Positions 1 to 64,000 of a stretch of 64,000 nt of DNA are shown here, piece by piece. Positions within the stretch are counted from its first letter, which is position 1. Each line of letters starts with the position of its first letter. The position numbers were made by a program, and so were the translations under genes. The stretch is taken from contig CALKCJ010000010.1 of NCBI GenBank assembly GCA_938082375.1, forward strand, positions 1-64,000. Direction: 5' to 3'. Under the pieces are notes generated by a model. That model had not been told where the DNA came from and ran no database searches. It saw nothing but the letters and a program-made list of their open reading frames with translations. The DNA is from an uncultured Thermomicrobiaceae bacterium. Its GTDB lineage: Bacteria > Chloroflexota > Chloroflexia > Thermomicrobiales > Thermomicrobiaceae.

Positions 1-207
1 ACTGTCGGAACGTGATCTTGTTCACGCGCTACAATGGCCGGAGTCGCGTTTCAAGCCCTCATAGGTACTGTCGGAACTGAGGGCTTGAAACGCGCGTCAG
101 CGAGTTTCTGCAGTTTCAAGCCCTCATAGGTACTGTCGGAACTTCCTCATCCATGAGGTGCTCCGGGCCGAGTGCGGGTTTCAAGCCCTCATAGGTACTG
201 TCGGAAC
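1..207 (-). CRISPR. End of a CRISPR array: three full repeats and one partial, three spacers
   Basis: On the plus strand the 30-bp repeat begins GTTTCAAGCCCTC and ends TACTGTCGGAAC. Full copies lie at 48-77, 113-142 and 178-207, with the last 11 bases of another at 1-11, so the array runs off the left edge. Spacers are 12-47 (36 bp), 78-112 and 143-177 (35 bp each). The reverse complement of the repeat ends in CTTGAAAC, which resembles the 8-nt 5' handle of type I/III crRNAs. I therefore infer transcription leftward on the minus strand, with the leader to the right of 207. No cas genes are in the window. Spacer 78-112 is unusual (see findings). Confidence 0.95.
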
Positions 208-773
208 CAACCAGAGCCGCACGGGGATCGCGATTTCGTCGCCACCAGTATAGTGGGAAATCCCAGGGCGCGCAAGCGCCTTCGGCGCCGCTCTCCGCGC
301 CAGCACGCGCATCTCGCCCCGCGGGCCCTGTGCGTCGACCCCCCGGGGTTTCTGCACGATTGGAGGTCGACGCACGCGCTCATCCTCGGCTGTCCAGGTC
401 GCCTCTGCCCCCGCGGCGACCGGCCTCCTCGCCAGGCCGCCCAGTCGATGCGCTGGACTCATCGGTTACTGCTTGGATGCTCGCACTCGGCCACGCAGGA
501 GCGCATCCGCCCTCCATGAGCTGTTACCTGCGTGCCGCCGTGCCGCGAAGCTGGGCGACGCTGTGCACTGCCGGGAAGGACGTGCACGAGGAGAGCACGA
601 ACTGGCGCCTGGTAGCAGGCCTACCCGCTCTGGCTTGGGTGGCCAAGCATCCGGACTACCTGCACCAGTCGTTCGCGCGGTGCATACCTCTGCCCCTGAT
701 CGGCGCCCGGGTGGGCCCGGCCCTCTGCCCCACACCCGCGCACGCGCGCACCGCGCGCACGGCGATGCGCGGC
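208..773. other. Intergenic stretch beside the CRISPR array, no gene seen
   Basis: This stretch of about 565 bp is GC-rich and contains open frames on both strands, but none has a ribosome-binding site, a recognisable motif or a natural protein composition (they are rich in R, P, A and H). If the array is transcribed leftward, its leader and promoter should lie just right of 207, but I see no AT-rich leader there. The short AT-richer patch around 248-262 is the only candidate. Confidence 0.5.
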
Positions 774-1856
774 TTAGAGCGTGAAGGGGACGTACTTGGC
801 CTGGCACGGTGCCCCTGCAGCGAGGTAAAGCCTCCCAGCAGTGAGGTCGACGACCAGGCTGGCGACGGTGCGCGCCCCCTGCTCGCGAGCCAGCTCCTCG
901 GTCGGTGCCGCGTGCGTGCAGACGCGTGCAGACGGAGCGCGGCCAGTTCGCGTGATCCCGTCGGATAGACTGCAGATCGCTGACGCTGAGCGCGCCGCTT
1001 CGCTCCTCGAGTAGGCGGTTCACCCGGTTGAGCCGGAGCTGCGAGTTGAGTGTGTCGCCCTCTTCGACCTCCCGCAGCTCCGACGCCAGCACATGGTTGG
1101 TATGGGCGAAGGGCCGGTTACCCGCATAGTGGAGAGCGAACCGCTGGCCAGTGACCTCGATGTCGTCGATCTCCCCTTCGCGCGTTGCGATCAGGTGGTT
1201 GTGGCCGTTCGCTCGCTCGGGCCGACAGGTTGCCCGGATCGCCTCTTCGAGCGTACGGACGCACGGGCGCGCAGCACTTCGCGCTAGGCGAGCAGCTTGG
1301 GAAAGCCCAGCTTCAGGTCAGAGGCGGTGAGCGCGTTCCCGGTCGAAGCGATCCCGGCGTCGTTGAAGCCCTGGTAGAGGAACAGGCCGGAAGAGGCGAA
1401 GGCGAGGAACGCTGGCTCGTGCTTCGGGCGAGCGCGCACGACGTACGGCTGCGGGTGTCGGCTGGGGCCGGCGTCCTCGTTGTGCGCCAGGAGCACCGAG
1501 CCCTCGCGCGTCGCAGCCGGTGGTACCGCGAGGCTGGTACAGGTGTCCTCGAACTGCAGGCGGCGGGCGAAGAATTGCGTCTCTTGCAGCGCATTGAGGC
1601 TGAACAGCACCTCGAGCGGCACGCCGGAGGCCGCGCTCATCCCTCGCAACTCGGCCACGCAGGCCGGTAGCGCCGGGTGAGCCTGCGCCAGGAGCCAGCG
1701 AGCGACCGCCAGCGCCCGATCCCATCCCACTGCCCGCTCGAGCGCCGAGCGGTGCCGCTCGGTCGCCGCCTGCAGGGTCTCCGACAAGGCGTAGCCGACG
1801 GCATACCCGATCTCGTCCGGTGTCCCCTCCGCGTCGATGGCGAGGATCTCGGCCAT
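774..1856 (-). pseudogene. C45-family (acyl-CoA:6-aminopenicillanate acyltransferase / carcinine hydrolase-like) N-terminal-nucleophile hydrolase, broken
   Basis: The reading frame starts at ATG 1856 behind GGGAGG and runs through an apparent nucleophile Cys in DTCTSLAV, then LLAHNEDAG, to a TAG at 1284-1286. Translation then continues in a second frame (RTLEEAIRATC, ANGHNHLIATREGEIDDIEV, FAHTNHVLASEL), and after about 933 in a third frame (TVASLVVDLTAGRLYLAA) ending at TAA 774. Joined, these give a collinear protein of about 360 aa, the usual family length. One frameshift coincides with an exact 10-bp tandem duplication (914-923 and 924-933); the other coincides with an imperfect 8-bp duplication near 1252-1267. 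It is the last gene of the uvrA-HNH-serS run. Family C45 enzymes self-cleave before Cys and act on amide bonds; the substrate here is unknown. Sequencing error is possible, but two duplications plus a stop favour real decay. Confidence 0.8.
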
Positions 1857-1900
1857 GCCTAACCTCCCAGCAGCGCCTCGACCAGCGCGAGAGCCGGGTA

Positions 1901-3208
1901 CTAGGAGACCGGACGCCGTGCCAGGCCGTACTCCGGCTGCAGGCCGATGACCTCCTGGCCCCCCATGTACGGCCGCAAGACCTCCGGGATGACGACGCTG
2001 CCGTCCGGCTGCTGGTAGTTCTCCATGATCGCGATCAGCGTGCGCGGCAGGGCCAACCCCGAGCCATTTAGTGTGTGTACGTATAGCGGCCGGGCACCCT
2101 CCGCCGGGCGGTAGCGGATGTTCGCGCGGCGGGCCTGGAAGTCGCGGAAGTTGGAGCAGGAAGAGACCTCCAGCCACTCCTGGCTGCCCGGCGCCCAGAC
2201 CTCGAGGTCGAACTTCTTGGCCGCAGTGAAGGAAAGGTCACCGGTGCATATCTGGACGACCCGGTAGGGCAGCTCCAGCCGCTGGAGCACGTCCTCGGCG
2301 TTGGCGAGCAGCGACATCAGCTCGTCGTCCGAGGTCTCCGGCTCGACGAACTTGACCATCTCGACCTTCTCGAACTGGTGGACGCGCTTGATGCCGCGCA
2401 CATCGCGCCCGGCCGAGACGCGCTCCTTGCGGAAGCAGGGGGTGTGGGCGACGAGGTAGATCGGCAGCACGCCCGGCGGCAGGATTTCGTCGCGGTAGAG
2501 GTTGGTCACCGGCACCTCGGCGGTCGGGATCAGCCAGAGGTCGGTCTCCTCGTCGTGGTAGAGGTTGTCGCCGAACTTGGGCAGGTTACCGGTACCGACC
2601 ATGGCTTCGCGCCGCACCAGGTCGGGCGGGTAGACCTCGAGGTAGCCGTGCTCGCGGACGTGCAGGTCGATCATCCAGGTGATCAGCGCCCGCTGCAGCC
2701 GCGCGAGATCGCCCCGCAGCACGTAGAAGCGCGAGCCGGAGATCTTGACGCCACGCGCGAAGTCGATCAGTCGCAGCTCCTCAGCGACCTCCCAGTGGGG
2801 CCGCACCGGAAAGTCGAACGTCCGCGGCTCGCCCCAGTGGCGGACAACCACGTTGGCGCTCTCGTCGGGGCCGACCGGCACGTCGGGGTCGGGCAGGTTG
2901 GGCACCTCGAGCAGGAGCTGGTTGAGCCGGGCCTCGAGCTGGGCCAGCTCGTCGTCGAGCTGCTCGATCCGGTCGCCGAGGGTTCGCATGGCGGCGATGG
3001 CCTGCTCGCGCTCCGGCCCGGCCGGCAGGCGGCCAATGCGTTTGGACTCGGCGTTGCGCTCGGCCTTGAGCCGCTCCACCTCGGCGATGAGCTGGCGACG
3101 CCGCTCGTCGAGCTCGAGAATAGCGTCGATCGGCGCTTCGGTATTGAGCTTGACGAGCGCTGCGCGGACGAGGTCGGTCTGCTCGCGGATCAGCCGGAGA
3201 TCAAGCAT
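1901..3208 (-). CDS. serS: Seryl-tRNA synthetase
   Basis: Class II aminoacyl-tRNA synthetase that charges tRNA-Ser in the cytoplasm. At 435 aa it has the usual length. Residues about 25-105 are a charged, Leu/Glu/Arg-rich antiparallel coiled coil, the tRNA-binding arm. The catalytic core shows motif 2 as [16 protein letters not shown] followed by HQFEKVE, and motif 3 as [20 protein letters not shown]. The motif 2 lead-in has RKE where most bacterial enzymes have RSE, a small variation. The gene lies 65 bp downstream of the HNH nuclease on the same strand. No T-box leader can be recognised upstream. Confidence 0.97.
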
Positions 3209-3273
3209 GTACTCCCTCCAGGTTCGACAACGAGCCGGGCGAGCAGCGCCGGCGGTGCCCGGCCGTTCCCCGT

Positions 3274-3876
3274 TTATCGACTGCTCAGGTGGTGGATGTC
3301 AAGCTGGGGCAGGAACTTGAGCCACGACTCGTGCAGGTGCGAGCCGAGCGCCCGCTCGATGGTGTAGTAGCGCCCCGGCCTGGGCTCGAAGGGCTGGCGA
3401 AGGAGCCGCATGCGCGCTTCGGCCAGCGACTTGCCCCCCTTGCGGTGGTTGCAGGCGCGGCAGGCGCTGACCACGTTTTCCCAGGTATGGGAACCGCCTC
3501 GCGAGCGTGGTACCACGTGGTCGATCGTCAGGTCGCTCGTGCGCGTGCCGCAGTACTGGCACGTGTAGTTGTCGCGCGCGAAGACCTCCCGCCGGCAGAG
3601 CTTCACCCGCGGCTGTGGTCGCCGGATGAGGTAGATCAGCCGGATGACCGCAGGCGCCGGGAACCGGGCCTGGGCCGAGGCCAGCTCGTGCTCGTAGGCT
3701 TCCAACAGCTCGGCCTTGCCGGCCAGCAGCAGCACGATGGCCCGGCGCACGCTCGAGATATGCAACGGCTCGTAGTTCTGGTTCAGCACGAGGACAGGGT
3801 AGTGCCCGTTCAGGCGGTACCCGTTCTGGTGGCCGTTCTGCTGGGGTTGGCCAGGTTCGCTCTCGTTCAACGTCAT
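3274..3876 (-). CDS. HNH endonuclease family protein
   Basis: A 200-aa protein with an HNH/zinc core at residues about 100-150. CQYCG (C106, C109) and CRACNHRKG (C139, C142) form the zinc-binding cysteine pairs around the catalytic [13 protein letters not shown] (D119, H120), with the middle Asn in TWENVV. The N-terminal 25 residues are Gln/Asn/Gly-rich and probably disordered; the segment [16 protein letters not shown] is typical of this widespread chromosomal HNH family. It sits between uvrA and serS, not in a mobile element, so a housekeeping DNA-repair or processing role seems likelier than a homing function, although the natural substrate is unknown. Confidence 0.85.
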
Positions 3877-4003
3877 GCCCTGCCTGCGCGTCGGTCTCGC
3901 GTTCGTTCCTCGCGTTCCGACCCAATCATAGCAACGGCCTCTTCACCTCTGCCACTCTGCCAGCCGCCCTCGTAGCAGCGAGTCGTGTTGTCATCTCGTG
4001 TCG

Positions 4004-6898
<2,895 letters not shown>

Positions 6899-6947
6899 GC
6901 GGGCTCCGTTCCCCCTACCCTCGCGGTGTCCGGACAGACACACGGCA

Positions 6948-6953
6948 ATTCTA
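6948..6953 (-). promoter_or_regulatory. Probable -10 box of uvrA
   Basis: On the minus strand the sequence reads TAGAAT, about 50 bp before the uvrA ATG. The -35 region is weak (a TTCGGC at 19 bp spacing), which would suit a promoter whose -35 zone is partly covered by the adjacent LexA-like box. Confidence 0.45.
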
Positions 6954-6974
6954 GCAGCGTCGCCGAGTGCGTGC

Positions 6975-6988
6975 CGAACACCTGTGCG
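6975..6988. promoter_or_regulatory. LexA (SOS) box-like site upstream of uvrA
   Basis: On the minus strand the site is CGCACAGGTGTTCG. Compared with the Gram-positive type SOS box CGAACRNRYGTTYG it has one mismatch in the 13 specified positions. It overlaps the expected -35 region of the putative uvrA promoter. uvrA is a classic SOS gene in many bacteria, so control by LexA is plausible but inferred. Confidence 0.55.
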
Positions 6989-7105
6989 GGTTTGACAGAA
7001 AGGCACCGGCGAGTCAGGAGTTCGCTGTGGCCCCGAACCGCTCGAGCTGCCAGCGTGGGAGACCGAGCTCACCGTTTCTCGCCAGCGCTCGATACAATCC
7101 AGGGC

Positions 7106-7888
7106 ATGGAACAGATGCGCGACCCTTACGCTGTGATCGCCGAGTATTACGACCTCGAGTTCAACGCCTTCACTGAGGATGTCGACCTCTACCTGGCTTT
7201 TGCCCGCCGTACCGGCTCGCCGGTGCTGGAGCTGGGCTGCGGTACCGGCCGCCTGCTCGTGCCGCTGGCGCGGGCTGGCTTTCAGGTCGAGGGTGTGGAT
7301 CGCTCGGCGGCTATGTTGGCGCGAGCGACTGAGCGGCTGGCGCGGGAAGGGCTCAGCCACGTGCGGTTGTACCAGGCCGATCTCACCGTACCCCACTCGC
7401 TCCGAGGACTCCCTGAACACCACTACAGCCTGGCCCTCCTGGCTGTGAACGGCTTCCTGCACCTGCCCACTCGCGCTGCCCAACAGGCTGCCCTGGCCCA
7501 GATCCGCCAGGTGCTCCGTCCAGGCGGGCTGTTGCTGCTCGACGTGCTCCACCCCACTCCGGCGCAGCTCGAGGGCTGGGAAGGCCACCTGCTCCACGAC
7601 GGCGCCTGGACGCTCCCGGACGGGAGCCGGCTCGACCGCTTCTCGGCGCATCGGGTCTCGCTGGTTGAACAGACGATCGAGACCCGGCTCTTCTACGACC
7701 GCCGCCGTCCCGATGGCACACTCGCCCGCGATACGGCCACCTACACGCTCCGCTACGTGCACCGCTTCGAGCTGGAGCTGCTCCTCGAGGGGGCCGGCTT
7801 CGCGGTGGAGGCGATCTACGGCTCGTACCAGCTCGACCCGCTGGGAGACGACAGCCCGCTGATGTTCGTCGTCGCACAGCGGGCTTGA
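7106..7888 (+). CDS. Class I SAM-dependent methyltransferase
   Basis: A 260-aa soluble protein with the SAM-binding motif [13 protein letters not shown] (residues 40-51) and the post-motif acidic strand [11 protein letters not shown], then [18 protein letters not shown] as motif III. The second half (about 150-260) is a beta-rich cap ending LMFVVAQRA. The substrate is not recognisable. I start at ATG 7106 ([16 protein letters not shown]). A TACAAT hexamer at 7093-7098 lies only 7 bp before this ATG, so the mRNA may be leaderless; no Shine-Dalgarno sequence is present. It is divergent from uvrA. Confidence 0.85.
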
Positions 7889-7903
7889 GGCCGCTGCTCT
7901 TGT

Positions 7904-7909
7904 TATACT
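7904..7909 (+). promoter_or_regulatory. Probable -10 box for the epimerase-like gene and aroA
   Basis: The hexamer TATACT, inside TTGTTATACTGACA, lies about 70 bp before the GTG of the downstream gene. No convincing -35 was found at 16-18 bp. The predicted leader of about 60 nt has no obvious structure. Confidence 0.4.
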
Positions 7910-7978
7910 GACAGGTCGCTGCCGCCAGTGACGGCGGGGTCGATTGGCAGCATCTGGAGAGGCTGCGGGAGGGCAAGC

Positions 7979-8434
7979 GTGATCCACGGCGTGGAGATCA
8001 AGCGGTTGGTCACGCACGTGGACGAGCGCGGGTCGTTGACCGAGCTGATCCGCTGTGACGACCCGTTCTTCGAAAAGTTCGGCCAGTGCTACGTGTCCGT
8101 TTCCTACCCCGGTGTGATCCGTGCCTGGCACTGGCACCGGAAACAGACCGACTACTTCACCTGCGTGCGCGGGATGATCAAGGTGCCGCTCTTCGACTTG
8201 CGGCCGGAGTCGCCGACCTACCGCGAACTCAACGAATTCTTCATCGGCGATGACAACCGGATTGTGCTCAAGATCCCGCCAGGGGTAGCGCATGGGTTCA
8301 AGAACATCGGCACCGAACCTTGCTACTTGCTCAACTTTCCGACCGAGCCCTACGACCCGGACGATCCCGACGAGTTCCGGCTGCCCTACGACACCCCAGA
8401 AATCCCTTACTCCTGGGAGATCCGTTACCGCTAG
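7979..8434 (+). CDS. dTDP-4-dehydrorhamnose 3,5-epimerase-like cupin protein
   Basis: A 151-aa RmlC-type cupin. The pattern DERGSLTEL, then [20 protein letters not shown], then [13 protein letters not shown] matches the double-stranded beta-helix fold of the epimerase family, including the catalytic-type His in WHWHRK and the late GVAHGF. It ends in [10 protein letters not shown], as many family members do. The start chosen is GTG 7979, five bases after GGGAGGG (7967-7973); upstream codons in frame have no ribosome-binding site. Its stop codon overlaps the ribosome-binding site of aroA, so the two are probably co-transcribed. No other rhamnose pathway gene is nearby, so the true substrate is uncertain. 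Confidence 0.85.
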
Positions 8435-8442
8435 GAGTGCCG

Positions 8443-9747
8443 ATGCCGAGCGCTCGCGTCTACCCGCCGACGATGACGATCGAGCCGGTCACCAGCCCGG
8501 TGGAGGCCGAGGTCACGCTACCCGGCTCGAAGAGCTACACGAACCGCGCGCTGGTGCTGGCGGCGCTCGCCGAGGGAACGTCGACACTCCGCGCCGCCCT
8601 CTTCAGCCAGGACACCGCCGTGATGGCCGATTCGCTGCGGCGGCTTGGCATCCCGGTCAGTGACGATCCCGCCGGGCTGGTGTTTACCGTGGAGGGCAAA
8701 GGGGGCACCATCCCGGCGACTCACGCGGAGTGCTTCGTCGGCAACTCCGGCACCACTGCCCGGTTCCTCACCGCCGTGCTGGCGCTCGGCCAGGGAGAGT
8801 ACCTGCTCGACGGCGTACCGCGGATGCGCCAGCGACCGATCCAGCCGCTCCTCGACGCCCTCTGCCAGCTCGGGGTCGACGCCCGCTCGGTGCTGGGAAA
8901 CGGCTGCCCGCCAGTACGTGTGCGTGCGAGTGGTCTGGCCGGCGGCAAAGTCCGGCTGCTCGGCCACCTGAGCAGCCAGTACCTGAGCGCCCTCCTGATG
9001 GTCGGGCCCTGTACCCACGAGGGCCTGGAGATCGAGATCGAGGGCGAGCTCGTCTCCAAGCCGTACGTCGACCTCACCGTCCAGGCCATGCAGGCGTTCG
9101 GCGCGAGCGTCCAGTGCGAGGGCTACCGGCGCTTCGTTGTCCCGGGTGGACAACGGTACCGCGCGCGAGATTACACCGTCGAGCCGGACGCGTCGGCAGC
9201 GTCCTACTTCTTCGCGCTGGCCGCCGTGACCGGAGGGCGTGTGCGTGTCCACAACCTGGGCCTCGGCTCGGCGCAGGGTGACGTGCGGTTCGTCGACGTG
9301 CTCGAACGGATGGGGTGCCGGGTGCACCGCGAGATCGGCTCGATTACGGTCCAGGGGCCGCCCCGGCTGCGCGGCGTCGAGGTCGACATGAACGCCATCT
9401 CGGACACTGTCCAGACCCTGGCCGCCATCGCGCCACTGGCCAGCGGCCCGGTCGTGATCGGCAACGTGGCGCACATCCGCCACAAGGAGACCGACCGGAT
9501 CCGTGCGCTGGCCACCGAGCTGCGGCGGCTGGGCGTGGCCGTCGACGAGTTCCCGGACGGGCTCGCTATCTACCCCTCGCCTGTCCGTCCCGGCCAGGTT
9601 CAGACGTACGACGACCACCGGATGGCGATGAGCTTCGCCGTGCTCGGCTGCCGGGTGCCGGGGATCACGATCGAGAACCCCGGCTGCGTGGCCAAGACGT
9701 TCCCGGACTTCTTCGAGCAGCTTGCCGCCGCGCTCGGCCGCGCCTAA
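8443..9747 (+). CDS. aroA: 3-phosphoshikimate 1-carboxyvinyltransferase (EPSP synthase)
   Basis: Sixth step of the shikimate pathway: shikimate-3-phosphate plus PEP gives EPSP. The 434-aa protein carries [18 protein letters not shown] (catalytic Lys30 region), the [13 protein letters not shown]/substrate loop, [25 protein letters not shown], and the C-terminal signature [20 protein letters not shown] followed by [12 protein letters not shown]. The start at ATG 8443 follows AGGAG overlapping the previous stop codon. aroC, the next enzyme of the pathway, is immediately downstream but convergent (52 bp between stops). Confidence 0.97.
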
Positions 9748-9799
9748 GCGACGGCCCCTTACTCTGGTGCGCGAGCCAGCGCGCCCCTGGCCGGTGGAG

Positions 9800-10867
9800 C
9801 TAGATCCGCGCCGCGCGGTTGAGGAGATAGAAGTCTGCCAGCACCAGAAGGAGCATCGCCTCAGCCACCGGCACCACACGCGGGCAGATCGAGGGGTCGT
9901 GCCGCCCTTCGACCGTGATCACCCGCTCGTTGCCGTGGATATCGACGGTCCGTTGCGGGCGTGCCACCGAGGAGGTCGGCTTCACCGCCAGCCGGACGAC
10001 GATCTGCTCTCCGTTCGAGATGCCGCCGAGCATGCCGCCGGCGTGGTTCGAGACCGTCCGCACCCGGCCGTCCTCGAGGCAGAACTCGTCGTTGTGCTCG
10101 TGTCCGCGCAGGCGGGTGGCAGCGAACCCCTCGCCGATCTCGACGCCTTTGACCGCCGGGATGCCCAGCATCGCATAGCCGATCACCGCGTCGAGCTTGT
10201 CCATTGTGGGCTCGCCCAGACCGGGCGGCACGTTATCGGCCCGCACCTCGACGATCCCACCGACGCTGTCCTGCTGCTCCTTGGCTTCCAGGATAGCCGC
10301 GACCATCTTCTCGGCCGCCACGGGATCGGGACAGCGCACGAGGTTACGGTCGATCTCCGCCCGATCGAACGTCTCCATCCGGATACCGGCGAGCTCGCGC
10401 ACGAAACCGTAGACCTCGATGCCAGCGACGGTGCGGAGGAGCTGGCGGGCCACCGCTCCGGCCGCCACCCGGCCCCAGGTCTCGCGTGCGCTCGAGCGCC
10501 CGCCGCCGCGGTGATCGCGGTGCCCGTACTTGGCCCAGTAGGTGTAGTCCGCGTGGCCGGGGCGGAACACGTCGCGCAGGGGCTCGTACTTGCTCGAGTC
10601 GGCGTCGGCGTTGTAGGTGATCAAGGAGATCGGCGCGCCGGTCGTCTTCCCCTCGAAGACGCCAGAGAGAATCGTGACCCGGTCTTGCTCCTGGCGCGGC
10701 GAGGTCACTTTGCTCTGACCCACCCGGCGCCGATCGAGGTCGCGCTGGATCAGCTCCTGCGAGATCTCCAGCCCAGCCGGGCACCCATCGATGACGACTC
10801 CAATCGCTGGGCCGTGCGACTCGCCCCAGGTCGTGATCCGGAACAGACGGCCGAATGTGCTCCCCAT
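9800..10867 (-). CDS. aroC: Chorismate synthase
   Basis: Converts EPSP to chorismate using reduced FMN, the last step of the shikimate pathway. The 355-aa protein shows the family signatures [19 protein letters not shown] near the N terminus, [18 protein letters not shown] in the middle and [18 protein letters not shown] toward the C terminus. The length is typical. It faces aroA tail to tail, and the two stops are 52 bp apart with only a weak hairpin between them. Confidence 0.97.
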
Positions 10868-11010
10868 GCTTCGCCTCCACCCACGCGGCTCGGCTTCAAT
10901 GCGCGGCGTCCACCGCGGCGCCGAAGATCAGGACGGTTGGGCCCCGCCACCCAGCAGGGGGCGCGAGGCCGAAGATGGCCGGTACGAGCCAGGGATGCCA
11001 CGCCCCGCGG

Positions 11011-11862
11011 TCATTCGAGCGGCACCGGATCCCCGAGCCAGCGGCCGTAGATATCGTAATCGAACGCGGGAGCCCGGCGAAAACCGAACCGCTCGTACAT
11101 GCGGCGGCTCCGCACGTTACGCGCCTGGGTACTCAACGCCACCCGCCGCGCGCCCCGGCTGCCGAGTACCTGTACCGCCCATTCGAGCGACTCGCGGCCG
11201 TATCCCTGGCCCTGGTCAGCAGGCGCTACCGCCAGACGATCGAGGTGCCCCCAGCCGCGCATCCTAGTGACACCGACGTAGCTCACGGCTCGACCGTGCT
11301 GATCGCGGCCGAGGTAGACGTCCACCCGTGGGTCGCTGAGGTACTCCGCGAACTCCTCCTCGCTGTTCCACCACAGCCAGGAGAACGCCTGATGATCAAG
11401 CTCCCGCAATTCGCCCAGCACGAACGGATCATCGCGAGTCACGCGCTCGTAGCGCAGCCGGCCAGTGCCCCTAGGCAGGCTGAAGATCACCGCCTCGTAG
11501 ACGAGGATCTGCTCGAGCAGAATCATCTGCGCCTCGGCGTAGAAGAGGGGACTCCGCCGCTCCTGTTGCTCGGTGATGACCACCAGTCGCTTCCCCTGGG
11601 CTGCCGCCGCTTCGGCCAGGTGATCGATCAGCCGCACGGTGTTCGGACCGGTCGTCACCTCGAGGATGGCGACCACCTCATCGCGATGCCGCCAGCGCCC
11701 GGCAACCAGGTATTCGCCAGTGTGGGGCATCCACTGTGAGAGCCCCGGTGCTTCGGCCACCACCTGCGCCAGATCCTGCTGGCTGTAGCGACTTGCCCAC
11801 TTGAGGCGCACACGGTGGACATCGGCGACTTCGAGCGGCACGACGAGGCTATGCGTAGTCAC
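11011..11862 (-). CDS. GNAT-family N-acetyltransferase with an extra N-terminal domain
   Basis: A 283-aa protein. The N-terminal half (1-130) is an alpha/beta region of unknown role. The C-terminal half (about 135-275) is a GNAT domain with the acetyl-CoA pyrophosphate loop LDRLAVAPADQGQGYGRESL and the late motif TQARNVRSRRMYERFGFRR. It starts with GTG 11862 behind AGGGAGAG at good spacing. There is no operon partner: aroC lies downstream on the same strand after 143 bp of sequence in which I see nothing definite. The substrate is unknown. Confidence 0.8.
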   Translation of the reverse strand: MTTHSLVVPLEVADVHRVRLKWASRYSQQDLAQVVAEAPGLSQWMPHTGEYLVAGRWRHRDEVVAILEVTTGPNTVRLIDHLAEAAAAQGKRLVVITEQQERRSPLFYAEAQMILLEQILVYEAVIFSLPRGTGRLRYERVTRDDPFVLGELRELDHQAFSWLWWNSEEEFAEYLSDPRVDVYLGRDQHGRAVSYVGVTRMRGWGHLDRLAVAPADQGQGYGRESLEWAVQVLGSRGARRVALSTQARNVRSRRMYERFGFRRAPAFDYDIYGRWLGDPVPLE

Positions 11863-11996
11863 GCTCGCGCTCTCCCTGGAGCTGATCCCGGTCGTCCGTT
11901 CGCGACGGCTCGAGCACGGCGACCCTCAACCCCGTCCCCCGTGAGGCCGGGTGACTACCAGATCTCCGAAGCCACAGCGCTGGCGAAGCACTTGTC

Positions 11997-13727
11997 TCAC
12001 CCGGCGATCCACACCTGCTCTAGACCGAGGATACCCAACGGCGTCAACTCCAGCCCCTGTACGCGCGGCTTGACCAGCAGATAGGAGACATCCCAGTAGA
12101 GCGGGATCACGACGAAGTCGTCGAGGACACGCTGCTGGGCTTCGGCGAAAAGACGGGCTCGAGCCTCTTCGCCGGGTTCCTCGGCCGCCATGTCCAGCAG
12201 TCGATCCACCTCACGATTACGGTAGCCGAGGTAGTTATCCGGACTCGACGAGTGGAAGAGCGCAGTCAGGAACGACGCCGGATCGGGATAGTCAGCGACC
12301 CAGCTCAGGACAAAGATCGGCAGCCGGCCACCGGTCAGGTCCTGGAGATAGTCAGGCCAATCCATCAACAGTACCTCGGCCTGGATCCCCAGATCGCGTT
12401 CGTAGACCTGCTTCAGCGTGACCGGCACGCCGCTGCCAGCCGTATAGAGCTGGAGCGGCCGGGCCGGCAGGCGCGACTGGAGCACCGCCCTGGCTGCGAC
12501 GGGGTCGTAGGCCGGCAAGGACGCCGGCCAGGTACGCCCCAGCATCCCGTCCGGCACGATCCCGCTTGCTGACGGTACCACACCGTTCAGGCTTACCCGC
12601 GCGATTTTCTCGCGCTCGAACCCCTGGATCAGTGCCCGGCGAACCTCCGGGTCGTCCAACGGAGGGATGTTCGGGTTGAGGAAGACGAAACTCCCAGCAA
12701 AGAGCGGCTGGACACGAAGCTCCCGGCTGAGTGGCGAGTTCGGTGCCCGCACACGGTCGAGCGCCCACAGCGGCACCGAGACGAGGTCGAGCTGCCCGCG
12801 CTCGTACTGGTTCATCGGCTCTAAGGCATCGGCCCCCAGACGGATATCGATCTCCTGGAGGACCGGTGCACCAGGCGCATAGCCCGGGAAGGCGCGCAGA
12901 ACCAGCAGCCGTCCTTCCTCCCAGCGGTCCAGTACGAAGGGGCCACTTCCGTTCGGGTGCCGCCACCAGTCGTCGCCTCTGGCGACGTCCCAGCGGTCGA
13001 CGACGAAGGCTGGCGGGGCGGTCAGTTTGCTCAGAAAGTCCCGCGCGCGCCACGACAAGCGGATGCGGACGGTCAAGGGGTCTACGACCTCGACACCGGG
13101 GAGATCCGAACGCTGTCCGGCCATCCGCTCCTCGGCCCCAAGGATGTCGCGTAAGTACGTCCAGCCCGGAAGCTTCCGCCCGTCGCCTCCGGCCAGCGCC
13201 GGATCGGTTGCGCGCTCCAGCGAGTACTTGACGTCGTCCGCCGTGAGGCGCCGGCCGTCGTGAAAGCTGGTGCGGTCGCGCAACTCGAAGCTATAGGTGA
13301 GGCCATCGGAAGAGATCCTGACGCGCTCGGCGAGATCCGGCACCGGTCGGAGGTTCGCGTCCAGACGCACGAGGCCACGAAAGACTTGTCGAACGACGAA
13401 AGCCGAGTCAGCATCGCGCACGAGTGCTGGATCCAGGGTCAGTGGCCCATCCGGTGAGCCGGCCAGTGTCAGGCGCTGCTCCCCGGTAGCCGGCGGCGCG
13501 GCAGTGGGAGTCGGGGCCTCGATGACGGTCTCGCTGCCGGCCAGCGATGGCGTATGGGCCGGGATTACCAGCGCAGGCGAGGCAACCGCGGGCGTGGCTG
13601 TCGGCTCGACCACCGGCGGCGTCGTGGTCGATCGCCCCCCGAGCGACACGCGACACCCACCGAGCAGGAGAGCGAGCGCCAGGACGAGGTGAGCAAGCGA
13701 GCTGACAAGCTGACCGCGTCGCGGCAT
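11997..13727 (-). CDS. Family 5 (peptide/nickel-type) ABC transporter substrate-binding lipoprotein
   Basis: A 576-aa secreted protein. Residues 1-25 are a lipoprotein signal peptide with lipobox LLGGC. They are followed by a low-complexity Thr/Pro/Ala/Val linker to about residue 80, then an SBP_bac_5 domain: LTLDPALVRDADS, VRLDANLRPVPDLAERV, TSFHDGRRLTADDVKYSLERA and a C-terminal WVADYPDPASFLTALF. Such proteins capture oligopeptides, nickel or similar ligands for an ABC importer, but no permease or ATPase genes adjoin it here. It is divergent from a gamma-glutamyltransferase gene, which may hint at peptide scavenging. Confidence 0.9.
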   Translation of the reverse strand: MPRRGQLVSSLAHLVLALALLLGGCRVSLGGRSTTTPPVVEPTATPAVASPALVIPAHTPSLAGSETVIEAPTPTAAPPATGEQRLTLAGSPDGPLTLDPALVRDADSAFVVRQVFRGLVRLDANLRPVPDLAERVRISSDGLTYSFELRDRTSFHDGRRLTADDVKYSLERATDPALAGGDGRKLPGWTYLRDILGAEERMAGQRSDLPGVEVVDPLTVRIRLSWRARDFLSKLTAPPAFVVDRWDVARGDDWWRHPNGSGPFVLDRWEEGRLLVLRAFPGYAPGAPVLQEIDIRLGADALEPMNQYERGQLDLVSVPLWALDRVRAPNSPLSRELRVQPLFAGSFVFLNPNIPPLDDPEVRRALIQGFEREKIARVSLNGVVPSASGIVPDGMLGRTWPASLPAYDPVAARAVLQSRLPARPLQLYTAGSGVPVTLKQVYERDLGIQAEVLLMDWPDYLQDLTGGRLPIFVLSWVADYPDPASFLTALFHSSSPDNYLGYRNREVDRLLDMAAEEPGEEARARLFAEAQQRVLDDFVVIPLYWDVSYLLVKPRVQGLELTPLGILGLEQVWIAG

Positions 13728-13936
13728 CGGTGATCGAGACTCCTCTCATGCCGCGCGAATTGTACCGAACCCTGGCGCGAGGGAACGTGATATGGCAACT
13801 CGCGATGCCGTGTCCAAGGACTCACCGTCACGTGCTCGGGCGGTCTGCCAGGACGATCTCGCGCACAGCCGGGCATTCCCCCCGATCCCATGCTAGGATG
13901 CACGAGGAGGAAAACCGCCAGGATGGGAGGCTGCTG

Positions 13937-15538
13937 ATGGGTGGGATGGTCGTCGCTCCCCAAGCGCCGGCGGTCGAGGCCGGAATCGAGGTGCTCCGCC
14001 GAGGCGGCAACGCCTTCGACGCGGCGGTCACGACTGCGTTTGCTCAAACAGTGGTCGACCCGCAGATGTGTGGCATCGCCGGCTTCGGCGTGGCCAATCT
14101 CCGCTCTGCTGACGGGCGTCACCAGATCATCGACTTTAACGCCACCGCGGGTTCACGCGTGCGGCCCGAGATGTGGCGCGACCTCCTGGTCGAGCAAGAC
14201 TGGACAGGCTACGGGTACCACCTCAAGGGTCAGGTCAACGACGTCGGTTACACCTCGATCATGACGCCCGGCACCGTCGCCGGCCTGGCCGAAGTGCTGC
14301 GCCGGTTCGGCACCATCTCCTGGGCCGAGGCCCTCCAACCCGCCATCCGGCTTGCCGAAGAGGGCTTCCTCGTCTCGCCCGAGCTGTGGCGACTCTGGAA
14401 CCAGCCTGCGGTCGGCGATCGGATTTCGATGCGCGAGCGGATCGCCCACACGCCGGCCAGCCGCGAACTCTATATCAAGGCCAACGGTGAGACCTGGCGG
14501 CCGGGTGAGCGGCTGCGTAATCCCGATTACGCGCGCGTGCTGCGACGGCTGGCCGAGGCCGGGCCCGAGGACTTCTACACCGGCGAGCTGGCACAGCGGA
14601 TGGCCGAAGATCTGGAGGCTAACGGCGCGTTCGTCACCGCCGGAGACCTCGCGAACTACCGCGTCCGCGTCCGTGAACCGCTGTGGTTTACCTACCGGGG
14701 CTACGAGCTAGCGACGAACCCGCCCGCTGGCGGCGGCATCTGCCTCGCGGAAATCCTCAAGATCCTCGAACACGAAGACCTCGCGTCGCTCGGGCTCAAC
14801 AGTGTCGAGTACATCGCGTTCGTCGCCCGCGCCATGCAGGCTGCGTACGCTGACTGGTACGGGCAGGTGGGCGACCCGGCGTTCGTCGCTGTACCGGTGG
14901 AGCGGCTGCTCTCCAACGACCACATCCGGACCTGCTACGAACTCGTGCGCTCTGGCCAACCGATCAGGGTACCACGACGGGTCGCCGAGCAGGGCACGAC
15001 ACACGTCACCGTGGTCGATAGCGACGGCAACGTCGCCTCGATCACCCACTCGCTCGGCTCCTCCAGCGGCGTCGTGACACCCGGCCTCGGCTTTACCTAC
15101 AACAACTGCATGAACGCCGCCGATCCGATCCCAGACGGCCCGAACTCCATCGCGCCGGGCAAAGCGCGCATCACCGGCATGTGCCCGACGATCGGGTTGA
15201 AGCGCGGTGAAGTCGTCTTCGCGCTCGGCGCGCCCGGCGGTACACGGATCATCACCGGCGTGCTCCAGGCTCTCCTCAATCTCATCGACCACGGATTGAC
15301 GCCAGTGGAGGCGGTCTCTGCGCCGCGGTTCGACTCGCAGAGCGAATACCTCGACTGCGAAGCCCGTATCCCGTCCTGGGTGCGGGCTGCGCTCGCCGAT
15401 CGGGGGTTCAAGGTTGTCGAGAACCCAGCACTTTATGGTAACTTTGCACGGGTACAGTTGATCACGCGCGACCCGATCACCGGACAGGTGCGAGGCGGCG
15501 CAGATCCCCGGAGCGGGGGAGTCGTCTTCGAGGTCTGA
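13937..15538 (+). CDS. Gamma-glutamyltransferase family protein (first of two)
   Basis: An N-terminal-nucleophile hydrolase/transferase, 533 aa from ATG 13937. The early segment AGIEVLRRGGNAFDAAV and the TPGTVAGL motif are characteristic. The autoprocessing site is GTTHVTVVDSDGNVASIT, with Thr354 as the expected nucleophile, and the small subunit contains APGKARITGMCPTI. I chose ATG 13937 because GGGAGG sits six bases upstream. ATG 13898, in the same frame, overlaps a TAGGAT -10-like element and would lack a leader. No signal peptide is evident, so it may be cytoplasmic. A second paralogue is at 25396-27093. Confidence 0.88.
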   Translation: MGGMVVAPQAPAVEAGIEVLRRGGNAFDAAVTTAFAQTVVDPQMCGIAGFGVANLRSADGRHQIIDFNATAGSRVRPEMWRDLLVEQDWTGYGYHLKGQVNDVGYTSIMTPGTVAGLAEVLRRFGTISWAEALQPAIRLAEEGFLVSPELWRLWNQPAVGDRISMRERIAHTPASRELYIKANGETWRPGERLRNPDYARVLRRLAEAGPEDFYTGELAQRMAEDLEANGAFVTAGDLANYRVRVREPLWFTYRGYELATNPPAGGGICLAEILKILEHEDLASLGLNSVEYIAFVARAMQAAYADWYGQVGDPAFVAVPVERLLSNDHIRTCYELVRSGQPIRVPRRVAEQGTTHVTVVDSDGNVASITHSLGSSSGVVTPGLGFTYNNCMNAADPIPDGPNSIAPGKARITGMCPTIGLKRGEVVFALGAPGGTRIITGVLQALLNLIDHGLTPVEAVSAPRFDSQSEYLDCEARIPSWVRAALADRGFKVVENPALYGNFARVQLITRDPITGQVRGGADPRSGGVVFEV

Positions 15539-15761
15539 CGCCTCGGGCGGTTCAATTTGCCGCCCGGACGACCGAACGCGCTATCGGCTCGGTCGCATGG
15601 CAGCCTTCTAAAGAACCATCCGGCCACGGCTGGCCGTGTCGACCTGATAGCTGGTCGTCCTGCGGTTACCTGTCGTGTAGTCAAGTGAACATCGATTTGG
15701 GTCGCGACCGGGATCCTCAGACGCCCGCGGTTCGCACCACCATGCTTGCCAGGGAGGCGCC

Positions 15762-16937
15762 GTGACCAAGTGGTTCACCGCGCTGGCCGGTATTGCCCTC
15801 GTGCTGCTGGTGATCCTCTCCCTGCCCCTGGCGACGACTCCCGGGATCGTGGAGCTTCTCCCGCCGCCGGGCAGTACGGCTGCCCCCGGGACGGTGACGA
15901 TCGGTGCCGTGCTGGTTGGCGCGCGCCCTTTACAGCGGGTGGAACTCCGGCTGAACGGCCACCCGGTGCAGCCAGCGGTGTTCGTGCGCGACCAGCGCAC
16001 CTGGCTGATTCGCTACGAGACTGAGCTGCCGCGAGGATCCTATACTGTGGCGGTCACCGTCATCGACGACCGCGGTCACCGTCGCACCCATAGTTGGAGC
16101 TTTCTCGCGTCCGGCCCGCGCCGGTCGCCGGTGCTGACGCTGGTCGAGCCAGAGCCAGACCACCGCTTCGCCAGCGGTCCGGTACCGGTCACCCTACGTG
16201 TGGAAGCGCAAGGCGCCATCGACTCGGTGCTCCTCCTGGTCGATGGGCAACCGGCTCTACCGAAGGCGACCTCCTCACCACCTCACAGGGGAGAGTCCGT
16301 CGTCCGTGACTTCCAGGCAGTGGTCTGGCTCGAGGCGGGCGAGCACCGGGTGGAAGCCCGTGTCGTCGACGAGTATGGAGCTCGCTCGTCGGGTGAATGG
16401 ACATTCACGGTGGTCGCTAACGAGCGTGAGGCAAACGCCCGCTACTTCCCGGAGACCGGCCAAACGCTCCTCGGCGCGTTCAAGCAGTACTGGGAGTCGC
16501 GCAAGGGAAACTTGGTCTTCGGCCCCCCGATCAGTCCGGAGATCCGCCGGAGGGACGGCACAACGGTGCAGTACTGCCGGTACGCACGCCTGGAGCTTCA
16601 CCCTGATGGATCGATCACCCTCGGGCTGCTCGGCCTGGAAGCACTCGGCAGCGTCCTCCCGCCGGTGCCTGAACCCGAACAACCAGGAGTGCGGTACTTC
16701 CCGGAGACCGGGCATACGCTCCGCGGCGACTTCCTCACCTTCTGGGAGCAGAACGGCGGTCTCGAGGTCTTCGGGTTCCCGATCAGCGAGCCAAAGCTCG
16801 AGGGCGGCTACCGCATTCAAGTCTTCGAGCGCGCACGCTTCGAGCAACGCCTGACGGCCCGCGAGGAGCCGCAGCCGGTCACACTAGCACCGCTCGGTGA
16901 GTTGATCTGGCAACGGGAGCACAAGGGGGCGGGATAG
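15762..16937 (+). CDS. Secreted Ig-like protein with C-terminal LGFP-like repeats
   Basis: A 391-aa protein with an N-terminal signal or anchor helix (residues about 5-27) and two bacterial Ig-like beta domains (about 30-115 and 125-215: VELRLNGHPV, SYTVAVTVIDDRG; then VLLLVDGQPA, HRVEARVVDEYG). At the C terminus are two repeats of about 55 aa, each opening with RYFPETGQTL or RYFPETGHTL and carrying LVFGPPISPE or LEVFGFPISEP, which resemble cell-wall LGFP-type repeats. It starts at GTG 15762 after AGGGAGG. The stop abuts the stop of the convergent small kinase gene with no spare base. Probable function: a cell-surface binding protein; ligand unknown. Confidence 0.75.
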   Translation: MTKWFTALAGIALVLLVILSLPLATTPGIVELLPPPGSTAAPGTVTIGAVLVGARPLQRVELRLNGHPVQPAVFVRDQRTWLIRYETELPRGSYTVAVTVIDDRGHRRTHSWSFLASGPRRSPVLTLVEPEPDHRFASGPVPVTLRVEAQGAIDSVLLLVDGQPALPKATSSPPHRGESVVRDFQAVVWLEAGEHRVEARVVDEYGARSSGEWTFTVVANEREANARYFPETGQTLLGAFKQYWESRKGNLVFGPPISPEIRRRDGTTVQYCRYARLELHPDGSITLGLLGLEALGSVLPPVPEPEQPGVRYFPETGHTLRGDFLTFWEQNGGLEVFGFPISEPKLEGGYRIQVFERARFEQRLTAREEPQPVTLAPLGELIWQREHKGAG

Positions 16938-17288
16938 TTACTCTTCAGAGCTGGCGCGCTCCTTGACGGCAGCGAGGACGCGCTCGACCACCTCGTCCAC
17001 CGTATACCGGCCCGTGTCGATGACGAGGTCGGCGTGCGCCCGTGCATCGGCCAGCCGCTCGAGCTCGATACAGTACAGCCACTCCGGCCAGTCGCTGCCG
17101 CGCCGCTCCCTGATCGTGCTCAGGCTCGCATCAAGGAAGACCACAAGATCCGGCTTCGGATGCCTCCAGAGGTCACGGACGATCGAGTGTTCCTGGCCGA
17201 CTACGACCGCATCCACTCCGCGCCTGCACAGGCGGTCAGCAAGAGTGGTCTTACCGGAACCACACGGGCCAACCAGGACAACGCGCAC
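16938..17288 (-). CDS. Small P-loop kinase-like protein
   Basis: A 116-aa protein that is almost entirely a minimal P-loop fold: Walker [16 protein letters not shown] (residues 6-20), an Asp-containing strand DLVVFLDASLSTIRERR resembling the LID region of nucleoside kinases, and a C-terminal DLVIDTGRYTVDEVVERV, the usual end of adenylylsulfate/shikimate-kinase-like folds. At this length it is shorter than most kinases (about 160-200 aa). The start GTG 17288 is weakly supported by TTGAGG. The substrate cannot be named. Confidence 0.7.
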   Translation of the reverse strand: MRVVLVGPCGSGKTTLADRLCRRGVDAVVVGQEHSIVRDLWRHPKPDLVVFLDASLSTIRERRGSDWPEWLYCIELERLADARAHADLVIDTGRYTVDEVVERVLAAVKERASSEE

Positions 17289-17376
17289 GCGTGCCTCAAC
17301 ACGACTAACGGGACGAACTAGCGCCTCGGGAGAGGCGAGTTCCCGCTCAGCGCCGGCTCTCGCCCCATTCTGCCAG

Positions 17377-18333
17377 TCAGCCGGACTTCGACGGGCTCTC
17401 GACGCGCGCGATCGGAGGCGGCATAGCCGGCTCGCTCTTGTGTGGAGCGCTCCGCCGGGCTCGCTGGTCGAGGAGTCGTAGGAGCCGCTCGGTATACGTC
17501 GGACTCACGGGGTCGAGGTGCTGGCCGGCACGCTCGAGGTATGGAGAGCTGATACGGCGCAAAAAGGTGAACAAGCCTTCCTCGGCGATGGTGTGCAGCG
17601 CTCGACGGTAGTACTCGAAGACGTATGCGTCGCCGAGCCTGATCCCAGCGCGGGCCGCACCCAGCCCAATCAGTGTCGACACCTCGAGGAGCGAACGACC
17701 TTCGTCGCGCGCGGCCGCCTGCAGGCTGGAAAAGAGCGAGGCGAGCCCTTCGGGAGAGGGCAAATCCACAGCCTGACTCCGGAGCGCCTGCAGGGAGGCC
17801 CGCAGCTCACTGACGTTCAGCGGCGGAACATCCACGGTGTCGGCGAGGACGTCCGCCGTCCCTTCCAGCCGCGAGAGCACGTCTTCCACCGATGAAACAT
17901 CAGTGCCTTTTCGCAGCAGCCCAGCCTGTTCCAGCTCCGCCACCAGCGCGCGCAGGTAGGCCTTCGAGCCACCGATCGCATCGGCGGCTCCGGCGAGCAG
18001 CCACAGCGGAGACCAGCCCGCCACCAGCACGCTGGCCAGCTCGACGACGTTCCCCGCCGCCTTGCGTACCGTCAGCTCCTCGACGCTCATCGGAGCATTC
18101 GGGTACACACTGCGCACATCGCCCACGAGCTCAACCGTGATCCGCAGCAGCCGAGCCACGGTCGCCTCGTACAGCTTCGAGCGGCGGACGAAGTCCGGCA
18201 ACACCATCTGGCTGACCTCGTAGGTCGCGCCTCCAACCAGCGCCGCGCTGGCCCGGCCCGCTCGCTCCGGGAGCGAGGCGAGGTATCGAACGGGGATCTT
18301 CGCTGGTGATTTGAACTTCCACCCTCTCGCCAT
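17377..18333 (-). CDS. Uncharacterised 318-aa protein
   Basis: I do not recognise this family. It is a mainly helical, Ala/Leu/Arg-rich protein with a basic N terminus (MARGWKFKSPAKIPVRYL), a hydrophobic stretch VELASVLVAGWSPLWLLAGA that could be a membrane-associated or buried helix, and a conserved-looking C-terminal part (ARAGIRLGDAYVFEYYRRAL, FLRRISSPYLERAG). The tail from about residue 295 is Ser/Pro/Lys-rich and probably disordered. I start at ATG 18333, 13 bp after the Nif3-like stop, rather than at 18381, which would overlap that gene by 35 bp. It is probably co-transcribed with the Nif3-like gene. Confidence 0.7.
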   Translation of the reverse strand: MARGWKFKSPAKIPVRYLASLPERAGRASAALVGGATYEVSQMVLPDFVRRSKLYEATVARLLRITVELVGDVRSVYPNAPMSVEELTVRKAAGNVVELASVLVAGWSPLWLLAGAADAIGGSKAYLRALVAELEQAGLLRKGTDVSSVEDVLSRLEGTADVLADTVDVPPLNVSELRASLQALRSQAVDLPSPEGLASLFSSLQAAARDEGRSLLEVSTLIGLGAARAGIRLGDAYVFEYYRRALHTIAEEGLFTFLRRISSPYLERAGQHLDPVSPTYTERLLRLLDQRARRSAPHKSEPAMPPPIARVESPSKSG

Positions 18334-18346
18334 CGCAGCGACTCTT

Positions 18347-19174
18347 TCACAGGCCACTTGCGCGAACGACCTCAAGCCCACGCGCCTCGAGCTCGGCCAC
18401 GTACCGGTTAATTCCTACCAGATCAGCCGCGATGTGGCCCGCCACAATCAGATTGCCGCGGCCGTCCGCACGCAGCCGTTCGACTTCCTCCGGCGCAATG
18501 TGGATGTAGATCACTGTCGATACACCATGATCGAAGTATGCCTTCGCCACTGCAGCGCCGCCATTCGTCCCAGCACCGTGGACGACTGCTACTTTGCCCG
18601 CCGGCCGGTCGACCGCGCCGACCGGCACCATGACTTGCGTGGGAGCCTGGGAAAACTCAGGGAGTGCCAGGAGGGCGTCAATAACATCTTGCACCACCGG
18701 TTCCCGACCGAGGCTGGCCGTGTGTCGCTCGATCGCCTCGACCATCAACCGTCGGCCGATCTCATCCAACGGGAGATGGATATTGAGAAAGGGCATCCGC
18801 AACAGCCGGGCAAACGACGGCGCGTGGTCGTAGTTTGCCGCCTGGGCGCGCAGGATCGCGCGCGACACCAGCGGCTTGATCGCCTCGCGGGCCACCTCGC
18901 GCGGGACGCCGTGCTCGACCATGAGCTCAACATGACGGGTAAGCACTTCCGGGAAACGGAGCATCGCGCTGCCACCAGCCGGGTGATGAGCGACGACGCC
19001 GTCACAGCCCAGCTCACGCGCGATCAGTAACTCCGCCGGCCCGATGTCGATCCCAAACAGGACTCGCCCCAGCGCCTCCCCGGAGACATAAACTGCGCTG
19101 TCGGCCGGAAGCTGGCGCATCCCAGCCAGTTCGAGCGCGATCTGTATCAGCCCATCCGTGCTGATCCCAGACAC
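18347..19174 (-). CDS. Nif3-like dinuclear metal centre protein
   Basis: About 275 aa. Metal-binding signatures of the Nif3 (NGG1-interacting factor 3) family are visible: GCDGVVAHHPAGGS early, and VIYIHIAPEEVERLRADGRG then NLIVAGHIAADLVGINRYV near the end, which together would supply His, Asp and Glu ligands. The central insertion (about 90-200) is longer than in short family members and lacks the usual PII-like pattern. Family members bind two divalent metals; their cellular role remains unclear. The start is uncertain: GTG 19174 has a GAGGGG stretch just upstream, while GTG 19201 in the same frame gives 284 aa. Confidence 0.75.
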   Translation of the reverse strand: MSGISTDGLIQIALELAGMRQLPADSAVYVSGEALGRVLFGIDIGPAELLIARELGCDGVVAHHPAGGSAMLRFPEVLTRHVELMVEHGVPREVAREAIKPLVSRAILRAQAANYDHAPSFARLLRMPFLNIHLPLDEIGRRLMVEAIERHTASLGREPVVQDVIDALLALPEFSQAPTQVMVPVGAVDRPAGKVAVVHGAGTNGGAAVAKAYFDHGVSTVIYIHIAPEEVERLRADGRGNLIVAGHIAADLVGINRYVAELEARGLEVVRASGL

Positions 19175-19325
19175 GACCCCCCTCGTTCCGGAGCACTCCA
19201 CTGCCCTAGCCGATCAGCCGTCGAGCAGCCGAGCCACGACACCCCGATCTCCATTCTCGCACAGTATCCCGTACACCTCGATAACCATGCGTGCCAGCCA
19301 GCCGGAGAGCAAGCCAGGCCGGCAC

Positions 19326-20135
19326 CTATAGATCGGGGGACGCCCCTGGTTGCGACAGCGGCTTCTGCGCGAGGATCAACACCTTGTCGTCGCGAAAGCT
19401 GGCGACCCGCCCCTGAGCGAGGTCGACGTCGAGGAAGCGGCACACTCGCTCCTGACTCAGCAGCCACTGTCCGAGTGCATCCCGCGCCGCTGGGCTCATC
19501 CCTGAGCGAACAGTCCAGTCGTCCCACTGGTGGCGACGGTAGATTACCTCGAGCCGCTGGACCTGAAGCCCTCCCCGGGACAGGAAGCCACACCACTCAG
19601 CCAGCGTGTAGGAGCGCACGTGGCTGGGGTCGCGGCGCCATTCAAGCTCGTTCACCAGCAGGTCGAGCTCGCGGTCGGCTGGGGCAAGGCTGTCGAGCAA
19701 CAGGAGACGCCCGCCCGGTTCCAGGACGCGCGCCACCTCTCGGACGAACGCTTCTGGCTCGGCGAAGTGGTGGGGGGCAATCCGGCACGTCACCAGGCCG
19801 ACACAGCCATCGGCCAGCGGCAACGCCTCGGCGTCGGCCGCGAGCAGGCCGACCGGTACGACGCCGCGATCGGCCGCGGCGCGGCGCGCGGCCTGAAGCA
19901 TCCTCATGGTCAGGTCGAGCAGGATGACCCGCGCGCCCTGTCGAGCCAGCGCCAGTCCGGTATGGCCGCCGCCAGTCGCGACATCGAGCGCCAGCTCGCC
20001 AGGCCGCACCGCTGCCCACTCGAGCAGCCGCCCGAGGTCGTGCCCGGCCGCGTGCGAGCGGCTGCGCACGTAGGCCTCGGCCGCCGCGCCGAACTGCTCG
20101 CGCACCCGGTGCTTGATCTCCGTGCCGTCACTCAT
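19326..20135 (-). CDS. Class I SAM-dependent methyltransferase (UbiE/COQ5-like)
   Basis: A 269-aa protein with motif I LALDVATGGGHTGLALA (residues 48-64), LLAADAEALPLADGCVGLVT, then VREVARVLEPGGRLLLLDS, and the HHFAEPEAFVREVAR region typical of UbiE-type enzymes. The C-terminal segment RYRRHQWDDW-like (IYRRHQWDDWTVRSGM) is common in small-molecule methyltransferases of this type. The start is ATG 20135; the open frame extends to 20261 but has no ribosome-binding site there. It is divergent from the MMPL gene across 173 bp. The substrate is unknown. Confidence 0.85.
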   Translation of the reverse strand: MSDGTEIKHRVREQFGAAAEAYVRSRSHAAGHDLGRLLEWAAVRPGELALDVATGGGHTGLALARQGARVILLDLTMRMLQAARRAAADRGVVPVGLLAADAEALPLADGCVGLVTCRIAPHHFAEPEAFVREVARVLEPGGRLLLLDSLAPADRELDLLVNELEWRRDPSHVRSYTLAEWCGFLSRGGLQVQRLEVIYRRHQWDDWTVRSGMSPAARDALGQWLLSQERVCRFLDVDLAQGRVASFRDDKVLILAQKPLSQPGASPDL

Positions 20136-20308
20136 GGTCCCTGCTCCACCCAACTCCGCACCGCCGATTATTGTCGCTGGACATCGTCGCGCCAAACCGT
20201 GCGCAGCCGCCGGAGCGCGCTCGAGCCTCGCTGGCCGAGGACACCGGCTGGTGTGGTACACCTGAGCGGGGTATAGGGAGCGGTGCAGGGCGCTCGGGGA
20301 GACGCGGC

Positions 20309-22516
20309 GTGTTCCGTTGGATTGGGAGGCAATCGTACCGGCACCGGTGGTTTGTCATCGCGGCCTGGATCGTCTTCTTCCTCCTCACGCTTCCCTTCTT
20401 ACCCCGCGTCTCGAGTGCGCTTGAAGTCGGTGGCTTCTCCAGCCCGCACACCGAAGCGGCCCGCGCCCGGGCGCTGCTCGAGCAGGAGATCCCTGACTAC
20501 AGCCCTGCCACGTTGATCGTTCTCTTCAGCCACCCTCGTCTCAAGCCCACCGACCCCGCGTTCATCGAGCAGGCGCACCGTGCCCTCAGCCAGCTCGCGA
20601 GCATCCCCGAGATCGGGAGCATCTCCTGGTTCGACCAGAACCCGAGCCAGATCGCGCCGGACGGGTCGCTGGCCTACGCACTCGTGCGGATCAACCTCCC
20701 CCCAGAAGAGTCCCAACGGCTGAAGGACGAGATCGAGCGGTCGATCATTCCCACCGAGCTCGAGGTTAGGCTGGCGGGCTCGCCGGTCTTTTACGCCGAC
20801 CTGGAGACCGTGACCGAGCACGACCTGCGGCGAGCCGAGCTGATCGCCTTCCCCTTCGCTTTGGCCGCTCTGGTCTTCGTTTTCGGCAGTCTGGTCGCCG
20901 CTGGTGTCCCGCTGGCCGTCGGCGGAGTGAGCGTGGCGATCGTGCTGGCGCTGGTCTACGCCATCACTCGTGTGACCGAGCTCTCCATCTTCACGCTCAA
21001 CGTCGCCACCCTGCTCGGGTTAGGGCTGGCTATCGACTACTCACTCTTCATCGTCAGCCGGTTCCGCGAGGAACTCGAGCGCGGCACCGTGGCGCGCGCT
21101 GTCGAGGTCACCACCGCCACCGCTGGCCGGGCGGTCTTCTTCTCCGGGCTGACCGTGCTCATCGGGTTGAGCGGGCTGGCATTTTTCGAGTTCCTGTTCA
21201 TGCGCTCGGTCGGGATCGCTGGCGTGCTGGTCGTCCTGGTCGCGGTCTCGGCTGCGCTGACGCTGCTGCCGGCCATCCTTGGCAGCCTCGGCCACCGTAT
21301 CACCGCGCTGACGGTGCACCGCCGCGCGGCCGAGACCGGCGCCTTCTGGGTACGAGTCTCTGATGCAGTCATGACGCACCCCTGGCGGGTCGCGATCCCG
21401 GTGGTCGTGCTCCTCTTGACCCTTGGGGCACCCTTCCGGCACGTCCGGCTAAGCTCACCCGACGCGACGATCCTTCCAACGACGACGCCCTCGCGCCAGG
21501 CGTTCGAGCGCTTCCGCGCTGCCTTCGGCGACGGTGCACTCTCGCCCATCATCGTGGCCGTGCAGAGCGAGCGCCCGGTGAACGACCCGCAGACGATCGC
21601 TGCCCTCTACGACCTGACTCGGCGGATCGCGGCCGACCCGCGCGTCGCGAGCATCTCCAGTATCGTCACCATCGACCCGCGAATCTCGCTGGGCCAGTAC
21701 CAGCTCCTCTATGCTGAGCCGTCGCTCATCCACGACCCGGTGATCGCCAATGCCTACCGGCAACTGGCCGGTCAGCACGTCGCGGCTATCTATGTCTATA
21801 CCGACGCCCTCCCAGCGAGTGACCAGGCGAAGGCACTGCTCCAGACCATCCGAGCGATGGATCCCGGGCCAGGGTTACGCATGCTGGTGGACGGCGGTAC
21901 TGCGGAGATCGTCGACGTGGTCGACCTGATGTACAGCGAGTTCCCCTATGCCGCGCTGACTGTGGTCGTCGCGACCTACGTCGTGCTCTTCTTTCTGCTC
22001 CGCTCCGTACTCCTGCCGCTCAAGGCGGTCATCCTCAACGCACTGAGCCTGACCGCGAGCTACGGGGCACTCGTCTTTGTCTTTCAGGACGGCCATCTGA
22101 ACAGCCTGCTCCGCTTCCAGCCGCTCGGGTTCATCGAGGCCTCGCTGCCGATCGTCATGTTCTGCCTGCTGTTCGGCCTGAGTATGGACTACGAGGTCTT
22201 CCTCCTCAGCCGCGTCCGCGAGGCCTGGGATCAGACCGGCGACAACCGGCAAGCCGTGGCCACCGGCTTGGCTCGGAGCGGCCGGATCATCACTGGAGCC
22301 GCGCTCATCCTCGTGGTCGTCGCCACCGCCTTCGTCAGCGCTGACGTCGTCCTGATCAAGGCACTCGGCCTCGGAATTGGGCTGGCGATCGCCCTCGACG
22401 CCAGCGTCGTCCGCGTGCTGCTCGTACCGGCAACCATGCGGCTGCTGGGAGACTGGAACTGGTGGGTGCCACGGGTGATGCTTCGGCTCCTCCCCGAGCG
22501 GGGTTGGGAACACTAG
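20309..22516 (+). CDS. MMPL/RND-family membrane transporter
   Basis: A 735-aa polytopic membrane protein with the duplicated MMPL architecture: TM1 (FVIAAWIVFFLLTLPFL), a large extracytoplasmic loop, then about five helices. These include GLGLAIDYSLFIVSRFREEL in the first half and its counterpart GLSMDYEVFLLSRVREAW in the second, the conserved Asp-Tyr elements of the proton relay in this family. Family members export lipids or hydrophobic compounds. I start at GTG 20309, seven bases after GGGGAGA, since residues before it have low-complexity composition. The CrtC/AttH-like lipoprotein begins 2 bp after the stop, implying a functional pair acting on a lipid or carotenoid-type substrate (inference). 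Confidence 0.9.
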   Translation: MFRWIGRQSYRHRWFVIAAWIVFFLLTLPFLPRVSSALEVGGFSSPHTEAARARALLEQEIPDYSPATLIVLFSHPRLKPTDPAFIEQAHRALSQLASIPEIGSISWFDQNPSQIAPDGSLAYALVRINLPPEESQRLKDEIERSIIPTELEVRLAGSPVFYADLETVTEHDLRRAELIAFPFALAALVFVFGSLVAAGVPLAVGGVSVAIVLALVYAITRVTELSIFTLNVATLLGLGLAIDYSLFIVSRFREELERGTVARAVEVTTATAGRAVFFSGLTVLIGLSGLAFFEFLFMRSVGIAGVLVVLVAVSAALTLLPAILGSLGHRITALTVHRRAAETGAFWVRVSDAVMTHPWRVAIPVVVLLLTLGAPFRHVRLSSPDATILPTTTPSRQAFERFRAAFGDGALSPIIVAVQSERPVNDPQTIAALYDLTRRIAADPRVASISSIVTIDPRISLGQYQLLYAEPSLIHDPVIANAYRQLAGQHVAAIYVYTDALPASDQAKALLQTIRAMDPGPGLRMLVDGGTAEIVDVVDLMYSEFPYAALTVVVATYVVLFFLLRSVLLPLKAVILNALSLTASYGALVFVFQDGHLNSLLRFQPLGFIEASLPIVMFCLLFGLSMDYEVFLLSRVREAWDQTGDNRQAVATGLARSGRIITGAALILVVVATAFVSADVVLIKALGLGIGLAIALDASVVRVLLVPATMRLLGDWNWWVPRVMLRLLPERGWEH

Positions 22517-22518
22517 GT

Positions 22519-23658
22519 ATGCGGCGACTCCTGCTTATGAACCTGTGCCTCACGCTGCTGGTGGCCGCGTGCGGTGCTGACCGCGCTGGCACACCCAGCG
22601 CCTCGCCGCAGCCAGTAGCCTCCTCTGCCGAACGCCCAGCCAGCCTGTTCCTCACGCCGGTGCCAGCGCCCCAGCCGATACGTTTCCCGCGTGACCTTGG
22701 CCCGCACGACGTCCTGACCGAGTGGTGGTACTACACCGGTCACCTCGCCGACGCGAGCGGCAGGCAATTCGGCTTCGAGTTCGTGGTCTTCCAGGGGCAA
22801 CGGTTCGGCTATCCCACCGCGTACGCTGCCCATTTCGCGATCACCGACCTCCAGCGCCGGGCGTTCCGCTGGGCCGAGCGAACCGCCGTTGGGCTAAGAC
22901 CGGGACACGAGCCTCCTGTCGTTTTACGCGTGGCCGAATGGCAACTCGAGCTTGGGACGAGTGAAGACCGGATCCAGGCGATGATGCCCGGGTACGCGAT
23001 CACCCTCAACCTGCGCGACACCAAGCCACCGGTGCTCCACGACGAGGACGGCTACTTCACCTGGGCACCGGAGACCGGCTCGTACTACTATTCGCGTACC
23101 CGGCTGGAAGCGACCGGCACCCTGAGCGTCGACGGGCAGTCACTGGCCGTGACCGGCCAGGCCTGGATGGATCACCAGTGGGGCAACTTCCTCCTGGCCG
23201 GCCGCGGCGGCTGGAACTGGTTCGCGATCCAGCTCGACGATGGCCGCGAGCTGATGCTCTGGAACACCCACGACGGCGCGGGGCATGTCGTCTTCGGGAG
23301 CGGCACGCTCGTGCAGCCCGACGGCTCAGCGGTCTACCTGCGCGGCAACGACTTCGCTGTCGCCGCAACCGGCCAGTGGACAAGCCCGCACACCGGTGCG
23401 ACGTACCCTTCCGGGTGGATCGTGGAACTCCCTGCCGAACGCCTCAGACTGACGGTTACCCCCCTCCTTCTCGATCAGGAGCTACAGGCCGTCGCATCGA
23501 CCGGCGTGATTTATTGGGAAGGCGCGGTCGAGGTGCATGGCCTCGACGACAGCCGGCCGGTAGCTGGCCTCGGCTACGTGGAGCTGACTGGCTACGCCTC
23601 CAGCTCCGGAGGCGAGCACGTGGCTACCCATCGGCCACCCTCTCCGCCTCTGTCGTAA
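22519..23658 (+). CDS. CrtC/AttH-like lipocalin-fold lipoprotein
   Basis: A 379-aa exported lipoprotein; the signal peptide ends in lipobox LLVAACG. The mature part matches the AttH/hydroxyneurosporene synthase (CrtC) fold: DVLTEWWYYTGHLAD, FGFEFVVFQGQRFG, YYYSRTRLEATGTL, GQAWMDHQWGNFLL and WNWFAIQLDDGRELMLWN, then a second beta domain with GYVELTGYAS at the end. CrtC hydrates carotenoids, but lipid-anchored AttH-like members usually have no proven activity. It is translationally coupled to the upstream MMPL transporter (2 bp between stop and ATG). Confidence 0.85.
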   Translation: MRRLLLMNLCLTLLVAACGADRAGTPSASPQPVASSAERPASLFLTPVPAPQPIRFPRDLGPHDVLTEWWYYTGHLADASGRQFGFEFVVFQGQRFGYPTAYAAHFAITDLQRRAFRWAERTAVGLRPGHEPPVVLRVAEWQLELGTSEDRIQAMMPGYAITLNLRDTKPPVLHDEDGYFTWAPETGSYYYSRTRLEATGTLSVDGQSLAVTGQAWMDHQWGNFLLAGRGGWNWFAIQLDDGRELMLWNTHDGAGHVVFGSGTLVQPDGSAVYLRGNDFAVAATGQWTSPHTGATYPSGWIVELPAERLRLTVTPLLLDQELQAVASTGVIYWEGAVEVHGLDDSRPVAGLGYVELTGYASSSGGEHVATHRPPSPPLS

Positions 23659-23695
23659 GCGTGTCCGCTGCTCCGGCCCGGAGACGCGGGGTGGC

Positions 23696-23724
23696 TTGAC
23701 ATCGCTGGCGCGATTGACTAAACT
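23696..23724 (+). promoter_or_regulatory. Strong sigma-70-type promoter
   Basis: TTGACA at 23696-23701, a 17-bp spacer, then TAAACT at 23719-23724. This is a perfect -35, an ideal spacing and a good -10. Transcription should start near 23731. No typical protein gene begins between it and the terminator at 23820. Confidence 0.85.
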
Positions 23725-23730
23725 TCCGTT

Positions 23731-23855
23731 TGACTACAGCTCGTACTGATGGACGCCAGGCTGGTTCGGCCTTCGCAGTAGCTACTGGGTAAGCATACTC
23801 CTCCCCTCCTCACAGCCCTGGCCCCGTCGGCCATGAGCCGGCGGGGCCGTCTTTT
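23731..23855 (+). ncRNA. Candidate structured small RNA or attenuator leader
   Basis: A transcript of about 125 nt bounded by the promoter at 23696-23724 and the intrinsic terminator at 23820-23855. It holds a stem UACUG/CAGUA (23744-23748 with 23776-23780) enclosing a hairpin AGGCU-GGUUC-GGCCU. CCAGGCUG (23756-23763) can alternatively pair with CAGCCCUGG (23813-23821), which overlaps the terminator, so an antiterminator switch is conceivable. A tiny ORF at 23749-23781 reads MDARLVRPSQ but has no ribosome-binding site. The next gene (ridA) starts 165 bp after the terminator, so this could be an independent sRNA or a leader controlling ridA. It matches no RNA family I can name. Confidence 0.55.
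23820..23855 (+). terminator. Intrinsic terminator
   Basis: A 12-bp stem, GGCCCCGTCGGC paired with GCCGGCGGGGCC with one G-U pair, a 5-nt loop CATGA, and a downstream GTCTTTTA tract. It ends the candidate RNA described above. Confidence 0.85.
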
Positions 23856-24020
23856 AACGCGCGACTAACGCGCGACTCGCTCTGGCGACCCAACGCGAGG
23901 GCCATCATGCCTTGCCAGTGGGAATCGGCACTCGGACACTACCAACCACTGGTGTGCTCACTTCCGGCGATGGTACAGTTCCGCGTTGTGCCTAAGGGCA
24001 ACCAACGAGGGAGACAGCGC

Positions 24021-24425
24021 GTGGCCGAGCGGATCCAGATCTCTTCAGGCACGGTCTGGGAAGAGCGAGCCGGCTACTCGCGCGCGGTGCGCGTCGGCGA
24101 CTTGGTGTTCGTCTCTGGCACCACTGCGACCGATGACCAGGGCAATGTCGTCGGCCGTGGCGATCCGGAGGCGCAGGCCCGCTTTATCCTCGAGAAGATC
24201 AAGCGGGCGCTCGAAGCTGCTGGCGCCTCGCTGTCCGACGTCGTGCGCACGCGCGTCTACGTCACCAACGTCGACCACTGGGAGGCCGTCGGGCGGGCCC
24301 ACGCCGCCTACTTCAGCGAGATCCGACCGGCGAACACGCTGGTTGAGGTCAGTCGGCTGGTGGGTTCGGACTACCTGGTCGAAATCGAGGCCGACGCAGT
24401 GATCGGCAGCGGAGCGAGCAGATGA
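24021..24425 (+). CDS. RidA family protein (reactive imine/enamine deaminase)
   Basis: A 134-aa RidA/YjgF/YER057c/UK114 homologue. VGDLVFVSGTTATDDQGNVV, then RTRVYVTNVDHWEAVGRAH with the conserved Arg-Val-Tyr segment, and RPANTLVEVSRLVGSDYLVEIEADAV cover the family core. These homotrimers hydrolyse imines such as 2-aminoacrylate released by PLP enzymes, and some members have other deaminase roles. The start is GTG 24021 behind GAGGGAG; earlier in-frame codons lack a ribosome-binding site. Its TGA overlaps the ATG of the next gene (ATGA), so it is translationally coupled to the LLM oxidoreductase. Confidence 0.9.
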   Translation: MAERIQISSGTVWEERAGYSRAVRVGDLVFVSGTTATDDQGNVVGRGDPEAQARFILEKIKRALEAAGASLSDVVRTRVYVTNVDHWEAVGRAHAAYFSEIRPANTLVEVSRLVGSDYLVEIEADAVIGSGASR

Positions 24426-25399
24426 GGTTCAGCGTCCGCCTGAACAACGACCTGCCGCTCCGCGAGTACGCGCGGCTGGCGCGTGCCGCCGAGGCCGCCG
24501 GATTCCACCAGATCTGGGTGAGCCACGACCTATTCCTGCGCAGCGCGCCGGTGCTCCTGACAACCATGCTCCAGGCGACGGAGCGGATTGCCGTTGGCAG
24601 CGGCGTGCTTAACCCGTACACGCTACACCCGGCCGAGATCGCCATGCTGGCGGCGACGCTGGACGAGCTGAGCAGCGGCCGCTTCCTGCTCGGCCTAGCT
24701 GCTGGAGCCGGCAACTTCCTCGAATGGATCGGTATCAACCAGGAGCGGCCGCTGGCGACGACCCGGCAGGCCGTCATCGCGGTTCGGGCCGTGCTCGCTG
24801 GCCAGCCGGCTCCCGGCTGGGGACCACAGGCATACCTGCGCTTTCTGGCCCACCCGGTGCCGATCTACCTTGGCGCCATGAGCCCAGGGATGCTGCGGCT
24901 CGCTGGCGAGCTGACCGACGGTGCTCTACCGCTGCTCTTTCCCCCGGAGCACTTCGCGACCGTCGCCCCGCTGGTCGCCGAGGGAGCGGCTCGCGCTGGC
25001 CGCTCCCTTGACGACATCGACCTGGCCGCCTGTGTCTGGTGCTCAATCGCGGATGACCGGGAGCAGGCCGAGGCTGTGCTGCGCGACAAAATCGCTTACT
25101 ACGGGGGTGCGCTCAGCCCGTTGATCCTCGAGCGCCTGGGACTGGCCCGGGAGGACTTCCAGCCGATCGAGCGGGCCCTACTCATCGAGCGCGATCCAGA
25201 GAAGGCCAGGCGACTGGTTAGCGCGCCGATGCTCCGGATCGGGCTGGTCGGCACGCCGAAGGAGATCCTCCCGCGGCTGGAGCGCCTAGTGGAGATGGGG
25301 GCCCGGCACCTGAGTTTCGGCCCGCCCCTCGGGCCGGATCCGGTCGCCGCCATCGAGCTGCTCGGCCGCGAGGTGCTACCTCACTTCGGCAACCGTTAG
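24422..25399 (+). CDS. LLM-class flavin (F420 or FMN)-dependent oxidoreductase
   Basis: A 325-aa TIM-barrel protein of the luciferase-like monooxygenase superfamily: LARAAEAAGFHQIWVSHDLF, TERIAVGSGVLNPYTLHPAEIA, LDELSSGRFLLGLAAGAGNF, then PVPIYLGAMSPGMLRLAGELTDG. This pattern, including the AGELTDG element, is closest to the methylene-H4MPT-reductase (Mer)-like subgroup that uses F420, but FMN use cannot be excluded. It is coupled to ridA by an ATGA overlap. Its stop overlaps the stop of the convergent gamma-glutamyltransferase gene. The substrate is unknown. Confidence 0.85.
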   Translation: MRFSVRLNNDLPLREYARLARAAEAAGFHQIWVSHDLFLRSAPVLLTTMLQATERIAVGSGVLNPYTLHPAEIAMLAATLDELSSGRFLLGLAAGAGNFLEWIGINQERPLATTRQAVIAVRAVLAGQPAPGWGPQAYLRFLAHPVPIYLGAMSPGMLRLAGELTDGALPLLFPPEHFATVAPLVAEGAARAGRSLDDIDLAACVWCSIADDREQAEAVLRDKIAYYGGALSPLILERLGLAREDFQPIERALLIERDPEKARRLVSAPMLRIGLVGTPKEILPRLERLVEMGARHLSFGPPLGPDPVAAIELLGREVLPHFGNR

Positions 25400-27093
25400 A
25401 CGCCGATCGCCATCGCCGGGTAGTACGGGTTTGCACCGCCACGCAGCGTGCCATCTGCCTCGACCAAGATCCCCACCGGACTCGCGAACGGGACGTTCCC
25501 CACGTCCTCCACGACCACCTGCAATCGGTGACCGCGTGCCCGCAGCCCCTCGACGACCGCGGGATTGATCCGGCTGCTGACCTGTGCTGGCTGGACGCTA
25601 CAGTCGATCCGCGGCGCGGTGATGGCCGCCTGGATCCCCATGCCATGGTCGACCACGTTGGAGATGACCTGGGCCAGCGCGTTGATAATCTTCCGCCCGC
25701 CCATCGCGCCCAGCGAGAGGTAGACTCGATCCCCCTTGAAGACGAGCGCGGGCGACATATTGGCCAGCGGCCGCTTGCCCGGCTCGATCGAGTTGGCCCG
25801 GCCTGGCTCGGGGTCGAACCACATCATCCCGTTGTTCATCAGGATGCCGGTGCCGGGCGCCACTACCCGCGAGCCCCAGGCCGAGAGCAGTGTCTGGGTC
25901 AGCGAGACGGCGTTGCCCCAGCGGTCGACGACCGAGAGGTGCGTAGTCGAGCCAGCGCCGTAATTCGGCATCGAACGCGCGTAGCGCTGGCGGACTCCCA
26001 ATCGCGCCGGGTCACCCGGCTCGACGTTTACCCGGGCCTGCTCGCCGATGCGTGAGGCCTGCTCACCCGCATAGGCCGGGTCGATCAACGCAGCCACCGG
26101 AACGTCGGCGAAGGCAGGGTCGGCCAGGTAGGCGAAGCGGTCGACGAAGGCCTGGCGGAATGCCTCGATCAGGCGGTGAAGCGTCTCGATGGTGTTGTGG
26201 CCGCTCGCCTGCAGGTCGAAACAGTCCATCAGGTGAAGGCACTCGAGCAGCGTCGGGCCGCCGGACGGCGCCGGAGCCGTCGCGACCTGGTAGCCGCGGT
26301 AGCGCCCCCAGAGTGGCTCGGCGACGCGCACCTTGTAGGAGCGCAAGTCGTCTTCGATCAGGATCGCGCCCAAGCCGCGCAGGCCGTCGACTAGCGTCCG
26401 GCCCAGCTCGCCTCGGTAGAAGACATCGGGGCCCTGTTCGGCGATCGCCTCCAGCGAGCGGGCCAGGTCGGCCTGCACAAGCAGGGTCTGCTCCAGCCCG
26501 GTCAACACTGGCCAGGGCACGCCATCGCGGGTAAAGACTGCTCGCGTCGAGGGATAGCGATTCAACAGTTCGAGATCCTGGGCGATCTCGAAGCTGGTGT
26601 GCCAGCTCACCGGGAAGCCCTGGCGGGCGTAGCGGATCGCTGGTTGCATCAGCTCACGCAGCGGCATGGTGCCGTAGCGCTCGACGGCCAGCGCCAGTCC
26701 GGCGACCGTGCCCGGTATCGCGATCGAGAGCGGGCCATGGATGTTGGCGTCGTCACGCACGGCGCGCCAGCCGAACATGCTCGGGCTGGTCGCATCCAGG
26801 AGCTCGTACATCTCCTGGCGCGCGGCGCGGGGAGCCACCATCGCAAAGTCGATGGCCACGGTCTCGTGGCGGTCAGCCAGGTAGACCAGCATCAGACCGC
26901 CGCCCCCGACCCCATTCATGAACGGCTCGACCACCGCGACCGTGAACGCGGTTGCGACCGCAGCGTCGACGGCGTTGCCGCCCGCCTCCAGCACCTGCGC
27001 GCCGACTTCGGCGGCCAGCTCGTGCTTCGCGGCGACCATCCCCCGCTCGCCGATGGCTTCCGTGCGATCGAGCACCCACGCAGTCCGTCGCAT
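25396..27093 (-). CDS. Gamma-glutamyltransferase family protein (second of two)
   Basis: A 565-aa N-terminal-nucleophile enzyme. QVLEAGGNAVDAAVATAFTV, PFMNGVGGGGLMLVY and IPGTVAGLALAVERYG mark the large subunit. Autocleavage is expected at GAGSTTHLSVVDRWGNAVS, with Thr383 as nucleophile, and LSLGAMGGRKIINALAQ lies in the small subunit. The start at ATG 27093 follows AGGGAGGAGG. There is no signal peptide. It differs clearly from the copy at 13937-15538, and it is followed upstream on its strand by an amidohydrolase gene 25 bp away, so the two probably form an operon. Family members split gamma-glutamyl or related amides; the substrate is not predictable. Confidence 0.9.
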   Translation of the reverse strand: MRRTAWVLDRTEAIGERGMVAAKHELAAEVGAQVLEAGGNAVDAAVATAFTVAVVEPFMNGVGGGGLMLVYLADRHETVAIDFAMVAPRAARQEMYELLDATSPSMFGWRAVRDDANIHGPLSIAIPGTVAGLALAVERYGTMPLRELMQPAIRYARQGFPVSWHTSFEIAQDLELLNRYPSTRAVFTRDGVPWPVLTGLEQTLLVQADLARSLEAIAEQGPDVFYRGELGRTLVDGLRGLGAILIEDDLRSYKVRVAEPLWGRYRGYQVATAPAPSGGPTLLECLHLMDCFDLQASGHNTIETLHRLIEAFRQAFVDRFAYLADPAFADVPVAALIDPAYAGEQASRIGEQARVNVEPGDPARLGVRQRYARSMPNYGAGSTTHLSVVDRWGNAVSLTQTLLSAWGSRVVAPGTGILMNNGMMWFDPEPGRANSIEPGKRPLANMSPALVFKGDRVYLSLGAMGGRKIINALAQVISNVVDHGMGIQAAITAPRIDCSVQPAQVSSRINPAVVEGLRARGHRLQVVVEDVGNVPFASPVGILVEADGTLRGGANPYYPAMAIGV

Positions 27094-27118
27094 GGCCTCC
27101 TCCCTTTCATGCTCCGCT

Positions 27119-28111
27119 TCAGGCCGCGGCTGGCCCGAGCTTGAAGAGGCGCTGGGCATTGCCACTCAGGATCTTCTCCTTAGTCGCTGGCTCCACCGGA
27201 AGCTCTTCGATCACCCGGACGGCCTTGAACAGGTCGCCGACCTGGTGAGGATGGTCGCTACCCAACAGCAGCCGGTCTTCGCCAGCGAAGGCCAGCCCCA
27301 GCTTCAGACAGTCCGGGTCGAAGAGCACCGTATCGAGATACATCTCGCGGAAATACTCCATCGGCGCGCGCCGGAGCTTTCCCTTCAGCTCGGGGTAGAC
27401 GGCATAGCCACGCTGCACCCGCTCAGCCAGGTACGGGAGCACCCCACCGAGGTGCGTCTGGATCAGCATCAGGCCGGGGAAGCGGTCGAGCACGCCGCCG
27501 AGCACCATCCGCACCGCCACCATGGTGGTGTCGTAGGCGAAGCCGAGCAATGCCACCAAGCGGTACTCGCTCAAGTACTCGGCAAAGGCCGGCGCCGTCG
27601 GGTGGACGACGATCGGCACGCCCAGAGCTTCGGCTGCCTCGTAGATCGGCCAGAACTTGGGGAGATCGACCGGCTCACCGTTGACATTCGAGAAGATCAT
27701 AGCGCCGACGAGTCCGAGCTGGCGCACCGCCCGCTCCAGTTCCTTCGCCGCCTCAGTCGGCGCCTGCAGTGGGAGCGTGGCGAAGAACCGGAAGCGATCC
27801 GGGTACCGGCGCTGCAGCTCAGCGTACTCGTCGTTGACGAGCCGCGACAGAGCAACGCCACGCTCTGGTCGCTCGACGTGCACCCCCGGTGTGGTCAGCG
27901 ACATGACCGAGAGGTCGATCCCGGCTGCCGCCATGTCGGCCAGTCGTGCCTCGATCGAGTGGTGCGCGGGAGCCAGCACATTGTAGTCACCGGCGTAGTG
28001 GAGCACGAGCTGGCCTGTGTCGTCGACACCGACCGAGGCGTGGTCGCTGTGACGCTGGATCTCCGCTATGTACGCCGAGGGATAGAAATGGGTGTGGACG
28101 TCGATGCGCAC
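27119..28111 (-). CDS. Amidohydrolase family 2 protein (ACMSD-like)
   Basis: About 330 aa with the metal-dependent TIM-barrel hydrolase pattern: the N-terminal RIDVHTHFYP (HxH ligands), VPIVVHPTAP (His), LMLIQTHLGGVLPYL (His) and LLLGSDHPHQVGD (Asp plus His). These features place it with aminocarboxymuconate-semialdehyde decarboxylase-like enzymes, which decarboxylate or hydrolyse ring-derived acids. I favour GTG 28111 (VRIDVHTHF), with AGGGAGGAG upstream. ATG 28135 is possible, but the ribosome-binding site would then lie within the coding part. It probably shares a transcript with the gamma-glutamyltransferase gene. Confidence 0.87.
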   Translation of the reverse strand: MRIDVHTHFYPSAYIAEIQRHSDHASVGVDDTGQLVLHYAGDYNVLAPAHHSIEARLADMAAAGIDLSVMSLTTPGVHVERPERGVALSRLVNDEYAELQRRYPDRFRFFATLPLQAPTEAAKELERAVRQLGLVGAMIFSNVNGEPVDLPKFWPIYEAAEALGVPIVVHPTAPAFAEYLSEYRLVALLGFAYDTTMVAVRMVLGGVLDRFPGLMLIQTHLGGVLPYLAERVQRGYAVYPELKGKLRRAPMEYFREMYLDTVLFDPDCLKLGLAFAGEDRLLLGSDHPHQVGDLFKAVRVIEELPVEPATKEKILSGNAQRLFKLGPAAA

Positions 28112-28217
28112 CGCTGCCGTCGCTCCTCCCTGCATAGCCTCCGGCCCGACGCCGGGCGTAGCCTAGCACGAACGGGCGAGACACGGAAGCGACGAGCGGA
28201 GAAGCGCTGAACTCGCG

Positions 28218-28826
28218 TCAGCGCCCGGCCTCGACGAGGTGGATGCCGAGCAGAGTCGCCCCGGCCCGTGCTCGTTCGAGCGAGTCGGCCGCAGCCATCC
28301 CGAACGACCCGCCTGGCAACCGGTAGATCTCTCCAACGCTCGTGAATCCGGCTTTGAGAATGCCGCGGGCCGAAGCGATGTTCGGCGCGTCGTGGCCGAT
28401 CCAGAACCGGCCAGCTTGCCCCTCTCGCTTCAGGATAGCCTGCAACAGGCGCGGGTAGATGCCTCGGCCACGCCAGCGCGGCAGTGTGACGAAGTCCCAC
28501 AGGTAGCGGTTCCCTGGCAGCACCGAGAAGGCGATGCCCAGCGCGCCAATGGATGCCCTCCTGGTGGCCACCCATCCGTACGCGACCGGCACGCCGTCCA
28601 GCCGTGCTAGGTAGGGCCGATTTCCCGCCTCGACGCGAGCCTGCACCTCACCAGCGGGAAGACCGCTCAGATCGGCGAGCAGGTCAAGCTCGCGGGCGAG
28701 CTCAACCGAGAGGCCGGAGAGCACAAGGAGCGCGGGGAGCGGGTCGCCGCGCCACCAGGTATAGAGCGGCCCGGCTGGCTCTCCCGGGGCAGAGAGCCGT
28801 GCTTCTTGTGGGAGAGGCTGGCTCAT
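28218..28826 (-). CDS. GNAT-family N-acetyltransferase
   Basis: A 202-aa protein with a single GNAT domain: the central strand YLWDFVTLPRWRGRGIYPRLL contains the acetyl-CoA loop RWRGRGIYPRL, and IGHDAPNIASARGILKAGF is the late motif where Asn pairs with the aligned tail helix. The N-terminal 70 residues include WWRGDPLPALLVL and are not conserved in sequence I know. Its ATG overlaps the plsC stop (ATGA), so it is the last gene of the dac-rluB-cmk-plsC operon. The substrate is unknown. Confidence 0.82.
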   Translation of the reverse strand: MSQPLPQEARLSAPGEPAGPLYTWWRGDPLPALLVLSGLSVELARELDLLADLSGLPAGEVQARVEAGNRPYLARLDGVPVAYGWVATRRASIGALGIAFSVLPGNRYLWDFVTLPRWRGRGIYPRLLQAILKREGQAGRFWIGHDAPNIASARGILKAGFTSVGEIYRLPGGSFGMAAADSLERARAGATLLGIHLVEAGR

Positions 28827-29605
28827 CGAGTCTCCGTCGCCCTCCCAGCAGGAGCCGGCTGCAGGACACCAGGCTCCTGCCCCTGCTCCCGGAGCGCTGG
28901 GTGATCGGCATAGACGCCGCGGTACTGCGGCGGCAGCAGCCGGGCGATCGCCAGCATGATCTCTTCCGCCACCTCGTCGAGTTGCCGGCGCTGCCCGGCT
29001 TCGTTGCGCGTCGCGATCAGGAAAGGCTGGCCTATGCGCACCGTGACCCGCGGCCAACCCCGGCCGCGCACCCGGCCCTTGTAGCCGTTGAACGGCAGCA
29101 CCTCCGTGCCCCAGATCGCGGTCGGGATGACCGGAACACCGGCTCGCAGCGCCAGCAGCGCGACGCCGGGGTGCGGTGCGGTGAGGCCGCCGGTAATGCT
29201 CCGCGTCCCCTCCGGAAAGATGCCGACCATCATGCCTTCCGACAGGAGCTTCTCGGCGTGGCGCAGCGCGGAACGATCAGGCTTGCCACGATCCACCGGG
29301 AAGGCGCCAGACTGGCGGACAAACCAGCGGATCACCGGGATGCCAAAGAGCTCTTTCTTCGCCATGAAGAGCACCGGCCGGGTAGAGGCAGCGATGATCA
29401 GCACCGGGTCGGCGTTGTGGAGGTGGTTGGCCACCACTAACGCCGGCCCGACCGGCGGCACGTGCTCCAGCCCTTCGATGCGGAAACGGATCAGCAGCCG
29501 CAGGGCGGGCACGACGAACAGGCGCGCGGTCTTGAAGATGAGCGTCTTCAGCCGGCGCCTGGGCGAGAGGCGCCAGGCTTCAGGGATATCGGACCTGTCG
29601 CGCAC
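28823..29605 (-). CDS. plsC: 1-acyl-sn-glycerol-3-phosphate acyltransferase-like protein
   Basis: A 260-aa membrane-associated acyltransferase. The catalytic motif is NHLHNAD (N60, H61 and D66), and the glycerol-phosphate-binding motif is FPEGTRS (residues 130-136). The region GVPVIPTAIWGTEVLPF corresponds to motif IV. A basic N-terminal segment followed by LFVVPALRLLIRF may bind the membrane. It acylates lysophosphatidate to phosphatidate in phospholipid synthesis. It lies between cmk and a GNAT gene, with overlaps at both ends (26 bp with cmk and 4 bp with GNAT); cmk-plsC adjacency is seen in several bacteria. Confidence 0.92.
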   Translation of the reverse strand: MRDRSDIPEAWRLSPRRRLKTLIFKTARLFVVPALRLLIRFRIEGLEHVPPVGPALVVANHLHNADPVLIIAASTRPVLFMAKKELFGIPVIRWFVRQSGAFPVDRGKPDRSALRHAEKLLSEGMMVGIFPEGTRSITGGLTAPHPGVALLALRAGVPVIPTAIWGTEVLPFNGYKGRVRGRGWPRVTVRIGQPFLIATRNEAGQRRQLDEVAEEIMLAIARLLPPQYRGVYADHPALREQGQEPGVLQPAPAGRATETR

Positions 29606-30308
29606 AGCCGCACCGCTCCTCGATCAGTCTGAGCACCAGCTCGACGACCTCCTCGACGCTCCGCCCATCAGTATCGATCACCACCGCGTCGGCGGCCGGG
29701 CGCATCGGTGCCACCGCGCGCTCCCGATCGCGCCGATCGCGCTCGGCCAGCTCGGCTTTGACCTCCTCGAAGGAGGCGACGACGCCGCGAGCGGCCAAGT
29801 CACGCTGTCGTCTCCGGGCGCGTTCCTCCAGGCTTGCGTCGAGCCAGACCTTCACCGGCGCGTCGGGCATGACCACCGTCCCGATATCGCGCCCCGCCAT
29901 CACGACTCGCCCCGATCGCCCGATCTCGCGCTGGAGCTCGAGCAGCGCCGAACGCACCTCGCGATAGGCAGCGACCTGTGACGCCGCACGGTCGATCTCC
30001 GGCGTCCGGATAGCCCAGGTGACATCGCGATCGTCGAGCCAGACATCGTACAGCCGGCCATCCTGTTTCGACGGCGGCGAGGCCCGAATCCGCAGCTCGC
30101 GCGCCAGCTTCGCGAGCGTCGCCTCGTCATCCAGCGCGACGCCGTTCTCCAGCGCCACGAGCGCGAGGGCGCGATAGACGATTCCGGTATCGAAGTAAAA
30201 CCCACCGATCCGGCGGGCTACCTCAGCCGCGACGGTGCTCTTCCCTGCCCCGCCCGGCCCGTCGATCGCGACGACGAGCGGGACGCCGCGACACTCCTCC
30301 AGCCCCAC
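29580..30308 (-). CDS. cmk: Cytidylate kinase
   Basis: Phosphorylates CMP and dCMP. The P-loop is AIDGPGGAGKSTVA (residues 14-27 of the version started at GTG 30308); next come FDTGIVYRALAL, the substrate site VMAGRDIGTVVMPDA and the LID-like ERARRRQRDLAARG, all in register with bacterial Cmk. Start: a perfect GGAGGAG is followed by no ATG, GTG or TTG at good spacing (only GTC in frame). I therefore use GTG 30308 with GGAG six bases upstream; the frame remains open to 30386. It overlaps rluB by 86 bp under this choice. Confidence 0.9.
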   Translation of the reverse strand: MGLEECRGVPLVVAIDGPGGAGKSTVAAEVARRIGGFYFDTGIVYRALALVALENGVALDDEATLAKLARELRIRASPPSKQDGRLYDVWLDDRDVTWAIRTPEIDRAASQVAAYREVRSALLELQREIGRSGRVVMAGRDIGTVVMPDAPVKVWLDASLEERARRRQRDLAARGVVASFEEVKAELAERDRRDRERAVAPMRPAADAVVIDTDGRSVEEVVELVLRLIEERCGCARQVRYP

Positions 30309-31119
30309 GTTCCACTCCACTGAAGTCGCGCCGGGCCCCTTCACCGGGCCGCCTGCCACCAGCACGCTTTCCCGACGCGCTAGCACCGCTGCGTTGCGGT
30401 GGCCTCAGGCCGACGGCGCGAAAGAGGGCCTCCAGCTCACCAGGTGTCAGGTCGCGCCAAGCCCCAGCCGGCATTCCGTCCAGTCGCAACGGCCCGATCC
30501 GGGTTCGCACCAGCCGCACCACAGGATACCCCACGCGCTCAAACATCCGCCGAACGATCCGGTTCCGCCCCTCGTGGATCACCACCCGAAAGACCGTACC
30601 TGCTTCCTCAGTGCGGATCGGCTCGATCGAGCGCACGGCTACCGGGCGCCCATCGACGGTCACCCCCCGCCGGAGCTGCTCAACCACACTCGGCGGTGGA
30701 AAACCATCGACCAGCACTTCGTACTCTTTCTCGAGCTCGTAGCGAGGATGGGTGATGCGATAGATCAGGTCACCATCGTTACTGAGCAGGAGCAGCCCGG
30801 AGCTGTCGCGGTCGAGGCGGCCGACCGGCACCACCCGCTCCGGCACGCCAACGAGCTCGAGTACCGTTCGCCGACCGCGCTCGTCGCTCGTCGTCGTTAT
30901 GTAACCGACCGGCTTGTGCAGAACAATGTAGCGCCGTCGCTGCGGCCGCAGCGGCCGGCCATCGACCCGGATATCCTGCCGCTCGGGATCGACGCGCACG
31001 CCCATGTCACGGACGACCGTCCCGTCGACCGAGACGCGACCCGCTCGGATCAACTCTTCCGCTTTGCGGCGCGACGCTACGCCGTGCTCGGCGAGGACGC
31101 GCTGCAGTCGCCGCTCCAC
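30223..31119 (-). CDS. rluB: Pseudouridine synthase of the RsuA/RluB family
   Basis: A 298-aa rRNA pseudouridine synthase. Residues 1-50 form an S4 RNA-binding domain (RLQRVLAEHGVASRRKAEEL). The catalytic domain has VGRLDRDSSGLLLLSNDGD with catalytic Asp103, and later EGRNRIVRRMFERVGYPVV. This pattern is RluB/RluE/RsuA-like; RluB would modify 23S rRNA U2605 (E. coli numbering), but the exact target cannot be told. The last 60 residues (after LEALFRAVGL) are basic and low-complexity, and are encoded over the start of cmk, possibly a run-on tail rather than a domain. It starts at GTG 31119 behind AGGAG. Confidence 0.9.
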   Translation of the reverse strand: MERRLQRVLAEHGVASRRKAEELIRAGRVSVDGTVVRDMGVRVDPERQDIRVDGRPLRPQRRRYIVLHKPVGYITTTSDERGRRTVLELVGVPERVVPVGRLDRDSSGLLLLSNDGDLIYRITHPRYELEKEYEVLVDGFPPPSVVEQLRRGVTVDGRPVAVRSIEPIRTEEAGTVFRVVIHEGRNRIVRRMFERVGYPVVRLVRTRIGPLRLDGMPAGAWRDLTPGELEALFRAVGLRPPQRSGASASGKRAGGRRPGEGARRDFSGVERGAGGVSRRPARRRDRRAGRGREEHRRG

Positions 31120-31152
31120 CGCGCGCTCCTGTTGCCTCGACCCACGCGGCCC

Positions 31153-32436
31153 TCAAGACGTCGGCGCAAACCGATCCGCCGCGTACAGGGGCAGCTGGAG
31201 GACTTCCTGACCTCTCACCAGCAATACTACTGTACCGCGTTGCTGCCGCGCAGTCTCGGCCTGTCCCGCGCCTTCTTCTAACCTCACCTCCAACGCCGCG
31301 GCATCCTCCCTGCTCAGGAGCAGGGTTCGGCTCGTCGCCAGCGTCAGGCCCCGCTCGCGCAGGGCGACGTCGAGCGGCTCGTATCCCCTGTCGGGCGCCA
31401 CTCGCAGCCAGGTAAAGTGCCGGTCGAGCCAGTCGAGCAACGCCTGCGTATCGGCGTAGCGATCTTGGCTCCCGAGTACCACGGTGACGACGCGCGCGTC
31501 ACCCCGCCAGACCGCGGCGACAAGGCACTGCCCGGCCGCCAAAGTGGTTCCGGTCTTGACTCCGTGTACGCCTGGGAGCGTGAGCATTTGGTTCGTGCTA
31601 TAGACAGTGATCTCCCTGCCGTTCGGCCCCTCGACCGGCACGGTGGCGAGCGGCAGCGAGACGATCCGCTCCAGTGCTGGGACCCGGAACAGCGCATCGG
31701 TCGCGATCGCCAGATCGCGCGCCGTCACCACCTGCCCCGGCATATCGCGACCATCGGCGGTGACGAACCAGGAATTGCGCAGACCGAGTTCACGCGCCAG
31801 CCGGTTCATCTCGGCGACGAAACGCTGTCGTGCCGCGGCCTCGGTCGGCGCTCCCAACCGCTGCCCGGTCGCTCGGGCCAGCGCGTTGGCCGCGTCGCCA
31901 GCCGATGCGACGAGCAGTCCGGTGAGCAGCCCCTCGACGGAGAGCCGATCTCCAGGCACCAGGCCCATATTGGCATAGACTGTGGGATCCACGAGGTCGC
32001 CGGCCTCGACCTCGACCACCTCGTCGAGGTCGAGCCACCGCGCGACGACCAGCGCGGTGACGATCTTGGTCGTGCTGGCCGGCGGAAGCGGGTTGTCCGC
32101 GTGATCCGCATAGAGTAGCGCCTCGTTCGTCAGGTCAACGGCGAGAGCCGCTTTGGCCGTCAAGCGAGGTAGTTCAGGCACCGAGGCGAACGCGCGCCAC
32201 GAGCGTCCGTCAGTAGGCTGCGCGCCAGCCTGTTGCAGCCCGCTGGCCGGTGGTACGATGGCTGATGTGGACAGTGCGAGAGCAGGTGACCGCGCGAAGG
32301 GAAAATCCAGCGGCTCCACGACCTCAGTCGCCGCGCTCCCAGTTCTCGGCCAGCCCGGCGAGAGCGCCGCGCAGAGCGCTACGAGAACTAGCGCAAGTGA
32401 GAGCAAGCGATTCCCTGCTGTGGACTGTCGATCCAT
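31153..32436 (-). CDS. D-alanyl-D-alanine carboxypeptidase (penicillin-binding protein family S11)
   Basis: A 427-aa exported serine peptidase. The signal peptide (residues about 8-34, LLSLALVLVALCAAL) is followed by a linker. The active site has PPASTTK (Ser121, Lys124) and KTG (residues 294-296, GVKTGTT). The expected SxN motif of S11 enzymes appears as SAG (178-180, VASAGDAANALA), so the Asn is replaced by Gly, and DAANA is one step shifted. It probably trims peptidoglycan peptides. It is the first gene of the minus-strand run that leads into rluB, 33 bp downstream. The start is ATG 32436; 32490 lacks support. Confidence 0.88.
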   Translation of the reverse strand: MDRQSTAGNRLLSLALVLVALCAALSPGWPRTGSAATEVVEPLDFPFARSPALALSTSAIVPPASGLQQAGAQPTDGRSWRAFASVPELPRLTAKAALAVDLTNEALLYADHADNPLPPASTTKIVTALVVARWLDLDEVVEVEAGDLVDPTVYANMGLVPGDRLSVEGLLTGLLVASAGDAANALARATGQRLGAPTEAAARQRFVAEMNRLARELGLRNSWFVTADGRDMPGQVVTARDLAIATDALFRVPALERIVSLPLATVPVEGPNGREITVYSTNQMLTLPGVHGVKTGTTLAAGQCLVAAVWRGDARVVTVVLGSQDRYADTQALLDWLDRHFTWLRVAPDRGYEPLDVALRERGLTLATSRTLLLSREDAAALEVRLEEGAGQAETARQQRGTVVLLVRGQEVLQLPLYAADRFAPTS

Positions 32437-32560
32437 GTCTCGCTGCTGGCCGCCGTCCACGGTCGTGGTGTACCCTGCATCTGCTGGCACCCCGACGCGA
32501 TTGTACTGGCCGGGGGAAACGGCCGTCGGGTGGGGTGCACCTGGAAAGGATAGGCGAGCA

Positions 32561-33670
32561 GTGAGGCGCAGCGCTGCTGAACGCGAGCTGATTCGCCGGG
32601 TGGTACGCGAGCTCTCAGGCTACCGGCCCGTCGAGAGCCTGGAGTCGGTCGCGCGCGAGACCGGCCTTTCCCTGGATTCCCTGATCAAGCTCGACGCCAA
32701 CGAGAATCCCTACGGCCCCTCGCCGCGCGTGCTCGACGTCCTGACACGTCCTGACCATTACCACCTGTACCCTGATGCCGCGCAAGAAGCGGCACGCCGG
32801 GCGCTCTCAGCCTACACCGGCGTCGAGGAGAGCCAGATCATTGTCGGCAACGGCTCTGACGAGTTGATCGACCTGCTCCTGCTCGCGACGATCGAGCCCG
32901 GCGACGAGGTGATCGTCCCGGTGCCGACGTTCGGGGTCTATCTCACCCGCCCGCCGCTCTTCGGCGCCACGGTGCGAGCCGTGCCGCGTCTTGACGACTT
33001 CGAGCTGGACGTCGCCCAGATTGAGGCGGCGCTCAGCGAGCGGACGAAGCTGGTGTTCCTCGCCTCGCCCAACAACCCCACCGGCAACCTGGTGACCTCC
33101 CAGCAACTCGTGCGCCTGCTCCGCACCGGGGTACTCGTAGTGCTGGACGAGGCGTACTACGAGTTCGCCGGCCGAACCCTGCTGCCACTGGGCCGGGAAT
33201 TCGAGAACCTCGTCGTGCTGCGTACCTTCAGCAAGTGGGCCGGACTCGCCGGACTCCGCATCGGCTACGGGATCTTCCCGCCGGCACTCGCCGAGGCCCT
33301 CTGGCGGGTCAAGCCCCCGTTCAACGTCAACGTCCTCGCCCTGCGTGCCATCGAGGCAGCGCTGGCCGATCTTTCAGTCCAACTGCAGAAGGTCATCCGG
33401 ATCCGCCTGGAACGAGGGCGGCTCTTCCGCGGCCTGCGGCGTCTCGACTTCCTGCGGCCATACCCGTCGCGCGGCAACTTCATCCTCGTCCACGTGACCC
33501 GCGCCGACGCCCACGACGTGCATCGCCGCTTGCTCGCGCGGGGCATCCTCGTCCGCAAGTACGACGACCCGCTGTTACGCCCATACCTGCGCATTACCGT
33601 AGGGCTACCCGAACACACCGACCGACTCCTCCAGGCCCTGCGCGAGATCGCGGCCGAGGGAGCGTCATGA
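32561..33670 (+). CDS. hisC: Histidinol-phosphate aminotransferase
   Basis: A 369-aa PLP-dependent class I/II aminotransferase. Signatures: [19 protein letters not shown] near the N terminus, [29 protein letters not shown] and the PLP-lysine region [17 protein letters not shown], with RGNFILV near the end. It converts imidazole-acetol phosphate and glutamate to histidinol phosphate. I start at GTG 32561 ([10 protein letters not shown]); the long upstream frame overlaps the dac gene and has no support. Its TGA overlaps the ATG of hisB. The remaining his genes are elsewhere. Confidence 0.95.
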
Positions 33671-34272
33671 GCGCGCCGCGGCAGGCCAGAATCGAGCGGA
33701 CGACCGGCGAGACCTCAGTGGTGGTCTCGCTCGTGCTCGACGGCTCGGGCCAGGCCGACATCGCCACCGGAATCGGTGCGCTCGACCATGCGCTGACCCT
33801 CTTCGCCCGCCATGGGCTCTTCGACCTGTCTGTCCGGGCACAGGGAGACCTGCACATCGACCCACATCACACCACGGAGGACGTGGCGATCTGCCTCGGG
33901 CAGGCACTCCGCGAGGCACTCGGCGACCGGCGAGGCATCCAGCGTATGGGTGATGCCGCCGTCGCGATGGACGAGGCATTAGCGCACGTGGCGGTCGATC
34001 TCGGTGGCAGGGGCTACTACGTCCAGCGAGAGCCATTCCTGCCGCAGCCGTTCGGCCAGCTCGACACCGACCTGGTGCGCCACTTTTTGGAGACCCTCGC
34101 CCACGAGGCCAGGATGAACCTCCACCTGGTGACACTGTACGGGAGCAACTCGCACCACCAGGTCGAGGCCGTCTTCAAGGCGCTCGGCCGCGCCCTCGAC
34201 GCGGCGACCCAGCTCGACCCTCGCCGTGGACAGCAGTTGCCCACGACGAAGGGGTACATCGAGATGGGCTGA
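33667..34272 (+). CDS. hisB: Imidazoleglycerol-phosphate dehydratase
   Basis: A 201-aa IGPD enzyme with the duplicated metal-binding repeat: [36 protein letters not shown], then [16 protein letters not shown] and [17 protein letters not shown]. The His/Glu ligand sets HHTTED and HHQVEA bind two Mn2+ ions. It dehydrates IGP to imidazole-acetol phosphate, the step before HisC, and it is translationally coupled to hisC by an ATGA overlap. The length fits monofunctional bacterial HisB. Confidence 0.96.
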
Positions 34273-34367
34273 CATCGACCTCCGTCCTGGGAGAGCGTCC
34301 GGGTCGAGTAGGAGCGACAGCGGGGGTGCTGCTTCGAGCTCCGCCTGACGGACGTGCGGAACCGCCT

Positions 34368-35102
34368 CTATCCCAGGCCGAGTACCCGCCGTTGGACGAC
34401 CATGAGCTCGCTGATCCCTCGCTCGGCCAGCTCAAGCAGCTCGTCGAGGTGACGTCGTCCGAACGGGGTGGTCTCAGCAGTTCCCTGGATTTCGATGAAC
34501 TCGCCCCGGTCGGTCAGCACGACGTTCAAGTCGACGTCCGCCATGCTGTCTTCCTCGTACTGGAGGTCGAGCCTCGCCTCCCCGGCAACGAGACCCACAC
34601 TGGCGGCAGCCACCTGACGGACGATCGGCAGGCGCGGCAGTACGCCTGCCGAGACCAGCCCCTGCAGGGCTTGATACAGCGCTACCCACCCGCCGGTCAC
34701 CGCCGCTGTACGGGTGCCGCCGTCAGCTCGAAGCACGTCGCAGTCGATGATGATCGTCCGTTCCCCCAGCACGTCGAGGTCGACCGCCGCGCGGAGCGAG
34801 CGGCCGATCAGCCGCTGGATCTCCGCCGTTCGCCCGCCGGGGCCGGAGCGCTCCCGCGGGATGCGCTCGCGACTGCTGCGCGGGAGCATGCCGTACTCCG
34901 CCGTCACCCATCCCCGCCTGCTCCCGAGCAGGAAGTTCGGGACACGCTGCTCCACCGTGGCTGCGCAGAGCACATGGGTATCGCCGAGGGCGATGAACGC
35001 CGATCCTTCGGCATACGGCAGATACCCCGGGATGATCTCGACCGGGCGCAGCTCATCGTTGCGGCGGTTGTCCGGGCGCCTCTTCACGGAGATCTCGGTC
35101 AT
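34368..35102 (-). CDS. rph: Ribonuclease PH
   Basis: A 244-aa phosphorolytic exoribonuclease that trims tRNA 3' ends. Conserved elements: [67 protein letters not shown] and [20 protein letters not shown], ending EGRARLDLQ-like [15 protein letters not shown]. The start is ATG 35102 behind AGGGGCGG; it overlaps the 3' end of rarA by 50 bp. The open frame to 35294 is the rarA shadow. Confidence 0.95.
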
Positions 35103-36429
35103 GCCGCCCCTCTCGTGCCTGCGCGCGACGCCGCGCGATCGCCTCGAGCCGTGCCACCAGCTCGCGCTCGAATCCGCGACCGCTCGGCCGGTAGTACCGC
35201 CGGCCGGCAAGTCGCTCGGGGAGGTACAGCTGGGTACCGATGGCCTCTGACTCGTCGTGTGCGTAGCGGTAACCGCGTCCGTAGCCGAGCTCACGCATCA
35301 GCCTCGTGGGCGCGTTGCGCAGGTGCAGAGGCACCGGGTCGTTGCGCGTCTCCGCCACGTCGCGCTGGGCGGCGCCGTAGGCCTGGTAAAGCGCGTTGCT
35401 TTTCGGCGCCAACGCTAGGTAGACAGCCGCCTCAGCGAGCGCCAGTGCTCCCTCCGGCATACCGATGAAGTGGACAGCCTGCTGGGCCGCCATCGCCACC
35501 ACCAGCGCCTGCGGGTCGGCCAGGCCGATATCCTCCGAGGCAGCCCGTACCATCCGTCGAGCGACATAGAGTGGGTCGTCGCCTCGCTCGAGCATTCGCG
35601 CCAGCCAGTAGAGTGCGGCGTCGGGATCTGATCCACGGATCGACTTGTGCAGCGCCGAGATGGTGTCGTAGTGCGCGTCGCCGACCCGGTCATAGACCGC
35701 CATCCGCTGCATAGCGGCCTCGCGGACGAGCTGCTCGGTGATCACGCCGTCGCTCGCCCCGACCGCCGCCAGCTCCAGCGTGTTCAGAGCGAAACGCGCG
35801 TCGCCGTTCGCCAGGTTGATCAGGAGGTCGAGCGCCGCTGGCTCGATCGCCAGCCCCTGCCCGCCGAGCCCGCGCTCGGCGTCCTCCAGTGCCCGCTCGA
35901 CGATCGAACGGATGGCCTCGTCGCCCAGCGACTCGAGCACGACCACGCGCGAGCGGGAGAGCAGCGGCGAGTTCACCTCGAACGACGGGTTCTCGGTGGT
36001 GGCGCCGATCAAAATGATCGTACCGTCTTCGACGTAGGGCAGGATCGCGTCCTGCTGGGCCCGGTTGAAGCGGTGGATTTCGTCGATGAAGAGGATGGTG
36101 CGCTGCCCGTGCATGCCCAGCCGTTCGGCTGCCTGCTGCACCTCCCGCCGGAGGTCGGCCACCCCGGCGGTGACCGCCGAGAGCTGGACGAAGTGGGCTC
36201 GCGTGACGCTGGCGATGATCCTGGCGAGCGTCGTCTTCCCGCTGCCCGGCGGCCCCCAGAGGATAAGCGAACTGAGCTGGTCCTGCTCGATAGCCCGGCG
36301 GAGCAACGTACCAGGCCCCACTACCCGCTCCTGCCCGACCAGTTCGTCGAGCGTGCGGGGGCGCATCCGGTCGGCCAGCGGTGCCCGGCGCCTGAGCTGC
36401 TCGCGGCGGTTCGCCTCAAACAAATCCAT
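35053..36429 (-). CDS. rarA: Replication-associated recombination protein A (RarA/MgsA AAA+ ATPase)
   Basis: A 458-aa clamp-loader-like AAA+ ATPase that acts at stalled forks. [17 protein letters not shown] is Walker A (residues 56-72), [15 protein letters not shown] is Walker B with the DEIH box, [20 protein letters not shown] is sensor 1, and [20 protein letters not shown] then [19 protein letters not shown] match the C-terminal tetramerisation region of the family. I take ATG 36429 ([12 protein letters not shown]), the usual N terminus; ATG 36435 and GTG 36447 are alternatives. The 61-aa coiled-coil gene overlaps its start, suggesting translational coupling. Confidence 0.92.
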
Positions 36430-36601
36430 GCTCATCAAGTTGCTCACTGCTCAACTGGTCGAGGAGCCGGTGGAGCTCCTCGATACGAGCGTCCAACTCC
36501 TCGATCGAGCGGATTCCCAGCTCGATCAGATCCTCGCGCAGCTCTTCGAGGCGATCGAGCTCGAGGAGCAGTTCGTGCAGCGAGCGCTCGTCGTCACGCA
36601 T
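36416..36601 (-). CDS. Small 61-aa coiled-coil protein
   Basis: A 61-aa acidic protein (charged Leu-Glu-Arg repeats: [37 protein letters not shown]) with heptad-like spacing and no cysteines. It begins at ATG 36601 with AAAGGTGA just upstream, 12 bp after the stop of the preceding membrane protein gene. Its TGA overlaps the start region of rarA. I know no family for it. Because the frame is in phase with a good ribosome-binding site and protein-like composition, I think it is real; a role as a partner of RarA is only a guess from position. Confidence 0.65.
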
Positions 36602-36613
36602 AGGTCACCTTTG

Positions 36614-37465
36614 CTATCGCAACGCAGCCCACACTAGCACGCCGAACGCCAGCGCGGCCACGACTCCGTACTCCAGCACGTCGCGCACGAGCACACCGCG
36701 CTGCATCCGCACCAGGATCACTCCCGCCAGCAGGTAGAAGAAGACCAAGAGCACCGCCCCGCCCAGCCAGCCAGTCGCCCGCCAGTAGTTGAGCGCCCAA
36801 GTGATCTCGCCGAGCACCAGACCACCCACGACTGCGTACAGCACGCGCCGATCGAGCGGGATATCCTCGGCCTCCGAGAGTTGCAGGAGAAGTAAGCCAG
36901 CCAGCAGCAGCACAGCAGTACCCGAGTAGAGGCTGCGCAGCTTGTTGATATAGATCATGGCCAGCGTCACCAGTGCCACGCCGTGCACTACCAGCGTGTG
37001 GACGACCCGGGCATAACTCCGCACGCGCTCGTCGGCATCGTACAGGTAGTGCTGTGCCCCTGTCCCAGCCACCAGCACTAGGAACGAGCCGAGCGCGATC
37101 GCGGCGACGGCCGTGAGGGAGTGGTAAACACTCAGCAGCAGCACCGCTCCGGTAAAGGTCGTAAATGGAAGGATCCACGCTAGCGGCAGCTCGGGAACAG
37201 GATCGTAGCGCACGCCCCGAGCAGCCGCGGTGACCCGCGCATAGAGCATCGTGCGGTCAGCGAGCTGATAGGCCACGCCGCACACCACGGCCAGGGCCAG
37301 TCCGGCCAGCCAGTAGCTTCGTCCACCAGAATCGATGATCGGGACGCTACCGAGCGGCGGCTCGACCCGCTGGGCCAACAGCCCGACGCCAGCCAGCAGG
37401 ACACTGCTGCCCAGCCCGAGCAGGGTAAGTCGCAGGAAAACCGCTCGATGGAGGTTCGGCAGCAC
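36614..37465 (-). CDS. Polytopic membrane protein of unknown function
   Basis: A 283-aa integral membrane protein with about eight predicted helices: LGSSVLLAGVGLLAQ, YWLAGLALAVVCGVAY, TFTGAVLLLSVYHSL, AIALGSFLVLVAGTG, TLVVHGVALVTLAMIY, GTAVLLLAGLLLLQL, AVVGGLVLGEITWAL and AVLLVFFYLLAGVILV. Between helices 4 and 5 is a short loop HYLYDADERVRSYAR. I do not recognise the family. It is the first gene of a minus-strand set with the 61-aa protein, rarA and rph (12 bp to the next gene). Confidence 0.75.
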   Translation of the reverse strand: MLPNLHRAVFLRLTLLGLGSSVLLAGVGLLAQRVEPPLGSVPIIDSGGRSYWLAGLALAVVCGVAYQLADRTMLYARVTAAARGVRYDPVPELPLAWILPFTTFTGAVLLLSVYHSLTAVAAIALGSFLVLVAGTGAQHYLYDADERVRSYARVVHTLVVHGVALVTLAMIYINKLRSLYSGTAVLLLAGLLLLQLSEAEDIPLDRRVLYAVVGGLVLGEITWALNYWRATGWLGGAVLLVFFYLLAGVILVRMQRGVLVRDVLEYGVVAALAFGVLVWAALR

Positions 37466-37816
37466 GCTCGCTATCCCCCGTCTGCATCCGGTCTCCGGTG
37501 CAATCCTAACCGCTGGCCAGAGCTGTGACCAACCGCGAGCACCAACGCACGGCAGAAGCCCATCTGCTCGATCCCCGCGCGCTCGTCGCCCTGGTTTCTG
37601 CTCCTCTTCTGCGTTACACTCCTTCTCGAGGGTTTCCTGACGGTCAAGCGGGTGCTACAGCGGTGCGACACTGAGTCATCCGGTGACGTCACCCGCACGT
37701 CACAGCGGCCGGTCCTCAACCCTGGTGCACACGAGAGATGAGCCAGCCACCCAAATCGTCCGCATCGCTGTACCCGCGCAGCGCGAGTCGAAAAAGCCCG
37801 ACGAGAGGAGGGCAAC
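37466..37816 (-). other. Divergent intergenic region with a 12-bp palindrome
   Basis: About 350 bp between two divergent membrane-protein genes with no convincing ORF. It contains the perfect palindrome GGTGACGTCACC at 37682-37693, with a partial second copy ACGTCAC just downstream, which could be an operator for either gene. No clear -35/-10 pair was found for the plus-strand gene. Confidence 0.4.
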
Positions 37817-38812
37817 ATGACGAACCGACGATGGGCGATCTGGGATCTGGCCTACCTGGTGCTACTCGTGATCGCGATTCCGGCTGGCATTTTCCACCTC
37901 GTTCAGGGGCGCTATGCGCAGGCTATCATGGCCGCGGCTGCGGTTGTCGTCGGCGCCGTGGTGTTGGTAACCGGATGGCTGAGACCTGCTGAGGCAGTCG
38001 TCACCGGCCCGGCGGCGAGCGCAGCTCGCCCGGTGCCACGACGGCCCTTGCGGGAGCCCGAACGGCTTCCGTCCGGGCGGCTGCGCGATTGGCTGCCGCT
38101 GAGTATCCTGGCCGGCTTCGCAGCCACCGGGGCGGCAACAACGGTCTGGATTGGTGTCTGGGGATTGGTGGTTCGTCCGCTTGCCGAGGCGCTGCGTGCC
38201 GGTTCGACGCTGCAACGTTGGTTCGATGGCCTGGCCCACAACGTGCTTACCGAGACCGCGGCGGTTAACCTGCCGCTGGCACTCCTGCTGCATTTTGCGG
38301 CCGGTATCGCGTGGGCGATCCTCTACGCCTTTCTGGTGGAGCCGAGGCTGCACGGGCCTGGCTGGCGCCGGGGTGTGCTCTTCTCCCTCCTGCCCTGGAT
38401 CGCGTCGCTCGTCGTCTTCTTCCCGGTGACGGGTGCAGGCTTCTTCGGCCTGGCTCTGGGCGCCGGGCCGCTCCCGATCATCGGCAACCTGATCTTGCAT
38501 GTCGTGTATGGAGCAGCGCTCGGTGAGACCTACGTCGCACAGCAGACGCTGACCGAGACCGGAGTCGGGCCAGGCAGGGAAGAGTGGATCCTTTCGCACG
38601 CTGAGCACCTGATGGCGTGGGCGATCCTCCCGGGGTTCGTCCTCGGCTCCCTGCTCGCACTCCTCCTGCGCCCGCTGATCGCCGAGACGGTGAGCTGGGT
38701 GCTGGTCGCAAGTCTCGGGGGTCTGCTTGGGAGCGCGATCGGCTTGCTCATCGGCTCCTATGCCGGGCTGAGTCCGGCGCGCGAGACGCAACCGGCCGAG
38801 CGCGCACCGTGA
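37817..38812 (+). CDS. Polytopic membrane protein of unknown function
   Basis: A 331-aa membrane protein that starts at ATG 37817 directly behind AGGAGGG. Helices include WDLAYLVLLVIAIPAGIFHL, AAAVVVGAVVLVTGWL, a long linker with basic residues (about 65-95), LSILAGFAATGAATTVW, LPLALLLHFAAGIAWAILYA, GLFSLLP-like FSLLPWIASLVVFFPV, LPIIGNLILHVVYGAALG and two C-terminal helices. It resembles the DUF6789-type membrane family in layout, but I am not certain. It is divergent from the rarA operon and followed by a minus-strand glycosyltransferase-like gene. Function unknown. Confidence 0.75.
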   Translation: MTNRRWAIWDLAYLVLLVIAIPAGIFHLVQGRYAQAIMAAAAVVVGAVVLVTGWLRPAEAVVTGPAASAARPVPRRPLREPERLPSGRLRDWLPLSILAGFAATGAATTVWIGVWGLVVRPLAEALRAGSTLQRWFDGLAHNVLTETAAVNLPLALLLHFAAGIAWAILYAFLVEPRLHGPGWRRGVLFSLLPWIASLVVFFPVTGAGFFGLALGAGPLPIIGNLILHVVYGAALGETYVAQQTLTETGVGPGREEWILSHAEHLMAWAILPGFVLGSLLALLLRPLIAETVSWVLVASLGGLLGSAIGLLIGSYAGLSPARETQPAERAP

Positions 38813-38848
38813 CCGGTCTGCGTGGTGCCTGCCCTGCGCCTGGGCAGG

Positions 38849-40135
38849 CTATTCCAGCCGCCCAGAGGCGGCGAGTGACCCGCTTTCGGGGTTACGCGTC
38901 GAGATCGGCACCGCGCTGACGGCGTCTGGCAGGTGGCACGTCCTCTCGGGAAGCAGTGAGAGCAGCGCGACGCTTGCCGGTAGACCGTTCGCTACCTGAG
39001 GCGGAGCGAGCTGGATCTGTCCAGCAGCCGCAGCCCGCAGCACGGCTGTGAGCTCCTGAGCTGACCGTGCCCAGTAGGCCACGCCTGCACGCTCCATCGC
39101 CCAGGCGTTCAGACGGCCGTGCCCTGCGACCGGGCGATAGAGGACAATTGGCAGGCGCGCTGCAACCGCCTCGAGACAGGTCAGCCCGCCCGCACTCTGC
39201 ACCAGGCAGTCCGCGGCCGCCATATACCACGGCAGCTCGTCAGTCCAGCCGAGCACGCGGACGGTCTCACACCCGGCGAAGCGAGCCGATAACCGCGCGG
39301 CGAGGGCCGTGTTTCGGCCACAGATCACCACGGTAAAGACGCCGCTGGCGGCGACATCGGCCGCTATCGTCTCGAGGTCGCCGATACCCCAGGCGCCGCC
39401 GACCACGAGCGCGATGAAGCCTTGGGACGGAAGGTGCAGTCGCGCACGGGCTGCCTCGCGGTCGCGCAGGACGAGATAGGCCGGGCTGACGAGGGGCTGC
39501 ATCACCGCCACCATGCCATCGGCATCGGTCACCTGGCCCAGAGCGTCGTTGGAGACCACCAGGTGCAGATCGATGCCGGGCGCTGTCCAGAGCCGGTGCA
39601 CGCCGTAGTCGGTCACCACGGCGGCGCAGGGGCAGGAAATGCTCTGCCGGGCACGAAGCCGACCGAGCACCGCCGTCATCAATGGGTAAGTCGACACCAC
39701 CAGGTCAGGCTGGACACGCTCGACCAAGTCAAGCAGTCGCTCGCTCCACAACGTGGCGCAGAGCCGCCGTATCATGCTCGCCGCCCAGCGCCCGTTCGAG
39801 AGTCGTATCTGCCACTCGTAGAGCCAGGGCACCCATTTCAACTGCCAGGGATAGGCCCACTGAAAGTAGCGGCTCAACAGAGGGCTAGCCAGCTCCAGCC
39901 CGTCGACAACCTCGGCGTGGTGCCCTGCGTGACTCAGCTCGCTGCCGATGACTGCGGCAGCTGCATTGTGGCCTCCGCCGACCGACGCCGACAGGATCAA
40001 GACGCGCGCGCTTTCCTTCTGCCCAGACCTGGCGGCATGCGGGTGCTCCGGGAGCCGCGTGCGGTGGCGCCTTCGACGGCGCACGAGGCCCATTGACAGA
40101 ACTCCGAGCATCGCAATAGTGACCCAGCGCGGCAC
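38849..40135 (-). CDS. MGDG synthase/MurG-like glycosyltransferase (GT28-type)
   Basis: A 428-aa glycosyltransferase. The N-terminal part (about 42-62) is VLILSASVGGGHNAAAAVIG, the typical monogalactosyldiacylglycerol synthase and diglucosyl-diacylglycerol-synthase start. The donor-site motifs are LVVGGAWGIGDLETIA and ADCLVQSAGGLTCLEAVAA with IVLYRPVAGHGRLNA. Such enzymes build glycolipids. A basic N-terminal stretch (RRRRRHRTRL) may interact with membrane. The start is GTG 40135 behind GGGAGGGGGG. It is a candidate for membrane glycolipid synthesis; the sugar and acceptor are unknown. Confidence 0.85.
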   Translation of the reverse strand: MPRWVTIAMLGVLSMGLVRRRRRHRTRLPEHPHAARSGQKESARVLILSASVGGGHNAAAAVIGSELSHAGHHAEVVDGLELASPLLSRYFQWAYPWQLKWVPWLYEWQIRLSNGRWAASMIRRLCATLWSERLLDLVERVQPDLVVSTYPLMTAVLGRLRARQSISCPCAAVVTDYGVHRLWTAPGIDLHLVVSNDALGQVTDADGMVAVMQPLVSPAYLVLRDREAARARLHLPSQGFIALVVGGAWGIGDLETIAADVAASGVFTVVICGRNTALAARLSARFAGCETVRVLGWTDELPWYMAAADCLVQSAGGLTCLEAVAARLPIVLYRPVAGHGRLNAWAMERAGVAYWARSAQELTAVLRAAAAGQIQLAPPQVANGLPASVALLSLLPERTCHLPDAVSAVPISTRNPESGSLAASGRLE

Positions 40136-40348
40136 CTATCCCCCCTCCCTGCACAGCCTCCAGGGACGGCTCCCACGGGCCACGCCTGTGCCCCGGCCCG
40201 ATCTCACCGTATCCTAGCGCCACGGGCGCCTGTGTCAACACGGCCCTACCCGCCGCCAGCTCGGTGGCAGAGCCCCAGCGTCGGAGAGAGCGTCGCCAGC
40301 ACCCGCAGACGTACCAGGAGCAACGGGAAACCGAAGACGAGCCTTCGG

Positions 40349-41005
40349 TCAGCGGGTGCTCTCGGTCTCACCCGCAAGCACGCGCCTGACGAGCGCGGGA
40401 TCGAGCGCGCCGACGCGCAATACCTGCAGCTCGGAATTCGTCACAGCTACCACGGTCGAGGGCACGCCACCCGGCGTGCGGCCACCATCGATGATCAGCT
40501 CAACTCGGTCACCGAGCGCCTCGAGCGCCTCCTCAGCCGTGCAGGCTTCTTTCTCTCCCGAACGGTTCGCGCTGGTGGTGGCCAGCGCACCTCCGGCCGC
40601 CGCAATGATCGCCAGCGCCACCGGATGATCCGGCATGCGCAGGCCGACCGCTCCGGTCTCCCGCACGATCTCCTCGGGAAGCCAGTCTTGTGCTGGAACC
40701 ACGATGGTCAGCGCGCCGGGCCAGAACGCTTCCGCTAAACGCCGCACACGCTCGTCCACGCGCGCTGCCAAACGCTCGATTTGATCCACCGAAGAGATCA
40801 GTACTGGGATCGGGCGGTCAAGGGGTCTCCCCTTCACTCGGTAGATACGTGCCACGGCGTCTGGCCGATCGACGGCAGCGCCGACACCGTACACCGTATC
40901 GGTTGGGAACACGACCAGGCCACCCTGGCGAAGCACTGAAGTCGCAAAGGCGATGGCCTCTGGATCGTCCGCCCTGACCACGCGCGCCCGCCCGGCCATG
41001 CTCAT
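40349..41005 (-). CDS. tsaC: L-threonylcarbamoyladenylate synthase
   Basis: A 218-aa YrdC/Sua5-family enzyme that makes TC-AMP from threonine, bicarbonate and ATP for t6A37 of tRNAs. Signatures: GGLVVFPTDTVYGVGAAVD, IYRVKGRPLDRPIPVLI, WPGALTIVVPA, TGAVGLRMPDHP and LATTSANRSGE; the C terminus VPSTVVAV is also typical. It lacks the extra Sua5 domain, so it is the short TsaC type. It overlaps the uvrC stop by 4 bp (ATGA-type) on the minus strand. Confidence 0.93.
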   Translation of the reverse strand: MSMAGRARVVRADDPEAIAFATSVLRQGGLVVFPTDTVYGVGAAVDRPDAVARIYRVKGRPLDRPIPVLISSVDQIERLAARVDERVRRLAEAFWPGALTIVVPAQDWLPEEIVRETGAVGLRMPDHPVALAIIAAAGGALATTSANRSGEKEACTAEEALEALGDRVELIIDGGRTPGGVPSTVVAVTNSELQVLRVGALDPALVRRVLAGETESTR

Positions 41006-42837
41006 CCACCCAACTCCGCCTTGATCTGCTCGGCCAGTGCCCGCCCAATGCCCTTGACACCGGCCAGTTCCTCCACGCTCGCTTGACGGATACCCTCCAC
41101 CGAGCCGAAACGGCGCAGCAGCTCGCGTCGCCGGCGCGGGCCCACTCCAGGGATCTCGTCGAGCATCGAGCGGATGCTGGTCTTCGCGCGCCGCTTGCGG
41201 TGGAACGCCACCGCAAACCGGTGTGCCTCGTCACGGATGCGCTGCACCAGGAACAGCGCCTGGGAGTCTCGCGGCAACACGACGGCGCCCGGCCGGTCTG
41301 GCAAGAACAGCTCTTCATGCTCCTTGGCCAGCGCCGCGATCGGAACGTTCAGCCTGAGTTCCTGCAGGGCGCTCAGCGCGGCGCTGAGCTGCCCCTTGCC
41401 CCCATCCACGAGGATCAGGTCAGGCATCGTTTGCCAGGCTTCAGTCTGCTCGGCGTCGAGCGCTCGCCGGTAGCGTCGCCTGATGGCCTCCTGCATCATC
41501 GCGAAGTCGTTGGGGCCCTCGACCTGCTTGATCTGGAAGCGCCGGTAGTCGCTCTTCTTCGGCTTGCCGTGCTCGAAGACGACCATGCTAGCTACGGCGT
41601 TCGTGCCATGGAGGTTCGAGACGTCGAAACACTCGATCCGCCGCGGGATACGGTCGAGCGCGAGCGCGTCGGCCAGCTCGCTGAGCGCCGCCGTGGTGCG
41701 CTGCTCGTCGTTGAGCCAGCGCACGCGACTCTGCTCGAGGTTCTGGCGCGCGCTCTTGGCGATCATCTCGACCAGCTCGCGCCGCAGGCCACGCTTGGGC
41801 ACGGTGAGCTTGACTCTGGCGCCGCGCCGCTCGGCCAGCCAGTCCCCGACGACCTCCTGATCCTCCAGCGGGTGCTCCAACACCAGTTCGGCGGGGATCT
41901 GCGCAGCCTGCTGGTAGAATTGGCCCACGAACGAGCTCAAGATCGCGCTCGGCGTGTCGTCCACCCGCGCGCCGCTCATCAGATAGTACTCGGAGCCGAG
42001 CAGCTTGCCGTTCCGCACGAAGCCGACCTGGACACAGGCATCGCCACCCGCGCCCTGCGCCACCGCCAGCACGTCGAACGTCTCGTTCCGGCCGGTGATG
42101 ATCTTTTGGTGCTGGAGGACGTGCTCGATCGCCTTGATCTGGTCGCGCAGCCGCGCCGCGCGCTCGAAGTCGAGCCGCTCGGCCGCCTCCTCCATCTGGT
42201 GGCGCAAGTTCGGGATCAGGTCCTCTCCCCGGCCCCGCAGGAAGAGCACCACGTGCTCGATGACCTGCTGGTACTCCTCCGGCGAGACCGCGCCGATGCA
42301 CGGCCCCACACACCGTCCGATGTGGTAATAGAGGCATGGGCGCGGTGCGTCTCCGGTGATCTCGAGGTCGCACGCCCGGTAGGGAAACAGCCGCTTGAGC
42401 AGCTCGAGCGTCCGGTGCACCGCTCCGGCGCTGGGATAGGGGCCGAAGTAGCGGCTCCCGTCCTGCACGATCCGCCGGGTGGCGATCACCCGGGGGTAGG
42501 GTTCGTTCGTGACCCGGATGAACGGGTACGTCTTGTCGTCCCGAAGCATGATGTTGTAGCGGGGGCGGTAGCGCTTGATCAGCTCGTTCTCGAGGATAAG
42601 CGCCTCGCTCGGCGTGTCGGTTCGGATCACTTCGAAGTCGGCGATGTGCTCGACGAGTTCCCGCGTCTTGCCGTCCATCCCGGCCCGCGAGCCGAAGTAC
42701 GAGCGCACACGCGCACGCAGGGACGTCGCCTTGCCGACGTAAATCACCCGGCCCTGGGCGTCTTTCATCAGGTAGACGCCTGGGGCGGGTTCCAGCGTCG
42801 CAAGTCGCTCAGTCAGTGTCTGCTTCGTCGCGCTCAT
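41002..42837 (-). CDS. uvrC: Excinuclease ABC subunit C
   Basis: A 611-aa nucleotide-excision-repair nuclease. The N-terminal GIY-YIG domain is PGVYLMKDAQGRVIYVGKA. A UVR (UvrB-binding) motif occurs around MEEAAERLDFERAARLRDQI, and the RNase H-like domain has IECFDVSNLHGTNAVASMVV with the catalytic Asp and a later DLILVDGGKGQL. It ends in helix-hairpin-helix sequences PGVGPRRRRELLRRFGSV and VKGIGRALAEQI. uvrA is elsewhere in this window (4004-6898); tsaC is downstream. Confidence 0.97.
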   Translation of the reverse strand: MSATKQTLTERLATLEPAPGVYLMKDAQGRVIYVGKATSLRARVRSYFGSRAGMDGKTRELVEHIADFEVIRTDTPSEALILENELIKRYRPRYNIMLRDDKTYPFIRVTNEPYPRVIATRRIVQDGSRYFGPYPSAGAVHRTLELLKRLFPYRACDLEITGDAPRPCLYYHIGRCVGPCIGAVSPEEYQQVIEHVVLFLRGRGEDLIPNLRHQMEEAAERLDFERAARLRDQIKAIEHVLQHQKIITGRNETFDVLAVAQGAGGDACVQVGFVRNGKLLGSEYYLMSGARVDDTPSAILSSFVGQFYQQAAQIPAELVLEHPLEDQEVVGDWLAERRGARVKLTVPKRGLRRELVEMIAKSARQNLEQSRVRWLNDEQRTTAALSELADALALDRIPRRIECFDVSNLHGTNAVASMVVFEHGKPKKSDYRRFQIKQVEGPNDFAMMQEAIRRRYRRALDAEQTEAWQTMPDLILVDGGKGQLSAALSALQELRLNVPIAALAKEHEELFLPDRPGAVVLPRDSQALFLVQRIRDEAHRFAVAFHRKRRAKTSIRSMLDEIPGVGPRRRRELLRRFGSVEGIRQASVEELAGVKGIGRALAEQIKAELGG

Positions 42838-42889
42838 GGTCGTTCTCAGTAGGAGGTCACCAGGTAGCCTGCCTCGTGGCGACGGTCGC

Positions 42890-43156
42890 TCAGAAGTCGA
42901 GCAACTCTTCTAGGAAGTGGCGGGCCTTCTTGGGCTTGCCATACTTCCGGCGCTCGTACCGCTCGTCATCGTCATCATCATCGTCGTCCCAGTCGGTGCG
43001 CCGTCGGTAGTAGCTCGTCTCAGCCCGGACGAGCTGCTCGAGCTCGCCGCGGTCAAGGAAGACCCCACCACATTCGATGCAGCGCTCGAACAGAACGCCG
43101 TCACGCTCAACGGTCCGCATCCGTCCCAGACACTTCGGGCAGACCATCTCCGCCAT
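42890..43156 (-). CDS. TFIIB-type zinc-ribbon protein
   Basis: An 88-aa protein with one zinc ribbon: CPKCLGRM followed by CIECGGVFLDRGELEQLV, the standard zf-TFIIB pattern of small bacterial zinc-ribbon proteins. After the ribbon comes a run of eight Asp residues and a basic, Tyr-rich tail. It starts at ATG 43156 with GGAGAG upstream. It lies 52 bp before uvrC on the same strand. Function unknown; the family is linked to nucleic-acid or metal handling by analogy only. Confidence 0.8.
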   Translation of the reverse strand: MAEMVCPKCLGRMRTVERDGVLFERCIECGGVFLDRGELEQLVRAETSYYRRRTDWDDDDDDDDERYERRKYGKPKKARHFLEELLDF

Positions 43157-43499
43157 CGTGTTGCGCTCTCCTCTGGCCTGCTCAGCCTGCTACTGAATCT
43201 TTGCCTTTCAGGGGCAGCAGTTGGGTTCGATCCCCGCTTTAACGAGGATACCATCTCGTCGATAGCTCCCGAGCGGCGCTGCCTCGCCGGTTGCTTGCAC
43301 GCGCTGCGGACACGCACACCTTGTAAGAGGTGCAGGCAGTGGCGGGCGCCGCCCGATTGACGTGGAGTCGACAAGCCCCGACTCCGCGGCCTTCGAATGA
43401 GCCGGCACAATGGGTTGGCCACAATCAGGGTCGACCTCGTACAGGCACACCCGCGCGCGACACACGACGATCCGTGGTCGGTATCTCGCCTCAGCGTGT
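43157..43499. other. Intergenic stretch, no gene seen
   Basis: About 340 bp between the divergently oriented zinc-ribbon gene start and the fhs gene end. It contains short open frames but none with a ribosome-binding site. Two tRNA-like fragments (GGGTTCGATCCCC near 43220 and CTTGTAAG near 43320) do not belong to any complete cloverleaf. Confidence 0.4.
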
Positions 43500-45158
43500 C
43501 TAGTGCAAGCCCTGGATCACTCCGCGCTCGTCGACATCGATCTGTGCGCCGAGCGGGCGGCGCCCAAGCGCCGGCATTGTCTGGATATCCCCCAGCAGCG
43601 CGGTCACAAAGCCGGCGCCGGCCATGAGCCGCAGCTCACGGACAGTGACCTCGAACCCCTCCGGACGACCCAGGAGTGAGGGGTCGGCACTCAGCGAGAG
43701 CGGCGTCTTCGCCATACAGACGGGCAACCGGTCGTAGCCGTGTCGCGCCAGCAGGTCGAGCTGCCGCCTCGCTGCCGTGCTGAAGCGTACGCTCCCGGCA
43801 CCGTAGAGCGTGCGCGCGATGAGCTCGACCTTCTGCTCTAGTGGCGCTTGAGTTTGGTAGAGCGAGCGAAAGGCGCAGGGCTTCTCGAACGCCTGCACCA
43901 GCGCGCGGGCCGCCTCCAGCCCGCCACGCCCACCCTCAGCGTACACGCTGACCACCGCGGCGCCTTGGGCGCCGAACTCCAGCGCCGCGCAGCGCACACG
44001 CTCCAGTTCCCGCTCGCTGTCGGTCGGGAAGCGGTTGATTACCACCACACACGGCACGCCGAATGCCGCCAGGTTCTCGATATGCTTCGCCAGGTTCGGT
44101 AACCCCTGCTCAACCGCGCCGACGTCCTCACGCGCCAGCTCCTCCTCGGCCGCGCGGGTGCGGCGACTCCCCACGCCGCCCTGCACTTTCATGCCCCGCA
44201 CCGAGGTCACCAGCACCGCCGCGTCTGGTACCAGCCCGCTGACGCGGCACTTGATATGGAAAAACTTCTCTGCTCCCAGCTCTGTGCCAAATCCGGCTTC
44301 CGTCAGCACGACGTCAGCCAGCCGCGTCGCGATCAGGTCAGCGATGACCGAGCTATTGCCGTGCGCAATGTTGCCGAACGGCCCGGTGTGCACGAACGCT
44401 GGTGTGTGCTCCGTCGTCTGCACCAGGTTTGGCTTGAGCGCCTCGACCAGGAGCGCCGTCATCGACCCGGCGACGCGCAGGTCTTCCGCAGTGACCGGTT
44501 GGCCGTCGTACGTGAAGCCCACGACGATGCGGCCAAGCCGTTCCCGCAGGTCACGATAGCCCGTCGCCAGCGCCAGGACGGCCATCACCTCCGACGCCGC
44601 GGTGATATCGAAGCGCGTCGACCGCGTGAGCGTACCGGCCTCGTCAAGGCCGGTGACGATGTGCCGGAGAGCGCGGTCGTTAAGGTCGAGCACCCGCGGC
44701 CAGGTAATCGTCCGAGGGTTCAGGACCACATCCCCGTGATCGAGGGCATGGTCGAGGAACGCTGCGCAGAGGTTGTGCGCGGCGGTGACAGCATGGCTGT
44801 CACCAGTGAAGTGGAGCGCGATGTCCGGAAACGGGAGTAACTGCGCCTTGCCGCCGCCAGCGCCCGCGCCCTTGGTGCCGAACACCGGCCCCAGTGAGGA
44901 CTGCCTGACGGTCACGAGCGAGCGCAGACCAAGGTGCGCGAACGCCTGGCCAAGACCGACCGTCACCGTCGTCTTGCCCTCGCCAAAGGGAGTGGGGGTG
45001 GTGCCGGTAACGAGCACGTACTTGGAGCGCCGCGCGGGCAGGCGCTGGAGCACGTCGAGATTGACTTTCGCCTTGTACGGCCCATAGAGCTCGATCTCAT
45101 GTGGCTGGAGCCCGAGCTCTTCGGCGATCTCGACGATCGGCCGTGGATCGGTGCTCAT
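43500..45158 (-). CDS. fhs: Formate-tetrahydrofolate ligase
   Basis: A 552-aa ATP-dependent enzyme of one-carbon metabolism that produces 10-formyl-THF. The P-loop is TPTPFGEGKTTVTVGLGQA, preceded by KYVLVTGTTP, and characteristic later segments are SLGPVFGTKGAGAGGGKAQL, DSHAVTAAHNLCAAFLDHAL and HTGPFGNIAHGNSSVIAD. Near the C terminus MAKTPLSLSADPSLLGRPEG matches the family. The start is ATG 45158 behind AAGGGGG. The enzyme joins formate to THF; in a non-acetogen it probably serves biosynthesis. Confidence 0.96.
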   Translation of the reverse strand: MSTDPRPIVEIAEELGLQPHEIELYGPYKAKVNLDVLQRLPARRSKYVLVTGTTPTPFGEGKTTVTVGLGQAFAHLGLRSLVTVRQSSLGPVFGTKGAGAGGGKAQLLPFPDIALHFTGDSHAVTAAHNLCAAFLDHALDHGDVVLNPRTITWPRVLDLNDRALRHIVTGLDEAGTLTRSTRFDITAASEVMAVLALATGYRDLRERLGRIVVGFTYDGQPVTAEDLRVAGSMTALLVEALKPNLVQTTEHTPAFVHTGPFGNIAHGNSSVIADLIATRLADVVLTEAGFGTELGAEKFFHIKCRVSGLVPDAAVLVTSVRGMKVQGGVGSRRTRAAEEELAREDVGAVEQGLPNLAKHIENLAAFGVPCVVVINRFPTDSERELERVRCAALEFGAQGAAVVSVYAEGGRGGLEAARALVQAFEKPCAFRSLYQTQAPLEQKVELIARTLYGAGSVRFSTAARRQLDLLARHGYDRLPVCMAKTPLSLSADPSLLGRPEGFEVTVRELRLMAGAGFVTALLGDIQTMPALGRRPLGAQIDVDERGVIQGLH

Positions 45159-45702
45159 CACATCCCCCTTGTCAGACTCCCGAGTCCTGTGCCGCATCAC
45201 GCTGCGCAAAGCAGCAGATCGACCCTGCCACCGACTATCGTACGCGGCTGTGCACCCGCGGGGCGGCCAGCACACAACTCCGTCGGGCCCGAGCAGAGCA
45301 CACGCCGCTCGCTGCCTCATTTCGGTCCACTCAACCGGTCGCATGCGCGCATCGGGCGCGTACCAGCCGACGCCAGCGGTGAGAGTGCGAACCAGTGATC
45401 ACCGCAGGCAGCGCCTCACGCACCCGCTGCGGATCGTACCGCATCTTGCCGTCCAGGAGCCGCAGGAAGCGCACAGAAGCTTCTCCGAGTGCGCACCGAC
45501 TGCTCCCGGCAAGCGCTGCAACACTGTGCAGTGCGAGGTCTCGCTCCCCTCATAGCGACCATGCCTACCACCAAGCCTGTCCCGAAGCAGCGGCGGGCCG
45601 CTCGCCCGCCGCCACGCTCGATTCGCTGGCTGCGCTCGACTGGCGTCGCCTCTCCCGTCGAGACGCGGGAACCGAAGAATACTGGTCCGCTGCAAGCGAG
45701 CC
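45159..45702. other. Divergent intergenic stretch upstream of fhs and the Rad52-like gene
   Basis: About 540 bp. Small open frames occur (for example 45489-45725), but they have low-complexity Arg/Pro/Ala composition and no convincing ribosome-binding site. The promoter for fhs must lie here; I did not find a clear one. Confidence 0.4.
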
Positions 45703-45731
45703 TTGACAGCAAGGCATGCTTCTGATACGAT
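45703..45731 (+). promoter_or_regulatory. Sigma-70-type promoter of the Rad52-like gene
   Basis: TTGACA at 45703-45708, a 17-bp spacer and TACGAT at 45726-45731. The predicted start, near 45738, is inside the LexA-like box at 45733-45746, so repression would block initiation. Confidence 0.8.
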
Positions 45732-45732
45732 T

Positions 45733-45746
45733 AGAACAGATGTTCG
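45733..45746. promoter_or_regulatory. LexA (SOS) box-like operator
   Basis: AGAACAGATGTTCG. It contains GAAC-N4-GTTC exactly and fits CGAACRNRYGTTYG at every specified position except the first. It lies 2 bp downstream of the -10 hexamer, a typical place for a LexA repression site. Confidence 0.7.
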
Positions 45747-45772
45747 TATCCGCTGGCGCGAGGAGTACAGCT

Positions 45773-46384
45773 ATGGTGGACAAGAGCGAGCGACCTGGGT
45801 TCGAACCGGGTAAGTACCTGACCAAGGTCAATGGGAGCGACTATCTGGAGGTCAAGTGGCGGTTGCTGTGGTTCCGCACCGAGCATCCAGACGGTGAGAT
45901 CGAGACCGAGTTGGTCGAGCACCGGAACGGGGTCGCGGTCTTCCGAGCACGGGTGCGCATCCCCGGTGGCGGTTCGGCGACCGGCTGGGGCAGTGAAACG
46001 CTCGACGACTTCCAAGACTACCTCGAGAAGGCGGAGACCAAGGCGCTGGGCCGGGCGCTGGCCGCGCTGGGCTTCGGCACCCAGTTCTGCCCGGACTTTG
46101 AGTTCGGCGCAGCCGACAGGCGGGTGGTCGACTCCCCGATCGATCTCAGCCGGGTGACCGGTCGTCGTGGCGGTGAGGTGACCGCCACGCCCCGGCAGAT
46201 CGGTTTCCTCCGCGCAATCGCCCGCGAGGCCGGGCTCTCTGACGACGACCTCGACGCCCGCGCGCGCGAGCTGTTCGGTCGCCCGGTCGAAGAGTTGGGG
46301 CGGCGCGACGCCTCGCAGCTCATCGATCTCCTTCGGCAGCGCCGCGACGCCGTGATCGATGAGTCACAGGCCGCAGTGAGCTGA
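45773..46384 (+). CDS. Rad52-like single-strand annealing protein family member
   Basis: A 203-aa protein. Residues 15-105 (KYLTKVNGSDYLEVKWRLLW, GWGSETLDDFQDYLEKAETK, ALGRALAALGFGTQF) resemble the Rad52/Sak-type annealing protein core, with the conserved DYLEKAETKALGRALA segment. Residues about 135-190 (ATPRQIGFLRAIAREAGLSD, ELGRRDASQLIDLLRQ) form a small helical domain also seen at the C terminus of ERF/Rad52-type proteins. The domain assignment is by pattern, so it is moderate. It starts at ATG 45773 behind AGGAG. It is a single-gene unit behind a strong promoter overlapped by an SOS box, which supports a role in recombinational repair. Confidence 0.7.
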   Translation: MVDKSERPGFEPGKYLTKVNGSDYLEVKWRLLWFRTEHPDGEIETELVEHRNGVAVFRARVRIPGGGSATGWGSETLDDFQDYLEKAETKALGRALAALGFGTQFCPDFEFGAADRRVVDSPIDLSRVTGRRGGEVTATPRQIGFLRAIAREAGLSDDDLDARARELFGRPVEELGRRDASQLIDLLRQRRDAVIDESQAAVS

Positions 46385-46442
46385 CACCACCTAAGCGGCT
46401 GGCGAAAACATCGACATCTCTCATGCCCCTCCCCTCCCCGCT

Positions 46443-46471
46443 GCCGGCTGTGTCCCCTCCCCACAGCCGGC
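46443..46471 (+). terminator. Intrinsic terminator-like hairpin
   Basis: A perfect 10-bp stem GCCGGCTGTG/CACAGCCGGC with a 9-nt pyrimidine loop, followed by TGTCCCTTCTC. The T-tract is weak, but the hairpin is placed 58 bp after the Rad52-like stop and before the convergent small membrane gene. Confidence 0.55.
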
Positions 46472-46611
46472 TGTCCCTTCTCATCCTGCGCTCAGACAAG
46501 CAGCACCCTGAGCACCGAGGGCGACCGGAGACCCCCTCGGTGACGCACCAGACAGCGCTTAGAGGCTGTGCCAGTGATCTGGACCGCAGGGGACAAGCAT
46601 GAGGCCGGCGT

Positions 46612-46797
46612 TTACCGGAGAACGGCCGCCAGGGCCGCGATGCCTCCGACAAGCAGGATGATAACGCCAATCAGCAGCAGGAGCGCCAGCCACACCGCGC
46701 GGTCAAAGCTGTCTGCCGATACTCGTTGCCTCTCGATGGTCGCTCGCTTCGGAACCTTGCGCGCCGCGCTCGTGGCCATCAGTACGTCTTCGTCCAT
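46612..46797 (-). CDS. Small single-pass membrane protein
   Basis: A 61-aa protein from ATG 46797. Its N-terminal half is basic and polar (MATSAARKVPKRATIERQRV), and its C-terminal half is one membrane-spanning helix, WLALLLLIGVIILLVGGIAA. A longer form, from GTG 46815, gives 67 aa. There are no known domains. It converges on the Rad52-like gene. Small SOS-induced proteins with one membrane helix exist in some bacteria, but no SOS site is seen here, so any link is speculative. Confidence 0.5.
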   Translation of the reverse strand: MDEDVLMATSAARKVPKRATIERQRVSADSFDRAVWLALLLLIGVIILLVGGIAALAAVLR

Positions 46798-47018
46798 GCC
46801 CCGTCCATTCGACACTCAAGGCTAACCCTCGCCCTACCCTACCACCTTCTGGTCACCGAATGGTGAAGATGACGTGAAACTCTCGGCAAAGATCACCAGC
46901 GGACATCGCGCCCTAGGAGTCCCTACCGACAAGCGCGGCCTGCTGACCGATGTTGTGGAGGCACGCTCCACGCTGTGGTTCGCTCGACGCCTGTGGCAAG
47001 CGTCTGCCAGCGGACGGG

Positions 47019-47047
47019 TTGACAGGCGCGAGACAAGTCGCTACTCT
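47019..47047 (+). promoter_or_regulatory. Promoter of the FTR1 operon
   Basis: TTGACA at 47019-47024, a 17-bp spacer, then TACTCT at 47042-47047. The iron-box-like repeat begins 3 bp downstream. The leader before the GTG of the first gene would be about 140 nt. Confidence 0.82.
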
Positions 47048-47050
47048 AAA

Positions 47051-47069
47051 CCCGACTAATATTGTCGGG
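47051..47069. promoter_or_regulatory. Inverted-repeat operator of the FTR1 operon (copy 1)
   Basis: CCCGACTAATATTGTCGGG: arms CCCGAC and GTCGGG with a 7-bp centre, flanked by AAA and ATTT. It is 18/19 identical to the site at 52284-52302, upstream of the other iron operon, and sits at the identical place relative to the -10 hexamer, over the transcription start. Confidence 0.8.
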
Positions 47070-47194
47070 ATTTGTGGCAGCTAACTGGGTTCGATTCTAC
47101 GCCTCAATGCCTCAGGCGCGCCTGTCGAGGGCAATCATGTCGGTCTCCGGTCCGCACGCGGAGCGGGCCTGGCACTAAGGGAGGGAGTGATCGC

Positions 47195-48346
47195 GTGTCG
47201 CTGGCCGGGCAGTGTCTGCTCAGGCGAGTGCCCCATAGCATCGTTGCCGCCGCCGTCCTCTTGCTCAGCTCGTGCGGGGCTGAGTCGGCGCCATCCGGCT
47301 CACCGGCCGATACGCCGACATCCGCACCATCGATGTCGACGGCCTCTGCTCCTCCATCGTCGGCCGCCACTCCGGTAACCACCCTCGATGAGGAGACGCT
47401 CAAACTGGCCGGCGCGCTCGCGCAGATCTGGGGTCACCTGGAAGCGAGCGCGGCGAGCATCGAGGCTGGGAATTGGGACTTTGCCGCAGCCCATGCTGGT
47501 CATCCGATCGCGGAGTACTGGGAGCAGGTCGAAGGCCCGCTCAGCGAGCAGGGGCTCGCGCAGCCGCTGCACCTGGCGCTGGAGCGCTACCTGCACGCAG
47601 TCGAGCGCCAGGCGAGCGACTACCAGCAGCCTCATCAGGTCGCGGTCTCCCAGACTCGCCAGGCGCTGGAAGCCATCGCTGGCGAGAGCTGGAACGATCC
47701 CGCCTTCCGGGCAGAGCTCATCCGCCAGCTCCTCGAGTCCGTCGAGCACGAGTACAGCGAGGCGGTTCAGGATGGGCAACTTGCCGAGCTCGTCGAGTAC
47801 CAGGATGCTTGGGGATTCTTCACCGTGGCCCGGCAGCTCTACCCGGACATCGCGCAGCAGGTGCAGTCCGGTTCGAGCGAGGCTGCCGAGGAGATCGAGC
47901 ACGAGCTGGCCGAGCTCGATCGTATCTTTGGCTCCTTCATCGTCCAACCCGGCCAGGCGCCGGCCTCACCCCAGCAGGTCAGCGATGCGCTCGGTGAGGT
48001 GCGGACCGAGCTAGCCAAGGCGCTCCAGCTCACCACCACCGAGCCGAAGGGCCCGGTCGAGACGATCGCCGAGATCAAGACAATGATGCAGCAGGCGCTC
48101 GATGCCTACGCCCTCGGCGAGCAGGATGGGGCCTACGACCTGGCAGCGGATGCCTATCTAGAAGGTTTCGAGAAGATCGAGGGTGATCTGATCCAACGAG
48201 GTGAGCGGGAGTTCGTCGAAGAGCTGGAGCTCCAGTTCAAGGAGCTCCGGGACGGCATGCGCCAGGGACGGCCACTGGAGGAGCTCCAGGCGCTCGCCGA
48301 CGAGATCAGGGGTAACCTCGACCACGCACTGGAGGTTCTGCAATGA
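47195..48346 (+). CDS. Lipoprotein partner of the FTR1 permease
   Basis: A 383-aa exported lipoprotein with lipobox LLSSC (Cys27), a Ser/Thr/Pro/Ala linker to about residue 67, then a helical, Glu/Gln/Ala-rich body. The body contains HP-type and EE-type residues (AHAGHPIAEYWEQVEG, EEIEHELAELDRIF) that could bind iron. Residues 294-383 align with residues 55-143 of the next gene product, about one third identical by eye, so it carries an extra copy of the FTR1 ectodomain. The start is GTG 47195 behind GGGAGGGAG. Its TGA overlaps the ATG of the permease gene (ATGA). Confidence 0.8.
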   Translation: MSLAGQCLLRRVPHSIVAAAVLLLSSCGAESAPSGSPADTPTSAPSMSTASAPPSSAATPVTTLDEETLKLAGALAQIWGHLEASAASIEAGNWDFAAAHAGHPIAEYWEQVEGPLSEQGLAQPLHLALERYLHAVERQASDYQQPHQVAVSQTRQALEAIAGESWNDPAFRAELIRQLLESVEHEYSEAVQDGQLAELVEYQDAWGFFTVARQLYPDIAQQVQSGSSEAAEEIEHELAELDRIFGSFIVQPGQAPASPQQVSDALGEVRTELAKALQLTTTEPKGPVETIAEIKTMMQQALDAYALGEQDGAYDLAADAYLEGFEKIEGDLIQRGEREFVEELELQFKELRDGMRQGRPLEELQALADEIRGNLDHALEVLQ

Positions 48347-49626
48347 CGATCGCTGACCTCCAACCCTGCACGCAGCGTGGTGCACCGCGGCGCCTGCTGG
48401 CCTTGCTCACGGTGGCGGCGCTCCTCGTGCTCCTCAGCGGGGTGACCTCGCCGGTCGCGCGGGCCGCAGAGCCGCAGGTGGACGTGCAGCGAGAGCTGGC
48501 CGTCATTCGGGAGCTCATGCGGCAGAGCCAGGAGGCTTACCGGGCCGGTGACTCCGAGACGGCCCTGCGGCTGGCTCGGCAAGCCTATCTCGACCACTTC
48601 GAGCTGGTCGAGATCCCGCTGCGCGTCATCGATCCGAACTTCACACTCGAGATGGAGTACCGCTTTGCCGAGTGGCGCAACCAGATCGAGGCCGGCGCAC
48701 CCGCCGTCGAGGTCAACGCCACGGCCCAGGAGCTCGAACGGGGCCTCGACGAGGTGGAGGCGCTCTTCGAGGGGTCAGGGCTAGTCGCCCCGACGCTGGT
48801 GACGGTAGCCTCGTTCTCGATTCTCTTCCGCGAGGGTATCGAGGTCATCCTGGTGCTGGCCGCGATCCTCGGGTACATCCAAACCCAGAACCCGCAGTTG
48901 CGACGCCCGCTGTGGTGGGGCGCCGGACTGGCGATTCCGGCCAGCGTCCTGACCTGGTTCGTCTTGAACTGGGTGCTGCGCGTGGCGCCGATCGGCCGCG
49001 AGGTGCTCGAAGCGCTGGTCTCGCTCCTCGCTGTCGCGCTGATGTTCTACATCAGCTTCTGGCTGCTGCGCCGCCTCGATGTCCGCCGGTGGATGGAGTT
49101 CCTGCGGGCGAAGGTCTGGGACGCGGTGGCCGTCGGCAACACCGGTGCGATAGCGGCTCTGGGCTTCGTCTCGGTCTACCGAGAGGGGGCAGAGACGGCG
49201 CTCTTCTACCAGGCGCTACTACTGATCGCCCAGCGGCTCGAGCTCTGGATCGTGCTGGGCATCGGTCTGGCAGCCGCGGTCCTGGGTGTCATTGGCTGGG
49301 CGATCATCGCCCTCGGGGCCCGGCTGCCACTGCGGGCCTTTCTCGGCATCGCGCTTGCCGTTATCATGCTTCTTTCGGTCGGGCTCCTCGGCAACGCCGT
49401 TTGGGAGCTGCAACAGATCGGGTTCCTCCCAATGACGCTGCTAGGTGACTCCTTCCCGCGCTTCAACCGGTTCCTGGCCGACTTGCTAGGGCTGCACGCG
49501 ACCCTGGAGACGGTGGCGGCGCAGAGCCTGCTCCTCCTGGTCTACCTGGCCGCCTGGCTCTACGCCTTCTGGCGGCAGCCGCGCGGGGCCGGAACCTGGC
49601 GACGCCAGGGGACGGGAGCCGGATAG
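48343..49626 (+). CDS. FTR1-family iron permease
   Basis: A 427-aa membrane protein. It has an N-terminal signal/TM (LLALLTVAALLVLLSG), then an ectodomain (about 45-143) homologous to the preceding lipoprotein. The permease core (about 150-420) has the two iron-binding motifs of the family: FREGIEVIL (REGIE 163-167) and YREGAETALFYQ (REGAE 280-284), within about seven helices. FTR1/EfeU proteins import iron, usually Fe(III) coupled to ferroxidation. No EfeB peroxidase is next to it; the lipoprotein and downstream genes are instead its partners. Confidence 0.93.
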   Translation: MTIADLQPCTQRGAPRRLLALLTVAALLVLLSGVTSPVARAAEPQVDVQRELAVIRELMRQSQEAYRAGDSETALRLARQAYLDHFELVEIPLRVIDPNFTLEMEYRFAEWRNQIEAGAPAVEVNATAQELERGLDEVEALFEGSGLVAPTLVTVASFSILFREGIEVILVLAAILGYIQTQNPQLRRPLWWGAGLAIPASVLTWFVLNWVLRVAPIGREVLEALVSLLAVALMFYISFWLLRRLDVRRWMEFLRAKVWDAVAVGNTGAIAALGFVSVYREGAETALFYQALLLIAQRLELWIVLGIGLAAAVLGVIGWAIIALGARLPLRAFLGIALAVIMLLSVGLLGNAVWELQQIGFLPMTLLGDSFPRFNRFLADLLGLHATLETVAAQSLLLLVYLAAWLYAFWRQPRGAGTWRRQGTGAG

Positions 49627-49655
49627 ACGAGGCCACCGTGCGAGGGAGGCGGGCC

Positions 49656-51770
49656 GTGGGTATCAGGGTCGGTATCGACGTCGGTGGCACATTCACCAAG
49701 GCCGTCGCCATCGAGAGCGCCTCTGGAGCGCTCGTCGGCAAGGTAACCGTTCCAACCACGCATCACGCGGCTGAGGGTGTAGCGCGCGGGCTGGTCGAGG
49801 CGTTCAGGTCTCTCGTGCAGCGGACCGGGATCGATGTCGAAAGCATCGAGCTCGTTGTGCTCAGCACGACCCAGGCGGTCAACGCCCTACTCGAGGGCGA
49901 TGTCGCCCCGGTCGGTGTCGTCGGCATCGGCCCGCAGGCGAACCGCAAAGAGGCGTTTCGGCGAACCAGGATCGACGCGGTCCAGTTGACGCCCGAGCGC
50001 CGCCTGCCTGTGTTCCACACCTTTCTGGATGCCGAGGAGCTGAGCGAGGAGCGGATCGTTGATACCCTGAGAACGCTCATGGCCCGGGGGGCGCGGGCCA
50101 TCGCGGTGAGCGCGGCATATGGCGTAGAAGACCCCGCACCGGAGCGAGCGGTCCTGGACGTGGCGACCGCCCTTGGCCTCCCGGCGACTGCCGGCCATGA
50201 GATGAGCGGGCTTTACGGCCTGGAGGTACGTACGCTCACCGCTGCCGTCAACGCCAGCATCCTGCCGCGCATGGCCGAGACGACCCGGTGGGTCGAGCAG
50301 AGCCTGGCGACCAATGGTCTCGAAGTGCCCCTGATGATCCTACACGGTGACCTGGCTGTCAGCCCGCTGGAAGAGGCGCGCCGGCTAGCCGCCTCGACGA
50401 TCCTGTCCGGCCCGGCAGCCAGCGTCGCCGGAGCTTTGCTCTACCACAAGCTGCTCGACGGGCTCTTCATGGAGGTCGGCGGCACCAGCACGAACGTCGG
50501 TGTCATCCGTCACGGCCGCCCGGTGATGAAGTACGTCCGCATCATGGACCACCCCACCTCCCTGCGCTCGGTCGACGTCCGCGTTGCCGGGGTGGCGGGC
50601 GGCAGCCTGGTACGTCTGAGAGGCCGCAAGATAGCCGGCGTCGGGCCTCGCAGTGCCCATATCGCCAGCCTGCCCTATCCCTGCTTCACTCCGCCCGAGA
50701 TGCCCTCGCACCTCCGGCTGGTGACGCTGGCCCCGCGCCCTGGCGATCCAGAGGACTACGCGGCCCTCGAGGACGACGAGGGGCGGCGCTATGCCATCAC
50801 GCTGACCGACGCTGCGAATGCCCTTGGGCTCGTGCCTGAAGGCGATTACGCGCGTGGCTATCGGGAATCAGCCCTACGAGCCCTAGCGCCGCTCGCCGAG
50901 CGACTCGGTATGCCCGTCGAGCGGGCCGCGCGGCTCATCCTCGACCAGGCTGCGAAGGAGGTCGAGCCACTCCTGCGCGATCTGGTGCGGGAGTACCGCC
51001 TGCGCTGCCCCGTCCTGCTGGGACTCGGCGGCGGTGCGGCCGTGCTGGTGCCGGTGCTGGCCGATCGTCTCGGGGTCGACTACCAAATCGTCCCGCACGC
51101 GGAGGTGATCTCCTCGATCGGCGTCGCGCTCGCGCCGATCAGCGTCGAGGTGGAGCGTAGCTTCAGTCCGGGTCAGCCTGTGAGGCTCCTGGAATGGGTG
51201 CGCGAGCTGGAGCAGGCGGCTGTCCGCTACGGGGCCGACCCCCAGACCGTGCAGGTCACGGTCGAACCGATCCCCGAGCGCGCGGCCGTCCGCCTGCGGG
51301 CTGCCGGCACCTGCCGGGGTACGGCCGGCAGCCGCCTCGGTGAGGTCGATATCGCAACCGCGCGGTCGCTGGCTGCCCAGGCCCTGCGGGTGCGTCCGGA
51401 GACCCTGACGCTGGTCTTCGACAACGGCTTCTACCGGGTCTTCCAGGCCGAGACTGGAAGAACCTTCGGGCCCTTCCGTCGCCGACGCCAGCTCGCGGTG
51501 ATCGACCGCGAGGGCGCGGTACGCTTCGTCGCCGACGATGGCACCTATGTGAGTGGTGAGCCGCAGGAACTCGAGCAGAAGCTCCGCGAACTCGGTGACT
51601 TCCAAGCACGCTGGTATGCCGTACGCCCGAACGTCTTGATCGTCCAGGGCCCACACTGCCTCAATTTGCCTGACTGGGGGCCGCTCCCGCTCGACCTGAG
51701 CGCGCTCGGTTTGGATGGAGCAGCTCGCGAGCCCTTTGCCGTCCTAGCCGGTATGAGCCCCGTTCGGTAG
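49656..51770 (+). CDS. Hydantoinase A/oxoprolinase-family protein in the iron operon
   Basis: A 704-aa protein of the HyuA/acetophenone carboxylase/5-oxoprolinase family. It has an actin-like ATPase start, VGIRVGIDVGGTFTKAVAIE, later STTQAVNALLEGDVAPVGVV, TILSGPAASVAGALL, LFMEVGGTSTNVGVIRHGRP (DxGGTST-type phosphate loop) and LLGLGGGAAVLVPVLA, plus a C-terminal part (about 520-704) not typical of HyuA. No HyuB subunit gene is next to it. The start is GTG 49656 behind GAGGGAGG. Its place between FTR1 and a membrane-anchored protein in an iron-regulated operon is unusual, and its role is unknown. Confidence 0.85.
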   Translation: MGIRVGIDVGGTFTKAVAIESASGALVGKVTVPTTHHAAEGVARGLVEAFRSLVQRTGIDVESIELVVLSTTQAVNALLEGDVAPVGVVGIGPQANRKEAFRRTRIDAVQLTPERRLPVFHTFLDAEELSEERIVDTLRTLMARGARAIAVSAAYGVEDPAPERAVLDVATALGLPATAGHEMSGLYGLEVRTLTAAVNASILPRMAETTRWVEQSLATNGLEVPLMILHGDLAVSPLEEARRLAASTILSGPAASVAGALLYHKLLDGLFMEVGGTSTNVGVIRHGRPVMKYVRIMDHPTSLRSVDVRVAGVAGGSLVRLRGRKIAGVGPRSAHIASLPYPCFTPPEMPSHLRLVTLAPRPGDPEDYAALEDDEGRRYAITLTDAANALGLVPEGDYARGYRESALRALAPLAERLGMPVERAARLILDQAAKEVEPLLRDLVREYRLRCPVLLGLGGGAAVLVPVLADRLGVDYQIVPHAEVISSIGVALAPISVEVERSFSPGQPVRLLEWVRELEQAAVRYGADPQTVQVTVEPIPERAAVRLRAAGTCRGTAGSRLGEVDIATARSLAAQALRVRPETLTLVFDNGFYRVFQAETGRTFGPFRRRRQLAVIDREGAVRFVADDGTYVSGEPQELEQKLRELGDFQARWYAVRPNVLIVQGPHCLNLPDWGPLPLDLSALGLDGAAREPFAVLAGMSPVR

Positions 51771-51783
51771 TGAGCGGCTGACG

Positions 51784-52227
51784 ATGGTCGTCTACCGCCC
51801 GAAGCGCCGCTTCCCTCTCTGGGCTAAGGCAGCGATCGCGCTGGCCGCGCTTCTCCTGTTGGCCGGCGCCGGACTGTGGGCCAGGTCTGCAACCAGACCT
51901 TCGGCCGAAGAGCGACTCGCACAGGCGATCGCGTCGATGACGGCCCAGCTCGACGTCCTGCGGATCTCGCACTACACGCCCGACGTCGTGCGCGATGGCC
52001 AGGTGGTGATGCAGGGCGAATACCAGGCCGCACTGGCAGACATCGAACGCGTGCGCAGCGAGTGGCAGTCCGTGCGAACCGAGGTACCGGAGCCGGAGCG
52101 CACGCAGATCGATGGCGCGATCAAGGAGCTCCACGCCCTCGTTCAGGCGCGGCGCCCAGCTCCTGACGTCGATACGCGTGTGTCCAAGCTGATCGAGCTG
52201 CTGCGTGCCATCGGAGCGAACCGGTGA
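51784..52227 (+). CDS. Small membrane-anchored protein of the iron operon
   Basis: A 147-aa protein with a basic N terminus (MVVYRPKRRFPL), one membrane helix (AAIALAALLLLAGAGLW) and an extracytoplasmic region of about 110 residues rich in Glu/Arg/Ala, with likely helical hairpins (AEERLAQAIASMTAQLDVL; DIERVRSEWQSVRTEV; QIDGAIKELHALVQ). It is reminiscent of small iron-operon or FTR1-associated helical domains, but I cannot assign it. It begins 13 bp after the hydantoinase-like stop, so it is probably the last gene of this operon. Confidence 0.7.
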   Translation: MVVYRPKRRFPLWAKAAIALAALLLLAGAGLWARSATRPSAEERLAQAIASMTAQLDVLRISHYTPDVVRDGQVVMQGEYQAALADIERVRSEWQSVRTEVPEPERTQIDGAIKELHALVQARRPAPDVDTRVSKLIELLRAIGANR

Positions 52228-52251
52228 CGTCGCGCACTGCCACTGCCGACC

Positions 52252-52280
52252 TTGACAGCCGGCTTTTGGCCCCTTAAGAT
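52252..52280 (+). promoter_or_regulatory. Promoter of the Fe(III) ABC operon
   Basis: TTGACA at 52252-52257, a 17-bp spacer and TAAGAT at 52275-52280. The iron-box-like repeat starts 3 bp after the -10 hexamer. The overall layout is the same as in the FTR1 operon. Confidence 0.82.
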
Positions 52281-52283
52281 AAT

Positions 52284-52302
52284 CCCGACTAACATTGTCG
52301 GG
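52284..52302. promoter_or_regulatory. Inverted-repeat operator of the Fe(III) ABC operon (copy 2)
   Basis: CCCGACTAACATTGTCGGG. With flanking AAT and ATT the arms extend to 9 bp, AATCCCGAC/GTCGGGATT. It differs from copy 1 at 47051-47069 in one central base, and is in the same position relative to its promoter. Confidence 0.8.
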
Positions 52303-52405
52303 ATTCGGCGAGCGCCGGTGCCTGCCGACCACAGGTCGAACGTTGGCGTCACCAGCCCGGGTGGTGGTGCCAACGCGCACAATGCCAGGGAGGAAGGGTA
52401 GCTTC

Positions 52406-53581
52406 GTGCAGTTCCAGGTAAACCGAAGGGTCTTCCTACGTGCGGTCACTGCCGCGCTGGTGGCCGGCACTACCTTCCCGCTGCTGCAGGCGTGCGGTGG
52501 TCGGGCAGAGAGCCCGACGCCGACAGCCGCTAGCGGCACAGAGGCATCGCCTGAGCCGACTGCGACGGCCGTGACGACACCGATGACACACGCGCCCCCG
52601 TCGCCAACAGGGGCCGCGACGGTCACCCCGGTGGCCAGGGGGACGGTCGGCGGCTCGCTCACCGTGTACTCGGGGCGGAGCGAAAGCCTGATCGGGCCAC
52701 TCATGGATCAGGCTCGGAGCGCGCTGGGGATCGACGTCCGCGTCCGTTACGGTGACACCGCCGAGCTTGCCGCCGCGATCCTCGAAGAGGGTGGACGCAG
52801 CCCGGCAGACCTCTTCTTTGCGCAGGACGCTGGAGCGCTCGGCGCGCTGGCGCGCGAGGGACGCTTCATTGAGCTCGACACCGAGATCTTGGAGCGGGTC
52901 GAGCCGCGCTTTCGCTCCCCACAGGGGCTCTGGGTCGGTATCAGCGGCCGCGCTCGGACAGTCGTCTACAATACCGACCAGCTCACCGAGTCCGATATCC
53001 CTGCATCCATCCTCGACTTCCCCGGCGACGAGCGGTGGCGTGCCAAGCTGGGTTGGGCGCCGACAAACGGATCGTTCCAAGCCTTCGTCACCGCGCTGCG
53101 CGTGCTGCGCGGTGGCGATGCGGCCCGCTCCTGGCTCATCGGGTTGAAGGAACTTGGAACCCGCGCCTACGAGAATAACACCGCGATCGTGCGCGCCACG
53201 ATCGCCGGTGAAATTCTGGCAGGGTTCGTCAACCATTACTATCTGGTTCGGGAGGAGTCGCAGGCGGGGCGAGATCTCCCGGCGGCAAACTACTTCTATC
53301 GCAACGGTGACCCTGGGGCGCTGATCAATGTTGCGGGCGTCGGTATTCTCGCCTCTGGACGCAATCAGGAGCCGGCGAAGGCACTGGTGGACTACTTGCT
53401 GGCGCCAGAGGCCCAACAGTTCTTCGCGGAACGGACGTTCGAGTACCCCTTGATCGATGGCGTGCCGGCAAGCCCGAAGCTGCTCCCGCTCGAGGAGATT
53501 CAGACGCCGAACATCGACCTCTCGGATCTGGACGATCTTCAGGGCACATTGGCGCTCCTACAGGAGGTGGGACTCCTCTAG
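52406..53581 (+). CDS. Iron(III) ABC transporter substrate-binding lipoprotein
   Basis: A 391-aa exported protein. The signal peptide has a twin-arginine stretch (NRRVFLRAV) and a lipobox LLQACG (Cys30), so Tat export as a lipoprotein is likely. A Thr/Pro/Ala linker to about 88 is followed by the FbpA/SBP_bac_6-type fold: LTVYSGRSESLIGPLMDQ, DLFFAQDAGALGALAREG, VVYNTDQLTESDIPASILD, YENNTAIVRATIAGEI and VNHYYLV, where the paired tyrosines of NHYYL fit the iron-anion site of Fbp proteins. GTG 52406 follows AGGGAGGAAGGG at good distance. It is the first gene of the operon behind operator copy 2. Confidence 0.9.
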   Translation: MQFQVNRRVFLRAVTAALVAGTTFPLLQACGGRAESPTPTAASGTEASPEPTATAVTTPMTHAPPSPTGAATVTPVARGTVGGSLTVYSGRSESLIGPLMDQARSALGIDVRVRYGDTAELAAAILEEGGRSPADLFFAQDAGALGALAREGRFIELDTEILERVEPRFRSPQGLWVGISGRARTVVYNTDQLTESDIPASILDFPGDERWRAKLGWAPTNGSFQAFVTALRVLRGGDAARSWLIGLKELGTRAYENNTAIVRATIAGEILAGFVNHYYLVREESQAGRDLPAANYFYRNGDPGALINVAGVGILASGRNQEPAKALVDYLLAPEAQQFFAERTFEYPLIDGVPASPKLLPLEEIQTPNIDLSDLDDLQGTLALLQEVGLL

Positions 53582-53599
53582 GACGAAAGGCTGGGTGCG

Positions 53600-55300
53600 G
53601 TGACGATCGGGATCGGCAAGGCGCAGACTCAGACGACGCAAGCCAGAAGCAGGCGGCTTTGGTATGGTCGCCTCGGCGCTCCGACGCTCATTGTGGCGCC
53701 GGCTGGTAGTCTGGCAGCGCTCTCGCTGATCCCATTGGTCTACCTCTTGGTACGCGCGCTGGAGGGTGGCGAGCAGACACTCGCCACTCTCTGGCGTGGT
53801 CGCACCCTCGACCTGATCCAGAACACGCTTGTCCTGACTGCCGCGGTCACCGGGTGCAGTGCCGTTCTCTCGCTTCCCCTCGCCTGGCTGACCACACGAA
53901 CCGACTTGCCAGCGCGACGGCTCTGGTCGGTCGTCGCCGCTCTGCCGCTCGCTGTACCGAGCTACGTTGCGGCATTCACCGCCGTAGCCGCATTCGGGCC
54001 CCGCGGCGCCCTCCAACAGCTGCTCCAGCCGCTCTTCGGGCTCGAGCGGCTCCCCGAGATCTACGGGTTTACCGGCGCCTGGCTCGTACTCACGCTCTAT
54101 ACCTACCCGTACTTGTACCTTTCACTCCGCGGCGTCATGGGCTCGCTCGACCCTGCACTCGAGGAAGCAGCTCGCTCCCTCGGTCACGGCCCGTGGAGCA
54201 CCTTCCTGCGGATCACGCTGCCCCAGCTTCGCCCCGCGATGGCGTCGGGCGCGCTCCTTACCGCACTCTATGTCGTTAGCGACTTCGGGGCTGTCTCGCT
54301 GCTCAACTACGACGCCTTTACTCGCGTGATCTATAACCAGTATCGTCTGGCCTTCGACCGTAGCGGCGCGGCCGGGTTAGCGCTCGTCTTGGCAACCCTG
54401 ACGCTCGTCATCGTCGGCGCCGATCGTGCCTGGCGTGGCCCTCACCGCTACCATCGCAGCAGCTCTGGAGCCTCACGGCCGCCGCAGCGGGTTCGACTGG
54501 GCCGTTGGACGCCGGTCGGCTTGGCCTACTGTGGCGGACTGGCCCTGCTGACATTGGGCACGCCACTCGCGGTCATTGGGTACTGGGTCGTACAGGGGCT
54601 GCGGAGCGGCAACCCGTTCGTCCTGACCTGGCGCGCAGCCTGGCACTCGACCTCCGTCTCGTTGCTCGCTGCAGCGCTCTCGGTCGCCGCAGCCTTCCCG
54701 ATCGCCGTACTCCTGGTTCGCTACTCCGGCTGGATCAGCCGCCTGGTCGAATTCCCGCTCTGGGTAAGCTACGCGTTGCCAGGGATCGTCACCGCGTTGG
54801 CGCTGGTCTCCTTCGGCGCCCGCTATCTCTCTCCGCTGTACCAGACGCTCGCCATGCTCCTACTGGCCTATCTGATCCGGTTCCTGCCCGAAGCGGTCGG
54901 CAGCCTGCGTGCCTCGCTACTCCAAGTCAGCCCGCACGTGGAAGAGGCTGCCCGGAGCCTGGGGCACTCGCCACTGAGGGTCTGGTTGCGCGTCACTGCG
55001 CCGCTGCTCTGGCCTGGCATCACCAGCGGCGGCACGCTCGTCTTCCTGACGACGATGAAGGAGCTGCCTGCCACCCTGCTCCTAAGCCCGATCGGCTACG
55101 AGACGCTGGCCACCAAGGTCTGGAACGCTACTCGCGAGCTCTTCTGGTCAGACGCTGCTCTGCCGGCATTCCTCCTCTTCTTGGTCGCAGCGCTCCCGAT
55201 GGCCATCCTCTTGTGGCGACAGCAACCGACTGAGTGGGCCGGTACGCCGGTGTCTGGTGATCGAGAAAGGCAGGCGAGAGCGACCGGCTCCAACTGGTAG
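53600..55300 (+). CDS. Iron(III) ABC transporter permease (fused two-domain)
   Basis: A 566-aa permease with about twelve helices in two BPD_transp_1 halves, as in FbpB-type iron permeases. EAA-loop motifs are ALEEAARSLGHGPWSTFLRI and HVEEAARSLGHSPLRVWLRV, one per half. An early helix APAGSLAALSLIPLVYLLVR starts the membrane part. The start is GTG 53600, 18 bp after the stop of the binding protein. It acts in the cytoplasmic membrane with the binding protein and the ATPase encoded next to it. Confidence 0.92.
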   Translation: MTIGIGKAQTQTTQARSRRLWYGRLGAPTLIVAPAGSLAALSLIPLVYLLVRALEGGEQTLATLWRGRTLDLIQNTLVLTAAVTGCSAVLSLPLAWLTTRTDLPARRLWSVVAALPLAVPSYVAAFTAVAAFGPRGALQQLLQPLFGLERLPEIYGFTGAWLVLTLYTYPYLYLSLRGVMGSLDPALEEAARSLGHGPWSTFLRITLPQLRPAMASGALLTALYVVSDFGAVSLLNYDAFTRVIYNQYRLAFDRSGAAGLALVLATLTLVIVGADRAWRGPHRYHRSSSGASRPPQRVRLGRWTPVGLAYCGGLALLTLGTPLAVIGYWVVQGLRSGNPFVLTWRAAWHSTSVSLLAAALSVAAAFPIAVLLVRYSGWISRLVEFPLWVSYALPGIVTALALVSFGARYLSPLYQTLAMLLLAYLIRFLPEAVGSLRASLLQVSPHVEEAARSLGHSPLRVWLRVTAPLLWPGITSGGTLVFLTTMKELPATLLLSPIGYETLATKVWNATRELFWSDAALPAFLLFLVAALPMAILLWRQQPTEWAGTPVSGDRERQARATGSNW

Positions 55301-55338
55301 ACTTGGAGGGCTGCCGCGGGCATCCAGGCGGGAGGGTT

Positions 55339-56541
55339 ATGCAGAGCATCGAGCCAGCGATCGAGCTGTCCGGGGTCTGGAAGCGCTATCCGGGTATCGA
55401 GCGACCGGCCGTACGCGACCTCGATCTCACCGTCTACCGCGGTGAGATCCTGGCACTGCTCGGCCCCAGCGGCTGTGGCAAAACCACGACGCTGCGGCTC
55501 ATCGCCGGCTTCGAGCGGCCGGATGCCGGTACGGTGACCTTGCACGGGCACATCGTCGCGGACGAGCGCCGTTTCGTGCCTCCAGAGCGGCGCGGGGTCG
55601 GTATGGTCTTCCAGGACTACGCGCTCTTCCCACACCTCACGGTGGCGGAGAACATCGCCTTTGGCCTCAGTTCCCTCGCGCGGGCGGCACGCCGCCAGCG
55701 GGTCGAGGAACTCCTCCGGCTCACCGATTTGCAGGACGTACGTGATCGCTACCCGCACCAGCTCTCCGGTGGTCAGCAGCAGCGAGTCGCGATCGCCCGC
55801 GCGCTCGGGCCCAGCCCTCAGGTGCTCCTACTCGACGAGCCGTTCTCTCACCTCGACACCGAACTGCGCCTGCAGATGCGCACTGAACTGCGCCGCTTGC
55901 TAGACCGCCTCCAGATCACCGCTGTCCTGGTCACCCACGACCAGCAGGAGGCGATGGCAATTGCTGACCGCGTAGCGGTCATGCTGTCCGGCCACATCGA
56001 GCAGGTCGACACACCTGACAAGGTCTACCATTACCCAGTGAACCGCGCGGTAGCACAGTTTGTCGGCCAGGCCACCTTTGTCCCGGCCCGCCTGAACGGC
56101 GTCGTAGCCGAGTCCGACCTCGGGCGGTTTGCGTTCGAAGCGAGGGCGCGCACGCCCGAACTCGTCGAGCTCCTTGTCCGCCCCCGCGATGTGTCATTGG
56201 AGGCCGACCCTGAGGGGATTGCCGTCGTCCTTGCACGTCAGTTCCAGGGGCCAGAAACGGTCTACCTGGTGCAACTGCCATGCGGCGTGCAGCTTCAGAC
56301 CAGCCAACCCTCATATGTCGACCTCTCTCCGGGTACGCGGGTGCGTGTCCGCTGTAACCGCGCGCGGCTGGCCGCCTTCGACCGCCATGCGCAAGTCGGC
56401 CTCACCGTCGCGCCGAATGCAGCGATCGGTTCGTACCGTGGAGCGATAGCGAGCGACGACTGCCTCGGTACGGTGGGTTCAGGGGACGCCGTGGCCGAAA
56501 GCCGCAACAGGCTGGAGCCAGCGGAGCCTCAGCTTCCCTAA
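55339..56541 (+). CDS. Iron(III) ABC transporter ATP-binding protein
   Basis: A 400-aa ABC ATPase. Walker A is LGPSGCGKTTTLRLI (residues 41-55), the Q-loop is MVFQDYALFPHLTV, the signature is QLSGGQQQRVAIARAL and Walker B is VLLLDEPFSHLD, with the switch His in VLVTHDQQEA. The C-terminal part from about residue 240 is a TOBE-type regulatory domain (LLVRPRDVSLEADPEG). FbpC/PotA-like length. The start is ATG 55339 behind GGGAGGG, with a short spacing. It completes the SBP-permease-ATPase operon. Confidence 0.93.
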   Translation: MQSIEPAIELSGVWKRYPGIERPAVRDLDLTVYRGEILALLGPSGCGKTTTLRLIAGFERPDAGTVTLHGHIVADERRFVPPERRGVGMVFQDYALFPHLTVAENIAFGLSSLARAARRQRVEELLRLTDLQDVRDRYPHQLSGGQQQRVAIARALGPSPQVLLLDEPFSHLDTELRLQMRTELRRLLDRLQITAVLVTHDQQEAMAIADRVAVMLSGHIEQVDTPDKVYHYPVNRAVAQFVGQATFVPARLNGVVAESDLGRFAFEARARTPELVELLVRPRDVSLEADPEGIAVVLARQFQGPETVYLVQLPCGVQLQTSQPSYVDLSPGTRVRVRCNRARLAAFDRHAQVGLTVAPNAAIGSYRGAIASDDCLGTVGSGDAVAESRNRLEPAEPQLP

Positions 56542-56645
56542 AACGGCCTGGTGCAGGCTCGTGTCCGGTTGTTCCACCCACAGTCATAGCCAGCGTCGAG
56601 GCGCACTCGGGTTAACCCCGCACGGATGTCAGGAAAATCCTGATC

Positions 56646-56674
56646 ATGACAGGTTCAACTTGCTGGTGTAGGAT
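56646..56674 (+). promoter_or_regulatory. Promoter of the cytochrome oxidase operon
   Basis: ATGACA (56646-56651), a 17-bp spacer, then TAGGAT (56669-56674), about 70 bp before the ATG of subunit II. A small hairpin TCAGGAAAATCCTGA lies just upstream at 56629-56643 and could be a regulatory or structural element; it is not identical to the iron boxes. Confidence 0.6.
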
Positions 56675-56744
56675 AGGCTGCAGCGAAGGGGAGTCACCCG
56701 GGGTGCCCTCTCGCGGGTGTTGTCGGCGTGAAGTGAGGAGACAT

Positions 56745-57779
56745 ATGGGAAAGGGGAGGCTCTGGACGCGATCCCTGCTTGCCTGTGCACTTAGTCTGCT
56801 GGCTGTAGCCCTCACCGGCTGCGCCATCGGCAACAGCCCACAGTCGGTGAACCGCCCGGCCGGAGACCACATGGGCAAGATTTGGGATCTGTTTGTGCCG
56901 ATCTTCTGGCTTTCCGTCGTGATCTTCGCGCTCGTCACCGCAATTCTGTTGTTCGCCCTTTGGCGCTTCCGGCAACGGCCAGGGGAGGATCGCCACCCCG
57001 AGCAACTGCACGGCAATACCCGTCTCGAAATCGCCTGGACGATGGCACCAGCCGTGATCCTCGCCATCATCGCAGTACCCACGCTCTCCCTCATCTTCGA
57101 CCTCGACCGCGAGCCCGGCCCAGAAGCGTTGACCGTTCGCGCCATCGGCCATCAGTGGTGGTGGGAGTTCCAGTATCCTGAGCTGAACGTGGTCACGGCT
57201 AACGAGCTGCATATAGTCGTCGACCGGCCGGTACGGATCGAGCTCCATTCGGTCGACGTGATCCATAGCTTCTGGGTACCCCGGCTAGCGGGCAAGCGCG
57301 ACGTGATCCCCGGCTGGAACAACGTGTTGACGTTCACCCCCCATGAGGTGGGCGTCTTTCCCGGCCAGTGCGCCGAGTTCTGCGGGATCCAGCACGCGAA
57401 CATGAAGTTCACCGTGGTCGTGCAGACCCAGGAAGAGTTCGACGCCTGGGTCCGCCAGCAGCAGCAACCAGCGGCCGAGGTTCCGGCCGATCCCCTGGCA
57501 GCCCAGGGTCGGGAGCTGTTCCTCACTCCGGCCAATGCCTGTATTGGTTGCCACGCCGTGGCCGGGACTGAGGCAAAGGGGAAGGTCGGCCCCGATCTCA
57601 CGCATGTGGGGAGCCGTGGTATCATCGCGGGCGGGATGCTCGAAAACAGTCCAGAAAACCTCGCTCGCTGGCTGAGAAACCCGCAAGCGGTCAAGCCCGG
57701 CAACAAAATGGTGCTGCCGCGGCAGCTTACCGACCAAGAGATCGAAGCGCTCGTGGCATACCTCATGAGCCTCAAGTAG
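56745..57779 (+). CDS. coxB: Cytochrome c oxidase subunit II with fused cytochrome c
   Basis: A 344-aa subunit II of a caa3-type oxidase. The signal peptide ends at lipobox LTGC (Cys26); two TM helices follow (IFWLSVVIFALVTAILLF, IAWTMAPAVILAIIAVP). The CuA centre ligands are H174, C209, C213, H217 and M220 (QCAEFCGIQHANM). The C-terminal cytochrome c domain has the heme motif CIGCH (266-270) and a Met (NKMVLPRQL). It receives electrons from cytochrome c. The start is ATG 56745 behind GTGAGGAG. Confidence 0.95.
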   Translation: MGKGRLWTRSLLACALSLLAVALTGCAIGNSPQSVNRPAGDHMGKIWDLFVPIFWLSVVIFALVTAILLFALWRFRQRPGEDRHPEQLHGNTRLEIAWTMAPAVILAIIAVPTLSLIFDLDREPGPEALTVRAIGHQWWWEFQYPELNVVTANELHIVVDRPVRIELHSVDVIHSFWVPRLAGKRDVIPGWNNVLTFTPHEVGVFPGQCAEFCGIQHANMKFTVVVQTQEEFDAWVRQQQQPAAEVPADPLAAQGRELFLTPANACIGCHAVAGTEAKGKVGPDLTHVGSRGIIAGGMLENSPENLARWLRNPQAVKPGNKMVLPRQLTDQEIEALVAYLMSLK

Positions 57780-57818
57780 AAGCGCCGCGCACGGAGTGAG
57801 CCAGAGGAGTTCGTGTAG

Positions 57819-59774
57819 ATGGTCGAGTCCGCGCTCAAGCTGGAACGAGCTCGATACGAGCGCTCGGCGCTCGTCGAGTGGTTGACGACGGTCGACCACA
57901 AGAAGATCGGGATCCTCTACTTCTGGACCTCGATCGTGTTCCTGCTCATCGCCGGGTTCCTCGCTCTCCTCATTCGCACCCAGTTGATCGTGCCCGGGAA
58001 TACCTTCTTAGGCCCGGAGACGTACAACCAAGTCTTCACCATGCACGGCACGATGATGGTGTTCTTCGTGGGGATGCCGCTCAACGCCGCGTTCTTCAAC
58101 TTCTTCGTCCCGCTGATGATCGGCGCGCGCGACGTGGCCTTCCCGCGGCTCAACGCCTTCAGCTACTGGGCGTTTCTGCTGGGCAGTCTCTTAATGCTGA
58201 GCGGGTTCCTCTTCGGCGCGGCGCCCGACGGTGGGTGGTTTGGCTACGCCAACTTGACCAGTAGCCGGCTCTACTCTCCCGGACTCAACATCGACTTCTG
58301 GGTCATGGGGCTCCAGGTGCTCGGCGTCGCTTCGCTCGCTTCGGCGCTCAACTTCTTCGTAACCATCGTCAACATGCGCGCACCCGGCATGAGCCTGATG
58401 CGTATGCCGGTCTTCGTCTGGATGACACTGATTACCGCCATTCTGATCTTGCTTGCGTTCCCCTCCTTGACTGTCGGCCTGTTCATGATCATGTTTGATC
58501 GCTACTTCGGTACGAACTTCTTTAACCCGGCCGCTGGCGGTGACCCCGTCATCTGGCAACACCTGTTCTGGATCTTCGGTCATCCCGAGGTCTACATCCT
58601 CATTTTGCCACCGATGGGGATGATTTCAGAGATCCTCCCGACGTTCTCGCGTAAGCCGCTGTTCGGCTATACGTTTGTCGTCTTCGCTGGGATGGGTATC
58701 GCCTTCCTCTCCTTCGGTGTCTGGGCGCACCACATGTTCGCCGTCGGCATGGGTCCAGTGCCGAACGCCGTCTTCGCGACCACCACGATGCTGATCGCGA
58801 TCCCGACCGGCGTCAAGATCTTCAACTGGCTCGGCACGCTGTGGGGCGGCTCGATCCGCATGACTACCGCTCTGCTGTTTGCGGCGGCCTTCATCTCGAT
58901 GTTCACGATCGGCGGCATCTCCGGTGTCATGCATGCCAGCGTGCCGATCGACTACTGGCAGACCGACTCCTACTTCGTGGTCGCCCACTTCCACTACGTC
59001 CTCTTCGGCGGGCTGGTCTTCGCGGTCCTAGCCGCGACGTACTACTGGTTCCCCAAGATGTTCGGGCGGATGCTGGACGAGCGGCTGGGCAAGCTGCACT
59101 TTGTGCTTACCCTCATCGGCTTCAACCTGACCTTCTTCCCCATGCACTTCCTCGGCATCGACGGCATGCCACGCCGGATCTACACGTACAGCGCGGGCAT
59201 GGGCTGGGATGTCTGGAATCTGGTGATCTCGATCGGCGGATACCTCACCGCGCTCTCGTTCCTGGTCTTCCTGTACAACGTCGTGCGCGCGTTCCAGCGG
59301 CCCGCCGATGCGCCAGCCGACCCCTGGGACGGCCGAACGCTCGAATGGGCAATCCCCTCGCCACCGCCCGCCTACAACTTCGACGTCGTGCCAGTCGTGC
59401 GCGGGCGTGACGCCTTCTGGATTGAGAAGTACGGCGCCGAGCAAGTCGTCGGCCCCACAGCAGAGCCGCATGGCCCAGCATCGGGTGGCAGTCCACAGCG
59501 GTCGCACAATCCAAACCCAGGGCAGCACGCCGGGCACGGCCAGGGCGCTCCCTCCGGCCACGGCGGTCAGGCCCACATCCACCTGCCACCGCCCTCCTGG
59601 TTCCCACTCGCGACGGCCATCGGGCTCACCCTAATGGGCACCGGTATGGTGATGCACGCGAGCGACACGCTCGGAAGCCTCGGCTTCCCGGTGGTTGGCC
59701 TCGGGATCGCCGTTGTCGTCGTGAGCTTGTTAGGCTGGACATTCGAGCCGATCCACGAGCAGGCGCATGCGTAG
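57819..59774 (+). CDS. coxA: Cytochrome c oxidase subunit I with a C-terminal extension
   Basis: A 651-aa heme-copper oxidase subunit I. Metal and proton elements: GTMMVFFVGMP (the MHGT heme a His is in FTMHGTMMV), FGHPEVYILILPPMG (Cu-B His-Tyr pair), GVWAHHMFAVGM (Cu-B His pair), VVAHFHYVLFGG (heme a3/heme a His). After the twelve-helix core, about 530-600 is a Gly/His/Pro-rich linker (PNPGQHAGHGQGAP) and the final 60 residues form two further membrane helices (ATAIGLTLMGTGMVMHA; GLGIAVVVVSLLGWTF), an extra segment beyond the usual length of about 530. Function: reduction of O2 to water with proton pumping. Confidence 0.95.
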   Translation: MVESALKLERARYERSALVEWLTTVDHKKIGILYFWTSIVFLLIAGFLALLIRTQLIVPGNTFLGPETYNQVFTMHGTMMVFFVGMPLNAAFFNFFVPLMIGARDVAFPRLNAFSYWAFLLGSLLMLSGFLFGAAPDGGWFGYANLTSSRLYSPGLNIDFWVMGLQVLGVASLASALNFFVTIVNMRAPGMSLMRMPVFVWMTLITAILILLAFPSLTVGLFMIMFDRYFGTNFFNPAAGGDPVIWQHLFWIFGHPEVYILILPPMGMISEILPTFSRKPLFGYTFVVFAGMGIAFLSFGVWAHHMFAVGMGPVPNAVFATTTMLIAIPTGVKIFNWLGTLWGGSIRMTTALLFAAAFISMFTIGGISGVMHASVPIDYWQTDSYFVVAHFHYVLFGGLVFAVLAATYYWFPKMFGRMLDERLGKLHFVLTLIGFNLTFFPMHFLGIDGMPRRIYTYSAGMGWDVWNLVISIGGYLTALSFLVFLYNVVRAFQRPADAPADPWDGRTLEWAIPSPPPAYNFDVVPVVRGRDAFWIEKYGAEQVVGPTAEPHGPASGGSPQRSHNPNPGQHAGHGQGAPSGHGGQAHIHLPPPSWFPLATAIGLTLMGTGMVMHASDTLGSLGFPVVGLGIAVVVVSLLGWTFEPIHEQAHA

Positions 59775-59844
59775 GTTCGCACGCCAGGCCTTCTCGGAGT
59801 GAAAACAGCATCAGCGCACGAGACGGTAGGGAGGAGCAGAGGTC

Positions 59845-60447
59845 TTGAGCAGTACAACGGTCGGCCACGCGCCGGAAGCGCACGCGACGACGACTGGCAT
59901 CTCGCACAACAAGATGATGATGTGGGCTTTCTTGGCCTCGGACTGCATGTTTTTCGGCTCGCTGATCTGGGTCTACATGGCCTACCGCGGGCGCAGCATC
60001 CAAGGGCCATACCCGCATGAGATCCTGAACATCCCCTTTACCTCGGTCAGCGCGGCCGTGCTGTTGCTGAGCAGTCTCGCGATGGTGCTCGCGCTGCACG
60101 GGATCCAGCATGGCAACATGCGTCGCTTCCGCGTCTGGCTGGGCGCCACGGCGGCGCTGGGCGCGCTCTTCCTGGGTGGCCAGTACTTTGAGTTCACCGA
60201 GTTCTACCACCATGGCCTCTCCCTCCAGCAGAACCTCTTTGGGACGACGTTCTTCGTGCTGACCGGCTTCCATGGGACACACGTCGGGATTGGCATCATC
60301 TGGTTGGTTACCCTGATCTTGCTGTCGCTCTTCGGCCGGTTGACGCCAGCAAACGCCGAGCGGGTCGAGATCGCCGGCCTCTACTGGCACTTCGTCGACA
60401 TCGTTTGGATCGTCATCTTCACGCTCGTGTACCTGATTCCGTATTGA
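59845..60447 (+). CDS. coxC: Cytochrome c oxidase subunit III
   Basis: A 200-aa subunit III with five membrane helices: MMWAFLASDCMFFGSLIWVYM, SAAVLLLSSLAMVLALHGI, RVWLGATAALGALFLGGQYF, TFFVLTGFHGTHVGIGII and DIVWIVIFTLVYLI. The conserved TGFHGTHV and WHFVDIVWIV motifs are typical. Start TTG 59845 with GGAGCAGAGG upstream. It lies between coxA (70 bp) and the small subunit IV gene. Confidence 0.92.
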   Translation: MSSTTVGHAPEAHATTTGISHNKMMMWAFLASDCMFFGSLIWVYMAYRGRSIQGPYPHEILNIPFTSVSAAVLLLSSLAMVLALHGIQHGNMRRFRVWLGATAALGALFLGGQYFEFTEFYHHGLSLQQNLFGTTFFVLTGFHGTHVGIGIIWLVTLILLSLFGRLTPANAERVEIAGLYWHFVDIVWIVIFTLVYLIPY

Positions 60448-60481
60448 AGCCGCCAGCGCAGCGAACGAGAGGAGCTGAACG

Positions 60482-60781
60482 ATGGAACAGGCACAGCAGG
60501 CGCTTGAACGTCCCCATCCGGGGCCACTGACCTATGTCAAGGTTGCGGTGGTTCTGGCCATCGTTACGGTCATCGAGGTGGCAACCTACTACCTCGTCGA
60601 CTACCTTCACGGGACTATCGTCCCGATCCTGCTGGTGCTCTCGGCGGCCAAGTTCGTGCTCGTCGTCGGCTTTTACATGCACCTGAAGTTCGATGCGCCG
60701 CTGCTGCGCGGTATCTTTGGGTGGGGTCTCGCCGTCGCTATCGGTATCACGCTCGCAATGCTGGCCCTCTACCAGCTTTGA
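60482..60781 (+). CDS. Cytochrome c oxidase subunit IV (prokaryotic type)
   Basis: A 99-aa membrane protein with three helices: VKVAVVLAIVTVIEVATYYL, IVPILLVLSAAKFVLVVGFYM and GLAVAIGITLAMLALY. The segment FVLVVGFYMHLKFD is characteristic of the small bacterial subunit IV (CyoD/CoxD-like). It begins 34 bp after coxC, with GAGAGGAG upstream. It completes the coxBACD operon. Confidence 0.9.
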   Translation: MEQAQQALERPHPGPLTYVKVAVVLAIVTVIEVATYYLVDYLHGTIVPILLVLSAAKFVLVVGFYMHLKFDAPLLRGIFGWGLAVAIGITLAMLALYQL

Positions 60782-60864
60782 GCCGCGCTGGCGCAACGAG
60801 CTGACGGGACGGAGAGGGTAACGCACGACGGAGAGTCCATTCCAAGGCATACTTGTTGACTGGG

Positions 60865-60909
60865 CGCCCGGCCTTCAGCGTCGACACTCTGCGAGGCCGG
60901 CGTTTCCTT
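60865..60909 (+). terminator. Possible terminator after the cox operon
   Basis: CGCCCGGCCT (60865-60874) pairs with AGGCCGGCG (60894-60902) with one bulged C, followed by TTTCCTT. The loop of 19 nt is longer than ideal. It is 84 bp after the last cox gene and before hppA. Confidence 0.5.
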
Positions 60910-61075
60910 GCGCGCCGTTCGGACGCTACCGTGTCAGCGAGCACCGGCGTCCTCCGCGACCAGAAGTGAGCAGCGGCTCGTTCGACACAGCAGCCACCAC
61001 CCGTCTCGCTGCCGAGCGAGTCGATTACCGGGAAATAGGTGACGGTCGGGCAGGGTTTGGAGGAGGGCATCGTCC

Positions 61076-63136
61076 ATGATCGGTACTGCACTCACGATTG
61101 CGATCGTGGCCGGCGTCGCAGCCGTCCTTTATGGAGCGGCACTGGTGCGCTGGGTACTCGCTCAGCCCGGTGGCGACGAGCGCATGCGGGCCATCGCCTC
61201 GGCCATCCAGGAGGGTGCCGAGGCATACATGCGGCGACAGTACTCGCTCGTCGCCGTCGTCGCGGTCGTCATTGCCGTACTGCTGTGGCTTTTTCTCGAC
61301 CTGACGACGGCCATAGGCTTTCTCATCGGTGCGACGGCCTCAGCCCTGGCCGGTTTCATCGGCATGAGTGTCGCGGTCCGGGCCAACGTCCGGACCGCCG
61401 AAGCCGGCAAGCGTAACCTCGAGTCCGCGCTGACCGTCGCCTTTCGGGGTGGGTCAGTCACCGGGCTACTCGTCGCAGGTCTGGGCCTGCTGGCGGTGAG
61501 CGGCTTCTACGCCGCGACCCGCGACGTCGCCGCCCTCGTGGGCCTGGGCTTTGGCGGGAGCCTGATCTCGGTGTTTGCGCGCATCGGGGGTGGGATCTAC
61601 ACCAAGGCCGCCGACGTCGGCGCCGATCTGGTGGGCAAGGTCGAGGCCGGCATCCCAGAGGACGACCCACGCAACCCGGCGGTGATTGCCGACAACGTCG
61701 GCGACAACGTGGGCGACTGCGCCGGGATGGCTGCCGACCTCTTCGAGACCTACGCCGTGACGGCCATTGCTGCGATGCTGCTCGGCAATCTGGTGTTCGA
61801 CGGGAACGAGACGGCGATCGTCTACCCGCTCGTGCTTGGCGCTGCCTCGATCCTCACCTCGATCGTCGGCACGTTCTTCGTCCGGCTCGACCGCAGCCGT
61901 TCGATTATGCGTGCCCTCTACAAGGGCCTGGGGGCTAGCATGATCCTGGCCGCCGTCCTCTTCCTGCCCCTCACCGGCTGGCTCATGGGCAGCAACCCGG
62001 TGATCACTGATTCTCCAGTGACCCTCTTCGGCATCACGCTCACGCTGTCAGCGACGGCGAAGCTCTGGCTTAGCGCGCTCATCGGCCTGATCGTGACGCT
62101 CGGTGTGGTCGTCTTCACGGAGTACTACACCTCGGAGAAATACGGGCCGGTGAGACGGATCGCGCTCGCCTCCGAGACGGGCCATGCGACTAACATCATC
62201 GCCGGGCTGGCAGTCTCCATGCGCGCGACCGCTTTGCCAATTATCTTGATCGCTCTTGCGATCTACACGGCCTACAACCTAACCGTGTCGCCCACGACTC
62301 CCTACGCCGGCCTCTACGGCCTCGCCGTCGCCGCGATGGCGATGCTCTCGATGACTGGCATGATCGTGGCGATCGACTCCTTCGGACCGATCACCGATAA
62401 CGCTGGCGGCATCGCGGAGATGGCTGAGTTGCCGGAGAGCGTTCGGACGGTCACCGACCCGCTGGATGCGGTGGGCAATACCACCAAGGCGGTGACCAAG
62501 GCATACGCGATCGGCTCGGCTGGCCTCGCTGCCCTCGTCCTCTTCGCTTCGTACTTCCTGGAAATCAGCGGCACCGTCAGATTCGAGCTGTCCAACCCGC
62601 GCGTTGTCATTGGCCTGCTAGTCGGCGCCATGCTCCCCTATCTCTTCGCCAGCATCCTGATGGAAGCGGTAGGGAAGGCCGGCGGTGCCGTGGTACAGGA
62701 AGTGCGCCGCCAGTTCCGCGAGATCCCCGGCCTGCTCGAGGGCACCGCTCGCCCGGAGTATGGCCGCGCGGTCGACATCGTTACGCGGCGAGCGCTGCGC
62801 GAGATGTTGATTCCGGCCTTGCTCCCTGTACTTGGCCCCATCGTCGTCGGCATCACGCTGGGCAAGGAAGCGGTCGGCGGCCTGCTGATCGGATCTATCA
62901 CCACCGGCCTCTTCGTCGCCATCTCGATGACGACCGGCGGTGCCGCCTGGGACAATGCGAAGAAGGCGATCGAAGCGGGCGCGCACGGTGGCAAGGGCAG
63001 CTTCGCCCATCAGGCTGCTGTGACGGGCGATACTGTCGGTGATCCCTACAAGGACACCGCTGGCCCCGCTATCAACCCGATGATCAAGGTCGTCAATATC
63101 GTCGCGCTCCTGCTCGTCGCCGCGCTCAACTGGTAG
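61076..63136 (+). CDS. hppA: Membrane-bound H+-translocating pyrophosphatase
   Basis: A 686-aa polytopic protein with about 16 helices that pumps protons (or sodium) using PPi. The catalytic signature is [19 protein letters not shown] near residue 205, with [20 protein letters not shown] before it and [17 protein letters not shown] at the C terminus. The position that decides K+ dependence reads [17 protein letters not shown], where Lys in the K-A-V position marks the K+-independent subfamily. The ATG 61076 is 9 bp after GGAGGAGG. It is a thermophile-compatible energy-conserving enzyme and follows the respiratory operon. Confidence 0.95.
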
Positions 63137-63161
63137 AGCGTGGCTGGCCACGTATCGTCCG

Positions 63162-63195
63162 CCCCCGCCCGGCCCCTTATCCGGCCCGGCGGGGG
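63162..63195. terminator. Bidirectional terminator-like hairpin
   Basis: CCCCCGCCCGG and CCCGGCGGGGG, complementary with one mismatch, lie between the convergent hppA and PfkB genes and could terminate both. The plus-strand downstream tract is TGTGCTTTC, which is weak. Confidence 0.5.
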
Positions 63196-63215
63196 TGTGC
63201 TTTCAGCGCGCACGT

Positions 63216-64000
63216 TCACTCGAACGGCGGCGCCGGTTCCCGGATCAAAGGCCACGCGCGGGCAGCCTGCTCCACCTGAGAGCGAAACGGCAGAGACGGT
63301 TGGGCGCCCGCGCTCTGCACAGCGAGCGCGCCGGCCCACACCGCACGCTCAGCGATCGACATCCAGTCGAGCCCCTGAGCGAGGAGCGACACCAGCGCGC
63401 CGATGAAGGCGTCACCGGCTGCGGTGGTATCGACGACGTCGACCGCGGGGGCCGGGACGCGGAACCACCCGGCCGGGACCGAGAACAAGGCACCGCGGGC
63501 ACCGAGGGTCACCACCACCGCGCCCGCGCCATGTCGGTGCAGTCGCTCCACTGCACGCTCGACGGGCCCATCCCACGTGCCAGCGAGCTGGCGAGCCTCC
63601 AGGTTGTTGACGACCAGGATGTCCGCTAGCTCGAGCAGCGCTCGTGCTTCCGGTGTGAACGGTGTGGCGTTCAGCACGGCTGTCGCTCTTGCGGCCCGGG
63701 CCGTCGACAGGGCCGCCCGGACAGCCGCGATCGGCACCTCGAGCTGGGTACAGACCACGTCCCCTGAAGCGATCCGCCCGGCGAGCGCGACCTCGACTTC
63801 CTCTGCCGTAAGCGTGCCGTTCGCGCCGGGAACGATCGTAATTGCGTTCTCACCCGACTGAGCGACGAGAATCAGTGCTACTCCACCGGGTACCTCAGCA
63901 CGCCGGGCAACGGATTCGATCTCGACGCCGCTCTCAGCAAGGTCGGCGAGTCGTTGCAGGCTGTATGGATCGTCCCCAACGGCACCGACCATCGCGACAG
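63216..64000 (-). CDS. PfkB-family sugar kinase (ribokinase-like), N terminus beyond the window
   Basis: The last about 260 residues of a PfkB carbohydrate kinase; the frame is open to the right edge, so the N terminus is missing. Visible motifs: MVGAVGDDPYSLQRLADL, QLEVPIAAV, ADILVVNNLEARQL, VTLGARGALF and the C-terminal signature VDVVDTTAAGDAFIGALVSLLAQGL with the catalytic Asp of DTTAAGDAF. It phosphorylates a sugar or nucleoside with ATP; closest pattern is ribokinase. It converges on hppA. Confidence 0.9.
   Translation of the reverse strand, partial: VAMVGAVGDDPYSLQRLADLAESGVEIESVARRAEVPGGVALILVAQSGENAITIVPGANGTLTAEEVEVALAGRIASGDVVCTQLEVPIAAVRAALSTARAARATAVLNATPFTPEARALLELADILVVNNLEARQLAGTWDGPVERAVERLHRHGAGAVVVTLGARGALFSVPAGWFRVPAPAVDVVDTTAAGDAFIGALVSLLAQGLDWMSIAERAVWAGALAVQSAGAQPSLPFRSQVEQAARAWPLIREPAPPFE

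Follow-up and report, generated by a model that had tools for sequence, protein, structure and literature searches.

A probable genus-specific small RNA gene with a near-invariant CU-rich block, a candidate anti-Shine-Dalgarno seed, between attH-like and ridA genes of Thermalbibacter and its sister species

The window analysed here, a stretch of 64,000 nt, lies on contig 10 of a 3.36 Mb Thermomicrobiaceae genome (G000; listed completeness 99.97%). Between an attH-like gene and ridA it carries a compact unit consisting of a promoter, a predicted short RNA and an intrinsic terminator. The features of the locus are the following.

22462 to 23658, plus strand: gene for an AttH/CrtC-like lipocalin-domain protein (Pfam PF07143 and PF17186), the upstream neighbour, which also adjoins the RNA unit in relatives
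23696 to 23724, plus strand: predicted promoter of the sRNA gene, TTGACA-17-TAAACT, from a consensus scan; conserved in four species
23732 to 23855, plus strand: predicted sRNA of ~124 nt with predicted ends; 123-124 nt from a conserved GAC to the T tract in 4/4 species
23744 to 23792, plus strand: variable central region (~50 nt) without conserved ORF or helix, as judged from identity, shuffles and ORF comparison
23793 to 23821, plus strand: CU-rich block GCAUACyCCUCCCCUCCUCACAGCCCUGG, the proposed anti-Shine-Dalgarno seed; one varying position in four species
23820 to 23855, plus strand: intrinsic terminator, a 12-pair stem (23820-23831 with 23837-23848) and a U tract, from a scan and the four-species alignment
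23971 to 23979, plus strand: putative extended −10 element of ridA's own promoter, TGGTACAGT; TGnTAnAGTTCCGCG is kept in 4/4 species
24021 to 24425, plus strand: ridA (RidA/YjgF family; Pfam PF01042), the downstream neighbour, which also adjoins the RNA unit in relatives

A sequence-only reading of this DNA had placed a promoter at 23696-23724 and a terminator at 23820-23855, and both were borne out. Within 22800-24800, TTGACA-17-TAAACT was the sole promoter-like site (1 vs 0.1 expected in shuffles). The pattern TTGACATCGnnnGCGnnnTTnACTAAnCTTC matched with 0 mismatches at every locus of the four species, whereas the reversed control gave no match; in the alignment of the four loci, both hexamers and a portion of the spacer are conserved. 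In G002 (HRbin26) the pattern occurs twice, as two contig ends carry one stretch: contigs C183 and C252 both end inside the variable part of the RNA and have the same promoter region, and we therefore count one locus, not two. The same 2 kb held three terminator-like sites (0.5 expected), among which that of the sRNA was by far the longest, and also the strongest. The scan placed a 13-pair hairpin at 23819-23849, followed by TCTTTT. All 12 pairs of the stem are kept in the four species, one of them via a C-G to U-G change.

The RNA between these sites is of constant length (123-124 nt in 4/4 species). Its 5′ end reads GAC(T/A)AC(A/G)G in the alignment of the four loci, and the predicted start sequence here is GACAACGG. 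The order attH-like gene, promoter, RNA, terminator and ridA was found in all four genomes of the genus that were examined, which comprise Thermalbibacter and sister species (Thermomicrobiaceae, Chloroflexota).

Outside the genus we obtained no convincing homologue. When the unit was searched against 100 relatives with BLASTN, only G001, G002 and G003 gave matches. With a covariance model built from the 3′ half and run on 150 genomes, the four genus members scored E values of 6e-25 to 9e-24 and the best match elsewhere 4e-5. The weaker matches listed (E 4e-5 to 0.03) were rejected, being CU-rich or GC-hairpin resemblances without the promoter and the exact motif. The match in G016 (GGTGCATACCCATCCCCCTCACAG), which belongs to another genus of the family, was likewise rejected; its surrounding sequence has no counterpart in its own genus. 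An exact-motif scan of 84,980 species returned three same-genus records (Thermalbibacter longus CFH 74404, bacterium HR26 and the Thermomicrobiaceae bin Tumba.bins.21) plus six unrelated records, which the model scored poorly. Since matches were confined to the genus and the weak outside matches were unconvincing, the RNA unit appears to be restricted to the genus of Thermalbibacter. In its own genome the RNA is single-copy, with no paralogue at ≤3 mismatches.

The sequence-only reading had recognised no known RNA family, and the database agrees: Rfam gave no match in the window at gathering or permissive thresholds, and the 6S RNA model (RF00013) found nothing in G000. The only bacterial sRNA models listed by the permissive scan, both insignificant, were sX13 (RF02232; 13.5 bits vs a gathering score of 50, E 3.4) and αr14 (RF02344; 12.6 bits vs 58.8, E 4.5). 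Moreover, the RNA has one linker CU stretch and no fold of the αr14 kind, with three hairpins, was predicted in the four sequences.

The conservation of the RNA is uneven. Over the central ~50 nt, species of one sub-clade were 76% identical and those of the other 67%, against 35-41% for comparisons across the two. The earlier reading had described a structured RNA, and beyond the terminator folding did not support this description: the whole RNA gave a z of about −1 relative to shuffles, and the 63 nt 5′ of the CU stretch were marginally less stable than their shuffles (z +1.05 here; +1.07, −0.12 and −1.26 in the three relatives). Two helices had been proposed. The UACUG/CAGUA stem (23744-23748 with 23776-23780) can be drawn on paper here and shows one double change, but two of the four species have gaps in part of it. 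The second helix, between CCAGGCUG (23756-23763) and CAGCCCUGG (23813-23821), can also form on paper in this sequence, but its G-C pair at alignment columns 28/92 is lost in 3/4 species. Jointly, the two helices were in no excess over shuffles (143 of 500 shuffles). Covariation, which the reading had named as a check, amounted in these two helices to the one double change in the UACUG stem and none in the second helix among four homologues. RNAalifold proposed small helices in the central region with four double changes, on which we do not rely, the alignment of the four sequences being unreliable. As read from the alignment, the pattern of conservation is at odds with an RNA that is structured or that switches.

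The previously noted 10-residue ORF (MDARLVRPSQ*) is present here but has no counterpart in the relatives, where the frames are unrelated or lack a start; with frames differing among the four species, a plus-strand leader peptide was rejected.

These results bear on the earlier alternative of an sRNA or a leader that switches the terminator before ridA. In the latter case, transcripts from 23696 would terminate at ~23850 unless the CCAGGCUG/CAGCCCUGG fold or a leader peptide permitted read-through into ridA. The RNA does sit upstream of ridA in 4/4 species, and four of the eight pairs of the alternative helix are invariant. However, the four species all have an intact terminator, the alternative helix is not kept among them, and a conserved antiterminator helix, as expected of a riboswitch or attenuator, was not found; the 10-residue ORF is not conserved, and no riboswitch family of Rfam matches. 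The DNA between the terminator and ridA aligns poorly at the four loci except for TGnTAnAGTTCCGCG (pattern TGnTAnAGT), which lies 3′ of the terminator and which we infer to be the extended −10 promoter element of ridA. With a conserved element of its own, ridA would not need the RNA as a leader. We consider it very unlikely that the RNA serves ridA in cis as a leader or attenuator, and retain from the earlier alternative the sRNA, which the retention of promoter, length, CU block and terminator in four species supports. As a target of the RNA, ridA was rejected too: duplexes with its ribosome-binding site were no better than those of shuffled seeds (135, 167, 134 and 53 of 300 shuffled seeds were as low).

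The most conserved part of the RNA is the CU-rich stretch at 23793-23821, which the earlier reading had not singled out. Its DNA form is GCATAC(T/C)CCTCCCCTCCTCACAGCCCTGG, with a single variable position among the four species. Block and promoter are almost invariant, unlike the divergent centre of the RNA and the remaining intergenic DNA. The CU core CCUCCCCUCCUC was predicted to be 72-96% unpaired at 37-70 °C (calculated at 37, 60 and 70 °C for all four species). Conservation and predicted accessibility of this stretch, together with an own promoter, an intrinsic terminator and the lack of a conserved ORF, are the features of C/CU-rich sRNAs that pair with Shine-Dalgarno sequences.

On the minus strand, positions 23790-23812 read GGAGGGGAGGAG-T-ATG, which in 4/4 species amounts to a perfect ribosome-binding site with its start codon, followed by unrelated and mostly very short frames. 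The block might thus belong not to an RNA gene but to the DNA or the minus strand, for instance by supplying a small gene there with its ribosome-binding site and start codon (GGAGGGGAGGAGUAUG), with the hairpin as terminator of attH transcripts, which it could also end. In each of the four species the CU block, read in reverse complement, offers a strong ribosome-binding site with an ATG behind it, yet the frames that follow comprise 4, 20, at least 54 and 7 codons of unrelated sequence, and a minus-strand small gene was rejected on this ground. Such an origin would also leave the conserved plus-strand promoter at constant distance, CAGCCC and the terminator unexplained, and seems to us quite improbable.

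We conclude that a real, conserved sRNA gene very probably exists at this locus, and that it is probably an ordinary yet previously undescribed genus-specific sRNA gene outside every described family. Our preferred explanation is an independent trans-acting sRNA gene of ~124 nt, specific to the Thermalbibacter genus. RNA polymerase would start near 23732 and stop at the hairpin 23820-23855. The exposed CCUCCCCUCCUCAC 5′ of the terminator would act as an anti-Shine-Dalgarno seed, pairing with the purine-rich ribosome-binding sites of a number of mRNAs, whose translation would thereby be blocked. The variable 5′ half may act as a spacer or contribute to stability, and the 3′ end of the RNA may be shielded by the terminator hairpin. 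Hfq (PF17209) was not detected in G000, so that pairing would proceed without Hfq or through a different chaperone. Transcription, exact ends and base-pairing action are all inferred from the DNA, and we regard a trans-acting sRNA with this anti-Shine-Dalgarno mechanism as reasonably likely.

Potential targets were sought as near-complementary sites. In a sample of 20 from the own genome, 10 lay before plausible start codons, a placement expected of any anti-Shine-Dalgarno sequence. The genes behind such sites, judged from translations and not by family search, included two solute-binding-protein-like genes and acetolactate-synthase-like, DsrE-like and murG-like ones. Complementary sites in the genomes were no commoner than those of a reversed control pattern, and none in the sample was common to both sub-clades; we therefore claim no target.

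The CU stretch might instead bind another regulatory RNA or an RNA-binding protein with CU specificity, the transcript being a sponge that does not pair with mRNAs; a protein-binding role would give an identical appearance. The lack of a target common to both sub-clades fits this explanation, as does the length of the conserved block, whose 29 nt, including GCAUAC and CAGCCC, exceed what Shine-Dalgarno pairing needs. However, there is no known candidate protein here, and sponges usually have repeated sites, whereas CCUCC occurs only twice in this RNA. We consider a sponge unlikely.

The anti-Shine-Dalgarno sRNA that we favour would have counterparts in other phyla. In alphaproteobacteria, αr14/NfeR1 has a proven anti-Shine-Dalgarno seed, the motif CCUCCUCCC being ultraconserved while its stems vary (PMC10746234). 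Like the RNA described here, it is a small intergenic RNA with an intrinsic terminator, an invariant CU motif (CCUCCUCCC there, CCUCCCCUCCUC here) and a variable remainder, and by this analogy both RNAs follow one pattern, in which the CU seed stays fixed while the rest changes freely. Unlike our candidate, with its one CU linker before the terminator, αr14 holds an unpaired CCUCCUCCC in each of three hairpins, and it belongs to another phylum. LhrC of Listeria pairs through proven CU-rich seeds, among them a single-stranded stretch between stem-loops, over the Shine-Dalgarno sequence, and Hfq is not required for target pairing (PMC4132741). The CU-rich single-stranded site complementary to the Shine-Dalgarno sequence is shared with our candidate, but LhrC has five copies and three redundant sites, compared with one copy and one site here.

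In Firmicutes, C-rich single-stranded regions of IsrR and FsrA pair with Shine-Dalgarno sequences, the IsrR seed being proven (PMC9410917). The candidate resembles them in having such a matching region, but no sequence relation to them was found (Rfam negative), and the IsrR regulon is one of iron sparing. Finally, sX13 of Xanthomonas represses mRNAs that carry G-rich motifs close to the start, by means of proven C-rich motifs, independently of Hfq (PMC3771888). A C-rich motif and a GC-rich host are common to both, as Hfq-independent pairing would be, whereas the C-rich motifs of sX13 occupy the apical loops of three stems. A more far-reaching idea, which we put forward tentatively, is that of a global anti-Shine-Dalgarno sRNA in a Chloroflexota thermophile without detectable Hfq: its single CU seed of 12-14 nt would mimic and extend the anti-Shine-Dalgarno tail of 16S rRNA and tune many mRNAs, as a convergent counterpart of αr14 and LhrC.

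If transcribed, the RNA is a candidate trans-acting sRNA in Thermomicrobia, in which post-transcriptional regulation appears little studied. A literature search returned no described trans-acting sRNA for this Chloroflexota lineage, and among the papers found for Thermomicrobium roseum and small RNA, none concerned sRNAs by title or abstract. If the proposed mechanism is true, it would support the repeated evolution of CU-rich anti-Shine-Dalgarno sRNAs able to work without Hfq. The gene, being single-copy and sharply bounded, could easily be tested in a cultured strain; Thermalbibacter longus CFH 74404 is a cultured relative in which the locus is present.

The intergenic slot itself is occupied differently elsewhere in the family. 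Rfam 15 matches at gathering score, SAM-I included, were absent from the window and from the syntenic loci of G001-G003. In other Thermomicrobiaceae genera, a SAM-I riboswitch (RF00162, 81-89 bits) lies 3′ of the attH-like gene, in the slot of the new RNA (L017:2756-2864, L018:2849-2958, L019:2674-2775 and L023:2650-2749), and is preceded by a TTGACA-type promoter in three of these four loci. The slot behind the attH-like gene is thus filled by different RNA elements in different genera of Thermomicrobiaceae.
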